From Mumia quercus (GTDB lineage: Bacteria > Actinomycetota > Actinomycetes > Propionibacteriales > Nocardioidaceae), in NCBI RefSeq assembly GCF_025506335.1, contig NZ_JANZYO010000004.1:186001-250000 (forward strand): a DNA stretch of 64,000 nucleotides, written 5' to 3'. This document shows, in pieces, positions 1-64,000 of the stretch. The notes below the pieces were generated by a model. It had not been told where the DNA came from. It saw only the letters and a program-made list of their open reading frames with translations, and ran no database searches. A program made the position numbers and the translations under genes. Numbering within the stretch: position 1 is the first letter of the stretch; every line of letters begins with the position of its first letter.

Positions 1-48
1 GCGCCCGCGGGGGGTGCGGATCGCGTCGTAGATGAATGCCTCAGTCAT
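1..48 (-). CDS. Acetyl-CoA C-acyltransferase (thiolase), N-terminal fragment
   Basis: Only the first 16 codons lie in the window, starting at ATG 48 and running off the left edge. They read MTEAFIYDAIRTPRGR, which is the usual N-terminus of FadA-type thiolases; these cleave 3-ketoacyl-CoA in the last step of beta-oxidation. The gene is separated from the upstream hydrolase by 115 bases holding its own promoter and two palindromes, so it is probably transcribed independently. The acyl-CoA catabolic genes next to it support the call. The catalytic residues are outside the window. Confidence 0.8.
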   Translation of the reverse strand, partial: MTEAFIYDAIRTPRGR

Positions 49-79
49 GGCGGTCCTTCGTTCGTTGACGACCCGGCAA

Positions 80-142
80 AAGTTACTTGCGAGTAACGAG
101 TAAGTCAATGATACCGACATCACTATGACAGCAGCACTGTCA
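80..142 (-). promoter_or_regulatory. Promoter with two operator-like palindromes for the thiolase gene
   Basis: Reading leftward there is a -35 TTGACT (103-108), a 17-base spacer and a -10 TAACTT (80-85). A perfect dyad GTTACT-N4-AGTAAC (82-97) covers the -10. A second dyad, TGACAGC-AGC-ACTGTCA on the plus strand (126-142), sits upstream of the -35 and nearly matches the dyad in the caiB-like promoter. Dyads of this size are typical of TetR-family repressors of fatty-acid genes; which regulator binds is not visible here. Confidence 0.6.
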
Positions 143-163
143 CAGTGCCAAGCGGCCCTTGGG

Positions 164-1039
164 CTACCCAGACGGGCGACGCCACTCCCCGACGAGCGCC
201 TGCAGCGAGGCGATCAGCGCCACCGGCTGGTCGAGCATGATGTGGTGCCCGGCGTCGGGGATCACGGTGACGGGGACGTGACCGCCGAGCCGTTCGGCGA
301 CGGTCGAGGTGATGTCGGTGGTCGCCAGCCCGCGCTCGCCTCGGATCAGCGCCGCCGGGCAGACCGACTCGGCGAGCTCCTCCGGCTCCATCGCGGAACC
401 GAAGAAGATGGCAGGGTCGAACTTCCAGGACCAGCCTCCCTCGACCTCGCGGACCGAGGCGGCCGCGACGTGGTCCTTCACGTACGGCAGGACCGGGCCG
501 TCGTTCGGGAGCGGGCGGAACCGCGCGAGGACAGCCTCGCGCGACGGGTAGACCTTGTTGTCGGGCGGGCGCTGACCGGACTCGCGCCAGGCACGTGCCT
601 CGGGAGACATCTGCCGCACCGGCGAGTCGATCGCGCACACCCCCGCCAGGCGCGCCCCGTGGTCACGAGCCGCCGTGAGCGCGACGAACCCGCCCATGCT
701 GTGGCCGATCACGCAGGGGTTCTCCTCCCCGGAGGACGCCTCCGCCTCCGCGACCGCAAGCACCTCGGCGGCGTACGTCTCGAGGTCGTACGCCGGGCGC
801 CGGCCGGAGTCGCCGTGGCCTGACAGGTCCAGCGCGACCACGCGGTGAGCGGTGGCCAGGAACGGCGCCACGTGGTCCCACCAACCGGCATGGGCGGCAC
901 CCCCGTGGACGAGGACGACGACGGGCGCCCCCGCCGCCCCCCACGTGCGGTACGTGATGCGGGCGCCCTGGACCTCGACCTCGCGGCGGTCGTACGGGGT
1001 CTCCACGGCGTGTGTGAACCAGGCGGGCACGTCGGACAC
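164..1039 (-). CDS. Alpha/beta hydrolase
   Basis: A 291-residue alpha/beta-hydrolase of unknown substrate. The oxyanion-hole region reads VLVHGGAAHAGWW (residues 43-54), the nucleophile elbow is GHSMGG with Ser114, and the C-terminal catalytic His lies in PDAGHHIM. I chose GTG 1039 because GGAGGAGG lies just upstream; a GTG at 1078 is also open but lacks this site. It is the last gene of the minus-strand operon caiB-like > acyl-CoA dehydrogenase > uspA > merR > hydrolase, following merR by 40 bases. Hydrolysis of an ester or thioester in the same catabolic route is an inference. Confidence 0.85.
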   Translation of the reverse strand: MSDVPAWFTHAVETPYDRREVEVQGARITYRTWGAAGAPVVVLVHGGAAHAGWWDHVAPFLATAHRVVALDLSGHGDSGRRPAYDLETYAAEVLAVAEAEASSGEENPCVIGHSMGGFVALTAARDHGARLAGVCAIDSPVRQMSPEARAWRESGQRPPDNKVYPSREAVLARFRPLPNDGPVLPYVKDHVAAASVREVEGGWSWKFDPAIFFGSAMEPEELAESVCPAALIRGERGLATTDITSTVAERLGGHVPVTVIPDAGHHIMLDQPVALIASLQALVGEWRRPSG

Positions 1040-1079
1040 GGCGCCTCCTCCGGGACGGACAGCGAACGGCGCTGACACC

Positions 1080-1814
1080 CTACGTGCGGCGGCGCACGGT
1101 CTCTCGCTTGGTCTCGTTGACGGCGCTCTCGTACGCGGTGACCAGCGCCTGCACCGTCAGCGGCTTGAACCGCTCGACCATCGCGGTGATCGCCTCGGCG
1201 GACTCCCCGCTCGCGCGGTAGTGCGGCAGGACCTTCTGCCGGAAGATGTCGGTCAGCTCGCGGGCGATCGCGCGCGCGTGGGACTCGAAGAGGCGCTCGG
1301 CCTCGACGGCGGCGTCCAGCGGCAGGCCGAGGTCGATCATCGCCACCCCGACGGACAGGTGCGCAGGCGACACCCGGAAGACGTCCTCGTCCGGCGTCGG
1401 CTCGACGACGCGGAGGGCCACGAGCAGCTCGACGTCGTCGTCACTGAGCGAACGCCCTGCCCGGATCTCCAGCACGTCGCGGGCGACGGTCTCGGGGAGG
1501 TCGGAGAGCCACGGCGCGAGCATCGTGCGCTGGAGCGCGACGTCGGCGGGCGACGCCGTGGCCGGGAGGCGCTCGAGGTAGCCCTCGATGGCCGAGAGGG
1601 TGAACCCGTGCGCCTGCAGCTCACGCACCAGCTCGAGGCGGGCGAGGTGGTCGGGGCCGTAGAAGCCGTTGCGCCCCTCTCGCACGGGCGGCGGGATGAG
1701 GCCGCGCCCGGCGTAGAAGCGGATCGTCCGGACGGTCATCCCGACGCGCTCGGCGAGCTGCTCGACCGTCATCCGCTCGGACGACGTCGGCATGCCCGCA
1801 CGGGGGTCGCTCAC
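1080..1814 (-). CDS. MerR-family transcriptional regulator
   Basis: A 244-residue regulator. The N-terminal winged helix-turn-helix (about residues 15-80) has the MerR signature VRTIRFYAGRGLIPPP followed by GRNGFYGPDHLARLELV. The remaining 160 residues form an unassigned effector or dimerisation region with no Cys-rich metal site. GTG 1814 overlaps the uspA stop by four bases (GTGA), so the two are translationally coupled; an internal ATG at 1793 is an alternative start. Lying inside an acyl-CoA operon, it may regulate that operon, but the visible operators look TetR-like rather than MerR-like. Confidence 0.85.
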   Translation of the reverse strand: MSDPRAGMPTSSERMTVEQLAERVGMTVRTIRFYAGRGLIPPPVREGRNGFYGPDHLARLELVRELQAHGFTLSAIEGYLERLPATASPADVALQRTMLAPWLSDLPETVARDVLEIRAGRSLSDDDVELLVALRVVEPTPDEDVFRVSPAHLSVGVAMIDLGLPLDAAVEAERLFESHARAIARELTDIFRQKVLPHYRASGESAEAITAMVERFKPLTVQALVTAYESAVNETKRETVRRRT

Positions 1815-2230
1815 GCGGCACCCATCGGGAGGATGACGACCGGGCACGGCGCCGTCCGGGCGAGCACGTCGCTGACCGACCCGAGCGCGTTGTGGCGGAT
1901 CGAGGAGGTGCCGTGGCTGCCGATGACGAGCATCTGCGCGCCGGCCGCCTCCGAGAGGAGCACGTCCACCGGCAGCCCCTCGTGGACTCCGACGGTGACC
2001 TCGGTGTCACCGCCGTGCAGCGTCGCCGCCTCGGTGGTCTCGGCGGCGATCCGCTCACCCTCGGCCACCGACGTGACCGAGGACCGCTCCGGGTCGACGG
2101 TGACGACGACGCGCACGGCCGCGCGGCGCAGGTCCGCCTCGGTCATCGCCCAGTGCAGCGCGCGCCGGGCCCCTGCCGAGCCGTCGCTGCCGACGAGGAT
2201 CGTGCCGGTCTTCTGGGGAGATTCGCTCAT
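1811..2230 (-). CDS. Universal stress protein (UspA family)
   Basis: A 139-residue single-domain Usp. The first strand reads ILVGSDGSAGARRALHWA, and the C-terminal nucleotide-binding motif G-x2-G-x9-G-S is visible in GSHGTSSIRHNALGSVSD, so ATP binding is likely. It sits between acyl-CoA dehydrogenase (46 bases upstream) and merR (four-base overlap) in one transcription unit. Actinobacterial Usp proteins often bind cAMP or ATP and influence acyl-CoA or acetylation metabolism; a comparable role here is inferred only from position. Confidence 0.85.
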   Translation of the reverse strand: MSESPQKTGTILVGSDGSAGARRALHWAMTEADLRRAAVRVVVTVDPERSSVTSVAEGERIAAETTEAATLHGGDTEVTVGVHEGLPVDVLLSEAAGAQMLVIGSHGTSSIRHNALGSVSDVLARTAPCPVVILPMGAA

Positions 2231-2276
2231 GGCGCCATCCTGTCGGGTCTGCGAGCCGCAAGCGACCAGGGCTCGG

Positions 2277-3419
2277 TCAGATCCCCATCGTGCGGCCGAT
2301 GATCTCCTTCATGATCTCGGTCGTGCCGCCGTAGATCGTCTGGATGCGGGTGTCCGCGTACGCCTTCGAGATCGGGTACTCCGACATGAACCCGTACCCG
2401 CCGAACAGCTGCAGGCACTTGTCGACCGTCTTCTTCTGGAGCTCGGTCGTCCACCACTTGCCCATCGCGGCGTCGGCGACCGACAGGGTGCCGGCGTTGA
2501 GCTCGGTGATCGAGCGGTCGACGAAGACCTGGGCGATCTGCGCCTCGGTCTCGAGCTCGGCGAGCACGAAGCGGCTGTTCTGGAAGGAGCCGATCGGCCG
2601 GCCGAAGGCCTTGCGCTCCTTGACGTACTCGAGCGTGAGGTCGATGACGGCACGGCATGCGGCCGCGGCGGCGACGGAGATCGCGAGGCGCTCCTGCGGC
2701 AGCTTCTCCATGAGGTAGATGAAGCCCTTGCCCTCCTCGCCAAGGAGGTTCTCCTTGGGCACCTTGACGTCGGTGAAGAAGAGCTCTGCGGTGTCCTGCG
2801 CCTTGAGGCCGAGCTTGTCGAGGTTGCGTCCGCGCTCGAAGCCCTCCATCCCCCGCTCGAGGACGATCAACGAGACGCCGCGTGCGCCGGCGTCGGGGTC
2901 CGTCTTGACCGCGACGACGACGAGGTCGGCGAGGATGCCGTTGGAGATGAACGTCTTCTGCCCGTTCACCAGGTAGTGGTCGCCCTGGTCGATCGCCGTG
3001 GTCGCGATCGACTGCAGGTCGGAGCCGGTGCCGGGCTCGGTCATCGCGATCGCGGCGATCGACTCGCCGGTGCAGAACTTCGGCAGCCAACGCGCCTTCT
3101 GCTCCTCGGTCGCGTACGACAGCAGGTAGCCGGACACGAGGTCCACGTGCAGCGGGAAGCCGACGCCGCTGGCGTGCGCACGCGCCAGCTCCTCGTCGAT
3201 GATCGCGTTGAAGCGGAAGTCGGAGACGCCGCCGCCCCCGTACTCCTCGGGCATCATGAAGCCGAGGAACCCCTGCTTGCCGGCGGCGCGCCACATGTCG
3301 CGCGAGACGATCCCGTCCTTCTCCCACTGGTCGTGGTACGGCCGGATCTCCTTGTCCACGAACGTGCGGAAGGCGTCTCGGAACGCGTCGTGCTCGGGGG
3401 TGAAGATCGTGCGCTTCAT
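2277..3419 (-). CDS. Acyl-CoA dehydrogenase
   Basis: A 380-residue flavoenzyme of the normal family length. It introduces the alpha,beta double bond into an acyl-CoA using FAD and passes electrons to ETF. FAD- and substrate-binding signatures are visible in AIAMTEPGTGSDLQSI and the C-terminal QLFGGYGFMSEYP, followed by the TIYGGTTEIMKEIIGR stretch. The start is ATG 3419 with GAGGAG nine bases upstream. The caiB-like CoA-transferase gene ends 28 bases before it, so the pair probably activates and then oxidises one substrate. Substrate chain length cannot be read from the sequence. Confidence 0.92.
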   Translation of the reverse strand: MKRTIFTPEHDAFRDAFRTFVDKEIRPYHDQWEKDGIVSRDMWRAAGKQGFLGFMMPEEYGGGGVSDFRFNAIIDEELARAHASGVGFPLHVDLVSGYLLSYATEEQKARWLPKFCTGESIAAIAMTEPGTGSDLQSIATTAIDQGDHYLVNGQKTFISNGILADLVVVAVKTDPDAGARGVSLIVLERGMEGFERGRNLDKLGLKAQDTAELFFTDVKVPKENLLGEEGKGFIYLMEKLPQERLAISVAAAAACRAVIDLTLEYVKERKAFGRPIGSFQNSRFVLAELETEAQIAQVFVDRSITELNAGTLSVADAAMGKWWTTELQKKTVDKCLQLFGGYGFMSEYPISKAYADTRIQTIYGGTTEIMKEIIGRTMGI

Positions 3420-3447
3420 GGTGCTCCTCGTGAGGCGGGCGTACGGG

Positions 3448-4626
3448 TCAGTCGGCGTCGCGCTGCACGGCGGCGCCGGAGTCGATGAGGGCGTCGACGT
3501 CCTCGATGCCCCACGCGGCGAGCGCCTCGCGGGTGTCGGCACCGGGCTTGGACGGCGCACGGCCCAGGGAGGCAGGCGTACGGGAGAACCGGGGTGCGGG
3601 TGCCGCCTGGACGACGCCGTCGTGCTCGACGTACGTGCCGCGGGCGACGAGGTGCGGGTGCTTCGGCGCGTCGCGCATCGGCACCACGGGCGCCACGCAC
3701 GCGTCCGTGCCTTCGAACACCGCCGCCCACTCGGCCTGCGTGCGCTCGGCGAAGCGTGCCGCGAACCGCTCGCGCAGCCGGGGCCACTGCGTGACGTCGA
3801 AGCGGTCGGGAAGGTCCTCGAGCTCGAGCAGCGTGACCATCTCGTCGTAGAACTGCGGCTCGAGCGCGCCGACCGACATCCACAGCCCGTCGGCGGTCTC
3901 GTAGACGTCGTAGAAGGGCGACCCGCTGTCGAGCAGGTTGGTCCCCCGGGCGTCGCTCCACGCCCCCACCTGCTGGAGGTTCGAGATCATCGTCAGCAGG
4001 TGCGCGGTGCCGTCGACGATCGCGGCGTCGACCACCTGGCCGCGACCGGACTCGCGGGCCTCGACGAGCGCGGCCAGCACGCCGACGACGAGGTACATCG
4101 AGCCGCCGGCGAAGTCGCCGAGCAGGTTCATCGGGATCTGCGGGGGTCCGCCTGCGCGCCCGATCGGGTCCAGCGCGCCCGCCACCGAGACGTAGTTGAT
4201 GTCGTGGCCCGCACTGGGAGCCAGCGGTCCCTCCTGGCCCCAGCCGGTCATCCGCCCGTACACGAGTCGCGGGTTGATCCCGAGGCACACGTCGGGACCG
4301 AACCCGAGGCGCTCGGCCACCCCAGGACGGAAGCCCTCGACGAGCACGTCGGCCCGCCCGACCAGGTCGAGCAGCACGGCGACGCCCGCGGGGCGCTTGA
4401 GGTCGAGGGCGACCGACCGCCGCCCTCGCGCGAGGAGGTCCTTGTCCTGCGGGATCACGGCAAGTCCGCCTGGGGTCACCCGGTCGACGCGGATCACGTC
4501 GGCCCCGAGGTCCGCGAGCAGCATCGCGGCAAAGGGGCCGGGACCGATCCCGGCGATCTCGACGACACGGACACCGGAGAGCGGGCCGCCAGCGGGGGCC
4601 GCCGGCGAGGACGTGGTGTGGGTCAC
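3448..4626 (-). CDS. Family III CoA-transferase / alpha-methylacyl-CoA racemase-like (CaiB/BaiF)
   Basis: A 392-residue CaiB/BaiF-family protein. The N-terminal block GVRVVEIAGIGPGPFAAMLLADLGADVIRVD is typical of the family, and an Asp in the SAGHDINYVSVAG segment occupies the usual catalytic region. Family members move CoA between carboxylic acids or epimerise 2-methylacyl-CoA. It is the first gene of the minus-strand catabolic operon. The GTG start at 4626 lies shortly after a promoter whose spacer is filled by a 7-3-7 dyad. Racemase and transferase activity cannot be told apart from the sequence. Confidence 0.85.
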   Translation of the reverse strand: MTHTTSSPAAPAGGPLSGVRVVEIAGIGPGPFAAMLLADLGADVIRVDRVTPGGLAVIPQDKDLLARGRRSVALDLKRPAGVAVLLDLVGRADVLVEGFRPGVAERLGFGPDVCLGINPRLVYGRMTGWGQEGPLAPSAGHDINYVSVAGALDPIGRAGGPPQIPMNLLGDFAGGSMYLVVGVLAALVEARESGRGQVVDAAIVDGTAHLLTMISNLQQVGAWSDARGTNLLDSGSPFYDVYETADGLWMSVGALEPQFYDEMVTLLELEDLPDRFDVTQWPRLRERFAARFAERTQAEWAAVFEGTDACVAPVVPMRDAPKHPHLVARGTYVEHDGVVQAAPAPRFSRTPASLGRAPSKPGADTREALAAWGIEDVDALIDSGAAVQRDAD

Positions 4627-4636
4627 GCTCCGATTC

Positions 4637-4663
4637 TGACAGTAGGACTGTCATGGTTGTCAA
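4637..4663 (-). promoter_or_regulatory. Promoter of the caiB-like operon with operator between -35 and -10
   Basis: On the minus strand a consensus -35 TTGACA (4658-4663) precedes the perfect dyad TGACAGT-N3-ACTGTCA (4637-4653), with the -10 probably just beyond it (CAGAAT region). A repressor on this dyad would block the promoter directly. The dyad nearly matches the one at 126-142 before the thiolase gene. Confidence 0.6.
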
Positions 4664-4676
4664 CCCGCAGGTGAGC

Positions 4677-4712
4677 TATTCTGCCGCCAGGACGTGACAT
4701 GCCGCATGTCAC
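4677..4712 (+). promoter_or_regulatory. Promoter and 19-bp palindrome before the divergent hydrolase
   Basis: A -10 box TATTCT (4677-4682) is followed at about +5 to +23 by GTGACATGC-C-GCATGTCAC (4694-4712), a perfect palindrome. The position suits a repressor operator. Its half-site TGACAT resembles the TGACAGT half-site of the neighbouring operator but is not identical. Confidence 0.55.
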
Positions 4713-4735
4713 ATCATGGGTGACAGGAGTCTCCG

Positions 4736-5518
4736 ATGGGCGACATCGTGTACAGCCGCCGGGGTTCGGGCGAGCCGCTGGTCCTCATCCACGGCATCGG
4801 CCACCGCAAGGAGGCGTGGGGGCCGGTCGCGGACCGGCTGGCCGCGCACCACGACCTCATCGCGCTCGACCTGCCCGGGTTCGGCGCGTCCGGGCAGCTG
4901 CCCCGGCAGGGCCGCGACCGGATGGACCACCTCACCGAGGCGCTGGAGGGGTTCTTCCGCGATCTCGGCCTGGATCGTCCGCACGTGGCGGGCAACTCCC
5001 TCGGCGGCGCGATCGCGCTGGAGCTGGCCGCCCGCAGCTCGGTCCGAAGCGCCACCGCCCTCTCCCCCGCCGGCTTCTGGACCGAGCGCGAGCGTCTGTG
5101 GGCGTTCACGGTGCTCATGTCGATCCGCGCCTCCTCGTACCTGCCGAACCCGGTCACCCAGCAGGTGGCCCAGCGCGACTGGGCACGCGGGATCGCCATG
5201 GCGAGCCTGCACGCGCACGGAGGACGTCTCGCGTCGGACGCGTTCCTCGGCGACCTGCGTGCGCTGCGCGGCTGCACGGCCTTCAACCGGGTGCTGCGCG
5301 CCGGCGCGCGCTACGCCTACCGCTCCCAGCCGTCCGTCCCCGCGACGATCGCCTGGGGCACGAAGGACCGCATCCTCCTGCCCGTCCAGGCCGAGCGTGC
5401 CCGTGCGCAGCTGCCCGGGCTCACCCACGTACTGCTGCCCGGCGCAGGGCACGTGCCGATGATCGACGAGCCCGAGCTCGTGACCCAGGTGATCCTCGAC
5501 CAAGTCCGCGCCGCCTAG
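4736..5518 (+). CDS. Alpha/beta hydrolase
   Basis: A 260-residue alpha/beta hydrolase. It shows VLIHGIGHRKEAWGP, the nucleophile motif GNSLGG with Ser88, an acid residue in AWGTKDRIL and the catalytic His in GAGHVPM. AGGAG lies six bases before ATG 4736. It is divergent from the caiB-like operon and has a 19-bp palindrome in its 5' leader. The stop codon overlaps the stop of narK on the other strand by three bases. Substrate unknown; esterase, lactonase or C-C hydrolase are all possible. Confidence 0.85.
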   Translation: MGDIVYSRRGSGEPLVLIHGIGHRKEAWGPVADRLAAHHDLIALDLPGFGASGQLPRQGRDRMDHLTEALEGFFRDLGLDRPHVAGNSLGGAIALELAARSSVRSATALSPAGFWTERERLWAFTVLMSIRASSYLPNPVTQQVAQRDWARGIAMASLHAHGGRLASDAFLGDLRALRGCTAFNRVLRAGARYAYRSQPSVPATIAWGTKDRILLPVQAERARAQLPGLTHVLLPGAGHVPMIDEPELVTQVILDQVRAA

Positions 5519-6747
5519 GTGGCCTTGCGGCGACCGCCAGGACGCTCGCGCAGGCCGAACACGGTGTACAGGAGCACGAGCGCCGCACTGAGGCACAGCA
5601 GCAGGAGTCCGGTCGTGTACGTGTGGTCCTGCTCGTTGTACGTCGCGCCCATGACCAGCGGCGGGAAGAACCCGCCGAGCCCGCCGGCCGCACCGACGAT
5701 GCCGGTCACCGAGCCGGTCTTGTCCGCAGGCGCTCGCAGCGCGACCCAGGCGAAGACCGAGCCGGCACCCAGCCCGAGGAACGTCGCCATCAGCACGAAC
5801 GAGATACCGGCCGGCCACTCCGGCTCCGGCCTCAGCGCCAGCACGACCGCCATCACGGCGGTGCCCGCGAGCGAGATCATCGTGACCAGCCGCGGTCCGA
5901 GCTTGTCGGAGAGCGTCCCGCCGATCGGACGGGCGACCACCGCCGCGATCGCGAAGCCCGCGGTCCGCTCGCCGGCCGCCGTCAGGTCGTAGTCGTACGT
6001 GAGGACGTCGCCGAGGTAGGTCGGCAGGTACGTCGAGAACGCCACGAAGCCGCCGAACGCGATCGCGTACAGCAACGACATCTGCCACGTGACCGGCTCC
6101 TTGAGGGCCGCGACCAGCTTGGGCGTCGCCGGCTGGGAGGACGGCGACCAGCGCGGCGAGTCCCGCATCAAGAACCAGCACAGCGCCGCGGTCACGAGCA
6201 GCGCGACCGCGATGATCACGTGCGTCACGGTGTAGCCGAACCAGTCGACGAAGCGCGGCGTGAAGAAGGACGACAGCGCGGTGCCGCCCATGCCCGCGCC
6301 GAACAGCCCGGTCGCGAACCCCTGCCGCGGCTTCTCGTACCACGCCTTCACCATCGGGATGCCGACGGCGAACGTCGTGCCTGCGATGCCGAGGAAGAAC
6401 CCGAAGACCACCAGCATCGCGTACGAGTCGGCGTTGCCGGCGACCGCGACGAGGATGACGAACGGCGCCGACAGCACCAGCAGCACGGTGAACATGAGGC
6501 GTCCGCCGTACTTGTCGGTGAGGGTCCCGGCGGCGATCCGCCCCAGCGCACCGACGATCACCGGGACGGCGACGGCGAACGACTTCTGCGTCGACGAGAG
6601 GTCCATCTCGGTCGCGTACCGCGCAGCGAGGGGGCCGATGAGGTTCCACGCCCAGAAGCTGATCGCGAACGCCCAGGTGGCGAGAATCAGGTTGCGGGTC
6701 TGCGCGGCCTTCGGAAGCGCCGGCAGTGTGGTGGCTTCGGTGCTCAT
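5515..6747 (-). CDS. narK: Nitrate/nitrite transporter NarK (MFS)
   Basis: A 410-residue major facilitator with about twelve hydrophobic segments. The loop sequence GRIAAGTLTDKYGGR after helix 2 and its second-half counterpart ARPIGGTLSDKLGPR are the MFS/NarK signatures. Family members import nitrate or exchange nitrate for nitrite across the cytoplasmic membrane. It is the last gene of the minus-strand narGHJI-narK unit, 22 bases after narI, which supports nitrate as substrate. The start ATG 6747 fits the family N-terminus (MSTEATT...). Transport mode (symport or antiport) cannot be decided. Confidence 0.92.
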   Translation of the reverse strand: MSTEATTLPALPKAAQTRNLILATWAFAISFWAWNLIGPLAARYATEMDLSSTQKSFAVAVPVIVGALGRIAAGTLTDKYGGRLMFTVLLVLSAPFVILVAVAGNADSYAMLVVFGFFLGIAGTTFAVGIPMVKAWYEKPRQGFATGLFGAGMGGTALSSFFTPRFVDWFGYTVTHVIIAVALLVTAALCWFLMRDSPRWSPSSQPATPKLVAALKEPVTWQMSLLYAIAFGGFVAFSTYLPTYLGDVLTYDYDLTAAGERTAGFAIAAVVARPIGGTLSDKLGPRLVTMISLAGTAVMAVVLALRPEPEWPAGISFVLMATFLGLGAGSVFAWVALRAPADKTGSVTGIVGAAGGLGGFFPPLVMGATYNEQDHTYTTGLLLLCLSAALVLLYTVFGLRERPGGRRKAT

Positions 6748-6769
6748 GATGGGCCCTCTCGACCTCAGG

Positions 6770-7507
6770 TCAGCGGTCGCGGTCGCGGGTGCCGACGGGA
6801 TCCCAGCCCGGCCGCGGGGCCCGGGTCGCAGGGACGGCGTCGCGGCTGCGGTAGACGATGTAGGGGCGGAACAAGTAGTGCAGCGGCGCGGTGAACGCGT
6901 GCACCAGCCGCGTGAACGGCCAGATCGCGAACAGCGCGAGACCGACCAGCGTGTGGACCTGGAACGACGTGGAGGCCGCGGCCATCGCGTCGACGTCGGG
7001 CTGCAGCACGAACAACGAGCGGAACCACGGCGAGACGGTGTGCCGGTAGTCGGTGACGTTGGTGTCGAAAACGCTGATGACGGTCGTCGCGAGCCCGGCG
7101 ACGATCGCGGCAACCAGCACCACGTACATCGTCTTGTCGTTCTTGGTCGTCGCCATGAAGACAGGACCAGTCTTGCGACGGCGGTAGATCAGCAGCCCCA
7201 CGCCGACGAGCGTGGCGAAGCCGGCGATCGCTCCCAGGCTCAGCGCCAGCGCGTGGTACTGCGACTCGCTGACGCCCATCGCGTCGGTCCACGACTCCGG
7301 GATCACGAGCCCGATCACGTGCCCGATGACGACCACCAGGATGCCGAAGTGGAACAGCGGGGACGCGATCCGCAGGAGCTGCGACTCGTACAGCTGCGAC
7401 GAGCGGGTGGTCCAGCCGAACTGGTCGTAGCGGTAGCGCCAGATCAGCCCGCCCACGAAGACCGCGATGACGAGGTACGGGATCACTCCCCACAGCACCG
7501 TGCTCAT
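6770..7507 (-). CDS. narI: Respiratory nitrate reductase gamma subunit (cytochrome b)
   Basis: A 245-residue membrane protein with five predicted helices. It anchors the NarGH catalytic dimer and oxidises quinol through two b-type hemes. Candidate heme-ligand histidines are in the second helix (SPLFHFGILVVVIGHVIG) and the fifth (SFQVHTLVGLALF and RLVHAFTAPLHYL). ATG 7507 overlaps the narJ stop in an ATGA, as is usual for this operon. The C-terminal tail is hydrophilic and Arg-rich. Confidence 0.95.
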   Translation of the reverse strand: MSTVLWGVIPYLVIAVFVGGLIWRYRYDQFGWTTRSSQLYESQLLRIASPLFHFGILVVVIGHVIGLVIPESWTDAMGVSESQYHALALSLGAIAGFATLVGVGLLIYRRRKTGPVFMATTKNDKTMYVVLVAAIVAGLATTVISVFDTNVTDYRHTVSPWFRSLFVLQPDVDAMAAASTSFQVHTLVGLALFAIWPFTRLVHAFTAPLHYLFRPYIVYRSRDAVPATRAPRPGWDPVGTRDRDR

Positions 7508-8142
7508 CGTGAGCCTCCGCTCGTCTCGTGCATCGGCAGCAGGCGGGGGTCGTACGCGTCGAGGCCGACGGTCTCGGTCGGCGGCCCGGCCATCGCCATC
7601 GCCGCCGCCTTGTCGCGCGGCCCGGGGCCGTCGTACGTCGCGCAGACGCCACGCAGCACGTGCGCCCACGGCGTCGGCGCCTTCGTCTCGGCGGCCTCGA
7701 GCGCCAGCCGCAGCAGCTCGACGCTGGGGCGGTACTGCTCCAGGAGCGCCCGACCCCGCTCAGGATCGTGCGCGGCGAGCTCGAGGACCATCGGCAGGTA
7801 GTCGGGCAGCTCGCCGTGGGTGTCGACGACGAGGCCGGAGTCGCGGTACGCCTGCTTGATGCCGGCGAGCACCTCGCCACGCCGCCGCGTGTCGCCGTCG
7901 GTGAAGTAGGACAGGTAGAGAGGGTGCTTGCGGTCGAGGTCGAACACCTCGACGTAGCGCCGGGCGAGCGTCTCCTGCGGCGTGGTCTCGGCCGCGTCGA
8001 CGAAGGCAAGCAGGTCTCGACCACCCTTCGGCGCGCTCTCCTCCAGGGCGCTGCGGACCAGCGGGAGGCGGGCGTACGTCTCGTCGTCGGGGTAGGCCAG
8101 CAGGATCGCCGCGGCGCGGTGCACGACCCGGTGGTCCTTCAT
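7504..8142 (-). CDS. narJ: Nitrate reductase molybdenum cofactor assembly chaperone NarJ
   Basis: A 212-residue TorD/NarJ-family chaperone that holds NarGH in the cytoplasm while the molybdenum cofactor is inserted; it is not part of the finished enzyme. The family features are the N-terminal AAILLAYPDDETYARLP, the central YVEVFDLDRKHPLYLSYFTDGDTRRRG and the following LPDYLPMVLELAA. It overlaps narH by one base and narI by four, showing tight translational coupling. Confidence 0.95.
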   Translation of the reverse strand: MKDHRVVHRAAAILLAYPDDETYARLPLVRSALEESAPKGGRDLLAFVDAAETTPQETLARRYVEVFDLDRKHPLYLSYFTDGDTRRRGEVLAGIKQAYRDSGLVVDTHGELPDYLPMVLELAAHDPERGRALLEQYRPSVELLRLALEAAETKAPTPWAHVLRGVCATYDGPGPRDKAAAMAMAGPPTETVGLDAYDPRLLPMHETSGGSR

Positions 8143-9806
8143 CAGCCGTCACCCCTCCCCGGGAAGACCCCGTCGGCGGTGCCTCGCGCGTCCCAGTTGA
8201 GGAGGTTCACCTGGCCGCTGCGCTGCGGGTCGGGAGCGGCGATCGTGTCGGACTCCTGGCGTTGGCGCAGCGCGTGGAACGTCTCGACGGCGACCGGTAC
8301 GGGACGTCCGCTCGCCTCTCCGACCGGCCCGGACTCGTACATGCCCGGCCCTTCCTCGAAGTCGAGGGAGCAGCCCATCTCCTCCAGGTCGTGCGCCTGC
8401 TCGGTGTGCGCCGTCGGGATCACGTACCGCTCGTCGTACTTCGCCAGCGCCATGAGGCGGTACATCTCGTACATCGCCTCCTCGGTCATCCCGACCGACT
8501 CGGGGATGGAGGCGTCGGGCTCCTTGCCGAGGTTGAGGCCGCGCATGTACGACCGCATCGCGGCCAGCTTGCGCAGCACGTCGGTCACGATGTCGGTGTC
8601 GCCGGCGGTGAACAGCTCGGCGAGGTACTCGACGGGGATGCGCAGCGCCTCGATCGCCCCGAAGAGCGTGCCGGCATCCTCCGCGTCGTGGCCCTGTCCG
8701 GCGAGCAGGTCGACGATCGGCGACAGCGGCGGGACGTACCAGACCATCGGCATCGTCCGGTACTCCGGATGCAGCGGCAGCGCGATCCGGTACTTCTTCG
8801 CCAGCGCGTAGACCGGCGACCGCTGCGCCCCGTTGATCCAGTCCTCCGGGATCCCCTGGGCCCGGGCCTCCGCCACGACCCGCGGGTCGTCGGGGTCGAG
8901 CATCAGGTCGAGCTGCGCCTCGTACAGGTCGCGTTCGTCCTCCACCGCCGCCGCCTCGGCGACCCGGTCGGCGTCGTACAGGAAGACCCCGATGTAACGC
9001 AGCCGCCCGACGCACGTCTCCGCGCACACCGTCGGGATGCCGACCTCGACCCTCGGGTAGCAGAACGTGCACTTCTCGGCCTTGCCCGACTTGTGGTTGA
9101 AGTACATCTTCTTGTACGGGCAGCCGGTGATGCACTGCCGCCAGCCGCGGCACCGGTCCTGGTCGACGAGCACGATGCCGTCCTCGGAGCGCTTGTAGAT
9201 CGCCCCGCTCGGGCACGACGCCATGCACGACGGGTTGAGACAGTGCTCGCAGATCCGCGGCAGGTAGAACATGAAGGTGCTCTCGAGGTCGGTGCGGATC
9301 TTCTCCTCCGACTCGCGTCGCACCTTCTCGACGATCGGGTCCTGCGCGATCGCCGACGGACCTCCGCCGAGGTTGTCGTCCCAGTTCGCCGACCAGGTGA
9401 TCGCCATGTCGTCGCCGGTGATCAGCGACTTCGGGCGCGCCACGGGGAAGTCGTCGCCGAGCGGCGCGCGGGTGAGGTTCTCGTAGTCGTACGTCCACGG
9501 CTCGTAGTAGTCCGACAGCTCCGGCTGGACCGGGCTCGCGAAGATCGTCATCAGGCGCCGGGCGCGGCTGCCCGTGCGCAGCGAGATCCGCCCGCGCCGG
9601 TTGCGGACCCACCCGCCGCGCCACTTCTCCTGGTCCTCGTAGCGGCGCGGATAGCCCTGACCGGGCCGCGTCTCGACGTTGTTGAACCACACGTACTCGA
9701 CGCCGGCGCGGTTGGTCCACGCCTGCTTGCAGGTCACCGAGCACGTGTGGCACCCGATGCACTTGTCGAGGTTCATCACCATCGCGACCTGTGCCATGAC
9801 CTTCAT
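8142..9806 (-). CDS. narH: Respiratory nitrate reductase beta subunit (iron-sulfur)
   Basis: A 554-residue iron-sulfur protein carrying electrons from NarI to NarG. Four Cys-rich clusters are visible: CIGCHTCSVTCKQAW near residue 16, CEHCLNPSCMASCPSG, DQDRCRGWRQCITGCPYKK and CTFCYPRVEVGIPTVCAETC. The Trp in CRGW replaces a Cys and gives the [3Fe-4S] cluster typical of NarH. ATG 9806 has GAGGAGG upstream; a second ATG at codon 4 is possible. It lies between narG (15 bases) and narJ (one-base overlap). Confidence 0.96.
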   Translation of the reverse strand: MKVMAQVAMVMNLDKCIGCHTCSVTCKQAWTNRAGVEYVWFNNVETRPGQGYPRRYEDQEKWRGGWVRNRRGRISLRTGSRARRLMTIFASPVQPELSDYYEPWTYDYENLTRAPLGDDFPVARPKSLITGDDMAITWSANWDDNLGGGPSAIAQDPIVEKVRRESEEKIRTDLESTFMFYLPRICEHCLNPSCMASCPSGAIYKRSEDGIVLVDQDRCRGWRQCITGCPYKKMYFNHKSGKAEKCTFCYPRVEVGIPTVCAETCVGRLRYIGVFLYDADRVAEAAAVEDERDLYEAQLDLMLDPDDPRVVAEARAQGIPEDWINGAQRSPVYALAKKYRIALPLHPEYRTMPMVWYVPPLSPIVDLLAGQGHDAEDAGTLFGAIEALRIPVEYLAELFTAGDTDIVTDVLRKLAAMRSYMRGLNLGKEPDASIPESVGMTEEAMYEMYRLMALAKYDERYVIPTAHTEQAHDLEEMGCSLDFEEGPGMYESGPVGEASGRPVPVAVETFHALRQRQESDTIAAPDPQRSGQVNLLNWDARGTADGVFPGRGDG

Positions 9807-9821
9807 GTCGTCGCCACCTCC

Positions 9822-12800
9822 TCAGTACCTGACGGGAGCGGTCCGCTTGCGCACCGTGCAGACGATGTCGCGCTGGTTGCCGGTGGGGCCGAGGTAGTTG
9901 AACGTGTACGACAGCTGGGCGTACCCGCCGATCATGTGCGTCGGTTTGACCAGCAGGCGCGTGACCGAGTTGTGGATGCCGCCGCGCCGGCCCGTCTTCT
10001 GCGACTTGGGGACGTCGATCGTCCGCTCCTGCGCGTGGTGGACGTAGACCACGCCTTCGGGCATCCGGTGGCTGACGATCGCGCGGCCGACGAAGACGCC
10101 GTTGGCGTTGTCGCACTCGACCCAGTCGTTGTCGACGACCGCGATCTTGTCCGCGTCGGCGATGCTCATCCACACCGTCGGGCCGCCGCGCGACAGGGAG
10201 AGCATCAGCAGGTTGTCCTGGTACTCGGAGTGGATCGACCACTTGTTGTGCGGCGTCAGGTAGCGGACCGCGATCTGCACCGAGCCACCCTCACCCTGGC
10301 CGGTCGAGTAGTCCGAGCCGCCCCCTTGGCCGGTCGAGTAGTCCGAGCCGCTAGGCGAGGACGTATCGAGACCCGAGGTCTCGATACGAGCTCCGCTGGC
10401 GCTCCGCTCTACTCGACCACCTGGGGCATGGCCGTCCGGGAGCCGTGCGTCGCCGTACATGAGGTGCATGTCCAGCGGCGGCCGGTACGTCGGGAGCTGC
10501 TCGCCGTAGTCGCGCATCCAGTCGTGGTCGAGGAAGAAGTGCATGCGGCCCGTGAGCGTACGGAACGGCATGAGCCGCTCGATGTTGACCGTGAACGGCG
10601 CGTACCGTCGCCCTCCGGTCTCCGAGCCCGACCACTCCGGCGAGGTGATCACCGGCTGCGGGGAGTCCTGGGTCATCGCGAAGGTGATCTTCTTCTCCTC
10701 CGCACCCTCGGCAAGGTCCACGAGCCGCCTGCCCGTACGACGCTCGAGGTCGCGGAATCCCTGGACGGCGAGGGCGCCGTTGGTCGTCCCCGAGAAGGTG
10801 AGGACCGCCTCCGCCAGCCGGGCGTCCGTGTCGATCGCCGGCCGGCCGGCCGCCGGGCCCGACGACATCACGCCGTGCTTGGCCGCGAGGGACCGCACCG
10901 CCTCGTCGAGCTGGTACGTGACGTTCTTGACGGCGAAGCCGAGCTGCTCGGCCTTCGGACCGACGGTGACGAGCTTGTCGGCGATCGCCGTGTAGTCCCG
11001 CTCGACGACCGCGACCGCCGGCATCGTCTTGCCCGCGACCGGCTCCACCTCGCCCTCGCGCCAGTCGAGGTCACGTCCGCCCCGCTGGGCGATCTCACCC
11101 GGGGTGTCGTGCTGCAGCGGCACGGTGACGAGGTCCTTGCGGGTCCCGAGGTGCGTCTTCGCCAGCTCGGAGAGACGACGGGCGAGGGCGACGAACATGT
11201 CGTAGTCGCTGCGCGCCTCCCACGGCGGGTCGATCGCCGGCGTGAACGCGTGGACGTACGGGTGCATGTCGGTCGAGCTCAGGTCGTACTTCTCGTACCA
11301 GGTCGCGGCGGGGAAGACGATGTCGCTCAGCAGGGTCGTCGACGTCATGCGGAAGTCGGCCGACACGAGGAGGTCGAGCTTGCCCTGCGGCGCCTCGGGG
11401 CGCATGCGGATCGTCTTGGGCGCCTCGGCGGCGTCCGGCGCGTCGACGTTGGACTGGGTGCCGAGGAGGTACTGGAGGAAGTACTCGTTGCCCTTGGCCG
11501 AGCTGCCGAAGAGGTTCGAGCGCCACAGCACCAGCGTGCGCGGCCAGTTCTCAGGCGCGTCGACGTCGTCGATCGCGGCGTTCAGGCTGCCGTCGCGCAG
11601 GCGGTCGGCGACCCACGCCCCCGCATCGGCGGCGCTGCCGTCGGCGGTGGCCGCGCTCGCCTCGTCGGCCAGGTCGAGCGGGTTGCGGTCGAACTGCGGG
11701 TAGAACGGCATCCAGCCCTGCCGCGCCGACTTCGCGATCACGTCGGCGGTGTGCAGGCCCGCGAGGTGCCCCTCCGCGAGCGGCGACGTGAGCACGTCCT
11801 GGTGGGAGCCGTCGGAGCGCCACTGGTCGGTGTGCATGTACCAGTACGAGGTGCCGGTCATCGTCCGCGGCGGCCGCGTCCAGTCCAGGGCGTTCGCCAG
11901 CGAGATCCAGCCGGTGATCGGGCGGCACTTCTCCTGCCCCACGTAGTGCGCCCAGCCACCGCCGTTGCGTCCCATCGCTCCTGTCGCCATGAGGAGCGTG
12001 AGGATCGCCCGGTAGCTGACGTCGCCGTGGAACCACTGGCACACGCCGGCGCCCATGATGATCATCGAGCGGCCTCCGGACTCCTCGGAGTTGCGGGCCA
12101 GCTCGCGCGCGATCCGGATGCACTGCTCCGCGGGGACGGAGGTGATCTCCTCCTGCCAGGCGGGCGTGTAAGGGGTGGAGGCGTCGTCGTACCCCGTCGG
12201 CCACTCTCCCGGAAGGCCGTCACGGCCCACCCCGTACTGGGCGAGCATGAGGTCCAGGACCGTCGTCACCGCGTGGCCGGCGACCTGACGGACCGGGATG
12301 CCGCGGCGCACCAGCGAACCCGAGCCGTCCGGCGTGTCGAACGTCGCCATCAGGACCTCACCGGGTCGCGCGTCGGGGCCGATCACCGACAGCGCCGGGT
12401 CCACCTCGCCGAGATCGAGGTTCCACCGGCCCTCACCGGTCTCGCCGTAGCGGAAGCCCATCGACCCGTTCGGGACGACGGTGTCGTTCGTGGTCGCGTC
12501 GAGGACGACTGTCTTCGACTCCGCGTTCTCCGACGTCCCGCCGAGGTCGGCCTCGGTGAGGAACTTCTCCGGCACCCACGCCCCGTCCTCGCTCTGCGAG
12601 AGCCGCACGAGGAACGGCAGGTCGGTGTACTGCTTCACGTAGTCGGTGAAGAACGGCACCTGCCGCTCGAGGTAGAACTCCTTGAAGATCACGTGCCCCA
12701 TCGCCATCGCGAGTGCGGCGTCGGTCCCGGCCTGGGCTGGCATCCACTCGTCGGCGAACTTCGTGTTGTCCGCGTAGTCGGGCGACACCGCGACCACCTT

Positions 12801-13700
12801 GGTGCCTCGGTAGCGCACCTCCGCCATCCAGTGCGCGTCCGGCGTGCGGGTCACGGGCACGTTGGAGCCCCACATCATCAGGTACGAGGCGTCCCACCAG
12901 TCTCCGGACTCCGGGACGTCCGTCTGGTCGCCGAAGACCTGCGGGCTCGCGACCGGCAGGTCCGCGTACCAGTCGTAGAACGAGGTCATCACGCCGCCGA
13001 TGAGCTGGATGAACCGCGTGCCCACGCAGTGGGACACGATCGACATCGCCGGGATCGGGGAGAACCCCGCGCAGCGGTCGGGTCCGTACGTCTTGATGGT
13101 GTTGACGTGAGCGGCGGCGGCGATCTCGATCGCCTCGTCCCAGGAGATCCGGACGAGACCGCCCTTGCCGCGGGCGCTCTGGTAGCGGCGCCGCTTCTCC
13201 GGGTCGGCGGCGATCTCGGCGAACGCGAGCACCGGGTCGCCCAGGCGCTTCTTCGCCTCGCGGTACATCTCGATGAGCGTCCCCCGCCCGTACGGGTAGC
13301 GGACGCGGGTCGGCGAGTACGTGTACCAAGAGAACGCGGCCCCTCGCGGGCACCCCCGCGGCTCGTACTCCGGCCGGTCGGGACCGGTGCTCGGGTAGTC
13401 GGTCTGCTGGGCCTCCCACGTGATGATGCCGTCCTTGACGTACACCTTCCACGAGCAGGACCCGGTGCAGTTCACCCCGTGCGTCGAGCGGACGACCTTG
13501 TCGTGGCTCCAGCGATCGCGGTAGAAGACGTCGCCGCTGCGCCCGCCCTCGCGGTAGACGGAGCGTCGGTCGGGGCTCTCGTCCCAGCGGGTGAAGAAGT
13601 CTCCCAGCGCGAGCAGCGCCTCGGACGCGGGGCCGTCGGTCCCCGGCGTCGCGCCTCGGCGTCGCGATCGTGCGCGTCCCTCACGGGTCGTCTCGGTCAT
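9822..13700 (-). CDS. narG: Respiratory nitrate reductase alpha subunit with an in-frame repeat insertion
   Basis: A 1292-residue molybdopterin enzyme that reduces nitrate to nitrite on the cytoplasmic face. The FS0 cluster motif H-x3-C-x3-C is in THGVNCTGSCSWKVY, and the Mo-ligand Asp region is SFYDWYADLPVASPQ. The start ATG 13700 has a consensus AAGGAGGT. Residues about 1087-1137 are foreign to the family: a palindromic repeat element has been translated in frame between the conserved LPTYRPPLDMHLMYGD and VQIAVRYLTPHNKWSIHSEY blocks, adding about 45 residues with two GSDYSTGQG copies. No stop or frame change occurs, so the enzyme may still be active. Confidence 0.95.
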   Translation of the reverse strand: MTETTREGRARSRRRGATPGTDGPASEALLALGDFFTRWDESPDRRSVYREGGRSGDVFYRDRWSHDKVVRSTHGVNCTGSCSWKVYVKDGIITWEAQQTDYPSTGPDRPEYEPRGCPRGAAFSWYTYSPTRVRYPYGRGTLIEMYREAKKRLGDPVLAFAEIAADPEKRRRYQSARGKGGLVRISWDEAIEIAAAAHVNTIKTYGPDRCAGFSPIPAMSIVSHCVGTRFIQLIGGVMTSFYDWYADLPVASPQVFGDQTDVPESGDWWDASYLMMWGSNVPVTRTPDAHWMAEVRYRGTKVVAVSPDYADNTKFADEWMPAQAGTDAALAMAMGHVIFKEFYLERQVPFFTDYVKQYTDLPFLVRLSQSEDGAWVPEKFLTEADLGGTSENAESKTVVLDATTNDTVVPNGSMGFRYGETGEGRWNLDLGEVDPALSVIGPDARPGEVLMATFDTPDGSGSLVRRGIPVRQVAGHAVTTVLDLMLAQYGVGRDGLPGEWPTGYDDASTPYTPAWQEEITSVPAEQCIRIARELARNSEESGGRSMIIMGAGVCQWFHGDVSYRAILTLLMATGAMGRNGGGWAHYVGQEKCRPITGWISLANALDWTRPPRTMTGTSYWYMHTDQWRSDGSHQDVLTSPLAEGHLAGLHTADVIAKSARQGWMPFYPQFDRNPLDLADEASAATADGSAADAGAWVADRLRDGSLNAAIDDVDAPENWPRTLVLWRSNLFGSSAKGNEYFLQYLLGTQSNVDAPDAAEAPKTIRMRPEAPQGKLDLLVSADFRMTSTTLLSDIVFPAATWYEKYDLSSTDMHPYVHAFTPAIDPPWEARSDYDMFVALARRLSELAKTHLGTRKDLVTVPLQHDTPGEIAQRGGRDLDWREGEVEPVAGKTMPAVAVVERDYTAIADKLVTVGPKAEQLGFAVKNVTYQLDEAVRSLAAKHGVMSSGPAAGRPAIDTDARLAEAVLTFSGTTNGALAVQGFRDLERRTGRRLVDLAEGAEEKKITFAMTQDSPQPVITSPEWSGSETGGRRYAPFTVNIERLMPFRTLTGRMHFFLDHDWMRDYGEQLPTYRPPLDMHLMYGDARLPDGHAPGGRVERSASGARIETSGLDTSSPSGSDYSTGQGGGSDYSTGQGEGGSVQIAVRYLTPHNKWSIHSEYQDNLLMLSLSRGGPTVWMSIADADKIAVVDNDWVECDNANGVFVGRAIVSHRMPEGVVYVHHAQERTIDVPKSQKTGRRGGIHNSVTRLLVKPTHMIGGYAQLSYTFNYLGPTGNQRDIVCTVRKRTAPVRY
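10296..10420. repeat. Palindromic repeat element inside narG
   Basis: The core is a perfect 12-3-12 inverted repeat, CGTATCGAGACC / GGTCTCGATACG (10362-10388). Outer arms GGTCGAGTA (10332-10340) and TACTCGACC (10410-10418) complete the palindrome. The left arm region is duplicated with a 30-base period (24 identical bases at 10297-10320 and 10327-10350). I recall elements of this design as intergenic repeats in Nocardioides-like genomes; here it is translated as part of NarG. No second copy was noticed in this window. Confidence 0.85.
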
Positions 13701-13725
13701 CGCAGACCTCCTTCGGGTCAACGTA

Positions 13726-13743
13726 GGTCCGGCGCGCCGGACC
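13726..13743. promoter_or_regulatory. 18-bp perfect palindrome between narG and the divergent cupin gene
   Basis: GGTCCGGCGCGCCGGACC is fully self-complementary and lies 26 bases before the narG start codon, between narG and the divergent cupin gene. It could be an operator for either gene or an mRNA hairpin in the narG leader. No FNR-type TTGAT-N4-ATCAA site is visible in this gap. Confidence 0.4.
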
Positions 13744-13816
13744 CGCACCCGGAAGCCGCGGACGCCGACCCGCGCTACGCTCGCCGGGACCCAGGGCCTC
13801 GCAGGAGGGAGACGCG

Positions 13817-14137
13817 ATGCGTGACATCGCCGCGCTGACCGAGGAGTACGTGGAGGCGGCCAGCAGCTCGCCGCACGGCCGCAGCGCCGAGCTGGTCCTC
13901 CAGGACGGGCCGCTGCGCCAGAGCGTGCTGGGGCTCGCGGAGGGGGCCGAGCTCGCCGAGCACGACGCCCCGCCTGCCGCCAGCGTGCTCGTGCTCAAGG
14001 GCTCGATCGAGATCGTGAGCGCGTCCGGGACGCTCGCGCTCGAGACGGGGATGATCACCGAGGTCCCGCGGGAGCGTCACTCGGTACGCGCGCTCGTCCC
14101 CTCGGCGTTCCTGCTCACCGCCGTCACCGACATCTGA
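13817..14137 (+). CDS. Small cupin-domain protein
   Basis: A 106-residue protein with the strand pattern of a single cupin barrel: AEHDAPPAASVLVLKGSIEIVS, then LETGMITEVPRERHSV. One candidate metal His is in each half (EHDAPP and ERHSV), fewer than in a full cupin metal site, so a sensor or binding role is as likely as catalysis. AGGAGGGAG precedes ATG 13817. It is divergent from narG across 116 bases. Small cupins commonly adjoin nitrate reductase genes in actinobacteria; their role is not known to me. Confidence 0.7.
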   Translation: MRDIAALTEEYVEAASSSPHGRSAELVLQDGPLRQSVLGLAEGAELAEHDAPPAASVLVLKGSIEIVSASGTLALETGMITEVPRERHSVRALVPSAFLLTAVTDI

Positions 14138-14159
14138 GGCGCGGAGCGTCTGACGGCGC

Positions 14160-14184
14160 GGCTATCCCGTCCTCGCGTGGGTAC
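14160..14184 (+). promoter_or_regulatory. SigB/SigF-like stress promoter for the DUF4383 gene
   Basis: The -10 element GGGTAC (14179-14184) lies 15 bases after a GGCT (14160-14163) that could serve as -35, close to the GTTT-N14/16-GGGTAY consensus of actinobacterial general-stress sigma factors. Transcription would begin about three bases before ATG 14194. The -35 match is weak. Confidence 0.45.
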
Positions 14185-14193
14185 CGGCCGGAC

Positions 14194-14685
14194 ATGGCCA
14201 AAGACATCGCTGCTACCACGACCCCGGAGCACAAGGCCGTGCAGACGGTCCGCGCGATGGCGACCGTCGTCGCCGCCGCGTTCGTGCTGGCGGGCATCCT
14301 CGGGTTCGTCCCCGGAGTGACGACCGATCTCGGCAGCCTCACCTGGGCCGGGCACGAGAGCGGTGCCCAGCTGTTCGGGGTCTTCCAGGTCTCGGTCCTG
14401 CACAACCTCCTCCACCTCGCGTTCGGCGTGGTGGGGCTCGTGCTCGCGAGGAGCGTCGTGGGCTCCCTGCGCTTCCTGCTGTGGGGCGGCGTCGCGTACC
14501 TGGTGCTCTGGGCCTACGGGGTCATCGTCGACCACGACCACGGTGCCAACATCGTGCCCGTCGACGAGGCCGACGACTGGCTGCACCTGGGCCTCGCCAC
14601 CGTGATGATGCTGCTCGCCGCAGTCGGTCGCGGCCTGCTCACGCCGCGCGCCGCCGCGCGCGCACCCGGATACCCGACCGACTGA
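14194..14685 (+). CDS. DUF4383 membrane protein
   Basis: A 163-residue integral membrane protein with four predicted helices (about residues 24-44, 68-90, 96-118 and 132-150). The family sequence SVLHNLLHLAFGVVGLVLAR is present. Function is unknown; DUF4383 genes are frequently members of stress regulons in actinobacteria, which fits the GGGTAC box just upstream. There is no Shine-Dalgarno sequence, consistent with a near-leaderless transcript. Confidence 0.8.
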   Translation: MAKDIAATTTPEHKAVQTVRAMATVVAAAFVLAGILGFVPGVTTDLGSLTWAGHESGAQLFGVFQVSVLHNLLHLAFGVVGLVLARSVVGSLRFLLWGGVAYLVLWAYGVIVDHDHGANIVPVDEADDWLHLGLATVMMLLAAVGRGLLTPRAAARAPGYPTD

Positions 14686-14706
14686 GTCGTCGGACCTCTC
14701 GCGGCC

Positions 14707-15963
14707 TCAGACGAGGAACTGGAACGCCGGGTCGTCCGGTGACAGCTTCTGCGCCCGCAGCGGCGAGTCGTCGAGCCGCTCGAGCAGTCCGGGAAGGTTC
14801 GCCGGCGCGCCCAGCTCGATCCCGACCAGCGCCGGGCCGGTCTCGCGGTTGTGCCGCTTCACGTACTCGAACAGCGTGATGTCGTCGTCCGGGCCGAGCA
14901 CCACGTCGAGGAACCGGCGCAGCGCGCCGGGCTCCTGCGGGAAGTCGACGAGCCAGTAGTGCTTCAGCCCCTTCGACACCAGCGCACGCTCGATCACCTC
15001 GGCGTAGCGGCTGACGTCGTGGTTGCCACCGGAGACCACGACGACCGCGGTCTCGCCCGGGAGCACGATCCCCGGCAGCCGGAGGGCGGCTGCCGCCAGC
15101 GCACCCGCGGGCTCCGCGATCACGCCGTCGACCTCGAAGAGGTCCAGCATCTCCTCGCTGACGCGCCCGGGGTCGACGGTGACGAGCTCGACGGGGCGTC
15201 CCGCCGCCTCCAGCGCGGCCAGCGTCGCGTACGTGTGCGCGCCGGCACGCCGCACCGCGGCACCGTCGACGAAGGCGTCCACCTCGTCGAGGGTGACGGG
15301 AGCGCCGTGCTTGAGGGCCGCCGCCATGCTCGCCGCCCCGGACGGCTCCACGCCCACGACCCTGGTCTGCGGGTGGTGCGCGGCGAGCCACGTCGCCATC
15401 CCGGCGATCAGCCCACCACCACCGACCGGCACCACCACGACGTCGGGGACGCAGTCCCCCAGCTGCTCGCTGACCTCGCGTGCCACGGTGCCCTGCCCCG
15501 CGATCACGTCGGGGTGGTCGAACGCGGGCACGACCGTGGCGCCGGTCCGCGCCGCGTCGGCGGAGGCGGCCGCGCTGGCGGCGTCGTACGTGTCGCCCCC
15601 GACGATGACCTCGACGTGCTCGCCGCCCAGCACGGCGATCCGCTCGCGCTTCTGGCGCGGAGTCGTCCGCGGCAGGTAGATCCGCGCGGTGGTCCCCAGC
15701 GCCCGCGCCGCGTACGCGACGCCCTGCGCGTGGTTGCCTGCGCTGGCGGCGACGAGGCCGCGCCCGCGCTCCTCGGCGGTGAGCCGCGAGATCATGTGGA
15801 AGGCACCGCGCAGCTTGTACGAACGTACGGCCTGCAGGTCCTCGCGCTTGAGCCACACGTCCGCGCCGGTGCGCTCGCTCAGCCGCGCGGCGCGCTCCAG
15901 CGGCGTACGGGTCGCGACGCGCGAGACGGGCTCGTACGCGGCGTCGATGGAGTCGGCGTTCAC
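14707..15963 (-). CDS. ilvA: Threonine ammonia-lyase (threonine dehydratase), biosynthetic
   Basis: A 418-residue PLP enzyme that deaminates threonine to 2-oxobutanoate, the first step to isoleucine. The PLP lysine is Lys50 in VRSYKLRG; the glycine loop is PVGGGGLIAG and a further motif is SGGNHDVSRY. The last 90 residues form the ACT-like regulatory domain (HYWLVDFPQEPGALRRFLD), so this is the short actinobacterial form with one such domain. I prefer GTG 15963, because GGAGG lies eight bases upstream, over GTG 15969 (spacing only two). It stands alone, divergent from kdpF. Confidence 0.93.
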   Translation of the reverse strand: MNADSIDAAYEPVSRVATRTPLERAARLSERTGADVWLKREDLQAVRSYKLRGAFHMISRLTAEERGRGLVAASAGNHAQGVAYAARALGTTARIYLPRTTPRQKRERIAVLGGEHVEVIVGGDTYDAASAAASADAARTGATVVPAFDHPDVIAGQGTVAREVSEQLGDCVPDVVVVPVGGGGLIAGMATWLAAHHPQTRVVGVEPSGAASMAAALKHGAPVTLDEVDAFVDGAAVRRAGAHTYATLAALEAAGRPVELVTVDPGRVSEEMLDLFEVDGVIAEPAGALAAAALRLPGIVLPGETAVVVVSGGNHDVSRYAEVIERALVSKGLKHYWLVDFPQEPGALRRFLDVVLGPDDDITLFEYVKRHNRETGPALVGIELGAPANLPGLLERLDDSPLRAQKLSPDDPAFQFLV

Positions 15964-16014
15964 AGGCACGTCCTCCAGAGTAAGCAGAGACCGCAGCGCG
16001 CCTCGACGCCGCCC

Positions 16015-16052
16015 GTCAAGATCGCGTCAAGGCCGGTCAAGGTCGCGTCAAG
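16015..16052 (+). promoter_or_regulatory. Four GTCAAG direct repeats upstream of kdpF (probable KdpE sites)
   Basis: GTCAAG occurs at 16015, 16026, 16036 and 16047, a spacing of 11, 10 and 11 bases that puts all copies on one face of the helix. They end about 40 bases before the kdpF start, immediately upstream of where a promoter is expected. OmpR-family regulators such as KdpE bind tandem direct repeats of this kind. The assignment to KdpE is inference from position. Confidence 0.6.
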
Positions 16053-16091
16053 GACGCCCCGATCGCCGAGAACGCGGCGAAGACTCGAGAC

Positions 16092-16181
16092 ATGAGTCTT
16101 GACACCGGCCTCCTGATCCTCCTGGTGGCCCTCCTGATCGGCTACCTGGTCGCCTCCCTCGTCCACCCGGAGCGGTTCTGA
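16092..16181 (+). CDS. kdpF: KdpF, small subunit of the potassium-transporting ATPase
   Basis: A 29-residue single-helix membrane peptide, [20 protein letters not shown] followed by ASLVHPERF. Length, the central GYLV and the terminal PERF are typical of KdpF, which stabilises the KdpABC complex. Its stop codon shares one base with the kdpA start, so the two are translationally coupled. It is the first gene of the kdp operon and is short enough to be missed by automatic gene finding. Confidence 0.93.
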
Positions 16182-17842
16182 TGAGCGATGCTGTCGCAGG
16201 CGTCCTGAGCCTGCTCGCCCTGGTCGGCCTGCTGGCCCTCGCCTACCGTCCCCTCGGCGACTTCATCGCCGGTACCCTCGAGAGCCCGCGCCACAGCCGT
16301 CTCGAACGCCCGCTCTACCGGCTCGCCGGCGTCAACCCCGACGCCGCGCAGAGCACACGCTCGTACGCGCTCGCCGTCGTCGGGTTCTCCGTCGTCAGCC
16401 TCGCGCTCCTCTTCCTCCTGCTCGTCCTGCAGTCGTTCCTGCCGTACGCGCGGGGACAGGCGGGCATGCCGTGGGACATGGCCCTCAACACCGCCGTGTC
16501 GTTCGTGACCAACACCAACTGGCAGTCGTACGCAGGCGAGTCGACGCTGGGGTGGACGGCGCAGGCGGCAGGTCTCGCCGTCCAGAACTTCGTCTCGGCG
16601 GCCGTCGGCATCTCCGTCGCCGTGGCGCTCATCCGTGGCTTCACGAGAAACCGGACCGACCAGCTCGGCAACTTCTGGGTCGACCTCGTCCGCGTGACCC
16701 TGCGGGTCCTCCTCCCGATCGCCTTCGTCGGTGCGGTGCTCCTCGTCGTCGCCGGGACCGTGCAGAGCTTCTCGTCCGACCAGGTCGTGGACACGCTGAC
16801 CGGCGGCCAGCAGACGATCACGACCGGCCCGGCGGCGAGCCAGGAGGCGATCAAGGAGCTGGGCACCAACGGCGGAGGCTTCTACAACGCCAACTCGGCC
16901 CACCCGTTCGAGAACCCGAACGGCTTCTCGAACCTGCTCGAGATCTTCCTCATCCTCCTCATCCCCGTCGCGCTCACCCGCACGCTCGGGACCATGCTGG
17001 GCAACCGCCGGCAGGGGTACGCGGTGCTGGGCGCGATGACGGCGCTGATCGTGACGTCGCTGGCGATCACCACCTGGGCCGAGGTCGGGGCCCACGGGCA
17101 GGCAGCGCAGGCGGCCGGCGCGGCGATGGAGGGCAAGGAGACACGGTTCGGCGAGTGGGCCTCCGCCCTCTTCGCGACGGCGACCACCGGCACCTCGACC
17201 GGTGCGGTCAACTCGGCGCACGACTCCTTCACCCCGGCCGGCGGCGGCGCCGTCCTCGTCAACATGATGCTCGGCGAGGTGTCGCCGGGCGGTGTCGGCG
17301 CGGGCATCTACGGGATCCTCGTCATGGCGATCCTCGCCGTGTTCGTCGCGGGGCTCATGGTCGGGCGCACGCCGGAGCTGCTCGGCAAGAAGATCCGCTC
17401 GACCGAGATGCGCTACGTGGCGCTCTACACCCTGACGACTCCCGCGCTCGTGCTCGTCGGGGTCGGGATCGCGATCGCCCTGCCGAGCACCGCCGACGCG
17501 ATGGGCAACCCGGGCGGCCACGGCTTCACGGAGGTCGTCTACGCGTTCACCTCCGCGGCGAACAACAACGGCAGCGCGTTCGGCGGGATCACCGTCACCT
17601 CGACCTTCTTCCAGCTCATGCTGGCCGGCGCGATGCTCCTCGGCAGGTTCGTCCCGATCCTGTTCGTCCTGGCGCTCGCGGGCTCGCTGGCACGGCAGGG
17701 CAAGGTCCCGGCCACCACCGGGACGCTGCCCACCCACACTCCCCTGTTCGCGGGCCTGCTGGTCGGGGTCATCCTCGTGATGACCGGCCTGACCTACTTC
17801 CCCGCGCTCGCTCTCGGTCCGATCGCGGAGGCCCTCGCATGA
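16181..17842 (+). CDS. kdpA: Potassium-transporting ATPase, K+-binding subunit KdpA
   Basis: A 553-residue channel-like subunit that selects and carries K+. The four pore-loop filter regions are visible: [50 protein letters not shown] and [14 protein letters not shown]. About ten membrane helices, normal family length. It overlaps kdpF by one base and kdpB by four. Confidence 0.97.
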
Positions 17843-19845
17843 CCCTCTCCCTGCTCGTGCGCCAGCTGCCGACGGCGCTGGCCAAGCTCGACCCGCGCCA
17901 CATGTGGCGCAACCCGGTGATGTTCGTGGTCCTCGTCGGGTCGGTCCTCACCACGGTCCTCGCGGTCGCCGACCCCGACGGCTTCACGGTCGCGATCGCG
18001 GCCTGGCTGTGGCTGACCGTCCTCTTCGGCAACCTCGCCGAGGCGGTCGCCGAAGGCCGCGGCAAGGCGCAGGCCGCCTCGCTGCGTGCCGCGCGCAAGG
18101 ACACGGTCGCGCGTCGCCTCGAGCGCGACGGCTCCGTGACGGAGGTGCCGGGCACCGACCTCGTGGTCGGCGACCGGGTCGTCGTGGAGGCCGGCGAGGT
18201 GATCCCCGGTGACGGCGACGTCGTCGAGGGCATCGCCTCGGTCGACGAGTCGGCGATCACGGGCGAGTCGGCACCGGTGATCCGCGAGGCCGGCGGCGAC
18301 CGGTCCGCCGTGACGGGCGGCACCACCGTGCTCTCGGACCGGATCGTCGTGAAGATCACCGCCGCCCCCGGCAGCACGTTCCTCGACACGATGATCGCGC
18401 TGGTCGAGGGCACCTCCCGGCGCAAGACCCCCAACGAGAACGCGCTGACGATCCTCCTGTCCAGCCTCACGATCGTCTTCCTCCTCGCCGTGGCGACGCT
18501 GGCTCCGATGGCCGACTACGCCGGCGCCCCGCAGCGCACGGTCGTCCTGGTGGCGCTTCTGGTGTGCCTGATCCCGACCACGATCGGCGCGCTGCTCTCG
18601 GCGATCGGCATCGCCGGCATGGACCGCCTGGTCAGGGTGAACGTCCTCGCGATGTCGGGCCGGGCCGTCGAGGCGGCCGGTGACGTCGGCACGCTGCTGC
18701 TCGACAAGACGGGCACGATCACGTACGGCAACCGTCGCGCCACGTCGTTCGTCGCCCAGGCGGGCGTCGACCCGGAGCTGCTGCGCGACACCGCCCGGCT
18801 GTCCAGCCTGGCCGACCCCACGCCCGAGGGCCGCTCGATCGTCGAGCTCGCGCTGGAGCAGGGCGCACCCGACGTACCGCTGCCGGCGGGCGCGGAGATC
18901 GTCGCGTTCTCCGCGACGACGCGGATGTCCGGACTGGATCTGGCAGACGGGACGGTGGTGCGCAAGGGCGCCGCGTCGGCGGTCCTCGCGTGGCTCGACC
19001 GGACCTCGCTGCCGCCGAGCGTCGAGTCCGCCGTCGCGCACATCAGCGCGGACGGGGGCACGCCGCTGGTGGTGGCCGTACGACGCCCCGGCGAGGCCGG
19101 GCAGATCCTCGGCGTGGTCCACCTCAAGGACGTCGTCAAGCCGGGCATGGCCGAACGGTTCGCCGAGCTGCGGCGGATGGGTATCCGCACCGTCATGGTG
19201 ACCGGCGACAACGCGATCACCGCCAAGGCGATCGCGGCCGAGGCCGGGGTCGACGACGTCCTCGCCGAGGCGACGCCCGAGGAGAAGATGGCCTTCATCC
19301 GCCAGGAGCAGGCCGGCGGGCGGCTCGTCGCGATGACCGGAGACGGCACGAACGACGCCCCCGCGCTCGCGGCGGCCGACGTCGGCGTCGCGATGAGCTC
19401 GGGTACGTCGGCGGCGAAGGAGGCCGGCAACATGGTCGACCTCGACTCCGACCCGACGAAGCTCATCGACATCGTCGAGATCGGCAAGCAGCTGCTCATC
19501 ACCCGGGGAGCGCTGACGACGTTCTCGGTCGCGAACGACGTCGCCAAGTACTTCGCGATCATCCCCGCGATGCTCGTCGCCGCGTACCCGAGCCTGGAGG
19601 CGCTGGACGTCATGCGGCTGCACAGCCCGGAGTCCGCGATCCTCTCGGCCGTCATCTTCAACGCGCTCGTCATCGTCGCGCTGATCCCGCTGTCGCTGCG
19701 GGGCGTCGCGTACCGGGTCGCCACGGCGGCCGGCCTGCTGCGGCGCAACCTCCTGGTCTACGGGCTGGGCGGTCTCGTCGTGCCCTTCGTCGGGATCAAG
19801 CTCGTCGACCTCCTCCTCTCCAGCCTGTTCGGCTCCGCGCTGTGA
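17839..19845 (+). CDS. kdpB: Potassium-transporting P-type ATPase KdpB
   Basis: A 668-residue P-type ATPase that hydrolyses ATP to drive K+ import through KdpA. The phosphorylated Asp289 is in [13 protein letters not shown]; the actuator motif is [10 protein letters not shown] and the hinge motif is [13 protein letters not shown]. Full family length with seven predicted helices. ATG 17839 forms an ATGA overlap with the kdpA stop. It is followed 20 bases later by kdpC. Confidence 0.97.
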
Positions 19846-19865
19846 GCCACACGGAAGGCACCCGC

Positions 19866-20510
19866 ATGAACACCACCACCTCCGCCCCCACCGACCACGA
19901 CTCCAGCCCCGTCCTCTCGCGGACCCCGTTCGCCACCGGGCTGCTGCGGCAGACCGCGACCGGCCTGCGGATCCTCCTCGTCCTCACGGTGATCCTGGGG
20001 ATCGGCTACCCCGCCGCCGTCTGGGCCGTCGGCCAGGTCGTCGCGGCCGACCGCGCGAACGGACAGATCGTCGAGGTCGACGGGCAGCCGGTCGGCTCTG
20101 CCCTCCTCGGTCAGACCTTCGACGACCCCGGGCTCTTCCACACCCGCCCCTCGGCCGCGGAGTACGACGGCCTGGCGAGCGCCGCGTCCAACCTGGGACC
20201 GTCGAACCCCGACCTCCTCGCGGCGATCGAGGAGCGCCGGGCGGCGGTGGCCGAAGAGGAGGGCGTCGACCCCACCGACGTCCCTGCCGACGCACTCACC
20301 GCCTCAGGCTCCGGCCTCGACCCGCACATCTCGCCGGCGTACGCCGATCTCCAGGTCGCCCGTGTCGCGCGGGCCCAGGGCCTGGACCCGTCCGCCGTGC
20401 GGGAGCTGGTCGCCGAGCACACCGATGGGCGGACGCTGGGGTTCCTCGGTGAGGAGGGTGTGAACGTGCTGCTGCTCAACATCGCGGTCCTCGACGCCGT
20501 GCAGGGCTGA
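19866..20510 (+). CDS. kdpC: Potassium-transporting ATPase subunit KdpC
   Basis: A 214-residue subunit with one N-terminal membrane helix (about residues 33-54, ILLVLTVILGIGYPAAVWAVG) and a soluble domain; it holds the complex together and assists ATP binding. Family motifs are GSALLGQTFDDPGLFHTRPS and ASGSGLDPHISPAYADLQ. The N-terminal extension before the helix is typical of actinobacterial KdpC. kdpD begins five bases after the stop. Confidence 0.96.
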   Translation: MNTTTSAPTDHDSSPVLSRTPFATGLLRQTATGLRILLVLTVILGIGYPAAVWAVGQVVAADRANGQIVEVDGQPVGSALLGQTFDDPGLFHTRPSAAEYDGLASAASNLGPSNPDLLAAIEERRAAVAEEEGVDPTDVPADALTASGSGLDPHISPAYADLQVARVARAQGLDPSAVRELVAEHTDGRTLGFLGEEGVNVLLLNIAVLDAVQG

Positions 20511-20514
20511 CAGG

Positions 20515-23067
20515 ATGGCGGGCATGGACCACCCGCCCGTCCGTCGGGGGCGGCTCCGGGTCTATCTCGGAGCCGCCCCCGGCGTGGGGAAGACGTACAA
20601 GATGCTCGACGAAGGGCGGCGTCGTGCCGAACGCGGCACCGACGTCGTCGTCGGGTACGTCGACACGCACGGGCGGGTCCACACCGCAGAGCAGCTCGAG
20701 GGTCTCGAGATCGTGCCCCGGCAGCGGCTGGAGTACCGCGGGTCCACGTATGAGGAGATGGACCTCGCCGCGGTGCTCGCCCGGCGGCCGGAGGTGGCGC
20801 TGGTCGACGAGCTCGCCCACACCAACGTCGTGGGGGCCGGCTACACGAAACGGTGGGAAGACGTCGAGGCGCTCCTCGACGCCGGCATCGACGTCGTCAC
20901 CACGGTGAACGTCCAGCACCTCGAGTCGCTCAACGACGTCGTGGAGTCGATCACCGGCATCCGCCAGCGCGAGACCGTGCCCGACCAGGTCGTGCGGGAC
21001 GCCGACGCGGTCGAGCTCGTCGACATGAGCCCTCAGGCGCTGCGTCGCCGTCTCGCCCACGGCAACGTCTACGCCGCGGACAAGGTCGACGCCGCGCTCG
21101 CCCGCTACTTCCGCGAGGGCAACCTGTCGGCGCTGCGCGAGCTCGCGCTGCTGTGGGTCGCCGACCGGGTCGACGAAGGGTTGGCCCGCTACCGCCAGCA
21201 GCACCGCATCGACGCGACGTGGGCCACCCGGGAGCGGATCGTCGTCGCGGTGACGGGCGGCCCGGAGTCGGCCACGCTGCTGCGCAGGGCCGCGCTCATC
21301 GCGGGCCGGACGACAGGGGGCGAGTGGATGGCGGTCTACGTGACCCGCCGCGACGGACTGTCAGGGACCTCGCCCGACCAGCTCGCCGAGCAGCACGCCA
21401 TGGTGCGCGACATGGGCGGCAGCTTCCACACCGTCGTCGCGGACGACGTCGCGGCGGGTCTCCTCGCGTTCGCCCGCGCCGAGAACGCCTCCCAGATCCT
21501 CATCGGCGCGTCGCGGCGCCCCCGATGGTCGGCGGCGCTGCGCCCGGGCGTCGGGGAGCGCGTGATCGCGGGCTCCGGCGACATCGACGTGCACATCGTG
21601 AGCCACGACCAGGCGCGCCGCGGGTCGCGCGAGCGGGAGAGACGTCCCGACCTCGGCCGCGGCCGTACCGTGCTCGGGTACGTCCTCGGCGTGCTCGCCC
21701 CCGTCGTCACCGCGCTGGTGCTCGACGCGACCGGCGACGTCCACGACCTCACGCTCGAGTCGATGCTCATGCTGAGCGTGGTCGTCGTGGTCGCCCTGGT
21801 GGGCGGGCTGGTCCCGGCCATGGTCGCCGCGGTGCTGTCCGCACTCCTCCTCAACTGGTTCTTCGTCGCTCCCGTGCAGACCCTCACGATCGCGCAGGGA
21901 CAGTACGTCCTCGTGATCGCCGTCTTCGTCGTCGTCGGCCTCGCGGTCGCGTCGGTCGTCGACCTGGCCGCCGGGCGCGCCGCGCAGGCCCGCCGCGCCT
22001 CGGCAGAGGCTGACGCCCTCTCGGTCCTCTCGCACAGCCTGCTCCAGGCCGGGGAGAGCCTGCCCGAGCTCCTGTCCCAGGCGACCGAGGTGTTCGGGAT
22101 GCGGGGAGCGGCCATCCTCACCCGGACGAACGGCGGTTGGACGACGTCGGTCGCGTACGGCGACGCCCCGCGGAGCGTCGGGGACGCCGACGTCGACGTG
22201 CCGATCGACGAGACGACGCTGCTCGTCCTTCGGGGGCGCACGCTGGACGCCTCCGACCGCCGGCTCGTCACCGCGTACGCGGCGCACGCGGGCGTCGTCA
22301 TCGAGCGGACGGCCGCGGCCGAGGAGCATGCGAGGGCCCACGAGCTGGCCGAGGCCGACCGGACCCGTACGGCGCTGCTGGCCGCCGTCTCGCACGACCT
22401 GCGCAGCCCGCTGGCCGCGATCAAGGCGGCCGTCACGAGCCTGCGCAACGACGCGATCACCTGGTCCGAGGAGGACGAGGCCGAGCTGCTGATGACGATC
22501 GAGGAGTCGGCCGACCGCCTGGACGCGCTGGTCGCGAACCTCCTCGACATGAGCCGCCTGCGCACCGGGGCGCTCAGCGTGCACGCCACCGACGTCGACG
22601 TGGTCGAGCTGGCGCGCCTGGCGGTCGCCCCGCTCACCGACGCCGAGCGGGTGGAGGTGCGCGGTGAGCACGACGTCCCGCCGGCGCACGCGGACCCGGG
22701 TCTGCTCGAACGCGTCCTGGCCAACCTGTGCGAGAACGCGCTGAAGCACACCTCGAGCCGTGTCCTGGTCCAGGTCTCGAGCTACGTCGAGGCGGACGGG
22801 GACCCGCGGACCTGTGTCCGTGTCGTCGACCACGGGCCCGGAGTGGCCGATGCCGACCTCGCCCGGCTCTTCGCGCCCTTCCAACGGCTCGGCGATGTGC
22901 CGCAGGGAGACGGCGTCGGGCTCGGCCTCGCTGTCGCGCGCGGTCTCACCGAGGCCATGTCCGGTCGGCTGGACGCCGAGGAGACGCCCGGTGGCGGGCT
23001 CACGTTCGTGCTGACCCTGCCCCAGGCCGTCACAGGGACGACGGCGCCACCGGAGGAGAGACGATGA
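20515..23067 (+). CDS. kdpD: Sensor histidine kinase KdpD
   Basis: An 850-residue kinase with the full KdpD layout. First comes the cytosolic KdpD domain with Walker A GAAPGVGKTYKML and the ELAHTN motif, then a Usp-like domain (about 240-370). Four membrane helices with little periplasm follow (about 385-490), then GAF and HisKA regions with the phosphorylated His627 in VSHDLRSPLAAIKA. The ATPase domain shows NLCENALKHTS, DHGPGVADADL and GVGLGLAVARGL. It senses K+ limitation and phosphorylates KdpE. ATG 20524 is an alternative start. Confidence 0.96.
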   Translation: MAGMDHPPVRRGRLRVYLGAAPGVGKTYKMLDEGRRRAERGTDVVVGYVDTHGRVHTAEQLEGLEIVPRQRLEYRGSTYEEMDLAAVLARRPEVALVDELAHTNVVGAGYTKRWEDVEALLDAGIDVVTTVNVQHLESLNDVVESITGIRQRETVPDQVVRDADAVELVDMSPQALRRRLAHGNVYAADKVDAALARYFREGNLSALRELALLWVADRVDEGLARYRQQHRIDATWATRERIVVAVTGGPESATLLRRAALIAGRTTGGEWMAVYVTRRDGLSGTSPDQLAEQHAMVRDMGGSFHTVVADDVAAGLLAFARAENASQILIGASRRPRWSAALRPGVGERVIAGSGDIDVHIVSHDQARRGSRERERRPDLGRGRTVLGYVLGVLAPVVTALVLDATGDVHDLTLESMLMLSVVVVVALVGGLVPAMVAAVLSALLLNWFFVAPVQTLTIAQGQYVLVIAVFVVVGLAVASVVDLAAGRAAQARRASAEADALSVLSHSLLQAGESLPELLSQATEVFGMRGAAILTRTNGGWTTSVAYGDAPRSVGDADVDVPIDETTLLVLRGRTLDASDRRLVTAYAAHAGVVIERTAAAEEHARAHELAEADRTRTALLAAVSHDLRSPLAAIKAAVTSLRNDAITWSEEDEAELLMTIEESADRLDALVANLLDMSRLRTGALSVHATDVDVVELARLAVAPLTDAERVEVRGEHDVPPAHADPGLLERVLANLCENALKHTSSRVLVQVSSYVEADGDPRTCVRVVDHGPGVADADLARLFAPFQRLGDVPQGDGVGLGLAVARGLTEAMSGRLDAEETPGGGLTFVLTLPQAVTGTTAPPEERR

Positions 23068-23741
23068 CGTTCGTGCTGGTGGTCGACGACGACCCCGCGA
23101 TCCTGCGGACCCTGCGGATCAACCTGCGTGCGCGCGACTACGAGGTCGAGACCGCCGGCGACGGCCGGTCGGCGCTGCAGGTCGTGGCCGAGCGGGAGCC
23201 CGACGCCGTCCTCCTGGACCTCGGGCTCCCCGACCTCGGTGGTGTCGCCGTGATCCGCCGGATCCGTCAGAGCAGCGCGGTGCCGATCGTGGTGCTGTCG
23301 GCCCGCCACGAGTCCGACGACAAGGTCGAGGCCCTCGACGCAGGCGCCGACGACTACGTCACGAAGCCCTTCGGCATGGAGGAGCTGCTGGCCCGCCTGC
23401 GCGCCGCCGTGCGCCGCGGCGCTCCTGCCGCGTCGGCGACCGAGCGCGTCGTCGTCGGCGACCTCGTCCTCGACGTCGACGACAGCACGGCGACGAAGGA
23501 CGGTGCGGAGGTCCACCTGACGCCGACCGAGTGGCGGATCGTCGGCGCGCTGGTCCGACGGCGCGGGCGGCTCGTCCGGCAGGCCGAGCTGCTCCGCGAG
23601 GTGTGGGGCCCCGCGTACGAGCGCGAGACCCACTACCTGCGGGTCTATCTCGCGCAGATCCGCCGCAAGCTGGAGGACGACCCGGCCCGCCCGGCGTACT
23701 TCGTCACCGAGCCGGGACTGGGCTACCGCTTCGTCGGGTGA
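23064..23741 (+). CDS. kdpE: Response regulator KdpE
   Basis: A 225-residue OmpR-family regulator. The receiver domain has the acidic pair in VVDDDPAI, phospho-acceptor Asp52 in LLDLGLPD and Lys101 in VTKPFG. The C-terminal winged helix ends with RETHYLRVYLAQIRRKLED and GLGYRFVG. ATG 23064 overlaps the kdpD stop by four bases and has GGAGGAGAG upstream. It should activate kdpFABC through the direct repeats at 16015-16052. Confidence 0.96.
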   Translation: MTFVLVVDDDPAILRTLRINLRARDYEVETAGDGRSALQVVAEREPDAVLLDLGLPDLGGVAVIRRIRQSSAVPIVVLSARHESDDKVEALDAGADDYVTKPFGMEELLARLRAAVRRGAPAASATERVVVGDLVLDVDDSTATKDGAEVHLTPTEWRIVGALVRRRGRLVRQAELLREVWGPAYERETHYLRVYLAQIRRKLEDDPARPAYFVTEPGLGYRFVG

Positions 23742-23744
23742 GCC

Positions 23745-24134
23745 TCACCGCACGCTCGGCCTGTCGATGATCCATCGCCACGTGCCGTCGGGCTGACGGC
23801 GGGCGACCTCGCAGGTCGCGCTGCCGGCGCCGGCGCTGCGCGGGAGCACCGTCGTGGTGAGCGCGAGGTCACCCTGGACCAGCGGTCGGCGCTGCACCCC
23901 CGTCGGCATCGCGGCCTCCCGCGCGAGGACGCGCTCGTAGAAGTCGCGGATCTGCGCGTGCCCCGTCGCCACGGACCCGTCGGGGAGCTCGAGCACGGCG
24001 GACGGCTCGTACAGCGCCACCAGGCCGTCGAGGTCGCCAGCGTGCAGCCGGTCGGCGAGCGCGGCACCGAGCGCGTCGGGCGTGCGGGGATCGGGAGGAG
24101 TCGTCGTGAGGGGCTGCCGAGACGCGGTGGACAT
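23745..24134 (-). CDS. SnoaL-like / nuclear transport factor 2-fold protein
   Basis: A 129-residue protein with the SnoaL-like cone fold pattern: helix ALGAALADRLHAGDLDGLVALY, strand SAVLELPDGSVATGHAQIRDFYERVL, and terminal WRWIIDRPS. Such proteins are small-molecule isomerases, hydrolases or binding proteins; no substrate is visible. It converges on kdpE (3-base gap) and is divergent from the dienelactone hydrolase-like gene. Confidence 0.7.
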   Translation of the reverse strand: MSTASRQPLTTTPPDPRTPDALGAALADRLHAGDLDGLVALYEPSAVLELPDGSVATGHAQIRDFYERVLAREAAMPTGVQRRPLVQGDLALTTTVLPRSAGAGSATCEVARRQPDGTWRWIIDRPSVR

Positions 24135-24157
24135 GTGTTCGAGACTAGGTCGGGCGG

Positions 24158-24187
24158 CTGACACTTGTCGGTGCCCAGGTCTAGCGT
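24158..24187 (+). promoter_or_regulatory. Candidate leaderless promoter for the dienelactone hydrolase-like gene
   Basis: CTGACA (24158-24163), an 18-base spacer and TAGCGT (24182-24187) place the transcription start at or next to ATG 24195. No ribosome-binding site precedes the ATG, which agrees with leaderless translation. Confidence 0.4.
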
Positions 24188-24194
24188 GACGGCC

Positions 24195-24767
24195 ATGACG
24201 GAGATCGTGCTCTTCCACCACGCGCAGGGTCAGACCGAGGGCTTCCACGCGTTCGCCGACGAGCTGCGTGCCGCCGGCCACGTCGTTCACACGCCCGACT
24301 ACTACGCGGGGCGGACGTTCCCCAGCGTCGAGGAGGGCGTCGGTCACCGCGACGAGCTCGGCCACCAGGAGATGATGCGGCGCGCCGCCGCGGGCGTCGA
24401 AGGGCTTCCGTCGGAGGTCGTCTGGATGGGGATGTCGCTCGGCGTCGTCTTCGCCCAGCTCTACGCCCAGACCAGGCCAGGGGCGCTCGGCGGCCTCTTC
24501 CTCTACGGTGCGCTCCCGCCCGACGAGCTCGGCTCGGCCTGGCCCGAGGGCCTGCCTGCGCAGGTCCACGGCATGGTCGACGACCCGTGGATGGACTGGG
24601 ACGCCGAGGTCGCGACCTTCGCGGACGCCTCCGGCGCAGAGGTGTTCCGCTACCCCGGCTCCGGCCACCTGTTCGGCGAGGTCGGCAACGCCGACTACGA
24701 CGCCGAGGCCGCAGGGCTCCTGCGCGAGCGGGTCCTCGCCTTCCTCGCCGAGCGCGAGCACCGGTGA
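24195..24767 (+). CDS. Dienelactone hydrolase family protein
   Basis: A 190-residue alpha/beta hydrolase of the dienelactone hydrolase family. The elbow reads WMGMSLGVVFAQ with Ser81 where classical dienelactone hydrolases have Cys; the catalytic His is in YPGSGHLFGE, and VVHTPDYYAGRTF is the usual loop after strand 3. The Ser version suggests a general esterase rather than a true carboxymethylenebutenolidase. The stop overlaps the next GTG by four bases, so it is coupled to the YdeI-like gene. Confidence 0.8.
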   Translation: MTEIVLFHHAQGQTEGFHAFADELRAAGHVVHTPDYYAGRTFPSVEEGVGHRDELGHQEMMRRAAAGVEGLPSEVVWMGMSLGVVFAQLYAQTRPGALGGLFLYGALPPDELGSAWPEGLPAQVHGMVDDPWMDWDAEVATFADASGAEVFRYPGSGHLFGEVGNADYDAEAAGLLRERVLAFLAEREHR

Positions 24768-25348
24768 GCACGTTCGGCGACGCGCCGCGGCTGCCGGTCG
24801 ACTCGGCCGAGCAGTGGCGCGCGTGGCTGGCCGAGCACCATGACGACGCCGAGCCGGGTGTGTGGATCGTGTGGCGGCGCCGTGAGAGCGAGCGCCCCGC
24901 GCTGTCGTACGAGGCGTTGATCGAAGAGGCGCTGGCGTTCGGGTGGATCGACGGCCAGGCCAAGGGGCTCGACGACGACCACTCCATGCTCTGGATGACG
25001 CGGCGTCGTCCGGGGTCGGTCTGGAGCCGGCTGTCCAAGGAGCGCGTCACCCGCGTGGTGGAGTCTGGTCGGATGACGCCCGCGGGGCAGGCGGCGATCG
25101 ACCGCGCGAAGGCCGACGGGTCGTGGACGATCCTCGACTCCGTCGAGGCGATGGAGGTCCCCGACGACCTGGCTGCGGCGCTCGACGCCGACCCGCAGGC
25201 GCGTCGCCACTTCGACGCGTTCACGGCGGGCAGACGCAAGCAGATCCTGCGCTGGCTGGTCGATGCGAAGCGTCCCAGCACCCGCGAGAAGCGCATCGCG
25301 GAGGTGGTCCGGCTCGCGGCCCAGGGGGTCGCCGCGAACGACCGCTAG
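24764..25348 (+). CDS. YdeI/OmdA-like protein
   Basis: A 194-residue protein of the YdeI family (bacteriocin-protection or OmpD-associated). Recognisable parts are LSYEALIEEALAFGWIDGQ, WMTRRRPGSVWSRLSKERV and the C-terminal GRRKQILRWLVDAKRPSTRE followed by KRIAEVV. Biochemical role unknown. GTG 24764 overlaps the previous stop in a GTGA; the gene end overlaps the convergent VOC gene by four bases. Confidence 0.8.
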   Translation: MSTFGDAPRLPVDSAEQWRAWLAEHHDDAEPGVWIVWRRRESERPALSYEALIEEALAFGWIDGQAKGLDDDHSMLWMTRRRPGSVWSRLSKERVTRVVESGRMTPAGQAAIDRAKADGSWTILDSVEAMEVPDDLAAALDADPQARRHFDAFTAGRRKQILRWLVDAKRPSTREKRIAEVVRLAAQGVAANDR

Positions 25349-25737
25349 TTGTGCGGCTGCAAGAACTCCAGCCGGTTGCCGAACGGGTCCGCAGCGTAGA
25401 AGCGACGGTGCCCCGGGAAGGTGTCGTCCCACGTCACCTCGACGCCCGAAGCGACCAGCCGTGCGGCGACATCGTCGATGCGGGCCACGAGGATGCCCGG
25501 GTGCGCCTTGCGCGCGGGCGCGAAGTCGTCCTCGACCCCGAGGTGGATCTCGAACCCGCCGGACCGGAACCAGCAGCCACCGCGCGCCGCGAGGACGGGC
25601 GGCTTCTCGAGCTCGTGCATCCCGAGGACGTCACCCCAGAAGGCACGGCACTCCTCCTCCCCGCCCGGCGGGATCGCGAGCTGCACGTGGTGGAGGTGCA
25701 CGAACGCGAGGTGCCCCGGGTCGGAATGGTCGGTCAT
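25345..25737 (-). CDS. VOC-family (glyoxalase/bleomycin resistance) protein
   Basis: A 130-residue protein with two beta-alpha-beta-beta-beta modules. Module one begins LHHVQLAIPPGGEEECRAFWGDVLG and module two has HPGILVARIDDVAARLVASG followed by RRFYAADPFGNRLEFLQP. Candidate metal ligands are the His in HHVQ, the His in HPGI and Glu in RLEF. The substrate is unknown. ATG 25737 is preferred; GTG 25746 in the same frame is also open. Confidence 0.8.
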   Translation of the reverse strand: MTDHSDPGHLAFVHLHHVQLAIPPGGEEECRAFWGDVLGMHELEKPPVLAARGGCWFRSGGFEIHLGVEDDFAPARKAHPGILVARIDDVAARLVASGVEVTWDDTFPGHRRFYAADPFGNRLEFLQPHN

Positions 25738-25790
25738 GCCGCTCACGCTAGTGGCGGAACAGGTCGGCGGCGGAGGCGGTTGAGAAGGAC

Positions 25791-26885
25791 GTGAGCACTC
25801 CTGCCCCGGTGGACGACGTCGACGTCGTCGTCATCGGCGCAGGCCAGGCCGGCCTCTCGGCGGCGTACCACCTGGCGCGGCTGGGGGCTCGCTTCGTGGT
25901 CCTCGATGCGAACAGCGCTCCCGGCGGCGCCTGGCAGCACCGCTGGCGCACGCTCACGATGCGTGACGTCCACGGCATCGCCATGCTGCCCGGTCTCGAC
26001 GTTCCCGACGTCGACGACGAGGCGCTCGCGCGGGAGTTCGTGCCGGCCTACTACGCGGCGTACGAGGAGCGCTTCGCGCTGCCCGTCGTACGACCGGTGC
26101 GGGTGCGCGCGGTCCGCGACGCCGTTCCCGGTGAGACGGAGGGCGACCTGCTCGTCGAGACCGACGCCGGCGCGTGGCGTACGGCCGCGGTCGTCAACGC
26201 CACCGGGACCTGGGAACGCCCGTTCTGGCCCCGCTATCCCGGCGCGAGCGCATTCCGTGGCCGGCAGCTCCACACCGTCGACTACGAGGGCCCGGAGGAC
26301 ATGGCCGGGCTCGACGTGGTCGTCGTCGGCGGCGGGGCGTCGGCGGTGCAGATCCTCGGGGAGGTCGCCCCGCTGGCCGCCTCCACGACGTGGGTGACCC
26401 GGCGGGAGCCGGTGTGGCGGACCGACGACTTCGACCCGGACGCCGGACGGGCCGCCGTCGCGCAGGTCGAGGAGCGGGTGACCCGCGGGCTCCCTCCGCA
26501 GAGCGTCGTGAGCGTCACCGGTCTGATGCTCCGCCCGCAGGAGCAACGCGCGGCCACCCTCGGGGCGTACGAGCGGCACCCGATGTTCACGCGCATCGAG
26601 CCGGACGGCGTCCGCATGGCCGACGGGTCGTACCAGCACGCCGACGTCATCGTGTGGGCGACAGGGTTCCGCGCGGCGCTCGGCCACCTCGCGCCGCTCC
26701 GGCTCCGCGAGGAGTCCGGCGGCGTCAGGCTCGTCGCCCGCGAGGACGCCCACACCCCGACGACCGCAGCGCGCGACCACCGCGTGCAGCTCGTCGGGTA
26801 CGGCCCGAGCGCCTCGACGATCGGGGCGAATCGCGCCGGCCGCGTCGCTGCCCGCGCCGCCCTCCGCACCGCGTCCGCGTCCTGA
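25791..26885 (+). CDS. Flavin-containing monooxygenase-like NAD(P)/FAD oxidoreductase
   Basis: A 364-residue two-dinucleotide flavoprotein. The FAD motif is VVVIGAGQAGLSAAYHLAR at the N-terminus and the NADPH motif VVVVGGGASAVQ lies near residue 180; between them GTWERPFWPRYPG resembles the flavin-monooxygenase region. A C-terminal ATGF-type segment (VIVWATGFRAALGHLAPL) is also present. It starts at GTG 25791 and is followed 50 bases later by a PadR regulator in the same direction. The substrate is unknown. Confidence 0.82.
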   Translation: MSTPAPVDDVDVVVIGAGQAGLSAAYHLARLGARFVVLDANSAPGGAWQHRWRTLTMRDVHGIAMLPGLDVPDVDDEALAREFVPAYYAAYEERFALPVVRPVRVRAVRDAVPGETEGDLLVETDAGAWRTAAVVNATGTWERPFWPRYPGASAFRGRQLHTVDYEGPEDMAGLDVVVVGGGASAVQILGEVAPLAASTTWVTRREPVWRTDDFDPDAGRAAVAQVEERVTRGLPPQSVVSVTGLMLRPQEQRAATLGAYERHPMFTRIEPDGVRMADGSYQHADVIVWATGFRAALGHLAPLRLREESGGVRLVAREDAHTPTTAARDHRVQLVGYGPSASTIGANRAGRVAARAALRTASAS

Positions 26886-26893
26886 TGTGACAC

Positions 26894-26928
26894 TGCATCT
26901 CGACGCAGTGCATCGAGATGCATATACT
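26894..26928 (+). promoter_or_regulatory. padR promoter with overlapping operator
   Basis: A perfect inverted repeat, TGCATCTCGA (26894-26903) and TCGAGATGCA (26913-26922), separated by nine bases, abuts the -10 TATACT (26923-26928). A -35 TCGACG (26900-26905) lies 17 bases before the -10, so bound protein would block the promoter. Transcription would begin at about ATG 26936 (leaderless). PadR regulators bind such ATGCA-containing dyads, which points to autorepression. Confidence 0.65.
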
Positions 26929-26935
26929 CCTCGGC

Positions 26936-27508
26936 ATGGCTTTGGAGCACGCGATCCTCGTCTCGCTCGCCGAGCGTTCGGCGAGCGGGTACGACCTGAC
27001 GCGCCGCTTCGACAAGTCGATCGGCCACTTCTGGAAGGCGAGCCACCAGCAGATCTACAAGGTGCTCGGCCGGATGGAGACCGCCGGCCTCGTCGCGTCG
27101 ACCGCGGTCCCGCAGGAGGGACGGCCCGACAAAAAGGTCTACGTCATCACCGACGAGGGGTACGACGCGCTTCGCGAGTGGTCGCGCGAGCCGAGCCCGA
27201 TCGAGCCCGCCCGCAGCGACTTCGCCGTGAAGGTGCGGGGACTCCCGTACGGCGACCGCGACGCGATCCTCGCAGACGTCGCCCGTCGCGCTGAGGCGCA
27301 CCGCGAGCGGCTCGCGTACTACCGCGCCGACGCCGCCCGCACGTTCCCCGACGTCGAGGCGCTCGACGAGGGCCAGCGCGCGAAGTACGCGGTGCTCCGC
27401 GGCGGCATCCTCCTCGAGGAGTCCGGGCTCGCCTGGTGCGAAGAGGTGCTGGAGCTGCTCGGGGCTACTCCGTGGTCGGACGGCGACGCCGGGAGCGCAG
27501 CGCCGTGA
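26936..27508 (+). CDS. PadR-family transcriptional regulator
   Basis: A 190-residue PadR regulator with the C-terminal Vir dimerisation domain. The winged helix spans residues about 1-85 (MALEHAILVSLAERSASGYD, HFWKASHQQIYKVLGRMETA, KKVYVITDEG), followed by an alpha-helical half with repeated RAEAHRERLAYYR-type sequence. ATG 26936 matches the family N-terminus and the predicted transcription start. Likely targets are itself and perhaps the flavin monooxygenase upstream. Confidence 0.9.
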   Translation: MALEHAILVSLAERSASGYDLTRRFDKSIGHFWKASHQQIYKVLGRMETAGLVASTAVPQEGRPDKKVYVITDEGYDALREWSREPSPIEPARSDFAVKVRGLPYGDRDAILADVARRAEAHRERLAYYRADAARTFPDVEALDEGQRAKYAVLRGGILLEESGLAWCEEVLELLGATPWSDGDAGSAAP

Positions 27509-27731
27509 ACGCCACCCACAGGACGCCGATCGCGATCGTGACCGCCGAGACGATCAGCACCGCGTGCACCCACAAGAACCCCGTCGGCGTGCTGTCGCCG
27601 ACCGCTCCCTGCCACGCGCGCTCGTCGTCCCAGACCGCCATCCCGAACCGCGGCCAGATGGCGATGTTGAAGACCCCGGCGAGCACCAGGAACCACGCAG
27701 CACGTCGAGAGATCACCCTTCCAGTAGACAC
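27465..27731 (-). CDS. SCO4848-family small membrane protein
   Basis: An 88-residue protein with two membrane helices (about residues 10-30 and 52-74). AAWFLVLAGVFNIAIWPRF and GFLWVHAVLIVSA match the actinobacterial SCO4848 family, whose function is unknown. The GTG start at 27731 has GAGGA upstream. Its 3' end overlaps the convergent padR gene by 44 bases, encoding an Arg-rich tail. It is divergent from the dienoyl-CoA reductase gene with almost no gap. Confidence 0.75.
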   Translation of the reverse strand: MSTGRVISRRAAWFLVLAGVFNIAIWPRFGMAVWDDERAWQGAVGDSTPTGFLWVHAVLIVSAVTIAIGVLWVAFTALRSRRRRPTTE

Positions 27732-27742
27732 CAGAGGTCCTC

Positions 27743-29773
27743 ATGCCTGACCCGACCCCCTCCCCGTACCCGCACCTCCTCCGACCGCTCGAGGTGGCCG
27801 GATTCACGCTGCGCAACCGCGTGATGATGGGCTCGATGCACACCAAGCTCGAGGACCGGGCCGGTGACATCCCCAAGCTTGCGGCGTACTTCGCCGAGCG
27901 GGCGAAGGGTGGAGCGGCCCTCCTCGTCACGGGCGGGTACGCCCCGAGCTGGCGCGGGTGGCTCTCGCCGATGGGGTCGACGATGGCGAGCCGGCGGATG
28001 GCGGACAAGCACCGGACGGTGACCGAGGCGGTGCACGAGCACGACAGCCGCATCCTCATGCAGGTGCTGCACGCCGGCCGCTACGGCTACTCGCCGTTCT
28101 CCAAGGGTGTCTCCTCGAAGCAGTCACCGATCACGCCGTTCAAGCCGAGCGCGATGAGCAGCCGCGAGGTGGAGGAGACGATCGGCGACTTCGTCCGCGC
28201 CGCGAGGCTCGCCCAGCGCGCGGGGTACGACGGGGTGGAGGTGATGGGGTCCGAGGGGTACCTCATCAACCAGTTCCTCGCCGCGCGCACCAACGACCGT
28301 ACGGATGCGTGGGGCGGCAGCGCGGAGAAGCGGATGCGCTTCCCCGTCGAGGTCGTGCGCCGCATCCGGGAGGAGCTCGGCCAGCACTTCATCGTCCAGT
28401 ACCGCATCTCGCTCCTGGACCTCGTCGACGACTCCCAGACCTGGGACGAGACGGTCGAGCTCGCGCGCAAGATCGAGGCGGCGGGTGCGTCGATGCTCAA
28501 CACCGGCATCGGGTGGCACGAGGCGCGCGTCCCCACGATCGTCACGTCCGTCCCCCGCGCCGCGTTCGCCTGGGTCACCGGCAAGCTTCGGCCCGAGGTC
28601 GACATCCCCGTGATCGCCTCGAACCGCATCAACACTCCCGAGGTGGCCGAGCAGATCCTCGCCGACGGCCAGGCCGACATGGTCTCCCTCGCACGGCCGA
28701 TGCTCGCCGACCCCGAGTTCGTCAACAAGGCGGCACAGGGCCGTGCCGACGAGATCAACACCTGCATCGGCTGCAACCAGGCGTGCCTCGACCACACCTT
28801 CAAGAACCAGCGCTGCACGTGCCTGGTCAACCCGCGCGCCGGGTATGAGACAGAGCTGCGCCTCCTCCCGGTCCCGCGGACGCGCCGCAAGCAGGTCGCG
28901 GTGGTCGGCGCCGGTCCGGCCGGGCTCGCCGCCGCGACCGAGCTCGCCGGCCGCGGCCACTCCGTCACCTTGTACGAGGCCGACGCGCAGCTCGGCGGCC
29001 AGTTCCGGCTGGCACGGCTGATCCCGGGCAAGGAGGAGTTCGCCGAGACGCTGCGCTACTACACGCGCAGGCTCGAGATCACCGGCGTCGACGTCCGCCT
29101 CTCCACGCGCGCGGACGCCGACGAGCTGCGCGCGTACGACGAGGTCGTGGTCGCGACCGGCGTGGTTCCCCGCGTACCGGAGATCAAGGGCATGGACCAC
29201 GCCAGCGTCGCCTCGTACGCCGACGTCATCGACGGACGGGTCGAGGCAGGCAAGAAGGTCGCGATCATCGGCGCCGGCGGCATCGGCTTCGACGTCGCCG
29301 AGTTCCTCCTGCACGAGCCAGACGAACCGCTCGACGCCTGGCTGGCACGCTGGGGCGTCACCGACCCGGCGCTCGCGCAAGGTGGTCTCGGCACGAAGGT
29401 CACGACCGTCCCGCCGCGCGAGGTCTGGCTGCTCCAGCGCAAGCCCGCCCCGCTCGGCAAGGGCCTCGGCAAGACGTCGGGGTGGGTCCACCGCGCCACG
29501 CTCAAGGACGCGGGCGTGCACATGCTCGGCGGCATCACGTACGAGTTCGTCGACGACGCCGGTCTGCACATCCGTGACGAGCACGGCACCGCGCACGTCC
29601 TGGAGGTCGACACCGTCGTCGTCTGCGCTGGACAGGAGTCGGTCACCGACCTCGCGGAGCCGCTGCGCGCAGCGGGCGTGCCCGTGCACGTCATCGGCGG
29701 GGCCGACGTCGCCGCGGAGCTCGACGCGAAGCGCGCGATCCGCCAGGCCACGGAGCTGGCCGCCCGGCTGTGA
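27743..29773 (+). CDS. fadH: NADPH-dependent 2,4-dienoyl-CoA reductase
   Basis: A 676-residue FadH-like enzyme that reduces 2,4-dienoyl-CoA, needed for oxidising unsaturated fatty acids. Residues 1-330 form the FMN TIM barrel of the old-yellow-enzyme family (FTLRNRVMMGSMHTKLED; YDGVEVMGSEGYLINQFL). The [4Fe-4S] cysteines follow in CIGCNQACLDHTFKNQRCTC. The FAD/NADPH half begins VAVVGAGPAGLAAATELAG. It stands apart from the acyl-CoA operon at the left end but would feed the same pathway. Related trimethylamine or enoate reductases are less likely given the start and the Fe-S spacing. Confidence 0.9.
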   Translation: MPDPTPSPYPHLLRPLEVAGFTLRNRVMMGSMHTKLEDRAGDIPKLAAYFAERAKGGAALLVTGGYAPSWRGWLSPMGSTMASRRMADKHRTVTEAVHEHDSRILMQVLHAGRYGYSPFSKGVSSKQSPITPFKPSAMSSREVEETIGDFVRAARLAQRAGYDGVEVMGSEGYLINQFLAARTNDRTDAWGGSAEKRMRFPVEVVRRIREELGQHFIVQYRISLLDLVDDSQTWDETVELARKIEAAGASMLNTGIGWHEARVPTIVTSVPRAAFAWVTGKLRPEVDIPVIASNRINTPEVAEQILADGQADMVSLARPMLADPEFVNKAAQGRADEINTCIGCNQACLDHTFKNQRCTCLVNPRAGYETELRLLPVPRTRRKQVAVVGAGPAGLAAATELAGRGHSVTLYEADAQLGGQFRLARLIPGKEEFAETLRYYTRRLEITGVDVRLSTRADADELRAYDEVVVATGVVPRVPEIKGMDHASVASYADVIDGRVEAGKKVAIIGAGGIGFDVAEFLLHEPDEPLDAWLARWGVTDPALAQGGLGTKVTTVPPREVWLLQRKPAPLGKGLGKTSGWVHRATLKDAGVHMLGGITYEFVDDAGLHIRDEHGTAHVLEVDTVVVCAGQESVTDLAEPLRAAGVPVHVIGGADVAAELDAKRAIRQATELAARL

Positions 29774-29774
29774 C

Positions 29775-29805
29775 TTGACCTCGAGCGCGCTTGAGCTCCT
29801 AGCGT
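29775..29805 (+). promoter_or_regulatory. MerR-type promoter with 19-base spacer
   Basis: TTGACC (29775-29780) and TAGCGT (29800-29805) are 19 bases apart, longer than the usual 17, with an imperfect dyad CCTCGAGCG/CGCTTGAGC (29779-29796) filling the spacer. This is the geometry of promoters activated by MerR/SoxR-family proteins. Transcription would start at about ATG 29812. The regulator is not identified; the MerR gene at 1080-1814 is the only MerR in view. Confidence 0.6.
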
Positions 29806-29811
29806 GACGGC

Positions 29812-30285
29812 ATGACGAGCACCGCAGAGCACCTGAAGGACTACCCCGCCGACGTGATCGCGGCGCAGCCGATCGGGGCGTGGACGGGCGACGCGTACCG
29901 CCGCGTCGTCGGCGCGATCCGCGACGCCCTCGCCGTCGAGGACCTCACCCAGCCGCACTGGTGGACGCTGAACCACGCCGCCGGCGCCCCGGGCCGCTGG
30001 GGGCGCGACGAGCTGACCGCGCGTCTCGCCCCGTACGAGGATCTCGGGATCGACTTCGACGACGTGTACGACGACCTGGTCGCGCGCGGCTGGCTCCGCG
30101 AGGATAACGGCACCATGACCCTCACCGACGCCGGAGCGGCCGGGCTCGAGCGCGTCCGCGAGCGCAGCGCGCGCGTCCACCGCCAGACGCTCGACGGCAT
30201 CTCGGACGACGACTTCGTCACGACCATCAACACGCTGCGTCGCATCGTCGCGAACCTGGGCGGCGACCCCAACATCGCGGAGTGA
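29812..30285 (+). CDS. MarR-like winged-helix protein
   Basis: A 157-residue protein. Sequence order suggests a MarR-type winged helix: YRRVVGAIRDALAVEDLTQPHWWTLNH, WGRDELTARLAPY, then LVARGWLREDNGTMTLTDAG and a C-terminal helix DFVTTINTLRRIVANLGGD. Cys is absent, so redox sensing of the OhrR kind is unlikely. It has no ribosome-binding site and follows a MerR-type promoter, consistent with leaderless expression. Its targets are unknown; the aldo/keto reductase gene starts 34 bases after it. Confidence 0.7.
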   Translation: MTSTAEHLKDYPADVIAAQPIGAWTGDAYRRVVGAIRDALAVEDLTQPHWWTLNHAAGAPGRWGRDELTARLAPYEDLGIDFDDVYDDLVARGWLREDNGTMTLTDAGAAGLERVRERSARVHRQTLDGISDDDFVTTINTLRRIVANLGGDPNIAE

Positions 30286-30319
30286 CGCGCCGCCGGGACA
30301 ACTCGGCGAAGATGGCGGC

Positions 30320-31216
30320 ATGAGACTCGCCTACGGCTGCATGGGGCTCGCCGACGTCGCGCGTGCCGAGGCTGCGGTCGTGGCCGCGTACGAGAGCGGC
30401 ATCCGGCTCTTCGACCACGCCGACATCTACGGGGGCGGCGTGGCCGAGTCGGTCTTCGGGGAGGTGCTCGCGCGCCACCCGGGGCTGCGCGAGGAGATCG
30501 CGATCCAGACCAAGTGCGGGATCGTGCTCGGCGGCGCCGAGGGCGGCAACGCGTACGACCTGTCGCGCGAGCACCTTCTCCGCTCGGTGGACGGCAGCCT
30601 CGAACGCCTCGGCGTCGACCACGTCGACCGGCTGCTGCTGCACCGACCCGACCCGCTCGCGCACCCGGACGAGATCGCGGCGGCGTTCGACACCCTGAGC
30701 GCGGCCGGCAAGGTCGCGAGCTTCGGCGTCTCCAACATGGACGCCGCGCAGATCGCTCACCTGCACGCCGTCGTACGGCAGCCCTTGGACGCCAACCAGG
30801 TCGAGCTCGGCCTCGGCCACCGCGACCTCATCGAGGCAGGCGTCCTGGTCAACCATCCCGACGGGCGCACGTACGCGGCCGCGCCGGGCCTGCTCGAGTT
30901 CTGCACCGACCACGACATCGCGGTGCAGGCGTACGGCGCGCTCGCCCAGGGCCGCTTCACCGGCCGCCCGAGGAGCCCGGAGGACGAGGCAGCGGGGCTG
31001 CTCGTCACCCGGTACGCCGCCGAGCTCGGCACGACCCCCGAGGCGGTTGTGCTCGGCTGGCTCCTCAAGCACCCCGCGCAGATCGTCGCAGTGATCGGCA
31101 CGACCGACCCCGCGCGCATCCGCGCCTGCGCAGACTCCGAGGAGGTCGCCGAGGCGATGACCCGCACCCAGTGGTGGTCCCTGTGGACCGCCGCGCGTGG
31201 GGTCTCGGTCCCGTGA
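30320..31216 (+). CDS. Aldo/keto reductase
   Basis: A 298-residue TIM-barrel oxidoreductase using NADPH. The catalytic tetrad is visible as Asp and Tyr in FDHADIYGGG, Lys in IQTKCGIV and His in LLLHRPDP; NADP-binding residues are near WLLKHPAQIVAVIGTTDPAR. It resembles E. coli YdhF. The stop overlaps the manA GTG by four bases, so the two genes are coupled. The physiological carbonyl substrate is unknown. Confidence 0.9.
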   Translation: MRLAYGCMGLADVARAEAAVVAAYESGIRLFDHADIYGGGVAESVFGEVLARHPGLREEIAIQTKCGIVLGGAEGGNAYDLSREHLLRSVDGSLERLGVDHVDRLLLHRPDPLAHPDEIAAAFDTLSAAGKVASFGVSNMDAAQIAHLHAVVRQPLDANQVELGLGHRDLIEAGVLVNHPDGRTYAAAPGLLEFCTDHDIAVQAYGALAQGRFTGRPRSPEDEAAGLLVTRYAAELGTTPEAVVLGWLLKHPAQIVAVIGTTDPARIRACADSEEVAEAMTRTQWWSLWTAARGVSVP

Positions 31217-32253
31217 CCGCCGTCCCGCGGCTGCTGCAGCCGAACCTCGTGCACCACTTCTACGCCGGAGGCGCGCGCATCGCCGAGCTCCGCGGGCTCC
31301 CGCCGGTCGAACGCTGCCCGGAGGAATGGGTGGGGGCGACCGTCACGCGCGCCGACTCCGCGGACGTCGGGCTCGCCCGCACGGCCGACGGCGCCCTCGT
31401 ACGGGACCTCGTCGCGGCCGACCCGCTCGCCTGGGTCGGCGCGGCGAGCACGAGCGGCGACACCGGCGTCCTCCTCAAGCTCCTCGACGCCGCCCAGCGC
31501 CTGCCCGTCCACGCGCACCCCGATCGCGCGTTCGCCGCACGCCACCTCGCCTGTCCCTACGGCAAGACCGAGGCCTGGCTCGTGCTCGACGCCGACGACG
31601 GTGCCGTCGTCTACCTCGGATGGAGGTCCGACGTCGATCCGGTCGAGCTCGCGCAGCGGCGCGACGCGCAGGACAGCGACTGGATGCTGGAGCAGCTGCA
31701 CCGCATCCCAGTCCGACCCGGCGACGGGTTCCTCGTCCCGGCGGGCACCCCGCACGCCATCGGGGCGGGCGTGTTCGTCGCCGAGGTCCAGGAGCCGACC
31801 GACTTCTCCCTCCTGCTCGAGTGGTCGGTCACGACCGCGACACGAGACGAGTCGCACCTCGGGCTCGGGTTCGACCTCGCGATGGACGCGGTGTCGACGA
31901 CCGCGCTCGGGACAGAAGCCTTGGCAGGCTTCACCGTCCACCACGACCTGACCACGCGTACGGGCGCTGCCGTGCCGCTGCTGCCGGAGGCCGGCGACCC
32001 ATACTTCCGGCTCGATCTCCTCGCGCCGCCGCCGGGCCAGGAGACCGTGCTGCCGGCGGGCTTCGCCGTGCTCGTCGTGCTGTCTGGAACCGGCGTCATC
32101 GAGGGCACCGACGCAGTCCCCGTCGGTGGCGGGCAGTCGTTCGTCGTGCCGGCCGCCTTCGGCTCCTGGCGCCTGGTCGGTGACGCACGGGTGCTGGCAG
32201 CCCGGCCCGGCGAAGGGTGGCGCGGCTCGCCCGACGGGCGCATCGTGGGGTGA
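31213..32253 (+). CDS. manA: Mannose-6-phosphate isomerase, class I-like
   Basis: A 346-residue cupin-fold zinc enzyme interconverting fructose 6-phosphate and mannose 6-phosphate. The zinc ligands are His100 and His102 in LPVHAHPD, Glu120 in GKTEAWLVLD and the His in PAGTPHAIGAGVF. It is somewhat shorter than E. coli ManA and resembles actinobacterial and Bacillus-type relatives, so other sugar-phosphate substrates are possible. GTG 31213 overlaps the aldo/keto reductase stop; its own stop shares a base with the next ATG. Confidence 0.8.
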   Translation: MTAVPRLLQPNLVHHFYAGGARIAELRGLPPVERCPEEWVGATVTRADSADVGLARTADGALVRDLVAADPLAWVGAASTSGDTGVLLKLLDAAQRLPVHAHPDRAFAARHLACPYGKTEAWLVLDADDGAVVYLGWRSDVDPVELAQRRDAQDSDWMLEQLHRIPVRPGDGFLVPAGTPHAIGAGVFVAEVQEPTDFSLLLEWSVTTATRDESHLGLGFDLAMDAVSTTALGTEALAGFTVHHDLTTRTGAAVPLLPEAGDPYFRLDLLAPPPGQETVLPAGFAVLVVLSGTGVIEGTDAVPVGGGQSFVVPAAFGSWRLVGDARVLAARPGEGWRGSPDGRIVG

Positions 32254-32963
32254 TGCTGACTCGTACGGCCGGGCTCGCCGCCGCTGTCGCCCTCGTCGCG
32301 GGGGCGGTGCCGACGGCCGTAGCTGCCACCTCGACGGACACCGTGCGGCTCGACGGCGTGACGGTGCGGCTGCGCGCGGGGACCAGCCAGGTCGTGACCG
32401 TCAACCGCACCCGCTCGTACCGCGCGCGCGTCGTCTTCTGGGTCAAGCGCGACGGCCGGTGGGTCGCGAAGCGGCGCACGAACGACGGCCGGATCGGGTA
32501 CGGCGGGCTGGTCAAGGCGAGCAAACGCAAGCAGTCGACAGGGACGACGCCGCTCGGCACATTCACGATGACCGAGGCGTTCGGGCTCCGCGCGAAGCCG
32601 AAGGGCACCCGCCTGCCGTACCGGAAGGTGCGGCGCGGCGACTACTGGGTGCAGGACAACCGCTCGGCGCACTACAACACGCTGCGCAACAAGTCGGCCG
32701 GCGGCTTCCGCTGGTGGTTGCCCGCCTCGCACCGCAACGCGTCCGAGCGGCTGCGCGACTACCGCACCCAGTACGTGTGGTCGGTGGTCATCGACTTCAA
32801 CCGTCCGCCGGGCGCGGTCCGCTACCGCGGCTCCGGCATCTTCCTCCACGCGAACGGCAAGGGCGCCACCGCAGGATGCGTCTCGGCGCCTGCCTCTTTC
32901 GTCCGGTATGTCCTCAGAAGGCTGAAATCTCAGCGAAAACCTGTGATCTCGATCGCAAAATAG
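32253..32963 (+). CDS. L,D-transpeptidase family protein (YkuD fold)
   Basis: A 236-residue exported protein. Residues 1-25 (MLTRTAGLAAAVALVAGAVP and a TAVAA cleavage region) form a signal peptide. The catalytic core is GIFLHANGKGATAGCVSAP with His199 and nucleophile Cys209, the divergent Streptomyces-type variant of the YkuD motif. It probably cross-links or trims peptidoglycan, or attaches proteins to it. It overlaps the manA stop by one base. The body is unusually basic (many Arg and Lys), which suits binding to the cell wall. Confidence 0.82.
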   Translation: MLTRTAGLAAAVALVAGAVPTAVAATSTDTVRLDGVTVRLRAGTSQVVTVNRTRSYRARVVFWVKRDGRWVAKRRTNDGRIGYGGLVKASKRKQSTGTTPLGTFTMTEAFGLRAKPKGTRLPYRKVRRGDYWVQDNRSAHYNTLRNKSAGGFRWWLPASHRNASERLRDYRTQYVWSVVIDFNRPPGAVRYRGSGIFLHANGKGATAGCVSAPASFVRYVLRRLKSQRKPVISIAK

Positions 32964-33044
32964 CGGCGTTTGAGCGCGCAGAGCCGGGGCACCTCCTCTA
33001 GCGTCACGAACTAACGTGTGTCGCCCAGCCATGGGCTAACGAAC

Positions 33045-33061
33045 CCGGGCCCCCCGCCCGG
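33045..33061 (+). terminator. Short GC hairpin after the L,D-transpeptidase gene
   Basis: CCGGGC-N5-GCCCGG forms a six-base-pair stem 82 bases after the transpeptidase stop and 15 bases before the next start codon. There is no T tract; it may be a weak terminator or only part of the next leader. Confidence 0.3.
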
Positions 33062-33076
33062 AGAACGGAGTGAAGC

Positions 33077-33223
33077 ATGGCCTTCTTGCTCTGGATCCTC
33101 GCTGTCATCCTCGTTGTCGCAGGTATCGTCGCCCTCGTTCGGCGCCAGTTCCTGTGGGGCGCGGTTCTCATCATCGTCGGTCTCCTCGTGGGTCCCGGTG
33201 GTGTGAGCGTGTTCAACGTCTAG
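33077..33223 (+). CDS. Small two-helix membrane protein
   Basis: A 48-residue protein: helix one MAFLLWILAVILVVAGIVAL, a VRRQFLWG loop, helix two AVLIIVGLLVGPGG, and tail VSVFNV. GGAG lies six bases before ATG 33077. Proteins of this length ending in a GPGGVSxF motif are widespread in actinobacteria; their function is unknown. It lies 22 bases before the Gly-rich membrane protein and is probably co-transcribed with it. Confidence 0.75.
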   Translation: MAFLLWILAVILVVAGIVALVRRQFLWGAVLIIVGLLVGPGGVSVFNV

Positions 33224-33245
33224 GAGTTCCACGTAGGCTGACGAC

Positions 33246-34085
33246 ATGGAGCTCGTGATCCTTGTCGTCATCGCCGCGATCGCCCTCTACCTGGTCAGCG
33301 ACCGTCGAAAGACGAAGGCCCGTGAACAGGCCGAGCTCGCTGGCCAGGTAGAGGCCGTTCGCAAGACAGCTTTCGAGGACGTCACCGCCCTCGGCGAGGA
33401 GCTCCAGAAGCTCGATGCCGATCTGGTGGGGGCTCCGCTCGACGAGGGCGCGCAGGCCGACTACCAGCGCGCTCTCGATGCTTATGAGTCGGCCAAGTCC
33501 GCCGTCGATGCCCTCGAGAAGCCCGAGGACGTCCGGCACGTCACCGAGATCCTCGAGGACGGGCGCTACGCGATCGCCTGCGTGGAGGCCCGCGTGACCA
33601 ACAGCCCGCTTCCTGCGAAGCGGGCCATGTGCTTCTTCGACCCACGGCACGGCCTCTCCGTCGAGGATGTCCCGTACTCCCCCGACGGCGGCACCCTCCG
33701 AGACGTCCCCGCATGCGCGCTCGACGCCCAGCGGGTGAGGGCCGGCGCCGAGCCCGACACCCGCAAGGTGATGGTCGGCCCCCAGCGCGTGCCGTACTGG
33801 CAGGCCGGACCCGCCTACGCCCCCTACGCCGCCGGCTACTTCTCGGCCTTCGCCTTCATGCCCGCACTCTTCATGGGCACGATGCTCGGCGGCATGTTCG
33901 CCAGCGACGCGGGGCTCAACCCGGCCGAGTACGGCGACGGCTCCGAGGGCAGCGACTTCGGTGACGGCGGAGGTGACGGCGGCGGCGACATGGGCGGCGA
34001 CGCCGGTGGCGACGGGGGCGGGTTCGACTTCGGTGGTGGCGGCGACGGCGGAGGATTCGACTTCGGTGGCGGCTTCGACTTCTGA
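33246..34085 (+). CDS. Membrane-anchored protein with coiled coil and Gly/Asp-rich tail
   Basis: A 279-residue protein of unknown function. Residues 1-17 form a membrane helix; residues about 22-105 are charged and helical (probable coiled coil). A conserved-looking segment KRAMCFFDPRHGLSVEDVPYSP follows. A second hydrophobic stretch (about 190-220, FSAFAFMPALFMGTMLGGMF) precedes a tail of 45 residues made almost only of Gly, Asp and Phe. The architecture resembles TPM/YgcG-type proteins, but I do not recognise that domain. The Gly-rich end overlaps the DUF1697 gene by 20 bases. Confidence 0.75.
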   Translation: MELVILVVIAAIALYLVSDRRKTKAREQAELAGQVEAVRKTAFEDVTALGEELQKLDADLVGAPLDEGAQADYQRALDAYESAKSAVDALEKPEDVRHVTEILEDGRYAIACVEARVTNSPLPAKRAMCFFDPRHGLSVEDVPYSPDGGTLRDVPACALDAQRVRAGAEPDTRKVMVGPQRVPYWQAGPAYAPYAAGYFSAFAFMPALFMGTMLGGMFASDAGLNPAEYGDGSEGSDFGDGGGDGGGDMGGDAGGDGGGFDFGGGGDGGGFDFGGGFDF

Positions 34086-34605
34086 GAAGGTCGCCTACCT
34101 CCTGCGCGCGGTCAACGTCGGCGGCAACAAGGTGCCGATGGCGCAGCTGCGCACGCTCGCGTCCGACCTCGGCGCGGACGACGTCGCGACCTACGTCGCC
34201 TCCGGCAACCTCGTCTGCACCCCGCCAGGCGACCCCCAGGACTTCGGCACCGCGCTCGCTGCGGGGATCGCTGAGCGCATGGGCGTGACCACCGACGCCA
34301 TCGGACGTACGGGGTCTGAGCTGCAGGCCGCTCTCGAGGCGTACCCGCACGAGATCCACGACCCGAAGTTCTGCCACGTCTGGTTCTTCGCCTCCGAGCC
34401 CACGCGCGAGGGCGCCGGGGCCGTCGAGGCCTACGACTTCGGAGACGACCGCGTGCGCGTCATCGGGCGCGAGCTCCACATCTGGTACGCCGACGGCGCC
34501 GGGCGCAGCAGCATCACCGCGCCACGCCTCCTCAGGCTCGCTGGCGTGGCGGGGACGGGCCGCAACCTGCGTACGGTCGAGAAGCTCGCCGCGATGACGC
34601 GCTGA
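34066..34605 (+). CDS. DUF1697 family protein
   Basis: A 179-residue protein. The N-terminal KVAYLLRAVNVGGNKVPMAQ is the DUF1697 signature and is followed by TYVASGNLVCTPPG and the C-terminal RSSITAPRLLRLAGVAGTGRNL. Function unknown. GTG 34066 is the first start compatible with the family N-terminus; it lies inside the Gly-rich coding region of the preceding gene, with GGAGG about 11 bases upstream. The frame is open further upstream but encodes only a shadow of the Gly-rich repeats. It converges on serA with a 7-base gap. Confidence 0.85.
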   Translation: MAASTSEKVAYLLRAVNVGGNKVPMAQLRTLASDLGADDVATYVASGNLVCTPPGDPQDFGTALAAGIAERMGVTTDAIGRTGSELQAALEAYPHEIHDPKFCHVWFFASEPTREGAGAVEAYDFGDDRVRVIGRELHIWYADGAGRSSITAPRLLRLAGVAGTGRNLRTVEKLAAMTR

Positions 34606-34612
34606 GCGCCGG

Positions 34613-35881
34613 TCAGCTCAGCTGGCGCAGCCGGATCGTCTCGGGAAGCGTGCCGAGCGCGGCCAGCGTCTCCGGCTCCAGCTCCTTGTCGATGTCGGTC
34701 AGCACGTACCCGATGTCGCCGCGAGTCCCCAGCGTCTGCCCGTCGATGTTCACGCCGTGGTCGCCGAGGATCACGTTGATCGACGACAGGACCCCGGGCA
34801 CGTTGTGGTGCAGGTGCGCGAGTCGGTGGTGCTCCCCGTACGAGGGGAGCTGAAGGTGCGGCAGGTTCGGGGAGAGGTCGGTCGAGCCCTCGGTGAGGTA
34901 GGTGTGCAGCTTGCCCGAGACGAAGCGACCGATGTCCTGCTGGGCCTCCATCGTCGAGCCTCCGACGTGCGGCGTGAGGATGACGTTGGGCAGACCGCGC
35001 AGGTCCGACTCGAACGGGTCGCCCTGCTTCTTGGGCTCCACGGGGAAGACGTCGACCGCGGCACCGGCGATGTGACCCGACTCGAGGTGGGTGCGCAGCG
35101 CCTTGGTGTCCACGAGGATGCCGCGCGAGAGGTTGAGGAACAGCGAGCGCGGGCGCATCCGGGCGAACTCCGACGCACCGAACAGCCCCGCGTTGCCGGG
35201 GCGGCCGTCGACGTGCAGCGTGACGACGTCGACGGTCTCGAGCAGCTCCTCGAGGGTCGTGCAGCGCTTGGCGTTGCCGAGCGCGAGCTTGTCGGCGACG
35301 TCGTAGTAGAAGACCTGCATGCCCAGCGCCTCGGCGATCACCGAGAGCTGGCTGCCGATGTTGCCGTAGCCGACGATGCCGAGCTTGCGTCCGCGGATCT
35401 CGTGGCTGCCCTGGGCGGACTTGTTCCAGATGCCCGCGTGCATGTCGTTCGTCTTCTCGTTGAGCCGGCGGGCCAGCGAGATGATCTCGCCGATCGCGAG
35501 CTCCACGACCGAGCGGGTGTTGGAGTACGGCGCGTTGAAGACCGCGACGCCGCGCTGGGCTGCGGCCTTGAGGTCGATCTGGTTCGTGCCGATGCAGAAC
35601 GCACCGATCGAGAGCAGGTCGGGCGCGTGGGCGAGCACGCGCTCGGTGACGTACGTGGTCGAACGGATGCCGAGCAGGTGCACGCCCTGGACGGCCTCGA
35701 TGAGCTCGTCCTCGCCGAGCGCGCCGGGGCGCGTCTCGACCTGGTAGCCCTGGGCGCGCAGGAAGTCGGCGCCGTCGGAGTGGATGTTCTCCAGGAGCAG
35801 GACGCGGATGTCGCCGTCGTCAAGCCGCGGCGTGGTCACGGGAAGGTCAGCAGTCATCGTGTAGAGCGTCTGTGTCGTCAC
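34613..35881 (-). CDS. serA: D-3-phosphoglycerate dehydrogenase (SerA, short ACT form)
   Basis: A 422-residue NAD-dependent enzyme for the first step of serine synthesis. The NAD site is GRKLGIVGYGNIGSQLSVIA; catalytic Arg, Glu and His fall in LFLNLSRGILVD, AAVDVFPVEP and VILTPHVGGST. The last 75 residues form one ACT domain (AHLHHNVPGVLSSINVILGD), as in E. coli SerA, which is feedback-inhibited by serine. GTG 35881 has AGGAGGA nine bases upstream; ATG 35857 would be the alternative but lacks such a site. A leader of about 130 bases precedes it. Confidence 0.9.
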   Translation of the reverse strand: MTTQTLYTMTADLPVTTPRLDDGDIRVLLLENIHSDGADFLRAQGYQVETRPGALGEDELIEAVQGVHLLGIRSTTYVTERVLAHAPDLLSIGAFCIGTNQIDLKAAAQRGVAVFNAPYSNTRSVVELAIGEIISLARRLNEKTNDMHAGIWNKSAQGSHEIRGRKLGIVGYGNIGSQLSVIAEALGMQVFYYDVADKLALGNAKRCTTLEELLETVDVVTLHVDGRPGNAGLFGASEFARMRPRSLFLNLSRGILVDTKALRTHLESGHIAGAAVDVFPVEPKKQGDPFESDLRGLPNVILTPHVGGSTMEAQQDIGRFVSGKLHTYLTEGSTDLSPNLPHLQLPSYGEHHRLAHLHHNVPGVLSSINVILGDHGVNIDGQTLGTRGDIGYVLTDIDKELEPETLAALGTLPETIRLRQLS

Positions 35882-36046
35882 GGGCAACGTCCTCCTGGTC
35901 AGGTCGTCCCACCGGCTGGTGGCGGTCGACCCAGGGCCCAGGCGAACGGTCCCGCGGTCTTCGCTGTCGTGTCGCTCCCTGGTGGTCGACCCACCTGAAC
36001 GCCAGTCGCGACCTGCCCAGTGTAGGCCGAACCCGCAACGCGTCAG
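35882..36046 (-). promoter_or_regulatory. serA promoter and long leader
   Basis: On the minus strand CTGACG (36041-36046), a 16-base spacer and TACACT (36019-36024) form a plausible promoter. This would give a leader of about 130 bases. The leader contains two copies of GGGTCGACC and several GGTGG/CCACC complementary segments, so it can fold. I do not recognise a known riboswitch class in it. Confidence 0.45.
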
Positions 36047-36080
36047 ACCCGGTTCCGCGGGACGGACCGCGTGTCGTCGG

Positions 36081-36512
36081 TCAGGACCCGCCGAACGCGG
36101 CGAGGAACTCGGCCGGAGGCGTGCCGTCCAGGTGCGCGAGACGGACCTGGCCGCGCGAGACGAGCTTGTCCTCCGCGTTGGTCGTCGTGATCTCCCACAG
36201 CTGCGAGGTGCGGCCCCGGTGGATCGGCGTGGCGACGGTGCGCAGCACGTCGCCGACCTTGCTCTGGCGGAGGAAGTCGGTGTTGTTGTTGACGCCGACG
36301 ACGATGCCCTTGTCCTGCAGCCAGGCCTGACCGGCCGTGCTCGCGGCACTCTCGTGGACGGCGCAGTAGACGCCGCCGTGGACGATGCCGAAGGGCTGGA
36401 GGTGCTGGGGGCCCACGGTCCAGGACATCACCACGCGGTCGCCGCTGACCTCGTCGTACGTGAAGCCGAGGACGCCGCCGAGGCCGGGCTCTACGGTGGA
36501 TGCATCAGTCAT
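36081..36512 (-). CDS. PaaI-type hotdog-fold thioesterase
   Basis: A 143-residue hotdog protein. The active-site helix region reads HLQPFGIVHGGVYCAVHES, with the HGG motif and downstream acidic residue typical of PaaI/YdiI thioesterases, which hydrolyse aromatic or acyl-CoA thioesters. VGVNNNTDFLRQSKVGD is the following central strand. ATG 36512 is divergent from csoR; the end is about 40 bases from the serA promoter. The substrate is not evident. Confidence 0.85.
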   Translation of the reverse strand: MTDASTVEPGLGGVLGFTYDEVSGDRVVMSWTVGPQHLQPFGIVHGGVYCAVHESAASTAGQAWLQDKGIVVGVNNNTDFLRQSKVGDVLRTVATPIHRGRTSQLWEITTTNAEDKLVSRGQVRLAHLDGTPPAEFLAAFGGS

Positions 36513-36537
36513 CCGCCGATTGTGCTCTGGTCCAGGG

Positions 36538-36566
36538 TTGAACCTGATACCCCCTAGGGGTATGGT
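36538..36566 (+). promoter_or_regulatory. csoR promoter with CsoR operator
   Basis: TTGAAC (36538-36543), a 17-base spacer and TATGGT (36561-36566) flank the dyad ATACCCC-CTA-GGGGTAT (36547-36563), a textbook CsoR-type operator of G/C tracts flanked by AT. Transcription would begin at ATG 36574, giving a leaderless mRNA. Copper binding should release CsoR and turn the module on. Confidence 0.8.
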
Positions 36567-36573
36567 TCGTCTC

Positions 36574-36864
36574 ATGAGCACGCACGCACCCGGTTACAGC
36601 GCCGACAAGGACGCCGTCCTCAAGCGGCTGCGCCGCATCGAGGGCCAGGTCCGCGGCCTGCAGCGCATGGTCGAGGAGGACACCTACTGCATCGACGTCC
36701 TCACCCAGGTCTCCGCGGCGACCAAGGCGCTGGAGTCGGTCGCGCTCAGCCTGCTCGATGAGCACCTGAGCCACTGCGTCCAGGACGCGATCGCCACTGG
36801 CGAGGGCGCCGAGGCCAAGATCGCCGAGGCGTCGGCCGCCATCGCTCGGCTCGTCCGTTCCTGA
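36574..36864 (+). CDS. csoR: Copper-sensing repressor CsoR
   Basis: A 96-residue all-helical repressor. The Cu(I) ligands appear as Cys39 (DTYCIDVL), His64 and Cys68 (DEHLSHCV), the C-H-C set of true CsoR rather than the Cys-x-Cys of CstR or the His set of FrmR/RcnR. The N-terminal KRLRRIEGQVRGLQRMVEED is the family hallmark. It heads the module csoR, copZ, copA and has its operator in the promoter. Confidence 0.92.
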   Translation: MSTHAPGYSADKDAVLKRLRRIEGQVRGLQRMVEEDTYCIDVLTQVSAATKALESVALSLLDEHLSHCVQDAIATGEGAEAKIAEASAAIARLVRS

Positions 36865-36897
36865 CCGCGCCCGACCGCGTGGTCGCGGCGCGTCCGC

Positions 36898-36914
36898 ATA
36901 CCCCTACCCCGTAC
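36898..36914 (+). promoter_or_regulatory. Degenerate CsoR-like site upstream of copZ
   Basis: ATACCCCTACCCCGTAC keeps the left half of the csoR operator but has CCCC instead of GGGG in the right half. It lies 26 bases before copZ and could be a weak second CsoR site. GAAGGAGAAG precedes ATG 36941. Confidence 0.35.
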
Positions 36915-36940
36915 TGGTAACCGCTCCGAAGGAGAAGACC

Positions 36941-37156
36941 ATGAAGAAGACCTACTCCGTCACCGGGATGACCTGCGGCCACTGCGCCGGCGCCGTCAGC
37001 GAGGAGATCGGCGCGCTCGACGGCGTCGAGTCCGTCGAGGTCGATCTCGTCGCGGGCGGGACGTCCGCCGTGCACGTGACCAGCTCTGCTCCGTTGGACG
37101 ACGCCGCCGTCGCGGCCGCGGTCGACGAGGCAGGGAACTACCAGGTCGTCTCGTGA
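36941..37156 (+). CDS. copZ: Copper chaperone (heavy-metal-associated domain)
   Basis: A 71-residue single HMA domain with the metal site [11 protein letters not shown] (Cys12 and Cys15). It carries Cu(I) in the cytosol, probably to CopA, whose own HMA domain is encoded directly after it. The stop codon overlaps the copA GTG by four bases. Confidence 0.93.
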
Positions 37157-39369
37157 GCGGCGGCGCGACCGAGCTCGTCCCGTACGAGCTCGAGATCGGC
37201 GGCATGACCTGCGCGTCGTGCGCCGCTCGCGTCGAGAAGAAGCTCAACAAGCTCGACGGCGTCGAGGCGACGGTCAACTTCGCGACCGAGAAGGCGTACG
37301 TGTCCGCGCCCGCCTTCCTCGACGTCGCCGACCTGATCGCGACGGTCGAGAAGACCGGCTACACCGCGGAGCCCGTGCGCGCGGATCCCGAGCCCAGCAG
37401 CGACGACAGCGCTGCGCGAGACGACGACCCCGACCTCGGCGCCCTGCGGCAGCGACTGGTCGTCTCCGCGCTGCTGTCCGCCCCGGTGCTCGTGCTGTCG
37501 ATGATCCCCGCCTGGCAGTTCGACAACTGGCAGTGGCTGGTGCTCACGCTCGCCGCGCCCGTCGCGGTCTGGGGCGCCTGGCCCTTCCACCGGGCCGCCT
37601 TCGTCAACGCCCGCCACGGGGCGGCGACCATGGACACGCTGATCTCGCTCGGAGTGAGCGCGGCGTTCCTGTGGTCGCTCTACGCGCTGTTCTTCGGCGA
37701 CGCCGGGATGACCGGCATGCGCATGGAGATCAGCTGGTTCGCCCAGGGCTCGGGTGACGAGCTCTATCTCGAGGTGGCCAGCGTGGTCACCGTCTTCCTC
37801 CTGCTCGGGCGCTACCTCGAGCACCGCGCCAAGCGCGACTCCGGCGCGGCTCTGCGCGCGCTCCTGTCGCTCGGCGCGAAGAACGTGACGGTGCTGCGCG
37901 GCGGCCGAGAGGTCGACGTCCCGATCGGCGAGCTCGTCGTCGGAGACACCTTCGTCGTCCGTCCCGGTGAGAAGGTCGCCACGGACGGCGAGGTCGTCTC
38001 CGGGGCCGCGACGATCGACGCGTCGATGCTGACCGGCGAGAGCGTGCCGGTCGAGACCGGACCCGGCGACCGGGTCGTCGGCGGCACGGTCGCCGCCGGC
38101 GGGCGGCTCGTCGTCCGCGCCACCGCTGTCGGCGAGGGCACCCAGCTCGCGCAGATGGCGCGCCTCGTCGAGAGCGCGCAGAGCGGCAAGGCGCCGGTCC
38201 AGCGGCTCGCCGACCGCGTCTCCGCGGTGTTCGTGCCGATCGTCATCGTGCTGGCTCTCGGTACCTGGGTGGGCTGGCTGCTGGCAGGCGGGACCGTCAA
38301 CGAGGCGTTCACCGCCGCGGTCGCGGTCCTCATCATCGCCTGCCCGTGCGCGCTGGGCCTCGCCACGCCGACCGCCCTGCTCGCCGGCACCGGCCGAGGG
38401 GCGCAGCGCGGCATCCTGGTCAAGGGGCCGGAGATCCTCGAATCGACCCGCAAGGTCGACACGATCGTGCTCGACAAGACCGGGACGGTCACCGAGGGCG
38501 CGATGCACGTCGTCGCGGTCGCCGCCGTCCCCGGCACGGAGGAGGCGGAAGTGCTGCGCCTGGCCGCAGCGGTCGAGGCCGCGTCCGAGCACCCGCTCGC
38601 CCGCGCCGTCACCGCGGCGGGGCGCGACAAGGGTGACCTGCCGGAGGTGCACGACTTCGTCACCACCACCGGCCTCGGGGTCGCCGGGGTGGTCGAGGAC
38701 CACAAGGTGCTCGTCGGTCGTCTGCCCTGGCTGGTCGAGCAGGGTGCGCAGGTCCCGGACGACCTTCCCGAGGTCGACCCCGCGACCACGCCCGTCCACG
38801 TGGGGGTCGACGGGACCGTACGCGGGGTGGTCGCGGTCGCGGACCGGGTCAAGCCCACGTCGGCACAGGCCGTCGCGGAGCTCCGGGCGCTGGGACTCGA
38901 CCCCGTGCTGCTCACCGGAGACCGTCGTTCGGTGGCCGACGCGGTGGCCGCGGAGGTCGGCATCACCGAGGTCGTCGCCGAGGTGATGCCCGAAGACAAG
39001 GTGCGCGTGGTCGCGGACCTGCAGGCGCGGGGCCGTACGGTCGCGATGGTCGGCGACGGCATCAACGACGCCCCGGCGCTCGCCACGGCCGACCTCGGCA
39101 TCGCGATGGGCACGGGAACCGACGTGGCGATCGAGGCGTCCGACCTGACCCTCGTACGCGGTGACCTGCGGCTGGCTCCTCAAGCGATCGAGCTGTCCCG
39201 CGCGACGCTGCGCACGATCAAGCAGAACCTCGTGTGGGCGTTCGGCTACAACGTCGCGGCGATCCCGCTCGCGGCGGCGGGGCTCCTCAACCCGCTGATC
39301 GCCGGCGCGGCGATGGCGGCCAGCTCCGTCCTGGTCGTCACCAACTCGCTACGCCTGCGCCGCCTCTGA
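37153..39369 (+). CDS. copA: Copper-exporting P-type ATPase
   Basis: A 738-residue P1B-ATPase. It has one N-terminal HMA domain ([13 protein letters not shown]), eight predicted helices, the transmembrane CPC motif (Cys397-Pro-Cys399, [13 protein letters not shown]) typical of Cu(I) pumps, phosphorylated Asp441 in [10 protein letters not shown], and [13 protein letters not shown]. It exports Cu(I) from the cytoplasm. GTG 37153 is coupled to copZ. CPC, the partner chaperone and CsoR control all point to copper rather than zinc or cadmium. Confidence 0.95.
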
Positions 39370-39375
39370 CGACCT

Positions 39376-39413
39376 CCCCGCCCGCCGAGCGAAGCGCCTG
39401 TCGGCGGGCGGGG
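39376..39413. terminator. Bidirectional hairpin terminator between copA and the glxA-type gene
   Basis: CCCCGCCCGCCGA (39376-39388) and TCGGCGGGCGGGG (39401-39413) form a perfect 13-base-pair stem with a 12-base loop, exactly between two convergent genes. There is no T tract, as is common for hairpins in GC-rich actinobacteria. Confidence 0.75.
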
Positions 39414-39419
39414 CGCGCG

Positions 39420-40385
39420 TCAGACGGTCGCGAAGGTCTTGCGGTACTCCCCCGGGGTGACGCCGACGAGGCGCCGGAAGTGGTGACGCAGCAGCGTCGC
39501 CGAGGAGAAGCCGCACCGGTGCGCGACATGGTCGACGTCGAGGTCGGTCGACTCGAGCAGGGTGCGCGCCGCGAAGATCCGCTGCTGGACGAGCCACTGG
39601 ACGGGCGTCGTCCCGGTCTCCGCGGAGAAGCGACGGGCGAAGGTGCGCGTCGACATCCCCGCCAGCTCGGCCAGCCGCGCCACGGACTGCTGCTCCTCGA
39701 GGTGCTCCACCATCCAGTCGAGGACCTCGGCGAACATGTCGTCGCTGCAGGTCGGCACGGGCCGCTGGATGAACTGGCGCTGGCCTCCGTCGCGCTGCGG
39801 GGGCACGACCATCCGTCGCGCGATCGTGTTGGCCGCGTCGCTGCCGATCTCGCGGCGTACGAGGTGGAGCGCGGCGTCGATGCCGGCCGCGGTGCCCGCA
39901 CTGGTCACCACGTCACCGTCGTCGACGAAGAGGACGTCCTCGTCGACCTTGGCCACGGGGTACATCTCGCGCAGCTGCGCCGCGTGCCGCCAGTGGGTGG
40001 TGCAGGGGCGGCCGTCGAGCAGGCCGGCGGCGGCCAGGATGAACGCGCCGCTGCACATGCTGAGCATGATCGCGCCGTCGGCGTGCACGCCGCGCAGCGC
40101 CTCCAGGATGTCGGGAGCCATCTCGGTGAGCTCTTCCCCGGTCCGGCGCCACGACGGGACGACGATCACGAGGTCTGCTCCGCGCAGGCCCTCGAGGCCG
40201 TACTCGGGGATGACCGACGAGCCGACGGAGAGCCGCAGCGGGACCCCGGCCTCGGGACCGCAGATGCGGAAGTCGAAGGCAGGGACACCCTCCTCCGTCC
40301 GGTCGATCCCGAAGACCTCGCACGCGACCCCGAGCTCGAACGTCGCGACGTCGTCGAGGAGAAGGGCAGCCACTGTCCGGATCAT
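39420..40385 (-). CDS. GlxA-family transcriptional regulator (DJ-1/PfpI plus AraC HTH)
   Basis: A 321-residue regulator. Residues about 5-170 are a DJ-1/PfpI-like sensor domain with Cys in IMLSMCSGAFILAAAG and the following TTHWRHAAQL. Residues about 215-318 hold two AraC-type helix-turn-helices (VARLAELAGMSTRTFARRFS and VDHVAHRCGFSSATLLRHHF). Regulators of this type usually control a divergent gene or a metabolic neighbour. Two TGGCAGGATC direct repeats lie in the gap to the right. Effector unknown. Confidence 0.9.
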   Translation of the reverse strand: MIRTVAALLLDDVATFELGVACEVFGIDRTEEGVPAFDFRICGPEAGVPLRLSVGSSVIPEYGLEGLRGADLVIVVPSWRRTGEELTEMAPDILEALRGVHADGAIMLSMCSGAFILAAAGLLDGRPCTTHWRHAAQLREMYPVAKVDEDVLFVDDGDVVTSAGTAAGIDAALHLVRREIGSDAANTIARRMVVPPQRDGGQRQFIQRPVPTCSDDMFAEVLDWMVEHLEEQQSVARLAELAGMSTRTFARRFSAETGTTPVQWLVQQRIFAARTLLESTDLDVDHVAHRCGFSSATLLRHHFRRLVGVTPGEYRKTFATV

Positions 40386-40398
40386 CCCCCCACCGTAA

Positions 40399-40448
40399 GT
40401 GGCAGGATCTTCACGGTCAATGGCTTTTCCGCCACTCGTGGCAGGATC
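40399..40448. promoter_or_regulatory. Two direct repeats GTGGCAGGATC between the GlxA-type regulator and the 46-codon ORF
   Basis: GTGGCAGGATC occurs at 40399-40409 and again at 40438-40448, 39 bases apart, in the 77-base divergent gap. AraC-family dimers bind direct repeats of about this size, so these are the probable sites of the adjacent regulator. Confidence 0.55.
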
Positions 40449-40462
40449 ACGCCCGTCGCAAA

Positions 40463-40603
40463 ATGAATGCCATGAGGTTCATGAAGAAGCACACCAGCAG
40501 CCCCCACACCCGTTTCCCCGCCTTCCGGACCGGCAACAGCAACCGGGATCGCCAGCGTGTCGGCGCCGAGCTCGACGCGATGCGCGCCCACAGCGCGCGC
40601 TGA
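40463..40603 (+). CDS. Possible 46-residue basic peptide
   Basis: An open frame MNAMRFMKKHTSSPHTRFPA, continuing to a helical end RQRVGAELDAMRAHSAR. It begins 14 bases after a GlxA-type direct repeat, ends 22 bases before the NmrA-like gene, and fills the gap exactly. It is basic and has no membrane helix. No ribosome-binding site is evident, so it would need a leaderless start. I do not recognise it. Confidence 0.4.
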   Translation: MNAMRFMKKHTSSPHTRFPAFRTGNSNRDRQRVGAELDAMRAHSAR

Positions 40604-40625
40604 CTCCGCGTGGCACGATCGCCCC

Positions 40626-41465
40626 ATGACGACCTTGCGGGCGATCACCGGCGCGAGCGGTCGGATCGGCGCGATGACCGCGCGCCACCTCGCCGACGCC
40701 GGTCTGCCGACCCGGCTCGTCGTCCGCGACGCGAGCCGGGCGCCGACCCTCCCGGGCGCAGAGGTCGCGGTCGCCACGTACGACGCCCGGGACGCGTGCC
40801 GCCGGGCCTTCGACGGCGTGGACACGCTGTTCCTCGTGTCCGCGGCCGAGTCGGCCGACCGGGTGCAGCAGCACCGGACGGCGATCGACGCCGCCACGGA
40901 CGCCGGCGTCCGGCAAGTCGTCTACCTCTCGTTCGCCGGTGCCGGGGCTGACGCGACGTTCCTGCTGGCGCGCGACCACGGCGCCACCGAGGCCCACCTG
41001 CAGAGCAGCCCCATGACCTGGACCTTCCTACGGGACAACCTCTACGCCGAGGCGCTGCGCGAGTTCGCGACGGACGGGGTGATCCGCGGGCCTGCCGGCG
41101 AAGGGCGTGTCGCAGCGGTGAGCCTCGTCGACGTCGCGGCCGTCGCGGCTCACGTCCTCGAGGACCCGACCGCCCACGCCGGCCACGCGTACACGCTGAC
41201 CGGCCCGGAGGCGCTCACGCTCCGCGAGGTCGCCGCACGGCTCGGCGCCGCGATCGGCACCCCGGTCTCGTACGTGGACGAGACGGTCGAGGAGGCGTTC
41301 GCCTCGCGGGCTCACTACGGGGCGCCGCGCTGGATGGTCGAGGCGTGGATCAGCACCTACACCGCGATCCGCGACGGCGAGCTCGAGCAGGTCACCTCAG
41401 ACGTCCCCGACCTGCTGGGGCGTCCCGCCCTGAGCGTCACCGAGGTGTTCACCGGGAGGCGCTGA
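40626..41465 (+). CDS. NmrA-like NAD(P)-binding protein (atypical SDR)
   Basis: A 279-residue Rossmann protein. The dinucleotide motif is ITGASGRIGAMTARHLADAG at the N-terminus, followed by VYLSFAGAGADATFLLARDHG and LRDNLYAEALREF, as in NmrA and NAD(P)H:quinone oxidoreductase-2-like proteins (QdoR/QOR2 type). The Tyr-x3-Lys triad is missing, so it may sense NADP or reduce quinones. ATG 40626 fits the family start. Its end overlaps the convergent dipeptidase gene by 17 bases. Confidence 0.8.
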   Translation: MTTLRAITGASGRIGAMTARHLADAGLPTRLVVRDASRAPTLPGAEVAVATYDARDACRRAFDGVDTLFLVSAAESADRVQQHRTAIDAATDAGVRQVVYLSFAGAGADATFLLARDHGATEAHLQSSPMTWTFLRDNLYAEALREFATDGVIRGPAGEGRVAAVSLVDVAAVAAHVLEDPTAHAGHAYTLTGPEALTLREVAARLGAAIGTPVSYVDETVEEAFASRAHYGAPRWMVEAWISTYTAIRDGELEQVTSDVPDLLGRPALSVTEVFTGRR

Positions 41466-42543
41466 CGGCCTGCGTGCTGACGGCGTCCAGGATGCGCAGC
41501 GCGTTGCCGCCGGCCACCGCGGCGATCTCCTCGGAGCTCCAGCCACGGGCGGCGAGCGCCTCGAGGATCCGGGGATAGCCCGAGACATCCTCGATCCCGC
41601 GGGGGAACACCGCGAACCCGTCGTAGTCGCCGCCGAGCCCGAGGTGCTCCACGCCCATCACCTCGCGTCCGTGCTCGAGGTGCGCCACGACGGCGTCGAC
41701 GCCGACCTCCGGCTCCGGCCCCACCTCTCCGGCGTGACGCCACTGCGCCCACTCCTCGCTGAGGAAGCTCGGCACGAACGCGACCATGAGCACGCCGCCG
41801 TTCTCGCGGAGCCGGACGAGGACGTCGTCGGGCACGTTGCGCGGGTGCTCCGTGACGGCACGGCACCCCGAGTGGCTGAAGACGACCGGGGCCGTCGACA
41901 CGTCCAAGGCGTCGTGCATCGTCGACGTCGCCACGTGCGAGAGGTCGACGAGCATCCCGAGACGGTTCATCTCGCGGACGACCTCTCGCCCTTCGTCGGT
42001 AAGCCCGCCGTGGGTCGGCTCGTCGGTAGCCGAGTCCGCCCACGGGGTGTTGTCGTTGTGGGTCAAGGTCATGTAGGCCACGCCCAGGCGCGCGAAGGTC
42101 CGCAGGACAGCGAGCGAACCGTCGATGCTGTGGCCGCCCTCGGCTCCGAGGAGGGACGCGATCTTGCCCCCCGCCCAGGCCGCCCGGACGTCGGCCCCGG
42201 TGCGGGCGAGCGCCAGGTCGTCGGGGTACGCCGCGACCAGGCGGTGCACGAAGTCGATCTGCTCGAGCGTGGCCGCAACCGCGTCCGCGCCCTCCAGGTC
42301 GGTCGGGACGAACACCGACCAGAACTGCGCCCCCACACCGCCGCGCCGCAGCCGCGGCACGTCGGTGTGGAAGCGGCCGTGCGGAGCGTCCGCGCCAAGC
42401 CCGTCGGTCGCGTACGCGGCCGAGGTGCGCGACTCCCACGCGAGGTCGTTGTGCCCGTCGAAGACGAGGGCGGCGCGGAGGGCGTCGCGCACGGTCTCGT
42501 CCGTCGTGTCGGCGAGGTCGGCTGCGGGGAGGGAGGACGTCAC
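41449..42543 (-). CDS. Membrane dipeptidase (peptidase family M19)
   Basis: A 364-residue metallopeptidase of the renal dipeptidase family, which cleaves dipeptides, often with a D-residue at the C-terminal side. Zinc ligands are His31 and Asp33 in FDGHNDLAW, Glu in GAEGGHSI, the histidines in VDLSHVATSTMHD and VFSHSGCRAV, and Asp in GLGGDYDGF. There is no signal peptide despite the family name. GTG 42543 is the first sensible start. A hairpin separates it from the pfpI gene upstream. Confidence 0.9.
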   Translation of the reverse strand: MTSSLPAADLADTTDETVRDALRAALVFDGHNDLAWESRTSAAYATDGLGADAPHGRFHTDVPRLRRGGVGAQFWSVFVPTDLEGADAVAATLEQIDFVHRLVAAYPDDLALARTGADVRAAWAGGKIASLLGAEGGHSIDGSLAVLRTFARLGVAYMTLTHNDNTPWADSATDEPTHGGLTDEGREVVREMNRLGMLVDLSHVATSTMHDALDVSTAPVVFSHSGCRAVTEHPRNVPDDVLVRLRENGGVLMVAFVPSFLSEEWAQWRHAGEVGPEPEVGVDAVVAHLEHGREVMGVEHLGLGGDYDGFAVFPRGIEDVSGYPRILEALAARGWSSEEIAAVAGGNALRILDAVSTQAVSASR

Positions 42544-42592
42544 GTGCCTACCCTCTCGCACGCGGGGAGCGCGGGAGCGGGAGAAGGTGCCA

Positions 42593-42637
42593 CGCGCGGG
42601 CCTCGTGCGTGAGCGTGTCGCACACGGGGCCCGCGCG
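42593..42637 (-). terminator. Hairpin after the PfpI-like gene
   Basis: CGCGCGGGCC (42593-42602) and GGCCCGCGCG (42628-42637) form a perfect ten-base-pair stem starting five bases after the stop codon. The loop contains a second small GTGCG/CGCAC stem. It likely ends pfpI transcription before the dipeptidase gene. Confidence 0.6.
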
Positions 42638-42641
42638 AGGG

Positions 42642-43205
42642 TCAGATGACGGCGAGAACGCGGTCGATCTCGCCGAGGAAGGCGTCGAGGTCCTTCGGGG
42701 TCCGGGAGGTGATGAACAAGGGTGCCCGCGAGGTGTCGCTGACGACTGCCTCGTCGACCCACGCCCCACCGGCGTTGAGGATGTCGGTCGACACCGACGC
42801 GTACGAGGTGAGGCGTCGCCCCTCGACGACACCGGCCTCGACGAGGACCCACGGGCCGTGGCAGATCGCCGCGACCGGACGCCCGCTGGACGTGAACGCG
42901 CTGACGATGCCGAGCGCATCGTCCTCCAGGCGCAGCGAGTCGGCGTTGATCGTGCCGCCGGGGATGAGCAGGAGGTCGTACTCTCCCGCGTCCACGTCCC
43001 CGAGCGTCGTGGTCGGAGCCACCGACTTGCCCGGGTCCTTGTCACCCACGAGCGTCTCGATCGGTGCGTCGGAGACGGCCGCGATATCGACCCGTGCCCC
43101 CTTTTCCCGCAGATGCTCGACGGGAACGACGATCTCATCCTGCTCGACGCCGTAGTTCGTGGCGATCACCAGGACACGGCAACCGCTCAGATCCGATTCG
43201 GACAT
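42642..43205 (-). CDS. PfpI/DJ-1 family protein (YhbO-like)
   Basis: A 187-residue class I glutamine-amidotransferase-like protein. The nucleophile elbow is AAICHGPWVL with Cys115 and His116; Glu in the EQDEIVVP loop completes the usual PfpI site. Relatives are called intracellular proteases, but deglycase or chaperone activity and stress protection are reported for YhbO/YajL. ATG 43205 has GAGGAGG upstream. A SigB-like promoter lies 40-65 bases before it, fitting a stress role. Confidence 0.88.
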   Translation of the reverse strand: MSESDLSGCRVLVIATNYGVEQDEIVVPVEHLREKGARVDIAAVSDAPIETLVGDKDPGKSVAPTTTLGDVDAGEYDLLLIPGGTINADSLRLEDDALGIVSAFTSSGRPVAAICHGPWVLVEAGVVEGRRLTSYASVSTDILNAGGAWVDEAVVSDTSRAPLFITSRTPKDLDAFLGEIDRVLAVI

Positions 43206-43246
43206 GTGCGCCTCCTCACGAACCATGTGACCAATCTGTCCCACCG

Positions 43247-43271
43247 GTACCCCGACTGACCGGTTTCACAC
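43247..43271 (-). promoter_or_regulatory. SigB/SigF-like stress promoter for the PfpI-like gene
   Basis: On the minus strand GTGT (43268-43271), 15 bases, then GGGTAC (43247-43252) match the general-stress consensus GTTT-N14/16-GGGTAY with one change in the -35. The transcript would start about 35 bases before ATG 43205. Confidence 0.55.
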
Positions 43272-43307
43272 CCCGCATCCGGGGGCGGCGAGACCTAGGC
43301 TCGACCC

Positions 43308-45293
43308 ATGACGTCAGAGATGGAGGAAACCACCCGGGCAGTACGCCGGGCCGAGGCCCGCGCGGATGCGTCCCGGGTCCTGCCCCGGATCGCCCAGGTG
43401 CTCTCCCCGTACAAGTCCCAGATGCTCCTCGTCGCGCTCGCGGTCGTGACGGGAGCGGTCCTCAGCTCGCTCGCTCCGTTCCTCACCAAGGCCGTCTTCG
43501 ACGACGCGCTCTTCCCCGTCGACGGCGGCGGCCAGGACCTCGGGCTGCTCGGCTGGCTGGTCGCCGGCTTGTGCCTCATCCCGATCCTCACCGCGCTGAT
43601 CGGGATCGGGCAGAACTACCTCACCTCGACGATCGGCAACTCGGCGATGGCCGACCTGCGGGGCCGGCTGTTCGCCCACCTCCAGACGATGGAGCTGGGG
43701 TTCTTCACCGCCACGAAGACCGGGGCGATCCAGTCCCGTCTGGCCAACGACGTCAGCGGCGTCCGTACGGTGCTCACCGACACCGCCACGACGATCCTCC
43801 AGAACGTGGTCACCGTGAGCTCGGCGCTCGTCGCGATGCTCATCCTGTCCTGGCAGCTGACGCTCATCACGCTGGTCCTGATGCCGTTGTTCGTGGTGAT
43901 CCAGGTCCGCGTGGGTCGGCGCCGGCAGCGCCTGGCCCGCAAGACCCAGGAGTCGCTGTCGGAGATGACCGCGATCACCGAGGAGGCGCTGTCGGTCTCG
44001 GGCATCCTGCTGGCGAAGGTGTTCAACCGCGCCGAGAGCGAGACCCTGCGCTACCGCGAGGAGAACCAGCGTCAGACGCACCTGCAGGTCACGGCAGCGA
44101 TGACCGGCCGCACGTTCTTCGCGATGGTGCAGACGTTCTTCGCCATCACCCCGGCGATCATCTACCTCGTCGCGGGCTTCATGCTCACCGGCAAGCTGGA
44201 CTTCTCCGGGGGCGGCGCCCTCACCGCAGGGACCCTCGTCGCCTTCACGACGCTGCAGGCGCGGTTGCAGATGCCGCTGATCCAGCTCATGCGGGTCACG
44301 CTCGACGTCCAGACCTCGCTGGCGCTGTTCCGCCGGATCTTCGAGTACCTCGACCTCGAGCCCGCGATCGTCGAGCGGCCCGACGCGCGCCCGCTCCCCG
44401 ACACCGGTGTGGGCGGGCGGGTCGAGTTCCGCGGGGTGTCGTTCCGCTACCCGCCCCCGCGGCTCCTCGGCGTCGCACCGCGCGACACCGACGAGAGCGA
44501 CCCGGTCACCGAGGAGCGCTGGACCCTGCGGGACGTCTCGCTCACCGTCGAGCCCGGTCAGCTCGCGGCCATCGTCGGGCCCTCGGGCTCAGGCAAGACG
44601 ACGATGACGTACCTCGTCCCGCGCTTCTACGACGTCATCGAAGGTGCCGTGCTGATCGACGGCGTGGACGTCCGCGAGGCCACCGGCCACTCGCTCGCGT
44701 CGACCGTCGGCATGGTCACCCAGGAGCCGTACCTCTTCCACGGGACGATCTTCGCCAACATCGCGTACGCGAAGGAGGGCGCGACGCCGGAGGAGGTCGA
44801 GCAAGCGGCCCGTGACGCCAACATCCACGACAGGATCATGAGCTTCGCGGAAGGGTACGAGACGATCACCGGCGAGCGGGGCTACCGCCTGTCGGGTGGC
44901 GAGAAGCAGCGCATCGCGATCGCCCGGGTGTTTCTCATGAACCCGCGGGTGCTCATCCTCGACGAGGCCACCTCGGCGCTGGACACCGAGACGGAACGGC
45001 TGGTGCAGGACGCCCTCGAGCGGGCGACCGTCGGCCGGACCACCATCGCCATCGCGCACCGGCTGTCGACGATCCAGAACGCCGACGTCATCTTCGGTCT
45101 CGAGGACGGGCGGCTGGTGGAGCAGGGCACGCACGCGGAGCTGCTCGCCGAGGGCGGGCTGTACTCGCGGCTCTACATCGAGCAGTTCGGCGGCGGCGAG
45201 GTGGAGGGGCGCTTCCGCGACGGCGTGCTGTTCCGCGACGGGACCTGCATCCGCGACTACGACGACCACGTCCGCGCCGACGTCCCCCTCTAG
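43308..45293 (+). CDS. ABC transporter, fused permease and ATPase (exporter type)
   Basis: A 661-residue half-transporter. Six membrane helices occupy residues about 40-350, followed by a nucleotide-binding domain: Walker A GPSGSGKTTM (about residues 424-433), Q-loop VTQEPYLFHGT, signature LSGGEKQRIAIARVFL, Walker B VLILDEATSAL and H-loop IAHRLST. It should work as a homodimer or with a partner not encoded here. An insertion of about 20 residues (PPRLLGVAPRDTDESDP) lies early in the ATPase domain. The substrate, possibly lipid or drug, is unknown. TAGGCT just before the ATG suggests a leaderless start. Confidence 0.92.
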   Translation: MTSEMEETTRAVRRAEARADASRVLPRIAQVLSPYKSQMLLVALAVVTGAVLSSLAPFLTKAVFDDALFPVDGGGQDLGLLGWLVAGLCLIPILTALIGIGQNYLTSTIGNSAMADLRGRLFAHLQTMELGFFTATKTGAIQSRLANDVSGVRTVLTDTATTILQNVVTVSSALVAMLILSWQLTLITLVLMPLFVVIQVRVGRRRQRLARKTQESLSEMTAITEEALSVSGILLAKVFNRAESETLRYREENQRQTHLQVTAAMTGRTFFAMVQTFFAITPAIIYLVAGFMLTGKLDFSGGGALTAGTLVAFTTLQARLQMPLIQLMRVTLDVQTSLALFRRIFEYLDLEPAIVERPDARPLPDTGVGGRVEFRGVSFRYPPPRLLGVAPRDTDESDPVTEERWTLRDVSLTVEPGQLAAIVGPSGSGKTTMTYLVPRFYDVIEGAVLIDGVDVREATGHSLASTVGMVTQEPYLFHGTIFANIAYAKEGATPEEVEQAARDANIHDRIMSFAEGYETITGERGYRLSGGEKQRIAIARVFLMNPRVLILDEATSALDTETERLVQDALERATVGRTTIAIAHRLSTIQNADVIFGLEDGRLVEQGTHAELLAEGGLYSRLYIEQFGGGEVEGRFRDGVLFRDGTCIRDYDDHVRADVPL

Positions 45294-45324
45294 CCCGCGA
45301 GCGACCGTGCGCGCACCCGAGCGC

Positions 45325-45364
45325 GGAGCGTGACTCGCGAGCGGGCGGAGCGTGACTCGCGAGC
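45325..45364. repeat. Short direct repeat after the ABC transporter gene
   Basis: GGAGCGTGACTCGCGAGC occurs at 45325-45342 and 45347-45364, a 22-base period. The copies fill the gap between the convergent ABC transporter and VOC genes, and the second copy covers the last bases of the VOC stop codon region. No clear terminator hairpin is formed. Confidence 0.6.
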
Positions 45365-45741
45365 TATTGCTGGATCACGGACATGACGTTGCCGGCAGGG
45401 TCGGTGAACCACGCGATCAGCGGCCCGCCGCCGCGGAATACGCCCTTGTCGTCGGTCGCCGTCGGCGTGCCCTCGTACCGCTCGAAGACGACGCCGCGCT
45501 CGGTGAGCGCGTCGACGGCGGCCTCGACGTCGGGCACCGGGAAGTTGAGGATCGTGTACGAGGCGGGCTGGTGCTGGTCGCCCTTGGGGTAGACGAGGAC
45601 GTCGCGGCCACCGGCGAGGTGCATCCGCAGCATCCCGTTCTCCTCGTCGACGTCGAGGCCGAGCACGTCGACGTAGAAGTCGCGCGCGGCCTTGGTGTCG
45701 TCGACCGAGAAGCCCTGGAAGGCAGGTGATTCGGCGAGCAT
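45364..45741 (-). CDS. VOC-family (glyoxalase-like) protein
   Basis: A 125-residue VOC protein. Module one: FQGFSVDDTKAARDFYVDVL and MLRMHLAGGRDVLVYP. Module two: ILNFPVPDVEAAVDALTERG and AWFTDPAGNVMSVIQQ. The usual metal-ligand His and Glu positions are mostly replaced (FQGF, VMSV), so it may bind without catalysing. ATG 45741 has AAGGAGGGA upstream. It lies 64 bases downstream of the FAD-Rieske gene end in the same direction. Confidence 0.8.
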   Translation of the reverse strand: MLAESPAFQGFSVDDTKAARDFYVDVLGLDVDEENGMLRMHLAGGRDVLVYPKGDQHQPASYTILNFPVPDVEAAVDALTERGVVFERYEGTPTATDDKGVFRGGGPLIAWFTDPAGNVMSVIQQ

Positions 45742-45757
45742 GGGTCCCTCCTTGTCA

Positions 45758-45774
45758 GGGCCCACGGCGGGCCC
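45758..45774 (-). terminator. Short GC hairpin after the FAD-Rieske gene
   Basis: GGGCCC-N5-GGGCCC gives a six-pair stem 32 bases after the stop codon of the FAD-Rieske gene and just before the VOC gene leader. It is short, without a T tract, so termination would be partial at best. Confidence 0.35.
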
Positions 45775-45805
45775 CTCTCAGGTGGACCGCTCGCGCGGCT
45801 CGAAC

Positions 45806-47251
45806 TCAGCGCCGACGCAGCGGGCGGGTCGCCGGCCCCTCGATCACCGCACCGTCCTCGGCGAACCGCGACCCGTGCAGGGGGCAGTCCCACGTCCGCT
45901 CGGCGTCGTTCCACTCGACGACACCGCCCAGGTGGGTGCAGACGCCGCTCACCTTCGTCCCGTCACCGGACTCCGCGCACGGCGGGAACCCCCGTACGGC
46001 CGGCGGCTCGTCGTCGCGCGAGAGGGCAGCCGAGACCCAGCCCTTGCCCATCTCGACACCGACGGTGGCGTTGACGGCCGCCGCGGCCCCGGCGTCGCGC
46101 AGCGCGGGCCGACTCCATGCCTGGACGGCCTCGCGCCACGTGGCCTCCTCGCCGAGGAGGTCGTCGGCGAGCGCGAGCCCGGCCGCCGCGCCCATCGCCA
46201 TGCCCCACTTGTTGAACCCGGTCGCGACGTGCAGGTGCTGCTCCATCGGGAGCACCCGCCCGACGTACGGCAGCCCGCGCGTCGGGCCGTAGTCCTGCGC
46301 CGACCAGGCGGCGAGCGGCTCCCCGACGTGGAAGGTCTGGCGTGCCCAGGCGACGAGGTCCTCGACCTTCTCCCGCTCCGAGCGGGCGCGGCCGGTCGTG
46401 TGCCCGTTGCCACCGACGAGGAGCACCGAGGTGTCCGGAGTAGAGGTCCGCAGCGAGCGGGTCGGCGAGTCGACGGAGAGGTGCATCGCGTCGACCGCCG
46501 GGCCGTCGGTACGGAACGCGACCGCGTACGAGCGCTCGGGGGTGAGCCGGGCGAAGAAACCCCCGCGGTCGAGGATCGGCGTCCCGGTCGCGAGGACGAC
46601 GTCCTGCGCGTCGACGGTCGCCTGCTCCGTGCGCACGCGCGGACGTGACCCACCGTCGACCTTGAGCACCCGGGTGTCCTGGAAGATGCGCGCCCCGGCC
46701 GCGACGGCGTCCGCCGCGATGCGGTCCGTCAGGGCGACGGCGTCGATCTGACCCTGCCCTGCCAGCCGGAGCGCGCCGCGCACCGCGTACGGCAGGCCGG
46801 GGTCGGTGTCCCACACGACGGGAAGCCCCGCCTCCTGGCACGCTTCCTGCTCCTGGCGCAGCTTCTTCTCGCCCTGCGCGGTCGTCGCGTACGTGACCGC
46901 GTCGCGGACGTCGTACGTCACGCCGCTGGCCTCGCAGTAGGCGCGGATCCAGTCCTGCCCGGCGCGGTTCGCGTCGACGTACCCGCGCAGGTGCTCGGAG
47001 TGGTGCCGTCGGATCGTCGACAGCCGCGACCCCTGCAGCAGACTGACCTTGCCCGTCGTCCCGCCGGTGGTCCCGGCCGCGACGGAGCGCCCCTCGAGGA
47101 CCACCACCGACTTGCCGGCGCGCGCGAGCATCAGCGCGGTGGTCGCTCCCACCAGGCCGGCTCCGACGACGACCACGTCGCAGGAGAGGTCCTCGGCGAG
47201 AAAGGGATACACGGGTCGGGCGGGATTCTGGTCGTACCACCAGGACTGCAT
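45806..47251 (-). CDS. FAD-dependent oxidoreductase with C-terminal Rieske domain
   Basis: A 481-residue fusion. Residues about 24-385 are a DAO-family FAD domain (CDVVVVGAGLVGATTALMLARAG; VVLATGTPILDRGGFFARL). Residues about 400-475 carry a Rieske [2Fe-2S] cluster with CTHLGG and CPLHGSRF, giving the C-x-H and C-x2-H ligands. Similar fusions occur in general-stress regulons of Bacillus (YhfW type) and actinobacteria; substrate unknown. ATG 47251 has AAGGAG upstream. It is divergent from the CrtI-like gene. Confidence 0.88.
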   Translation of the reverse strand: MQSWWYDQNPARPVYPFLAEDLSCDVVVVGAGLVGATTALMLARAGKSVVVLEGRSVAAGTTGGTTGKVSLLQGSRLSTIRRHHSEHLRGYVDANRAGQDWIRAYCEASGVTYDVRDAVTYATTAQGEKKLRQEQEACQEAGLPVVWDTDPGLPYAVRGALRLAGQGQIDAVALTDRIAADAVAAGARIFQDTRVLKVDGGSRPRVRTEQATVDAQDVVLATGTPILDRGGFFARLTPERSYAVAFRTDGPAVDAMHLSVDSPTRSLRTSTPDTSVLLVGGNGHTTGRARSEREKVEDLVAWARQTFHVGEPLAAWSAQDYGPTRGLPYVGRVLPMEQHLHVATGFNKWGMAMGAAAGLALADDLLGEEATWREAVQAWSRPALRDAGAAAAVNATVGVEMGKGWVSAALSRDDEPPAVRGFPPCAESGDGTKVSGVCTHLGGVVEWNDAERTWDCPLHGSRFAEDGAVIEGPATRPLRRR

Positions 47252-47303
47252 CGGGCTCCTTCCGTCGCACCTCCGGTACCCAGCGACGCGGCGGACAGTC
47301 GCC

Positions 47304-47329
47304 GTTTCGGGGCGTACGGCCGCGGGTAC
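47304..47329 (+). promoter_or_regulatory. SigB/SigF-like stress promoter for the CrtI-like operon
   Basis: GTTT (47304-47307), 16 bases, then GGGTAC (47324-47329): a full match to the actinobacterial general-stress promoter consensus. The transcript would begin about 33 bases before GTG 47370. Confidence 0.65.
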
Positions 47330-47369
47330 CGCCCTGGCACCGTTCCCTACGAGCGCACGAGGAGTCGAT

Positions 47370-48977
47370 GTGCCCACGTCCACGTACGACGTCGTGGTCG
47401 TCGGCGCCGGTCCCAACGGCCTGGTCGCGGCGAACCTGCTCGCCGACGCGGGCCTCGACGTGGTCCTGCTCGAGGCGCAGGCGGAGGTGGGAGGCGCGGT
47501 GCGCAGCGCACGCGACGTCCATCCCGACTTCGTGCACGACACGTTCAGCTCCTTCTACCCGCTGGCCGCGGCGTCACGGACGATGCGGGGGCTGGACCTC
47601 GAACGTCACGGGCTCGAGTGGAGCCACGCCCCGGCGGTGCTCGGGCACCCGCTGCCCGACGGGTCGTGGGCGATGCTGCACCGCGACGTCGACCACACGG
47701 CGCGCTCGCTCGAGGCGCTCGGCGCCGGTGACGGCGACCTCTGGCGAGCGTGGGTCGACGACTGGGAGCACGTCGGCAACGCCGTGGTGGACGCGCTGAC
47801 GTCCCCGTTCCCCCCGGTACGGGCGGGGTTGCGGACGCTGTGGGCGCTGCGCTCGGTCGGCGGCCTCGACTACGTACGACGTCTGCTGGAGCCCGCGAGC
47901 ACGCTCGGCCGCGACGGCTTCCGAGGCCCAGGGGCCGCGCTGCTGATCGCCGGCAACGCGGGCCACGCCGACATCCCCACCGACGCCGCGGGGTCAGGGT
48001 TGATGGGCCTGCTGATGACCATGCTCGGCCAGACCGTCGGTTTCCCCGTCCCGCGCGGCGGTGCCGGGATGCTCGCGTCCGCGCTCGCCTCACGGTTCGC
48101 GTCGCTCGGCGGCGAGATCCGCACCTCGGCAGGCGTGGACCGGGTGCTGCAGGAGGACGGCCAGGCCGTCGGCGTCCGGCTCGCCGACGGGGAGGTCGTC
48201 CGCGCCGAGCGGGCGGTCGTCGCCGACGTGGTCGCGTCGTCGTTGTACGGAGAGCTGATCCCGGACGACGAGCTCCCCGAGCGGTTGCGCCAGCGGATGC
48301 GTCACTTCACGCTCGACCCGGGAACGGTCAAGATCGACTGGGCGCTGGACGGCCCGGTCCCGTGGTCCTCGCCCCCCCCGACCGCTCCCGGGACGGTGCA
48401 CGTCGCCGACTCGGTGGCCGCGATCGCGCAGGCGCATGCGCAGATCTCGGCCTCGGCGATCCCGGCGGAGCCGTTCCTCGTCGTCGGCCAGATGACCACG
48501 TCCGACCCGACCCGCTCCGCGCCCGGCACCGAAGCGCTGTGGGCGTACACCCACGTCCCCCAGGAGGTCCGTCAGGACGCCGGCGGCGAAGGCCTCAAGG
48601 GCCGGTGGGACCGCGACGAGTGCGAGCGGTTCGCCGACCGGGCTCAGCGCCGCCTCGAGGCGTACGCGCCCGACCTCGCCACCCGTGTGGTCGCCCGCCG
48701 CGTCCTCGGCCCGCACGAGATGCAGGCCCGCGACGCGAACCTGGTCGGCGGCGCCCTCAACGGCGGCACCTCCGCGATCCACCAGCAGCTGGTCTTCCGC
48801 CCGGTCCCGGGCAACGGCCGGGCGAGCACACCGGTGCCGGGGCTGTTCCTCGCCTCGGCGTCGGCGCACCCCGGTGGCGGGGTCCACGGCGCGCCCGGGG
48901 CGAACGCAGCCCGCGCCGTCCTCGCCGAGCCGGCGCCGCTTCGGCGTTGGCGGTCCTCGAGAAGGAGCACACGATGA
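47370..48977 (+). CDS. Phytoene desaturase-like NAD(P)/FAD oxidoreductase
   Basis: A 535-residue flavoprotein of the CrtI/COG1233 superfamily. The dinucleotide motif is YDVVVVGAGPNGLVAANLLADAG with VVLLEAQAEVGGAVRS; the C-terminal FAD loop reads GLFLASASAHPGGGVHGAPG. No carotenoid genes are nearby, so the substrate is open. GTG 47370 has AGGAG six bases upstream. It is coupled by ATGA to the SRPBCC gene and preceded by a stress-type promoter. Confidence 0.85.
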   Translation: MPTSTYDVVVVGAGPNGLVAANLLADAGLDVVLLEAQAEVGGAVRSARDVHPDFVHDTFSSFYPLAAASRTMRGLDLERHGLEWSHAPAVLGHPLPDGSWAMLHRDVDHTARSLEALGAGDGDLWRAWVDDWEHVGNAVVDALTSPFPPVRAGLRTLWALRSVGGLDYVRRLLEPASTLGRDGFRGPGAALLIAGNAGHADIPTDAAGSGLMGLLMTMLGQTVGFPVPRGGAGMLASALASRFASLGGEIRTSAGVDRVLQEDGQAVGVRLADGEVVRAERAVVADVVASSLYGELIPDDELPERLRQRMRHFTLDPGTVKIDWALDGPVPWSSPPPTAPGTVHVADSVAAIAQAHAQISASAIPAEPFLVVGQMTTSDPTRSAPGTEALWAYTHVPQEVRQDAGGEGLKGRWDRDECERFADRAQRRLEAYAPDLATRVVARRVLGPHEMQARDANLVGGALNGGTSAIHQQLVFRPVPGNGRASTPVPGLFLASASAHPGGGVHGAPGANAARAVLAEPAPLRRWRSSRRSTR

Positions 48978-49411
48978 CCCTCGTCTCCCGCGACATCCAC
49001 GCCACGGCGGACCAGGTGTTCGCCGTCCTCGCCGACGGGTGGACGTACGCCTCCTGGGTGGTCGGCGCCTCGCGGATCCGTGAGGTCGACGCCGACTTCC
49101 CCGCGCCCGGAGCCCGGATCCACCACTCGGTCGGTACGTGGCCGCTGCTCATCGACGACACGACGTCGGTCCTCGCGTGCGAGCCCGGCAAGAAGCTGGA
49201 GCTGAAAGTACGCGCATGGCCGTTCGGCGAGGGCTACGTCGGTCTCACGCTGCACGAGCAGGACGGGACGACCACCGTCGAGATGGAGGAGCACACGCTC
49301 AGCGGTCCGGCCAAGCTGCTTCCCGGACCGGTGGAGGCGCTGAGCCTGCGGGCACGCAACGACGAGGCGTTGCGCCGGCTGGCGTACCTCGCCGAAGGGC
49401 GCAGCCGCTGA
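48974..49411 (+). CDS. SRPBCC (polyketide cyclase/START-like) family protein
   Basis: A 145-residue helix-grip protein. Family pattern: SRDIHATADQVFAVLADGWT, WVVGASRIREVDADFPAPGA and the long C-terminal helix PVEALSLRARNDEALRRLAYLAEG. It has a hydrophobic ligand cavity by family; the ligand is unknown. ATG 48974 overlaps the CrtI-like stop by four bases, so it may bind the substrate or product of that enzyme. Confidence 0.82.
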   Translation: MTLVSRDIHATADQVFAVLADGWTYASWVVGASRIREVDADFPAPGARIHHSVGTWPLLIDDTTSVLACEPGKKLELKVRAWPFGEGYVGLTLHEQDGTTTVEMEEHTLSGPAKLLPGPVEALSLRARNDEALRRLAYLAEGRSR

Positions 49412-49424
49412 CGCCTGACTGCCG

Positions 49425-50805
49425 TCAGTGGTGGAACCCCGGGTGCTGCCCCTCGGTCGGCATCGGGGCCGACAACGCGTCGAGGTAGTCCACCTCGGCA
49501 CGGAGGTCGGCGATCAGGGCGTAGGCAAGGTCCATGCTCAGCCCGTTGCGGACGACGACACGCTGGACCGTGAGGTCCGTGAGGTCGGCGGGCATCGGGT
49601 ACGCCGGGACGAGCCAGCCCTTGACCCGCAGGCGGTCCGAGAGGTGGTAGAGGTTCCAGTTCTCGGTGTGGCCCTTCTTCAGGCTCCAGGCGAAGACCGG
49701 GATGTCGCTGCCGTCGTTCCACAGGTCGAAGGCGGGCATCTTCGCGATCTCCCCCGACAGGTAGAGCGCGACGTCCTGGGCCGCCTGCTGCACCCGGCGG
49801 TAGCCTGCCCAGCCCAGCCGCAGGAACTGGTAGTACTGCAGGAGCACCTGGGCGCCGGGACGCGAGAAGTTGAGCGCGAACGTCGGCATCTGGCCGCCGA
49901 GATAGCTCACGTAGAAGATGAGGTCGCCGGGCAGCGCGGAGGTGTCACGCCAGACCACCCACCCGAGCCCGGGGTAGACCAGGCCGTACTTGTGGCCCGA
50001 GGTGTTGATCGAGGCGACGCGCGGGTTCCGGAAGTCCCACGGGAGGTCGGGCTGCAGGAAGGGGGGCGATCATCGCGCCCGAGGCCCCGTCGACTCCGGG
50101 ATCGTGTCCAGCGCCGCGGCGATCTTGTCGACCGGCTCGTACATCCCGGTGTAGGTGACGCCGAGGATCGCCACCACCCCGATGGTGTTCTCGTCGACGT
50201 ACTGATCGAGGCCGTCGCCGTCGAGGACCTTGTGCTCCATGGAGATCGGGACGTAACGGGGCGCGACGTCCCAGTAGTTGCAGAACTTCTCCCAGCAGAC
50301 CTGGACGGCGCTGGACATCACGAGGTTCGGCTTCTCGGTCGACTCGCCGGCGGCACGGCGCGCCTGCTGCCAGCGGCGCTTGAGCGCGAGGCCGCCGAGC
50401 ATCGCGGCCTCGGACGATCCGATCGTCGAGGTCCCGATGGTGGTGGCCGGATCCGGCGCGTTCCACAGCTTGCCGAGCATCGTCCAGCAACGCGTCTCGA
50501 TCGCCGCGGTCGCTGGGTACTCGTCCTTGTCGATCATGTTCTTGTCGGTCGACTCGGCGTACAGCTTCTGGGCGAACCCGTCCATCCACGTCCCCACGAA
50601 CGTGGCGAGGTTGAGCCGGGCGTTCCCGTCGAACATCGCCTCGTCGTGGACGATCTGGTACGCCGTCTCCGGCAGCGACTCGTCGGGCGGGATCGAGTGG
50701 CGCGGGAGCTCCGACGACTCCCCCCGGGCGCGCGAAGAGCGGGTTGAGCTCGACGACGTCGCGCTGCTCCGACGCCTTGTCTGGACCGCGGGCCGATGCT
50801 GGCAC
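49425..50805 (-). pseudogene. gadB: Glutamate decarboxylase gene interrupted by three single-base indels
   Basis: Read across frames, this encodes a protein of about 460 residues, the normal length of PLP-dependent glutamate decarboxylase, which makes GABA. The start GTG 50805 has AAGGAGGATC. The first part (to RPG) is followed by a one-base gain in a run of six C (50720-50725). A one-base loss follows near 50096-50100 (CCGGG) and a one-base gain in six G (50061-50066). The frames carry TSTIGSSEAAMLGGLALKRR, the PLP-lysine region SGHKYGLVYPGLGW and LNFSRPGAQVLLQYYQFLRL. All three changes are at homopolymers or short C/G runs, so sequencing error is as likely as true decay. Confidence 0.85.
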
Positions 50806-50903
50806 GGGATCCTCCTTCGTTCGGTGGCGATCACCGATCGCGCACGCCTTCTAGCGTCCGATGCACCGCGGAACGTGGCAAGCGCAAGCGGGAGCGGCGA
50901 CGC

Positions 50904-52181
50904 TCAGCCGAGCTCCGCCGCCTTGGCAACGTAGACGGCGCGCTCCCTGGCGTTGGCCGACAGCGCAGCCGCCCGTTCGTACGCCTCGCGGGCCTCGCTC
51001 GTCCGGCCCAGGCGGGCGAGCAGGTCGGCCCGCACGGCGGGCAGCTGCGGGTACGAGGCCAGCGCCGGCGCGGCGCTGACCGCGTCCACGACCGCAAGGC
51101 CGTGTTCGGGACCTTCGGCGAATCCCACGGCCACCGCGCGGTTCAGCTCGACCACCGGCGACGGCCACGCGTGGCGCAGCAGGACGTAAAGTGCCGCGAT
51201 CCGGCCCCAGTCGGTGTCGCCCGGCGTGGCTGCCCGCACGTGGCAGGCGGCGATCTCGGCCTGGATCGCGTACGGGCCGAGGGCCGGTCCGCGTCCCTCC
51301 GGTCCTGGAGCGCTGGCGATCTCCTCGGCCCGAGCGAGCGCCTCGAGCCCGCGCCGCAGCAGCGTCCGGTCCCACCGTCGACGGTCCTGGTCGAGCAGGA
51401 GCACAGGCTGTCCGTCGGCGGTGGTCCGGGCGGGGATGCGCGACGCCTGGAGCTCGAGCAGCGCCACGAATCCGTGCACCTCCGGGTCCTCCGGCACGAG
51501 GGTCGCCAGCAGTCGTGCGAGGCGCAGCGCCTCCTGGCACAGCGCCGGACGCGTCCAGTCCTCGCCCGCCTGCGCGGCGTACCCCTCGTTGAAGATGAGG
51601 TAGACGACCTCCATCACCGAGCGCAGCCGCGCCGCACGCTCACTCGCGTCGGGCATGGCGAAGACGACTCCGCGGTCGGCCAGCGTCTTCTTCGCCCGCG
51701 AGATCCGCTGGCCCGCGGTCTTCTCCGGGATCAGGAAGCCGCGCGCGATCTCCGTCGTGCTGAGGCCCCCCACGCAGCGCAGGGTGAGTGCCACCCGCGA
51801 CTCCACCGAGAGCAGGGGGTGGCACGCCGTGAAGACGAGGCGGAGCAGGTCGTCGCCGATGTCGTCGTCGAGCGCGTCCTCGATCTCGTCGCTCGGTCGC
51901 GTCTCGGTCTCGGTGTCGCGCCCGATCTGCTCGAGCTTGCGCTGGTACGTCGCGCGGCGCCGGGCGCCGTCGATCGCGCGGTTCTTCGCCGTCGTCATCA
52001 GCCAGCCGGCCGGGTTCGGCGGGATGCCGGTGCTCGGCCACTGCTCGAGCGCGACGACCAGGGCGTCCTGAGCGAGCTCCTCGGCGAGACCGACGTCCCC
52101 GGTGACGCGTGCGAGCCCGGCGACGAGCCGACCCGCCTCGATCCGCCACACCGCCTCGACCGCCGCGCGCGCCTCCGTCAT
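50904..52181 (-). CDS. ECF sigma factor of the ECF42 type (C-terminal TPR-like extension)
   Basis: A 425-residue sigma factor. Region 2 is at about residues 15-75 (AEELAQDALVVALEQW, AKNRAIDGARRR) and region 4 at about 105-165 (LTLRCVGGLSTTEIARGFLI, ISRAKKTLADRG). The following 260 residues have repeated helical units of the DUF6596/TPR kind. ECF42 factors lack an anti-sigma factor; the extension is thought to control them. The partner YciI-type gene lies upstream, separated by a strong hairpin. Its promoter targets cannot be read here. Confidence 0.9.
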   Translation of the reverse strand: MTEARAAVEAVWRIEAGRLVAGLARVTGDVGLAEELAQDALVVALEQWPSTGIPPNPAGWLMTTAKNRAIDGARRRATYQRKLEQIGRDTETETRPSDEIEDALDDDIGDDLLRLVFTACHPLLSVESRVALTLRCVGGLSTTEIARGFLIPEKTAGQRISRAKKTLADRGVVFAMPDASERAARLRSVMEVVYLIFNEGYAAQAGEDWTRPALCQEALRLARLLATLVPEDPEVHGFVALLELQASRIPARTTADGQPVLLLDQDRRRWDRTLLRRGLEALARAEEIASAPGPEGRGPALGPYAIQAEIAACHVRAATPGDTDWGRIAALYVLLRHAWPSPVVELNRAVAVGFAEGPEHGLAVVDAVSAAPALASYPQLPAVRADLLARLGRTSEAREAYERAAALSANARERAVYVAKAAELG

Positions 52182-52200
52182 CTCGCCGATCCAAGCACAC

Positions 52201-52289
52201 GCGCGGGCCCCGTCCCCGATGTGGGCACTGGTCCACCGTTTCCGAGGGAAGAACGGTGGCTAAGTGCCCACATCGGGGACGGGGCGCGC
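52201..52289. repeat. Long perfect hairpin between yciI-type and ECF42 sigma genes
   Basis: A 22-base perfect inverted repeat (52207-52228 with 52264-52285, right arm GTGCCCACATCGGGGACGGG plus GC) encloses a second stem CCACCGTT/AACGGTGG (52233-52240, 52252-52259). GCGC outside each arm (52201-52204, 52286-52289) can extend it. It fills most of the 119-base gap. There is no T tract. It could be a terminator or attenuator, or a mobile palindromic element. Confidence 0.75.
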
Positions 52290-52300
52290 GGGCGGAGCGG

Positions 52301-52672
52301 TCAGGGTGCGGCAGCGAAGTCCGCGGGGTCGAAGAGCTTCACGACGCGAGCGCTCCCCTCCCATGCGGGCCAGTGCTCCTGGTGGAGGGCGAGGAAGCGG
52401 CGGGCCCACTCGACGGCCTCCTCCTTCGTCCGGACCTCGTACAGCGCGTAGCTGATGAGCTCCTTCGACTCGGCGAACGGGCCGTCCGAGACGCTGAGCT
52501 CGCCGCCGCTCAGGTCGACGCGAGCACCGAACGCGCTCGGGGCGAGGCCGGCGTTGTCGAGCATCGCGCCCGAGCTGGTCGCCTCGGCGCCGAGGGCCAT
52601 GATCGCGTCCATGAGCTCGGGCGGCGGGGCGCCTTCGGGCGGGGTGCCCTCGAGGATGACGAGGTAGCGCAT
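52301..52672 (-). CDS. YciI-family (DGPF-domain) protein
   Basis: A 123-residue ferredoxin-like protein with the family motif SVSDGPFAESKELISYALYE, and N-terminal MRYLVILEGTPPEG. DGPF proteins are the regular genomic partners of ECF42 sigma factors, and ECF42 factors are reported to activate them. The biochemical function is unknown. The ECF42 gene follows after a long hairpin; the DUF998 gene precedes it by 44 bases. Confidence 0.88.
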   Translation of the reverse strand: MRYLVILEGTPPEGAPPPELMDAIMALGAEATSSGAMLDNAGLAPSAFGARVDLSGGELSVSDGPFAESKELISYALYEVRTKEEAVEWARRFLALHQEHWPAWEGSARVVKLFDPADFAAAP

Positions 52673-52716
52673 GAGGTTCTCCTTCGCTTCAGGCCGGGGA
52701 TCGGGGCGGGATCGGG

Positions 52717-53424
52717 TCAGGACGGCAGGCCGACGCTGCGGTAGCGGTCCGCCGCAACGGCGGTGATCCAGCCGAAGACGACGACCACGGCAGCGATGAA
52801 CGCGAGGTTAGCGGCGGGTGCGCCCGCGCCGACAGCGACAGCGCCGAACCCGGCGAGGAAGACGACGCCCACGAGGCGAGAGACCACGACCCACGACCGA
52901 CGCCCCTCACCGGCATAGCGGCGCGCGATCACGAAGCAGGCGACGGCCAGACAGGTGAAGCCGACCGCCCCCGCAGCCAGGTGCAGCATCCCGTGCCACG
53001 AGACCGTCCCCGGGCCTTCGGGGGTGCCGAGCGGGAACCCGTACGCCGCGTCGGCGGGGAACGCGGCTGCGGCCACCATCGAGAGCCCGTGCGCCGCGAC
53101 GAGCCGCGGGGCCCAGCGCGCGCCGCGCCCCGGTGCGAACGCCCGGCGCATACCCACCGCGAAGGCGACGAGCATGAGCCCGGTGAGGGCGAGGTTCGCG
53201 ACCTGGATCCAGCCGTGCTCGCCGAGCGCGAGCATGCTCCACGCGTGGACGGTGGGGTCGAAGCCGTCACGGGTGAACGCCTGGGCGAGCGCCACGCCCA
53301 CGTAGAACGGGCCGGCGAGGACGCCGTACCCGAGCAGGGACTTCGTCACGCGGGACGCCGGGTCGCAGGCGGTGTGCGGACGGCCGGTACGGGCGGTGGT
53401 GCGGGTGGTGTCGATCGTGCTCAT
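52717..53424 (-). CDS. DUF998 membrane protein
   Basis: A 235-residue protein with six predicted helices, beginning LLGYGVLAGPFYVGVALAQA, then WIQVANLALTGLMLVAFAVG and later HGMLHLAAGAVGFTCLAVAC. DUF998 proteins have no known activity. It lies upstream of the yciI-type and ECF42 genes on the same strand and is probably part of the same unit. A GAGGTGCTCC-like leader precedes ATG 53424. Confidence 0.82.
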   Translation of the reverse strand: MSTIDTTRTTARTGRPHTACDPASRVTKSLLGYGVLAGPFYVGVALAQAFTRDGFDPTVHAWSMLALGEHGWIQVANLALTGLMLVAFAVGMRRAFAPGRGARWAPRLVAAHGLSMVAAAAFPADAAYGFPLGTPEGPGTVSWHGMLHLAAGAVGFTCLAVACFVIARRYAGEGRRSWVVVSRLVGVVFLAGFGAVAVGAGAPAANLAFIAAVVVVFGWITAVAADRYRSVGLPS

Positions 53425-53533
53425 GAGGTGCTCCTGGCGGTCGTCGGCCGCCGCCCCTCGCGTCGGCCTCTCACGACCTCCACGAACGACGGCGACCGGT
53501 TTCTACACGACCGCCAAGAGTTTTTTCTGCGCG

Positions 53534-55000
53534 TCAGAGCGCGAGGCCCACGTACTTCACCTCGAGGTACTCGTCGATGCCCTCCGCGCCGCCTTCGCGC
53601 CCGAAGCCCGAGGCCTTCACACCGCCGAACGGCGCGGCCGGGTTGGACACCACGCCCTGGTTGATGCCGACCATCCCGGTCTGCAGCCCTTCGTAGACCC
53701 GCACCGCCCGCTCGAGGCTCTCGGTGAAGGCGTACGCGACCAGGCCGTACTCGGTGTCGTTGGCCATCCGCAGCGCCTCCTCGTCCGAGGAGAACGTGAA
53801 CACCGGCGCGACCGGCCCGAAGATCTCCTCCCGGAACACCTGCGCGTCGCGGGAGACCCCGGCGAGCACCGTCGGCGGGTAGAACCAGCCGGGACCTTCG
53901 GGCACCTCGCCGCCGGTGAGCACGTCCGCACCGGAGCCGACGGCGTCGGCGACGAGCTCGGCGACCTTGTCGCGTGCCTTCTCCTCGACCAGCGGGCCGA
54001 CCTCGATCCCTTCCTCGGAGCCGCGCCCCACCGACATCGCGCCCATCCGCTCCGCGAGCCGGCGCGAGAACTCGTCGGCCACCGACTCGTGGACCAGGAA
54101 GCGGTTGGCAGCCGTGCACGCCTCGCCGATGTTGCGCATCTTCGCCAGCATCGCCCCGTCGACCGCCTTGTCGAGGTCGGCGTCCTCGAAGACGAGGAAG
54201 GGCGCGTTGCCTCCCAGCTCCATCGAGACGCGCAGGACGCCCTCGGCGCTCTGCTCGATGAGCCGGCGCCCGACCTCGGTGGAGCCGGTGAAGGTGAGCT
54301 TGCGCAGCCGCGGGTCGCGGATCAGCGGCTCCATCACCTCGCCGGTCGACTTCGTCGTGACGACGTTGAGCACGCCCTCGGGCAGCCCCGCCTCCACGAG
54401 AAGGTCGGCGAGCGCGAGCATCGTGAGCGGGGTCAGCGCGGCGGGCTTGACGACCATCGTGCAGCCCGCGGCGATCGCCGGGCCGATCTTGCGGGTGCCC
54501 ATGGCCAGCGGGAAGTTCCAGGGCGTGATCATCAGGCACGGGCCGACCGGCTGCTTGAGCGTGAGCAGACGCGTGGCCCCGTTGGGCGCGACCGCGTAAC
54601 GGCCGTTGATCCGCACGGCCTCCTCGGAGAACCAGCGGAAGAACTCCGCCCCGTACGCGATCTCGGCCTTGGACTCCGACAGCGGCTTGCCCATCTCCAG
54701 CGTCATGAGCAGCGCGAGGTCGTCGGCGCGTTCGGTGATGAGCTCGAAAGCCTTGCGGAGGATCTCACCGCGGTCGCGCGGCGGCGTCTTGGCCCAGTCG
54801 TCCTGCGCGGCGACGGCGGCGTCGAGCGCAGCCTTGCCGTCGGCCACGGAGGCGTTCGCGACCTCGGCGATCGTCTCGCCGGTCGAGGGGTCCTCGACGG
54901 CGAACGTCCGGCCTCCCTCGGCGTCGCTCCACTTCCCTCCGACGAACAGCTGGGTGGGCACCCCGGCGACGACCTCGGCTTCGCGACCCTGCAACGGCAT
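53534..55000 (-). CDS. gabD: NAD(P)-dependent succinate-semialdehyde dehydrogenase
   Basis: A 488-residue aldehyde dehydrogenase. The general base Glu261 is in SMELGGNAPFLVF and the nucleophile Cys295 in IGEACTAANRF, the GEACTAANR form typical of GabD. The cofactor region is ITPWNFPLAMGTRKIGPAIA. It oxidises succinate semialdehyde to succinate, the last step of the GABA shunt, and lies about 2.7 kb from the (broken) glutamate decarboxylase gene. No GABA transaminase gene is present between them. Confidence 0.9.
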   Translation of the reverse strand: MPLQGREAEVVAGVPTQLFVGGKWSDAEGGRTFAVEDPSTGETIAEVANASVADGKAALDAAVAAQDDWAKTPPRDRGEILRKAFELITERADDLALLMTLEMGKPLSESKAEIAYGAEFFRWFSEEAVRINGRYAVAPNGATRLLTLKQPVGPCLMITPWNFPLAMGTRKIGPAIAAGCTMVVKPAALTPLTMLALADLLVEAGLPEGVLNVVTTKSTGEVMEPLIRDPRLRKLTFTGSTEVGRRLIEQSAEGVLRVSMELGGNAPFLVFEDADLDKAVDGAMLAKMRNIGEACTAANRFLVHESVADEFSRRLAERMGAMSVGRGSEEGIEVGPLVEEKARDKVAELVADAVGSGADVLTGGEVPEGPGWFYPPTVLAGVSRDAQVFREEIFGPVAPVFTFSSDEEALRMANDTEYGLVAYAFTESLERAVRVYEGLQTGMVGINQGVVSNPAAPFGGVKASGFGREGGAEGIDEYLEVKYVGLAL

Positions 55001-55049
55001 GACGACCTCCTCGTTGTGGCGTTCCCTGCGATCCTCCCCCGCGACGCCC

Positions 55050-55952
55050 TCAGATGCCAGGCCGCCCCGTCTCGTCCGGGGGGTGGAAGACCCAGGGCGT
55101 ACGAGGCAGGGACGCCGGGTCGAACTCCGCGAGCATCCCGGCGGCGTCGCGCGCAGCCATGCCGAGCGAGTCCGCGATCGTCGCGACGACGTCGGCGGTG
55201 CTCCAGCCCCGCGCGTGCAGGTCGGCGAGCGTGACAGCGCCGTCGCGCTTGGCGAGGCGTTTGCCGTCGGCGTTCAGCGCCAGCGGCACGTGGGCGTAGA
55301 CCGGCGGCGCGAGGCCCAGGAGCGTGGCGAGATACGCCTGCCGCGGAGCCGACGCGAGCAGGTCGTCGCCCCGGACGACCTGGTCGACGCCCATGGCGCC
55401 GTCGTCGACGACCACCGCGAGGTTGTACGCGGGGACGCCGTCGTTGCGGACGAGGACGAGGTCGTCGACCGGGCCGGTGTACGCACCGTGGAGGAGGTCG
55501 CGCACGGTGTACTGCGCGACCCCTGCTGCGAGCCGCAGGGCGGCTGGCCGCTCGGCACGCCGCTGCGCGCGCTCGGCGTCACTGAGCCTTCGGCACGTCC
55601 CCGGGTACAGCCCCGGGGTGCCGTGGGGAGCCGAGGCCGCTTCCGCGATCTCGCGACGCGTGCAGAAGCACTCGTACGTCAGGCCGCGCGCGACCAGCCC
55701 GGCCACCGCCTCCTTGTAGACGGCCCGGCGCTCCGACTGCCGTACGACCGGAGGGTCCCAGTCGATGCCGAGCGCGGCGAGGTCGGCGAGCTGACGCTCT
55801 TCGGCGCCCTCGCGCACCCGGTCGAGGTCCTCCACCCGCATCAGGAAGCCGCGGTTGCTCGCGCGGGCGAACATCCAGGCCAGCAGGGCCGTACGGAGGT
55901 TTCCGACGTGCAGGTCTCCCGAGGGGCTCGGAGCGTACCGACCGCTGCTCAC
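55050..55952 (-). CDS. gluQ: Glutamyl-Q tRNA(Asp) synthetase
   Basis: A 300-residue truncated class I synthetase that glutamylates queuosine in tRNA(Asp). It has the HIGH-like YAPSPSGDLHVGNLRTALLA, the zinc cysteines CFC and YPGTC, and the degenerate KMSKS site GKRLAKRDGAV. The anticodon-binding domain of GluRS is absent, which sets it apart from GltX. GTG 55952 overlaps the stop of the cobalamin-binding protein gene by four bases (GTGA). No queuosine synthesis gene is in view. Confidence 0.92.
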   Translation of the reverse strand: MSSGRYAPSPSGDLHVGNLRTALLAWMFARASNRGFLMRVEDLDRVREGAEERQLADLAALGIDWDPPVVRQSERRAVYKEAVAGLVARGLTYECFCTRREIAEAASAPHGTPGLYPGTCRRLSDAERAQRRAERPAALRLAAGVAQYTVRDLLHGAYTGPVDDLVLVRNDGVPAYNLAVVVDDGAMGVDQVVRGDDLLASAPRQAYLATLLGLAPPVYAHVPLALNADGKRLAKRDGAVTLADLHARGWSTADVVATIADSLGMAARDAAGMLAEFDPASLPRTPWVFHPPDETGRPGI

Positions 55953-56773
55953 GCCACCCGCCGCACTCCGGCGTGCGTGCCGACCACGTCGCCGTGCAGC
56001 ACGGACGCCAGCGCCTCCACACCGTCGACGAGCCCCGGCCCCGGGCGTACGACGAGGGCGTCCGCGTCGACCGCCCACACCGGCTCCGGGCCGACGAGCT
56101 CCGAGACGCGGGCGGCGACCTCCTCGGCCTGCTTCGCCGCACCGTCGAGGTCGTAGCCGCACGGCGCCACGACGACCACGTCGGGCCGCGCCGTCCGCAG
56201 CGTCTCCCAGCCGGTCGGGTGTGAGCGCTGTCCGGGATGTCCGCCGGCGCTCGTCCCGCCGGCGAGGCTGACGAGGTCGGGGATCCAGTGGCCGCCGAGG
56301 TAGAGCGGATCGGTCCACTCCACGACCGCGACCCGCGGACGGGTGCGCCCCTCCACCGCCAGGCAGACGTCGGCCAGCCGGCTGCGCAGACGTGCGACGA
56401 GGGACTCGCCACGCTCCGGGACACCGGCGCGCTCGGCGACCTCGGCGATGCCGACGAGGACGTCGGCGAGCGAGTGCGGGTCGAGCGTCACCACGTCGGG
56501 GTCGCCGCCCAGGCGCTCCCGTGCGCGCTCGACCTCCCCCGCGGGGACCGCGCACACCGCGCACAGGTCCTGGGTGAGGATCAGCTCCGGCGCGAGCGTG
56601 GCCAGCGCGTCCACGTCGAGCGCCGAGCCCTCAGGGCCCGAGCGGACGACGACCTGGCGGCCGGCCCGCGCCTGCGCGTCGCAGGCGTCGGTGACCGCGA
56701 CGAGGTCGTCGTCCAGGTCGAGCGCGAGCACGATGTCGGTGGCGGCCGGCAGGAGGGACACGATTCCGCTCAT
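55949..56773 (-). CDS. Cobalamin-binding / BtuF-like protein without signal peptide
   Basis: A 274-residue periplasmic-binding-protein fold of the BtuF/FecB class. Visible features: IVSLLPAATDIVLALDLDDD at the N-terminus, the family-typical TQDLCAVCAVPAGEVE, and VEWTDPLYLGGHWIPDLVSL. It starts directly with the fold at ATG 56773 and has no export signal or lipobox, unlike a transport receptor, so it may act in the cytoplasm. It is translationally coupled to gluQ; no ABC permease is nearby. Confidence 0.8.
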   Translation of the reverse strand: MSGIVSLLPAATDIVLALDLDDDLVAVTDACDAQARAGRQVVVRSGPEGSALDVDALATLAPELILTQDLCAVCAVPAGEVERARERLGGDPDVVTLDPHSLADVLVGIAEVAERAGVPERGESLVARLRSRLADVCLAVEGRTRPRVAVVEWTDPLYLGGHWIPDLVSLAGGTSAGGHPGQRSHPTGWETLRTARPDVVVVAPCGYDLDGAAKQAEEVAARVSELVGPEPVWAVDADALVVRPGPGLVDGVEALASVLHGDVVGTHAGVRRVA

Positions 56774-56881
56774 GTGGCGGCATCCTACGCACGTCGCCTC
56801 CGACGCAGACAGCCACGAAGGGGCCGCGTGACCCATCCCACAACCGGCCGCGCTGTCAGGATCGCGTGCCACGATCGAAGG

Positions 56882-57811
56882 GTGAGCACGTCCGGTCCGA
56901 CACCCCCCGACGCCGTCCGCACCTGGCGTCCGGACGCGCCGGTCGACGTGCGCCGCACCCTGGCGATGCTCGCCAAGGGCCCGTACGACCCTGCGCACCA
57001 CGTGTCCCCCGACGGCGCGGTGTGGCGGGCGAGCAGGATGACCGACGGCGCGGTCACGTACCGCGTGACCTCGGTCGACGGCGAGGTTCTCGTCGAAGCC
57101 TGGGGTCCGGGTGCCGAGACGCTGGTCGCAGACGCCCCGACGCTCCTCGGCGCCGGTGACGACTGGACGGGCTTCGACCCGCGGATCCCCCTCGTCGCCC
57201 GGGCCCGCCAGCGGCACCCGGGTCTGCGGTTCCCCCGCCAGCGGCGCATCCTCGAGGTGCTCGTGCCGGCGATCCTCGAGCAGCGGGTGCCGGGTGTCGA
57301 CGCGTTCGCCGCGTGGCGGCGCTTGCTGCGCGCGTACGGGGAGCCCGCGCCCGGGCCGACCCCGCGCCCCATGTCCGTCCCGCTGCCGGCAGAGCAGTGG
57401 CGGATGCTGCCCTCGTGGGCGTGGCACCGTGCGGGCGTCGACCCCGCCCGCTCACGGACCGTCGTCCGGGTCGCCGAGCGCGCCGCCGCGCTCGAGCGCC
57501 TCGTCGACCGCCCGTACGAGGAGGTCGCCCTCGCCCTGCGCACCCTCCCCGGCGTCGGCGTGTGGACGGCCGCCGAGGTGACGGTACGCCTCGGCGACCC
57601 CGACGCGGTGTCGGTCGGCGACTACAACCTCGCCAAGGACGTCGGCACCGCCTTCGACGGTGTCCCGGTCGACGACGACAGGATGCTCGAGATCCTGGAG
57701 CCGTGGCGCGGTCATCGGGGCCGCGTGGTGCACCTGCTGTACGCCGACGGCGCGCTCGCGCGACCGCGTCGCGGGCCGCGGATCACTCGCATGGACCACC
57801 GCGCACGCTGA
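56882..57811 (+). CDS. DNA-3-methyladenine glycosylase family protein (AlkA-like)
   Basis: A 309-residue HhH-GPD glycosylase that would remove alkylated bases. The helix-hairpin-helix is LRTLPGVGVWTAAEVTVRLG and the catalytic Asp is in VSVGDYNLAKDVG. The N-terminal domain (VRRTLAMLAKGPYDPAHHVS) is the AlkA-like pre-domain. The start is GTG 56882. It is divergent from the BtuF-like gene. The Fe-S cluster cysteines of MutY/EndoIII are absent. Confidence 0.85.
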   Translation: MSTSGPTPPDAVRTWRPDAPVDVRRTLAMLAKGPYDPAHHVSPDGAVWRASRMTDGAVTYRVTSVDGEVLVEAWGPGAETLVADAPTLLGAGDDWTGFDPRIPLVARARQRHPGLRFPRQRRILEVLVPAILEQRVPGVDAFAAWRRLLRAYGEPAPGPTPRPMSVPLPAEQWRMLPSWAWHRAGVDPARSRTVVRVAERAAALERLVDRPYEEVALALRTLPGVGVWTAAEVTVRLGDPDAVSVGDYNLAKDVGTAFDGVPVDDDRMLEILEPWRGHRGRVVHLLYADGALARPRRGPRITRMDHRAR

Positions 57812-57861
57812 GGCGAGTCGGCCGACCTGCCGACTTCGCTCGTACGGGGGATGATGGCGCC

Positions 57862-58383
57862 ATGCGACGCCTGGGGGACGTCGCGTGGAGGGTAGTCGTC
57901 CTCGTGGCGGTCTGGGTCGTCCTCGGACGGGCGGTCGGGCTGCTGGCCGGCGACACCCCCGACGCGACGATCGCAACCGCAGTCGTGACCACGGCGCTGT
58001 GGTACGCGACGGCGGGCGTCGTCGCGCTCCGAGACGGGCGCCGCCACGCGCTCGCTCACCCCTACCCGGTGTGGGCGCTCGTCGGTCTCCTCGCCTCGCT
58101 CGTGTGCGTGGTCTGGCAGTGGGCGGCCCGCTCGCTCAGCGAGGGCGCCGCGGACCTCGTCGTGCTGCGCGACGAGCTGCCGCTCCTCGCCCCCGGCCTC
58201 GCGGTCGGCGTGTGGGCGTGCGCCGCAGCGGGCCTGGCGCTCGGGCGGCACGACGCCGCCGTACGGGAACGGGCTGCCGCGCCCGTCCCGGCAGCTCAGC
58301 GCCCGCTGACGACGTCGGCGACGCGCGCGATCCAGGACGTCCTCCCGCCGCGCGTGTCCTCGCGGCGGTCGGCTGCACGATAG
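57862..58383 (+). CDS. Integral membrane protein of unknown function
   Basis: A 173-residue protein with four predicted helices (about residues 10-28, 38-56, 70-90 and 112-130), beginning MRRLGDVAWRVVVLVAVWVV. I recognise no family. The last 29 codons overlap the 3' end of the convergent FAD oxidoreductase gene by 88 bases and encode a hydrophilic tail, so the true end of one of the genes could be earlier. ATG 57862 follows GGGGGATGATGGCGCC. Confidence 0.6.
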   Translation: MRRLGDVAWRVVVLVAVWVVLGRAVGLLAGDTPDATIATAVVTTALWYATAGVVALRDGRRHALAHPYPVWALVGLLASLVCVVWQWAARSLSEGAADLVVLRDELPLLAPGLAVGVWACAAAGLALGRHDAAVRERAAAPVPAAQRPLTTSATRAIQDVLPPRVSSRRSAAR

Positions 58384-59690
58384 GCCGCGTACATCGCCTG
58401 CACCCCCAGCCACCGCAGCGGCTCCGGCTCCCACTTGCGCGTCCGGTGGCCGACCCACGGCAGCGCCGTGAGCGCGGTCGTCTCGCCGAGGACGAGGTCG
58501 CGCAGCGTCCGCCCGGCGAGGTTGGTGGTCGTCACCCCGTGCCCGGTGTAGCCGCCTGCTGCGGCCAGCCCGGTCGTACGGTCGAGCGTCACCGTCGCGC
58601 ACCAGTCGCGGGGGACGCCGAGCACTCCCGCCCAGGCGTGGTCGAGCCGCGCTCCGGCCGCCTGCGGGAACCGCTGGGCGAGGATGGCCCGGAGGCTGTC
58701 GATGGTGGCCTGCTGGGTGGCGCCGTCGTGGTCGGTGCGCGAGCCGTAGCGGTACGGGACGCCGCGTCCGCCGATCGCGATCCGGCCGTCGGCGGTCCGC
58801 TGCGCGTACATGTACGCGTGCGCCATGTCGCCCACGGTCTCGTACCCGTCCCACCCGATCGCGTCCCACACCGCGTCGCTGAGCGGCTCGGTGACGACCA
58901 TCGCCGAGTTCATCGGGAGCCACGTACGGCGCAGGCCCGGCAGGCGCGGAGTGAACCCCTCGGTCGCCCGGACCACCCAGGTGGCGTCGACGCGGCCGTC
59001 GCGCAGGACGGCGCGCCGGGGCTCGATCGCCACGACCTCCGTCTCTTCGTAGATTTCCACGCCGAGCGCCTCGACCACGTCGGCGAGACCGGTGACGAGC
59101 TTGGCCGGGTGGAGGCGCGCGCAGTGCGGGGTCCAGAGCGCGCTCACGGCGTCGGCGACCCGGATCCGCTCGGAGAGCTGGGTGGCGTCCAGCAGCTGGT
59201 GGTCGTGGTCCCCCCACGACTGCGCGTACGCGTGCTCGGCCCGCAGCCGCTCGTCCTGCGCGGGGCTGCACGCGACCGTCAGCTCCCCGCCCTTGACGAG
59301 GTCGGCGTCGATCCCCTCCGCCTGCGCGACGGCGATCACCTCGTCGACCGAGGCCTTCATCGCGTCGGCGAGCGCGACGACGGCGTCCCGGCCGCGGCTG
59401 CGCGCGTACCTCTCGGGCGACCCGGCCATCGCCGCCGTCAGCCACCCGCCGTTGCGGCCGGAGGCCCCGTAGCCGCACATCTCCTTCTCGAGCACCGCGA
59501 TCCGCAGGCTCGGGTCGGCTTTGGCGAGGTAGTACGCCGTCCACAGACCGGTGAGGCCACCGCCGACGATCGCGACGTCGACGCGGTGCTCCCCGGTGAG
59601 CGAGCGACGCGTGGGGGTGGTGCGCCCCAGGCTGTCCATCCAGAACGAGACGCGGCCGTTGACGCGTGGCCCCGAGGCGTCTGGGTTCAC
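58296..59690 (-). CDS. FAD-dependent amine/amino-acid oxidoreductase (DAO, PuuB-like)
   Basis: A 464-residue DAO-family flavoprotein. The FAD motif is VDVAIVGGGLTGLWTAYYLAK (from about residue 38), followed by EKEMCGYGASGRNGGWLTAA, the SGRNGG loop seen in gamma-glutamylputrescine and other amine oxidoreductases; the C-terminal loop is AAGGYTGHGVTTTNLAGR. Oxidation of a primary or secondary amine is likely. GTG 59690 overlaps the PhzF stop by four bases. Confidence 0.87.
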   Translation of the reverse strand: MNPDASGPRVNGRVSFWMDSLGRTTPTRRSLTGEHRVDVAIVGGGLTGLWTAYYLAKADPSLRIAVLEKEMCGYGASGRNGGWLTAAMAGSPERYARSRGRDAVVALADAMKASVDEVIAVAQAEGIDADLVKGGELTVACSPAQDERLRAEHAYAQSWGDHDHQLLDATQLSERIRVADAVSALWTPHCARLHPAKLVTGLADVVEALGVEIYEETEVVAIEPRRAVLRDGRVDATWVVRATEGFTPRLPGLRRTWLPMNSAMVVTEPLSDAVWDAIGWDGYETVGDMAHAYMYAQRTADGRIAIGGRGVPYRYGSRTDHDGATQQATIDSLRAILAQRFPQAAGARLDHAWAGVLGVPRDWCATVTLDRTTGLAAAGGYTGHGVTTTNLAGRTLRDLVLGETTALTALPWVGHRTRKWEPEPLRWLGVQAMYAAYRAADRREDTRGGRTSWIARVADVVSGR

Positions 59691-60523
59691 AGCGCGACCG
59701 CCTTGCCGCTGACCCGCACGCGCGGGGAGTCGGCGCTCAGGCTCACCTGGATCAGGCTCGGACGCCCCATGTCGACTCCCTGCTCGATCGAGAAGGCCGC
59801 GTCCGGGGCGACCAGACCGTGGTGGGCGAGGTAGGCCCCGAGCGCGGCCGCCGCAGCACCGGTCGCCGGGTCCTCGAAGACGCCGCCGACCGGGAAGGGG
59901 TTGCGCGACTGGAACGTCCCGTAGTGGTCGGGCCAGACGAGCTGGAGCGTGGTCAGGTCGGCCTCGCGCATCAGGTCCGCCAGCGCAGGCTGGTCGTACG
60001 CCAGCCGGGCGAGGCGCTCGCGGGTGCGCGTGACCAGCACGAGGTGCCAGACGCCTGCGTTGGCCAGCGAGAGCGGATAGCCGGGATCGAGGTCGTCGCG
60101 CTCCCAGCCGAGGGTGGCGAGGACGGCGTCGACGAGGTCGGCCGGTGCCGGGACGACCTGCGGCTCGACGCTCGTCAGCGTGGCCCACAGCTGCCCGTCG
60201 CGCTCGGTGGTGTCGACCGCGATCTCACCCGCCGGGGTGTGGAACGTCAGCGGCCCGGCACCGACGCGCTCGGCGAGCGCCACGCCGCTCGCGACCGTGG
60301 CGTGCCCGCAGAAGGCGACCTCGGCCTCGGGCGCGAAGTAGCGCACGTCGTACGTCCGGTCGCTGTCGCGCGCCACGAGGAAGGCCGTCTCGGAGTAGCC
60401 CACGTCTGCCGCTGTCTGCAGCATGGCGTCGGCGCTCATGCCGCTGGCATCGAGCACCACACCTGCAGGGTTGCCGCCGTCGGGGTCGTCGGAGAACGCG
60501 GTGTAGCGGAGGATCTCGGGCAT
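59687..60523 (-). CDS. PhzF-family isomerase
   Basis: A 278-residue protein of the PhzF/diaminopimelate-epimerase fold. Glu45 in VGYSETAFLV matches the PhzF catalytic acid; FAPEAEVAFCGHATVASGVA and the C-terminal FEDPATGAAAAALGAYL are family motifs. No phenazine genes occur here, so the substrate is unknown. It is coupled to the FAD amine oxidase. ATG 60523 is preferred over GTG 60532. Confidence 0.88.
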   Translation of the reverse strand: MPEILRYTAFSDDPDGGNPAGVVLDASGMSADAMLQTAADVGYSETAFLVARDSDRTYDVRYFAPEAEVAFCGHATVASGVALAERVGAGPLTFHTPAGEIAVDTTERDGQLWATLTSVEPQVVPAPADLVDAVLATLGWERDDLDPGYPLSLANAGVWHLVLVTRTRERLARLAYDQPALADLMREADLTTLQLVWPDHYGTFQSRNPFPVGGVFEDPATGAAAAALGAYLAHHGLVAPDAAFSIEQGVDMGRPSLIQVSLSADSPRVRVSGKAVAL

Positions 60524-60553
60524 GAGACCCACGCTAGTCGGCCCGAGGGCAGG

Positions 60554-61105
60554 CTAAGGACGCCGCCCGAGGAACGCGACGAGCTGCTCGGTCGGCGTGG
60601 CGTCCGGCCCCACCTCGACCTCGGCCCCGATCTGGCCGCTCGTGCGCATGAGGTCGCCGAGCTGGTCGGTCCGCGTGCGGATCCAGGCGATGTCGGTGTC
60701 GGAGATCGTGTCGTCGACGCCGACGGCGTGCGCCAGGTCCCACCCGTGGACGACGAGGTCGAAGCTCAAGAAGCCGTCCACCATCGCCTCGAACGTCGTC
60801 GGCCCGAAGATCGGGCTCTCGTACGGCGCGGTCGCCGCCTCGGGGTCGCGCAGGTGGCCGAGGACGACCCCGGTGGCGTGGTCGAACGCGGAGGCCGGGT
60901 CGTCCGCAGGCGCAGCGGGCATCTCCCGGCCGACCATCGACACGAACTGGCCCTGGGTGTCGACCACGTGCTGGACGAGATCGCGTACGGTCCAGTCCTC
61001 GCACGGCGTCGTGCCGTCCCAGCCGTCCTCGGGCACGGCACTCAGCGTGGTGAGGAACCGCTCGCGCAGGCGCGCGTAGCGCTCCGCCGGAGTCTCGTCA
61101 GTCAT
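60554..61105 (-). CDS. TIGR03086-family (DinB/maleylpyruvate isomerase-like) protein
   Basis: A 183-residue four-helix protein. Metal-ligand candidates are the His in LVQHVVDTQGQF and the paired histidines in VVHGWDLAHAVG, as in mycothiol-dependent enzymes. The conserved TPCEDWTVRDLVQHV is typical of the actinobacterial TIGR03086 group. Function unknown; a thiol-transfer role is possible. It lies 30 bases upstream of PhzF on the same strand. Confidence 0.85.
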   Translation of the reverse strand: MTDETPAERYARLRERFLTTLSAVPEDGWDGTTPCEDWTVRDLVQHVVDTQGQFVSMVGREMPAAPADDPASAFDHATGVVLGHLRDPEAATAPYESPIFGPTTFEAMVDGFLSFDLVVHGWDLAHAVGVDDTISDTDIAWIRTRTDQLGDLMRTSGQIGAEVEVGPDATPTEQLVAFLGRRP

Positions 61106-61153
61106 GGCAGCGACCGTAGGGCACCACCCTGACGCTCTGTCAACGCACCACGG

Positions 61154-61507
61154 TCAACGCGGCACGTGCGCCATCCAGTCGGGCGGCACCCGTCCGGCGG
61201 GGCCGGGCGCCGGCTGGTCCGCGGGGTGGGCGGTGGGCGGCGCGAGATCAGGGCCCGTCGCCAACGTCTCGTCCTGGTAGTCGTAGTACCAGTCCTCCCC
61301 CGGCTCGAACGACTGCACGTAGCGGTGCCCGGTCGCCTTCCAGTGCGCGGTCGCGTGGCGGCCGGGCGAGGAGTCGCAGCACCCGACGTGCCCGCACTGC
61401 GCGCAGCGCCGCAGGTGGAACCACCATCCCGCCGGCTCCGCGGAGTCGCACTCGACGCATCCCGGACCGCTCGGCGGCACGTCCACGTCGATCCCCTCGG
61501 TCATCAC
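61154..61507 (-). CDS. UBP-type zinc finger protein
   Basis: A 117-residue protein with a ZnF-UBP domain: Cys17/Cys20, Cys35/Cys38, Cys43/Cys44 and His51, His55, His61 in the pattern CVEC, CAQCGHVGCCDSSPGRHATAH, GH. Bacterial members are small, occur widely in actinobacteria and have no known ubiquitin partner. The Pro-rich C-terminal 35 residues look disordered. GGGAGGGG precedes ATG 61507. Confidence 0.88.
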   Translation of the reverse strand: MMTEGIDVDVPPSGPGCVECDSAEPAGWWFHLRRCAQCGHVGCCDSSPGRHATAHWKATGHRYVQSFEPGEDWYYDYQDETLATGPDLAPPTAHPADQPAPGPAGRVPPDWMAHVPR

Positions 61508-61589
61508 GTCCCCTCCCGTCGCAGCGGTCTCGCCAGGCTACGCCGGTCGACGCTGCCGGGCCCGCCGAAGCCGTGCCACCATGGAGAGC

Positions 61590-62213
61590 ATGGCACCGGA
61601 GCAGCCGCGCGACGCCCACGAGCCGCACGTCCACGAGCAGCCTGAGGACGGCCACCCGCTGGGGACCGAGGCCGACGGCACGGCGAGCGAGGAGTTCGCC
61701 GAGCGCTGGTCGTACGGCAACCCGGAGGCCCCGCACACGATCGTGGAGTTCGGTGACTTCGAGTGCCCGTACTGCGGGGCGGCCAAGCCCGTCCTCCACG
61801 AGCTCGTCTCGTCGTCGGACGGCCAGGTACGCCTGGTGTGGCGCCACTTCCCGCTCTACACCGTGCACCCGTTCGCGCTCACGGCGGCGCTGGCCGCCGA
61901 GGCGGCCGGCCAGCAGGGGGCGTTCTGGCCGATGGCGGGGCAGCTGTTCAAGCACCAGGACCGGCTCGACGACGCCTCGATCATCGCGTACGGAGACGCG
62001 CTCGACCTCGACACCAGCACGCTGGTCGGTGAACCCGCCCAGCAGTTCGCCGACGCGGTCCGGCGGGACTACGCCGACGGCATCGCGATGGGGGTGCACG
62101 GCACGCCGACGCTCTTCGTCGACGGCGAGCCGTACCTGGACGGGGTCAGCGTCCCCGACCTGCGCAAGGCCCTCGGCCTGTCACGCCGGGGCACGCCACG
62201 GACCTTCCGGTAG
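61590..62213 (+). CDS. DsbA-family thioredoxin-fold protein
   Basis: A 207-residue protein. The thioredoxin-fold domain starts at about residue 45 with TIVEFGDFECPYCGAAKPV, giving a CPYC active site (Cys59, Cys62), and has the cis-Pro in GVHGTPTLFVDGEPY. The N-terminal 35 residues are His- and acid-rich and unstructured; there is no signal peptide, so it is probably cytosolic. In some actinobacteria this domain is fused to the C-terminus of NhaA. Here the nhaA gene converges on it with a 33-base overlap. ATG 61581 is an alternative start. Confidence 0.85.
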   Translation: MAPEQPRDAHEPHVHEQPEDGHPLGTEADGTASEEFAERWSYGNPEAPHTIVEFGDFECPYCGAAKPVLHELVSSSDGQVRLVWRHFPLYTVHPFALTAALAAEAAGQQGAFWPMAGQLFKHQDRLDDASIIAYGDALDLDTSTLVGEPAQQFADAVRRDYADGIAMGVHGTPTLFVDGEPYLDGVSVPDLRKALGLSRRGTPRTFR

Positions 62214-63581
62214 CGGCGGCGGGCCCTCCTCCTCGTCCGGCGAGCACAAGGACATCCGCTCGCCGAAGAACCGCAGGATCAGCGCACCCACGAGGGCGGA
62301 CGTGAGCGAACCGACGAGGATCCCGATCTTGGCCTCGTTGCGCAGGGCCTCGTCGGCGAAGGCGAGCTCGCTGACGAAGAGCGCGATCGTGAAGCCGATG
62401 CCGCACAGGAACGCCCCTCCGAGCAGGTGCCCGTACCTGACGCGGCCCGGCAGGGTGCCCAGCCCCGTCTGCAGGGCGAGCGCCGCGCCCGCGACCACGC
62501 CCAGCGCCTTGCCCACGAGCAGGCCGAGCACCACACCGAGCGTCACCGGGCTCCCGAGGGCGTCGCCGAGCGCCTCACCGCTGAGCACGCCGCCGGCGTG
62601 GGCGAGCCCTACCGCCGGGACGACGTGTTTGGAGCTGATCGGGTGCAGCGCGTCCTGGAGCCGGTCGGCGGTCGGCACCGCCGACCGGACGGCACTGACC
62701 GCGAGCCGCGAACGCGTCGCGTCGCGGTCCTCGATGAGTGCGCGCCCGTAGAACAGCAGCCGCAGCCGCACCTCCTCGGTGCGTGACGTGTGGCGTACGG
62801 GGACGCACAGGCCCACCGCGACCCCGGCCAGCGTCGGATGCAGTCCCGACTCGAGGACCGAGACCCACAGCGCGACGCCGACGAAGAGGTACGGAGCGAC
62901 CTGCCAGATACCCACCCACCGCATCGCGACGAGCACGGCGATCAGCGCGCCACTGGTCGCTAACGCCGTGAACGACACGTCCTCGGAGTAGAAGAGGCCG
63001 AGCAGCGCGATGGCGCCGATGTCGTCGAAGATCGCGAGCGTCAGCAGGAAGACGCGCAGCTGGTCGGGGCACCGCGGCCCGACCAGCGCCAGCACGCCGA
63101 CGACGAACGCCGTGTCGGTCGACATCGGCACTCCCCAGCCGTCGAGGTCCGGACCGGACGGGTTGACGAGGAGGTACAGGCCGATCGGGACCGCAAGCCC
63201 GCCGATCGCGCCGAACAGCGGCACGGACGCCGCCCGGAAGCTGCGCAGCTCGCCGACGGTGAGCTCGCGGTTCACCTCGAGGCCGACGACGAGGAAGAAG
63301 ATCGCCATCGCGGCGTCGTTGATCCAGTGGTGGAGCGTGAGGTCGATGCTGCCGTCGCCGACCGCGATGCTGGCCGGGGTCGACCAGAACTCCTCGTACG
63401 AGTGGCCGGCGAGGTTCGCCCAGACGAGAGCCGTCGCAGACATCAGGAGCAGCAGCGTCGCGCCGCCAGACTCCGTCGAGAGGTAGCGCCGCAGACCGGC
63501 CGACAGACGGGGGTACGGGACGACGACGCGAGGCTTGGGTCCTGGCCTGGTGGGGACTCCGGTGGGGATCGGATCGGTCAC
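62181..63581 (-). CDS. nhaA: Na+/H+ antiporter NhaA
   Basis: A 466-residue antiporter with about twelve helices. The two essential aspartates are in LTLAIFDDIGAIALLGLFY, and the earlier motif AAMAIFFLVVGLEVNRELTVG and GWGVPMSTDTAFVVGVLAL are typical NhaA. It exports Na+ for H+ at alkaline pH. GTG 63581 has no clear ribosome-binding site. The last ten residues overlap the convergent DsbA-like gene. Confidence 0.93.
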   Translation of the reverse strand: MTDPIPTGVPTRPGPKPRVVVPYPRLSAGLRRYLSTESGGATLLLLMSATALVWANLAGHSYEEFWSTPASIAVGDGSIDLTLHHWINDAAMAIFFLVVGLEVNRELTVGELRSFRAASVPLFGAIGGLAVPIGLYLLVNPSGPDLDGWGVPMSTDTAFVVGVLALVGPRCPDQLRVFLLTLAIFDDIGAIALLGLFYSEDVSFTALATSGALIAVLVAMRWVGIWQVAPYLFVGVALWVSVLESGLHPTLAGVAVGLCVPVRHTSRTEEVRLRLLFYGRALIEDRDATRSRLAVSAVRSAVPTADRLQDALHPISSKHVVPAVGLAHAGGVLSGEALGDALGSPVTLGVVLGLLVGKALGVVAGAALALQTGLGTLPGRVRYGHLLGGAFLCGIGFTIALFVSELAFADEALRNEAKIGILVGSLTSALVGALILRFFGERMSLCSPDEEEGPPPLPEGPWRAPA

Positions 63582-63687
63582 GTGACAAGCGTGGCAGAGC
63601 GGACGGGTCGACGGGTGGCGCGATCTCTGTCCGTGAGTGGCCGTTATCGCGTGGCGAAGTGTCAGATGCGCTCCGTAACGTCATCCC

Positions 63688-64000
63688 GTGACCACCTCGA
63701 CCGACCAGACGTCGACCCAGACCCCCGTCGTCCGCGACCTCTCGCTCGCCGCACTCGGGGTGACGGTCCTGCTGTGGGCGTCCGCGTTCGTCGGGATCCG
63801 CGCGGTCGGCGAGACGTTCTCCCCAGGCGCGCTCTCGCTCGGACGTCTGCTGGTCGCGGCTCTCGCGCTGTCGCTCCTGTACGTCCCGCGCCAGCTCGGC
63901 GCGCGACGCGAGCCGCTGCCCCGCGGGAGGACGGCCGCGCTGATCCTCGCGTACGGCGTGCTGTGGTTCGGCGCCTACAACGTCGCGCTGAACGCCGGCG
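63688..64000 (+). CDS. EamA/DMT-family transporter, N-terminal fragment
   Basis: The first 104 codons are in the window. After a Thr-rich start (MTTSTDQTSTQTP), helices LSLAALGVTVLLWASAFVGI, LSLGRLLVAALALSLLY and ALILAYGVLWFGAYNVALNA match the EamA domain of drug/metabolite exporters, including the WASAF(V)GIR motif. The start is GTG 63688; TAACGT lies ten bases upstream and no ribosome-binding site is seen, so it may be leaderless. The remainder is outside the window; the substrate is unknown. Confidence 0.85.
   Translation, partial: MTTSTDQTSTQTPVVRDLSLAALGVTVLLWASAFVGIRAVGETFSPGALSLGRLLVAALALSLLYVPRQLGARREPLPRGRTAALILAYGVLWFGAYNVALNAG

Follow-up and report, generated by a model that had tools for sequence, protein, structure and literature searches.

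Dispersed repeats in which two inverted hairpin units act as one, and which also occur as mosaic arrays, are known as REPINs and BIMEs and are tied to RAYT transposases. For GTAG-tagged REPs, Di Nocera et al. (2013, PMC3733652) present RAYTs as the hypothesised movers and report translated copies in other phyla, dimers adding 20-30 aa and clusters 43-82 aa; the main text of that paper does not contain the words Actinobacteria, Nocardioides, Streptomyces or Propionibacter. The window analysed here is the whole stretch of 64,000 nucleotides from the soil bacterium Mumia quercus, in which narG, the gene for the respiratory nitrate reductase alpha subunit, contains a repeat element of comparable design. 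We consider it very probable that this is a dispersed, hairpin-forming, REP-like element of the Nocardioidaceae, inserted as a head-to-head dimer in frame in a loop of narG, tolerated there, and moved by an enzyme unlike the usual REP transposase. The features of the locus are as follows.

9822..13748, minus strand: narG, respiratory nitrate reductase alpha subunit, 1308 aa (ORF list, TIGR01580, PF00384, PF01568)
10294..10419, minus strand: whole element in narG, an inverted pair of half-units and a duplicated tail, coding for about GGRVERSASGARIETSGLDTSSPSGSDYSTGQGGGSDYSTGQG
10377..10418, minus strand: first half-unit in the reading direction, with GGTCGA-GTAG tag, hairpin and GTATCGAGACC, in forward frame 1 (GRVERSASGARIET), recognised from the inverted repeat
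10374..10376, no strand: spacer of the central palindrome, 3 nt
10332..10373, plus strand: second half-unit, tag toward the low coordinate, read by the coding strand in reverse frame 1 (GLDTSSPSGSDYST)
10362..10388, no strand: perfect 12-3-12 core palindrome CGTATCGAGACC-CGA-GGTCTCGATACG
10332-10340 and 10410-10418, within the inverted repeat: outer arms GGTCGAGTA/TACTCGACC
10294..10321, minus strand: duplicated tail of 28 nt, which repeats part of the half-unit on its tag side together with the flank

The inverted repeat (42+3+42 nt, 10332-10418) is 76% complementary, and in the narG copy the two half-units face each other head-to-head, their tags outside, with one tail added; tail repeats resembling it are also present in other genomic copies. 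The palindrome, the outer arms and the uninterrupted narG frame had all been read by the first-pass annotation, and they were recovered at the positions listed, the 1308-aa ORF being unbroken across the entire element and scoring 1538 bits with TIGR01580, whose cut-off is 1084. The 30-base duplication that it described does exist, but its size is 28 nt at 96% identity (10294-10321 versus 10324-10351), 30 nt being the spacing. The residue range it had given, 1087-1137, did not hold, the element occupying approximately residues 1110-1152 of the ORF as called, in a numbering which depends on the start codon. The peptide stretch IETSGLDTSSPSGSDYSTGQG belongs to the predicted translated insert, as judged from the sequence. 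As RNA, the narG copy is predicted to fold strongly (z -4.75; 0/200 shuffles equally low). On the plus strand, a 1858-aa open frame (8262-13838) runs antisense through narGH and is probably a mere effect of the high G+C.

On searching the genome with the core CGTATCGAGACC, allowing up to one mismatch, 152 sites were found against 4 for the backward control, and a search with 151 bases around the element returned at least 120 matches at E <=0.001, of which the best other place among the matches listed was 93% identical over the full 121 nt (E 1e-44). This match, together with the excess of core sites over the control, rules out chance, and the possibility of a chance palindrome or an ordinary low-complexity loop was rejected on account of the genome-wide copies. 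No Rfam family matched at the element; a mir-3389 hit at 10122-10197 (E 0.48, far under the gathering score) was dismissed as chance. In the printed copies the repeating unit reads TGGTCGA-GTAG-hairpin-GTATCGAGACC, and such units stand alone, form inverted pairs or make up arrays, where additional tag-side tails with their flank are often present; the commonest half-unit length is 42 nt or 14 codons. A second, different palindrome, CACTCAGCGACGC...GCGTCGCTGAGTG, lies inside or beside some clusters of this genome (L151 5246-5577, L161 128-376, L174 3020-3381 and L176 just before 3022).

The first-pass annotation had described elements of this design as intergenic repeats of Nocardioides-like genomes, and the element is indeed a genome-wide repeat of the Nocardioidaceae, its exact core word occurring in 76 of 197 genomes of the family, with a maximum of 291 sites per genome. 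At least 20 exact sites are present in 29 of the 197, this genome among them; one of its relatives, G002, has 3 only. Of 393 genomes of the class, 20 have a longer pattern, GGTCTCGATACG-N10-40-TACTCGACC, these being 13/36 Nocardioidaceae, 7/20 of one other family (f37) and 0/337 of the rest; between its constant ends the hairpin is freely variable in these genomes. A literature search returned no description of this actinobacterial family, its short words occurring only in papers which, by title, treat unrelated subjects.

The hairpin was analysed on 27 distinct 22-nt bodies, out of 46 distinct bodies of all lengths, using a structure that had been chosen after inspecting the sequences. Stem cells were paired in 96.9% of cases, compared with 75.3% in shuffles (0/500 equally high) and at most 47.4% when the partners were slid, and the covariation score was 0.489 versus 0.117 (again 0/500 shuffles equally high). 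One stem position uses five standard pair types (GC, CG, UA, UG and AU). Two of the five measures fail against the shuffles, namely pairs changed on both sides (459/500) and further pair types (168/500), and 3 only of the 6 stem pairs change on both sides. The sequence GGTCGAGTAG occurs 121 times in the fetched stretches of this genome; its last G pairs in the tested stem and the conserved sequence continues outside. Judged by these comparisons, the half-unit is a covarying hairpin with a GTAG tag.

The insert lies between a YRPPLDM block and a RYLTPHxKWSIHS block, which are 104 aa apart here and 62 aa apart in the closest species. In the 80 NarG loci compared, where seven of the stretches were read by eye from printed sequence, the same distance is 55-68 aa, and the range among five other Mumia species is 56-73 aa. 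The two blocks had been described as nearly adjacent in other NarG proteins; the extra length in this protein was confirmed, but elsewhere the blocks are separated by the 55-68 aa just mentioned. A segment of the length of the insert was seen in 0/80 of these loci and the full insert in 0/5 of the other Mumia species, as expected from the earlier reading that NarG proteins lack it. The closest named NarG is that of Mumia xiangluensis (NZ_WJYO01000001, 87%), and this genome has one full-length NarG match only. By alignment, the insert is predicted to add about 42 residues in a NarG loop of variable length. In E. coli NarG (1r27), a profile search places a hydrophilic stretch at the position matching the insert, and an AlphaFold2 model of the C-terminal 449 NarG residues, with a mean pLDDT of 48, was too poor for placing the loop.

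The absence of a stop codon in the insertion had been regarded as noteworthy. Among 94 half-units from the fetched stretches of this genome, forward frames 1, 2 and 3 are open in 91%, 9% and 65%, and reverse frames 1, 2 and 3 in 89%, 89% and 69%, respectively, forward frame 2 being mostly closed because of the tag. With five of the six frames open in 65-91% of the copies, and with the commonest unit measuring 14 codons, an open frame is to be expected and is unremarkable. The choice of frame is of more interest, as intact in-frame reverse units lie in reverse frame 1 in 7/7 loci examined (narG, AlkZ-like, the ADCS of G005, Mfd, biotin carboxylase-like, NMT1-like and CofGH-like), with a chance of ~0.0008 by our own arithmetic, for loci that are few, were found by a test demanding an open frame and include two terminal cases. 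Reverse frame 1 encodes the small hydrophilic peptide GLDTxSPSGSxYST and its relatives, whereas reverse frame 2, open equally often, is arginine-rich. Counter to a preference for frame 1, the diverged stretches of G002 in AlkZ-like and ADCS carry their heads in reverse frames 2 and 3. The preference may be a hint of selection on the peptide.

Other translated copies were sought with a two-flank test, in which a cluster had to contain two or more element motifs, be free of stops throughout and have coding-like codon-position G+C on both flanks. The clusters fetched from this genome number 45 and represent part of its copies (40/81 candidates scored); 3 of the 45 clusters listed are predicted to be in frame and coding on both flanks, and hence a minority of the copies are translated. 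Elsewhere the test was passed by 2/23 clusters of G005, 1/56 of five other genomes of the family and 0/3 of G003 and G004. The internal in-frame copies of this genome and of G005, and a further case from the family, are given below.

This genome (Pfam/NCBIfam names): narG; AlkZ-like glycosylase, L157; aminodeoxychorismate synthase (ADCS), L295
G005: ADCS, L274 (named by its match); Mfd, L277
G087 C1:2295600-2299900, minus strand, L226: CofGH-like protein with element copies

The narG copy is not the one-off that it had seemed, since the AlkZ-like, ADCS, Mfd and CofGH-like copies are in frame as well. In the CofGH-like protein, four translated half-units are predicted in the linker. In its CofH half the match to the CofH model begins only at position 71, and the protein scores under both the CofGH and the CofH cut-offs; the part that seems to be missing is where we would presume the radical-SAM cysteines to lie. 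Two of the copies, in the AlkZ-like protein (L157) and in Mfd (L277), are hosted by DNA-repair proteins, which fits the bias of intragenic REPs described in PMC3733652. Possible N- or C-terminal clusters were flagged in this genome (2), in G005 (3) and in the family sample (7). In this genome, the distance from the conserved start of a biotin carboxylase-like protein to its FTSVLVANRGEIA motif has grown by ~75 residues, a GTG just 5' of this motif being a possible alternative start, and the end of an NMT1-like protein is made of element sequence. Element-sequence ends were also observed at L151 in a LysR-like ORF (3071-3958, minus strand) and an MFS-like ORF (4016-5269, plus strand), both named by eye, which finish with GLDTPLG and GLDTGLR followed by a stop within the element.

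Counterparts at the same protein sites were searched for in the related genomes using a query set that includes this genome's own ADCS unit and a null of 240 segments (120 of other genera and 120 Mumia coding stretches). Three of the 15 relative segments scored above all 240 nulls. In narG of G002, a diverged half-unit lies at the same place and in the same orientation (score 25.5, reached by 0/120 and 0/120 nulls) and makes up a large part of the extra loop length of that protein. The AlkZ-like gene of G003 has a shrunken unit in the matching loop (score 17, 0/240 nulls), and the ADCS of G003 scored 34 (0/240 nulls); on leaving out this genome's ADCS query the latter still scored 29, above 148/148 nulls, which include windows overlapping the tested places. 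The segments alkZ of G002 (2/240) and narG of G001 (1/240) were borderline, and the narG G001 match is perhaps due to chance because its loop is not expanded. The other 10 of the 15 were not significant, including ADCS of G002 (7/240, a reverse-looking stretch), ADCS of G004 (22/240), narG of G003 (10/240), the biotin carboxylase start of G005 (34/240) and the AlkZ-like gene of G005 (172/240).

For each of the three internal insertions predicted in this genome, at least one other Mumia species has a copy or a clear remnant at the corresponding site of the protein, as far as these matches go. Such same-site counterparts across species imply either that some insertions are old or that the sites have been hit repeatedly. 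A tree of three genes gave (G000,G003),((G005,G002),G004) with G001 outside, G000 being this genome, with support of 100 for both pairs and 72-79 for G004. On this topology, the narG sites in G000 and G002 require an old insertion with losses or two insertions. The PabB-PabC linker of ADCS holds a forward unit in G000 and G003, and a reverse and a forward unit in G005; most simply, the shared unit of G000 and G003 would be a single ancestral insertion.

Several other explanations were weighed. The element could be a genuine GTAG REP that, like those of Proteobacteria, was moved by a RAYT (Y1 transposase), the enzyme having since been lost or lying in a genome gap; the GTAG tag, the hairpin, the head-to-head dimers and the mosaic clusters all fit the description in PMC3733652. 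We nevertheless find this unlikely, since PF01797, the usual REP transposase family, has 0 matches in this 99.98% complete genome, in the 29 family genomes with at least 20 exact core sites and in the 7 element-bearing genomes of the second family (f37), the 2 of 197 family genomes that do have matches having 1 and 0 exact core sites; the control for this search was positive in 5/14 genomes, E. coli included. The RAYT link was therefore rejected for the genomes tested, the element-rich ones being devoid of PF01797. A mobiliser gene located between paired copies was likewise rejected, as the five intervals hold ordinary-looking genes only (ORFs of at least 90 aa that passed a codon-position filter, named by eye). 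The mobilising enzyme thus does not look like the usual REP transposase, so far as can be judged from these genomes. With regard to MITEs, no clean empty site was found at which a target-site duplication could be read, the narG loop being too diverged between species. Wrong joining of a repeat into narG during assembly deserves a word because several contigs have a terminus at a distance of 127 or 128 bases from an element match (starts of C2, C9 and C10; ends of C1, C10 and C11), which indicates that the element does break the assembly, seemingly with an overlap of fixed size. Such an artefact is nonetheless hardly credible here, for the two flanks are matching parts of a single narG ORF, the element is short, and the separate assemblies of G003 and G005 also hold in-frame protein copies.

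The remaining explanations concern the fate of narG itself. An insert of 42 residues in a catalytic subunit could damage it, and with a single full-length NarG match in the genome the gene might be a decaying pseudogene whose frame is fortuitously open. Against this, dN/dS between this genome and G003, the closest species, is 0.10, and the dN of narG, measured to G005, comes to 0.067 here and to 0.066 in the sister species G003; given this low ratio and the near-equal dN of both sisters, no sign of decay or relaxed evolution is apparent, although a very recent insertion would not yet be visible in such values. By the same measures narG appears to be under purifying selection and to evolve no faster than its sister. 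The family score is well over the cut-off and like inserts persist in other genes and species; moreover, the neighbouring frames, which we take to be narH and narJ, are intact in the ORF list. Inactivation of narG is therefore a very improbable explanation. The opposite idea, that the element is kept for a role in narG, either as an mRNA hairpin slowing or regulating translation or as a useful flexible loop, draws on the strong RNA fold, on the half-unit at the same narG site in G002 and on the retention of AlkZ-like and ADCS inserts across species. It seems improbable too, as narG of G003, G004 and G005 is without a significant copy and that of G001 has a borderline one only, and species differ freely in how many units they have and in what these read. 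None of the analyses made gave support for a function of the insert in nitrate reduction, and the peptide that the insert encodes is most likely without a role of its own in this process.

If a tolerated REP-like insertion is the correct reading, copies would survive within genes because the length of the half-unit is usually divisible by three and most of its frames are open. Selection would then keep only those copies that are read in a benign frame and sit in a loop, a linker or a terminus, the benign frame presumably being for the most part the Gly/Ser/Thr/Asp/Tyr frame GLDTxSPSGSxYST, and the tail duplication may have arisen from tandem slippage at the hairpin. A broader proposal can be put forward only tentatively, and may well prove wrong: an actinobacterial GTAG-like hairpin family would spread without a known REP transposase, and its loop and linker copies in core enzymes would become lasting segments, retained at the same sites over much of the age of the genus while reorienting, shrinking and multiplying in frame, and outlasting the mobile family itself. 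G002, with a half-unit in narG in spite of its few exact core sites, provides an example of such persistence. If true, this would make a mobile element a continuing supplier of new protein loops.

That REP-like palindromes can be translated is known; what is new is the actinobacterial family, the missing transposase and the recurrence at the same sites. The first-pass annotation had supposed that translation was undescribed for such repeats, which stands for the actinobacterial family, as far as the literature search went, but not for GTAG REPs of other phyla, where PMC3733652 already reports it. The hosts listed earlier are Rickettsia and the REP-bearing phyla of that paper, and hairpin repeats read as protein now reach high-GC actinobacteria, in respiratory, folate-pathway and DNA-repair proteins. 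Sister species at different stages of insertion allow the passage from mobile DNA to protein to be followed, and for some inserts the histories between species are readable. An abundant element without a known transposase also raises the question of its mover.

Among known systems, REPINs and BIMEs have the inverted-pair unit and the mosaic arrays in common with this element, a RAYT not having been found here. In comparison with GTAG-tagged REPs, as described by Di Nocera et al. (2013, PMC3733652), the Mumia unit is longer (42 nt), with GGTCGA conserved beyond the tag and GTATCGAGACC at the opposite side, the host is actinobacterial, and the element-rich genomes tested are without the PF01797 transposase. 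Both are high-copy palindromes, mostly intergenic, that carry GTAG at one end, preserve their stem through paired changes and form head-to-head dimers as well as clusters in which the flank is repeated, and in both some copies lie in frame within ORFs, including DNA-repair genes (here Mfd and AlkZ-like). The Rickettsia palindromic elements (RPE), as summarised in the same paper, belong to an unrelated lineage, and only a minority of the copies are translated here. They share with it the in-frame translation inside genes of probably functional proteins, and the likeness to Rickettsia coding repeats proposed by the first-pass annotation is borne out by the in-frame insertions in functional-looking genes, narG as well as those of other proteins.
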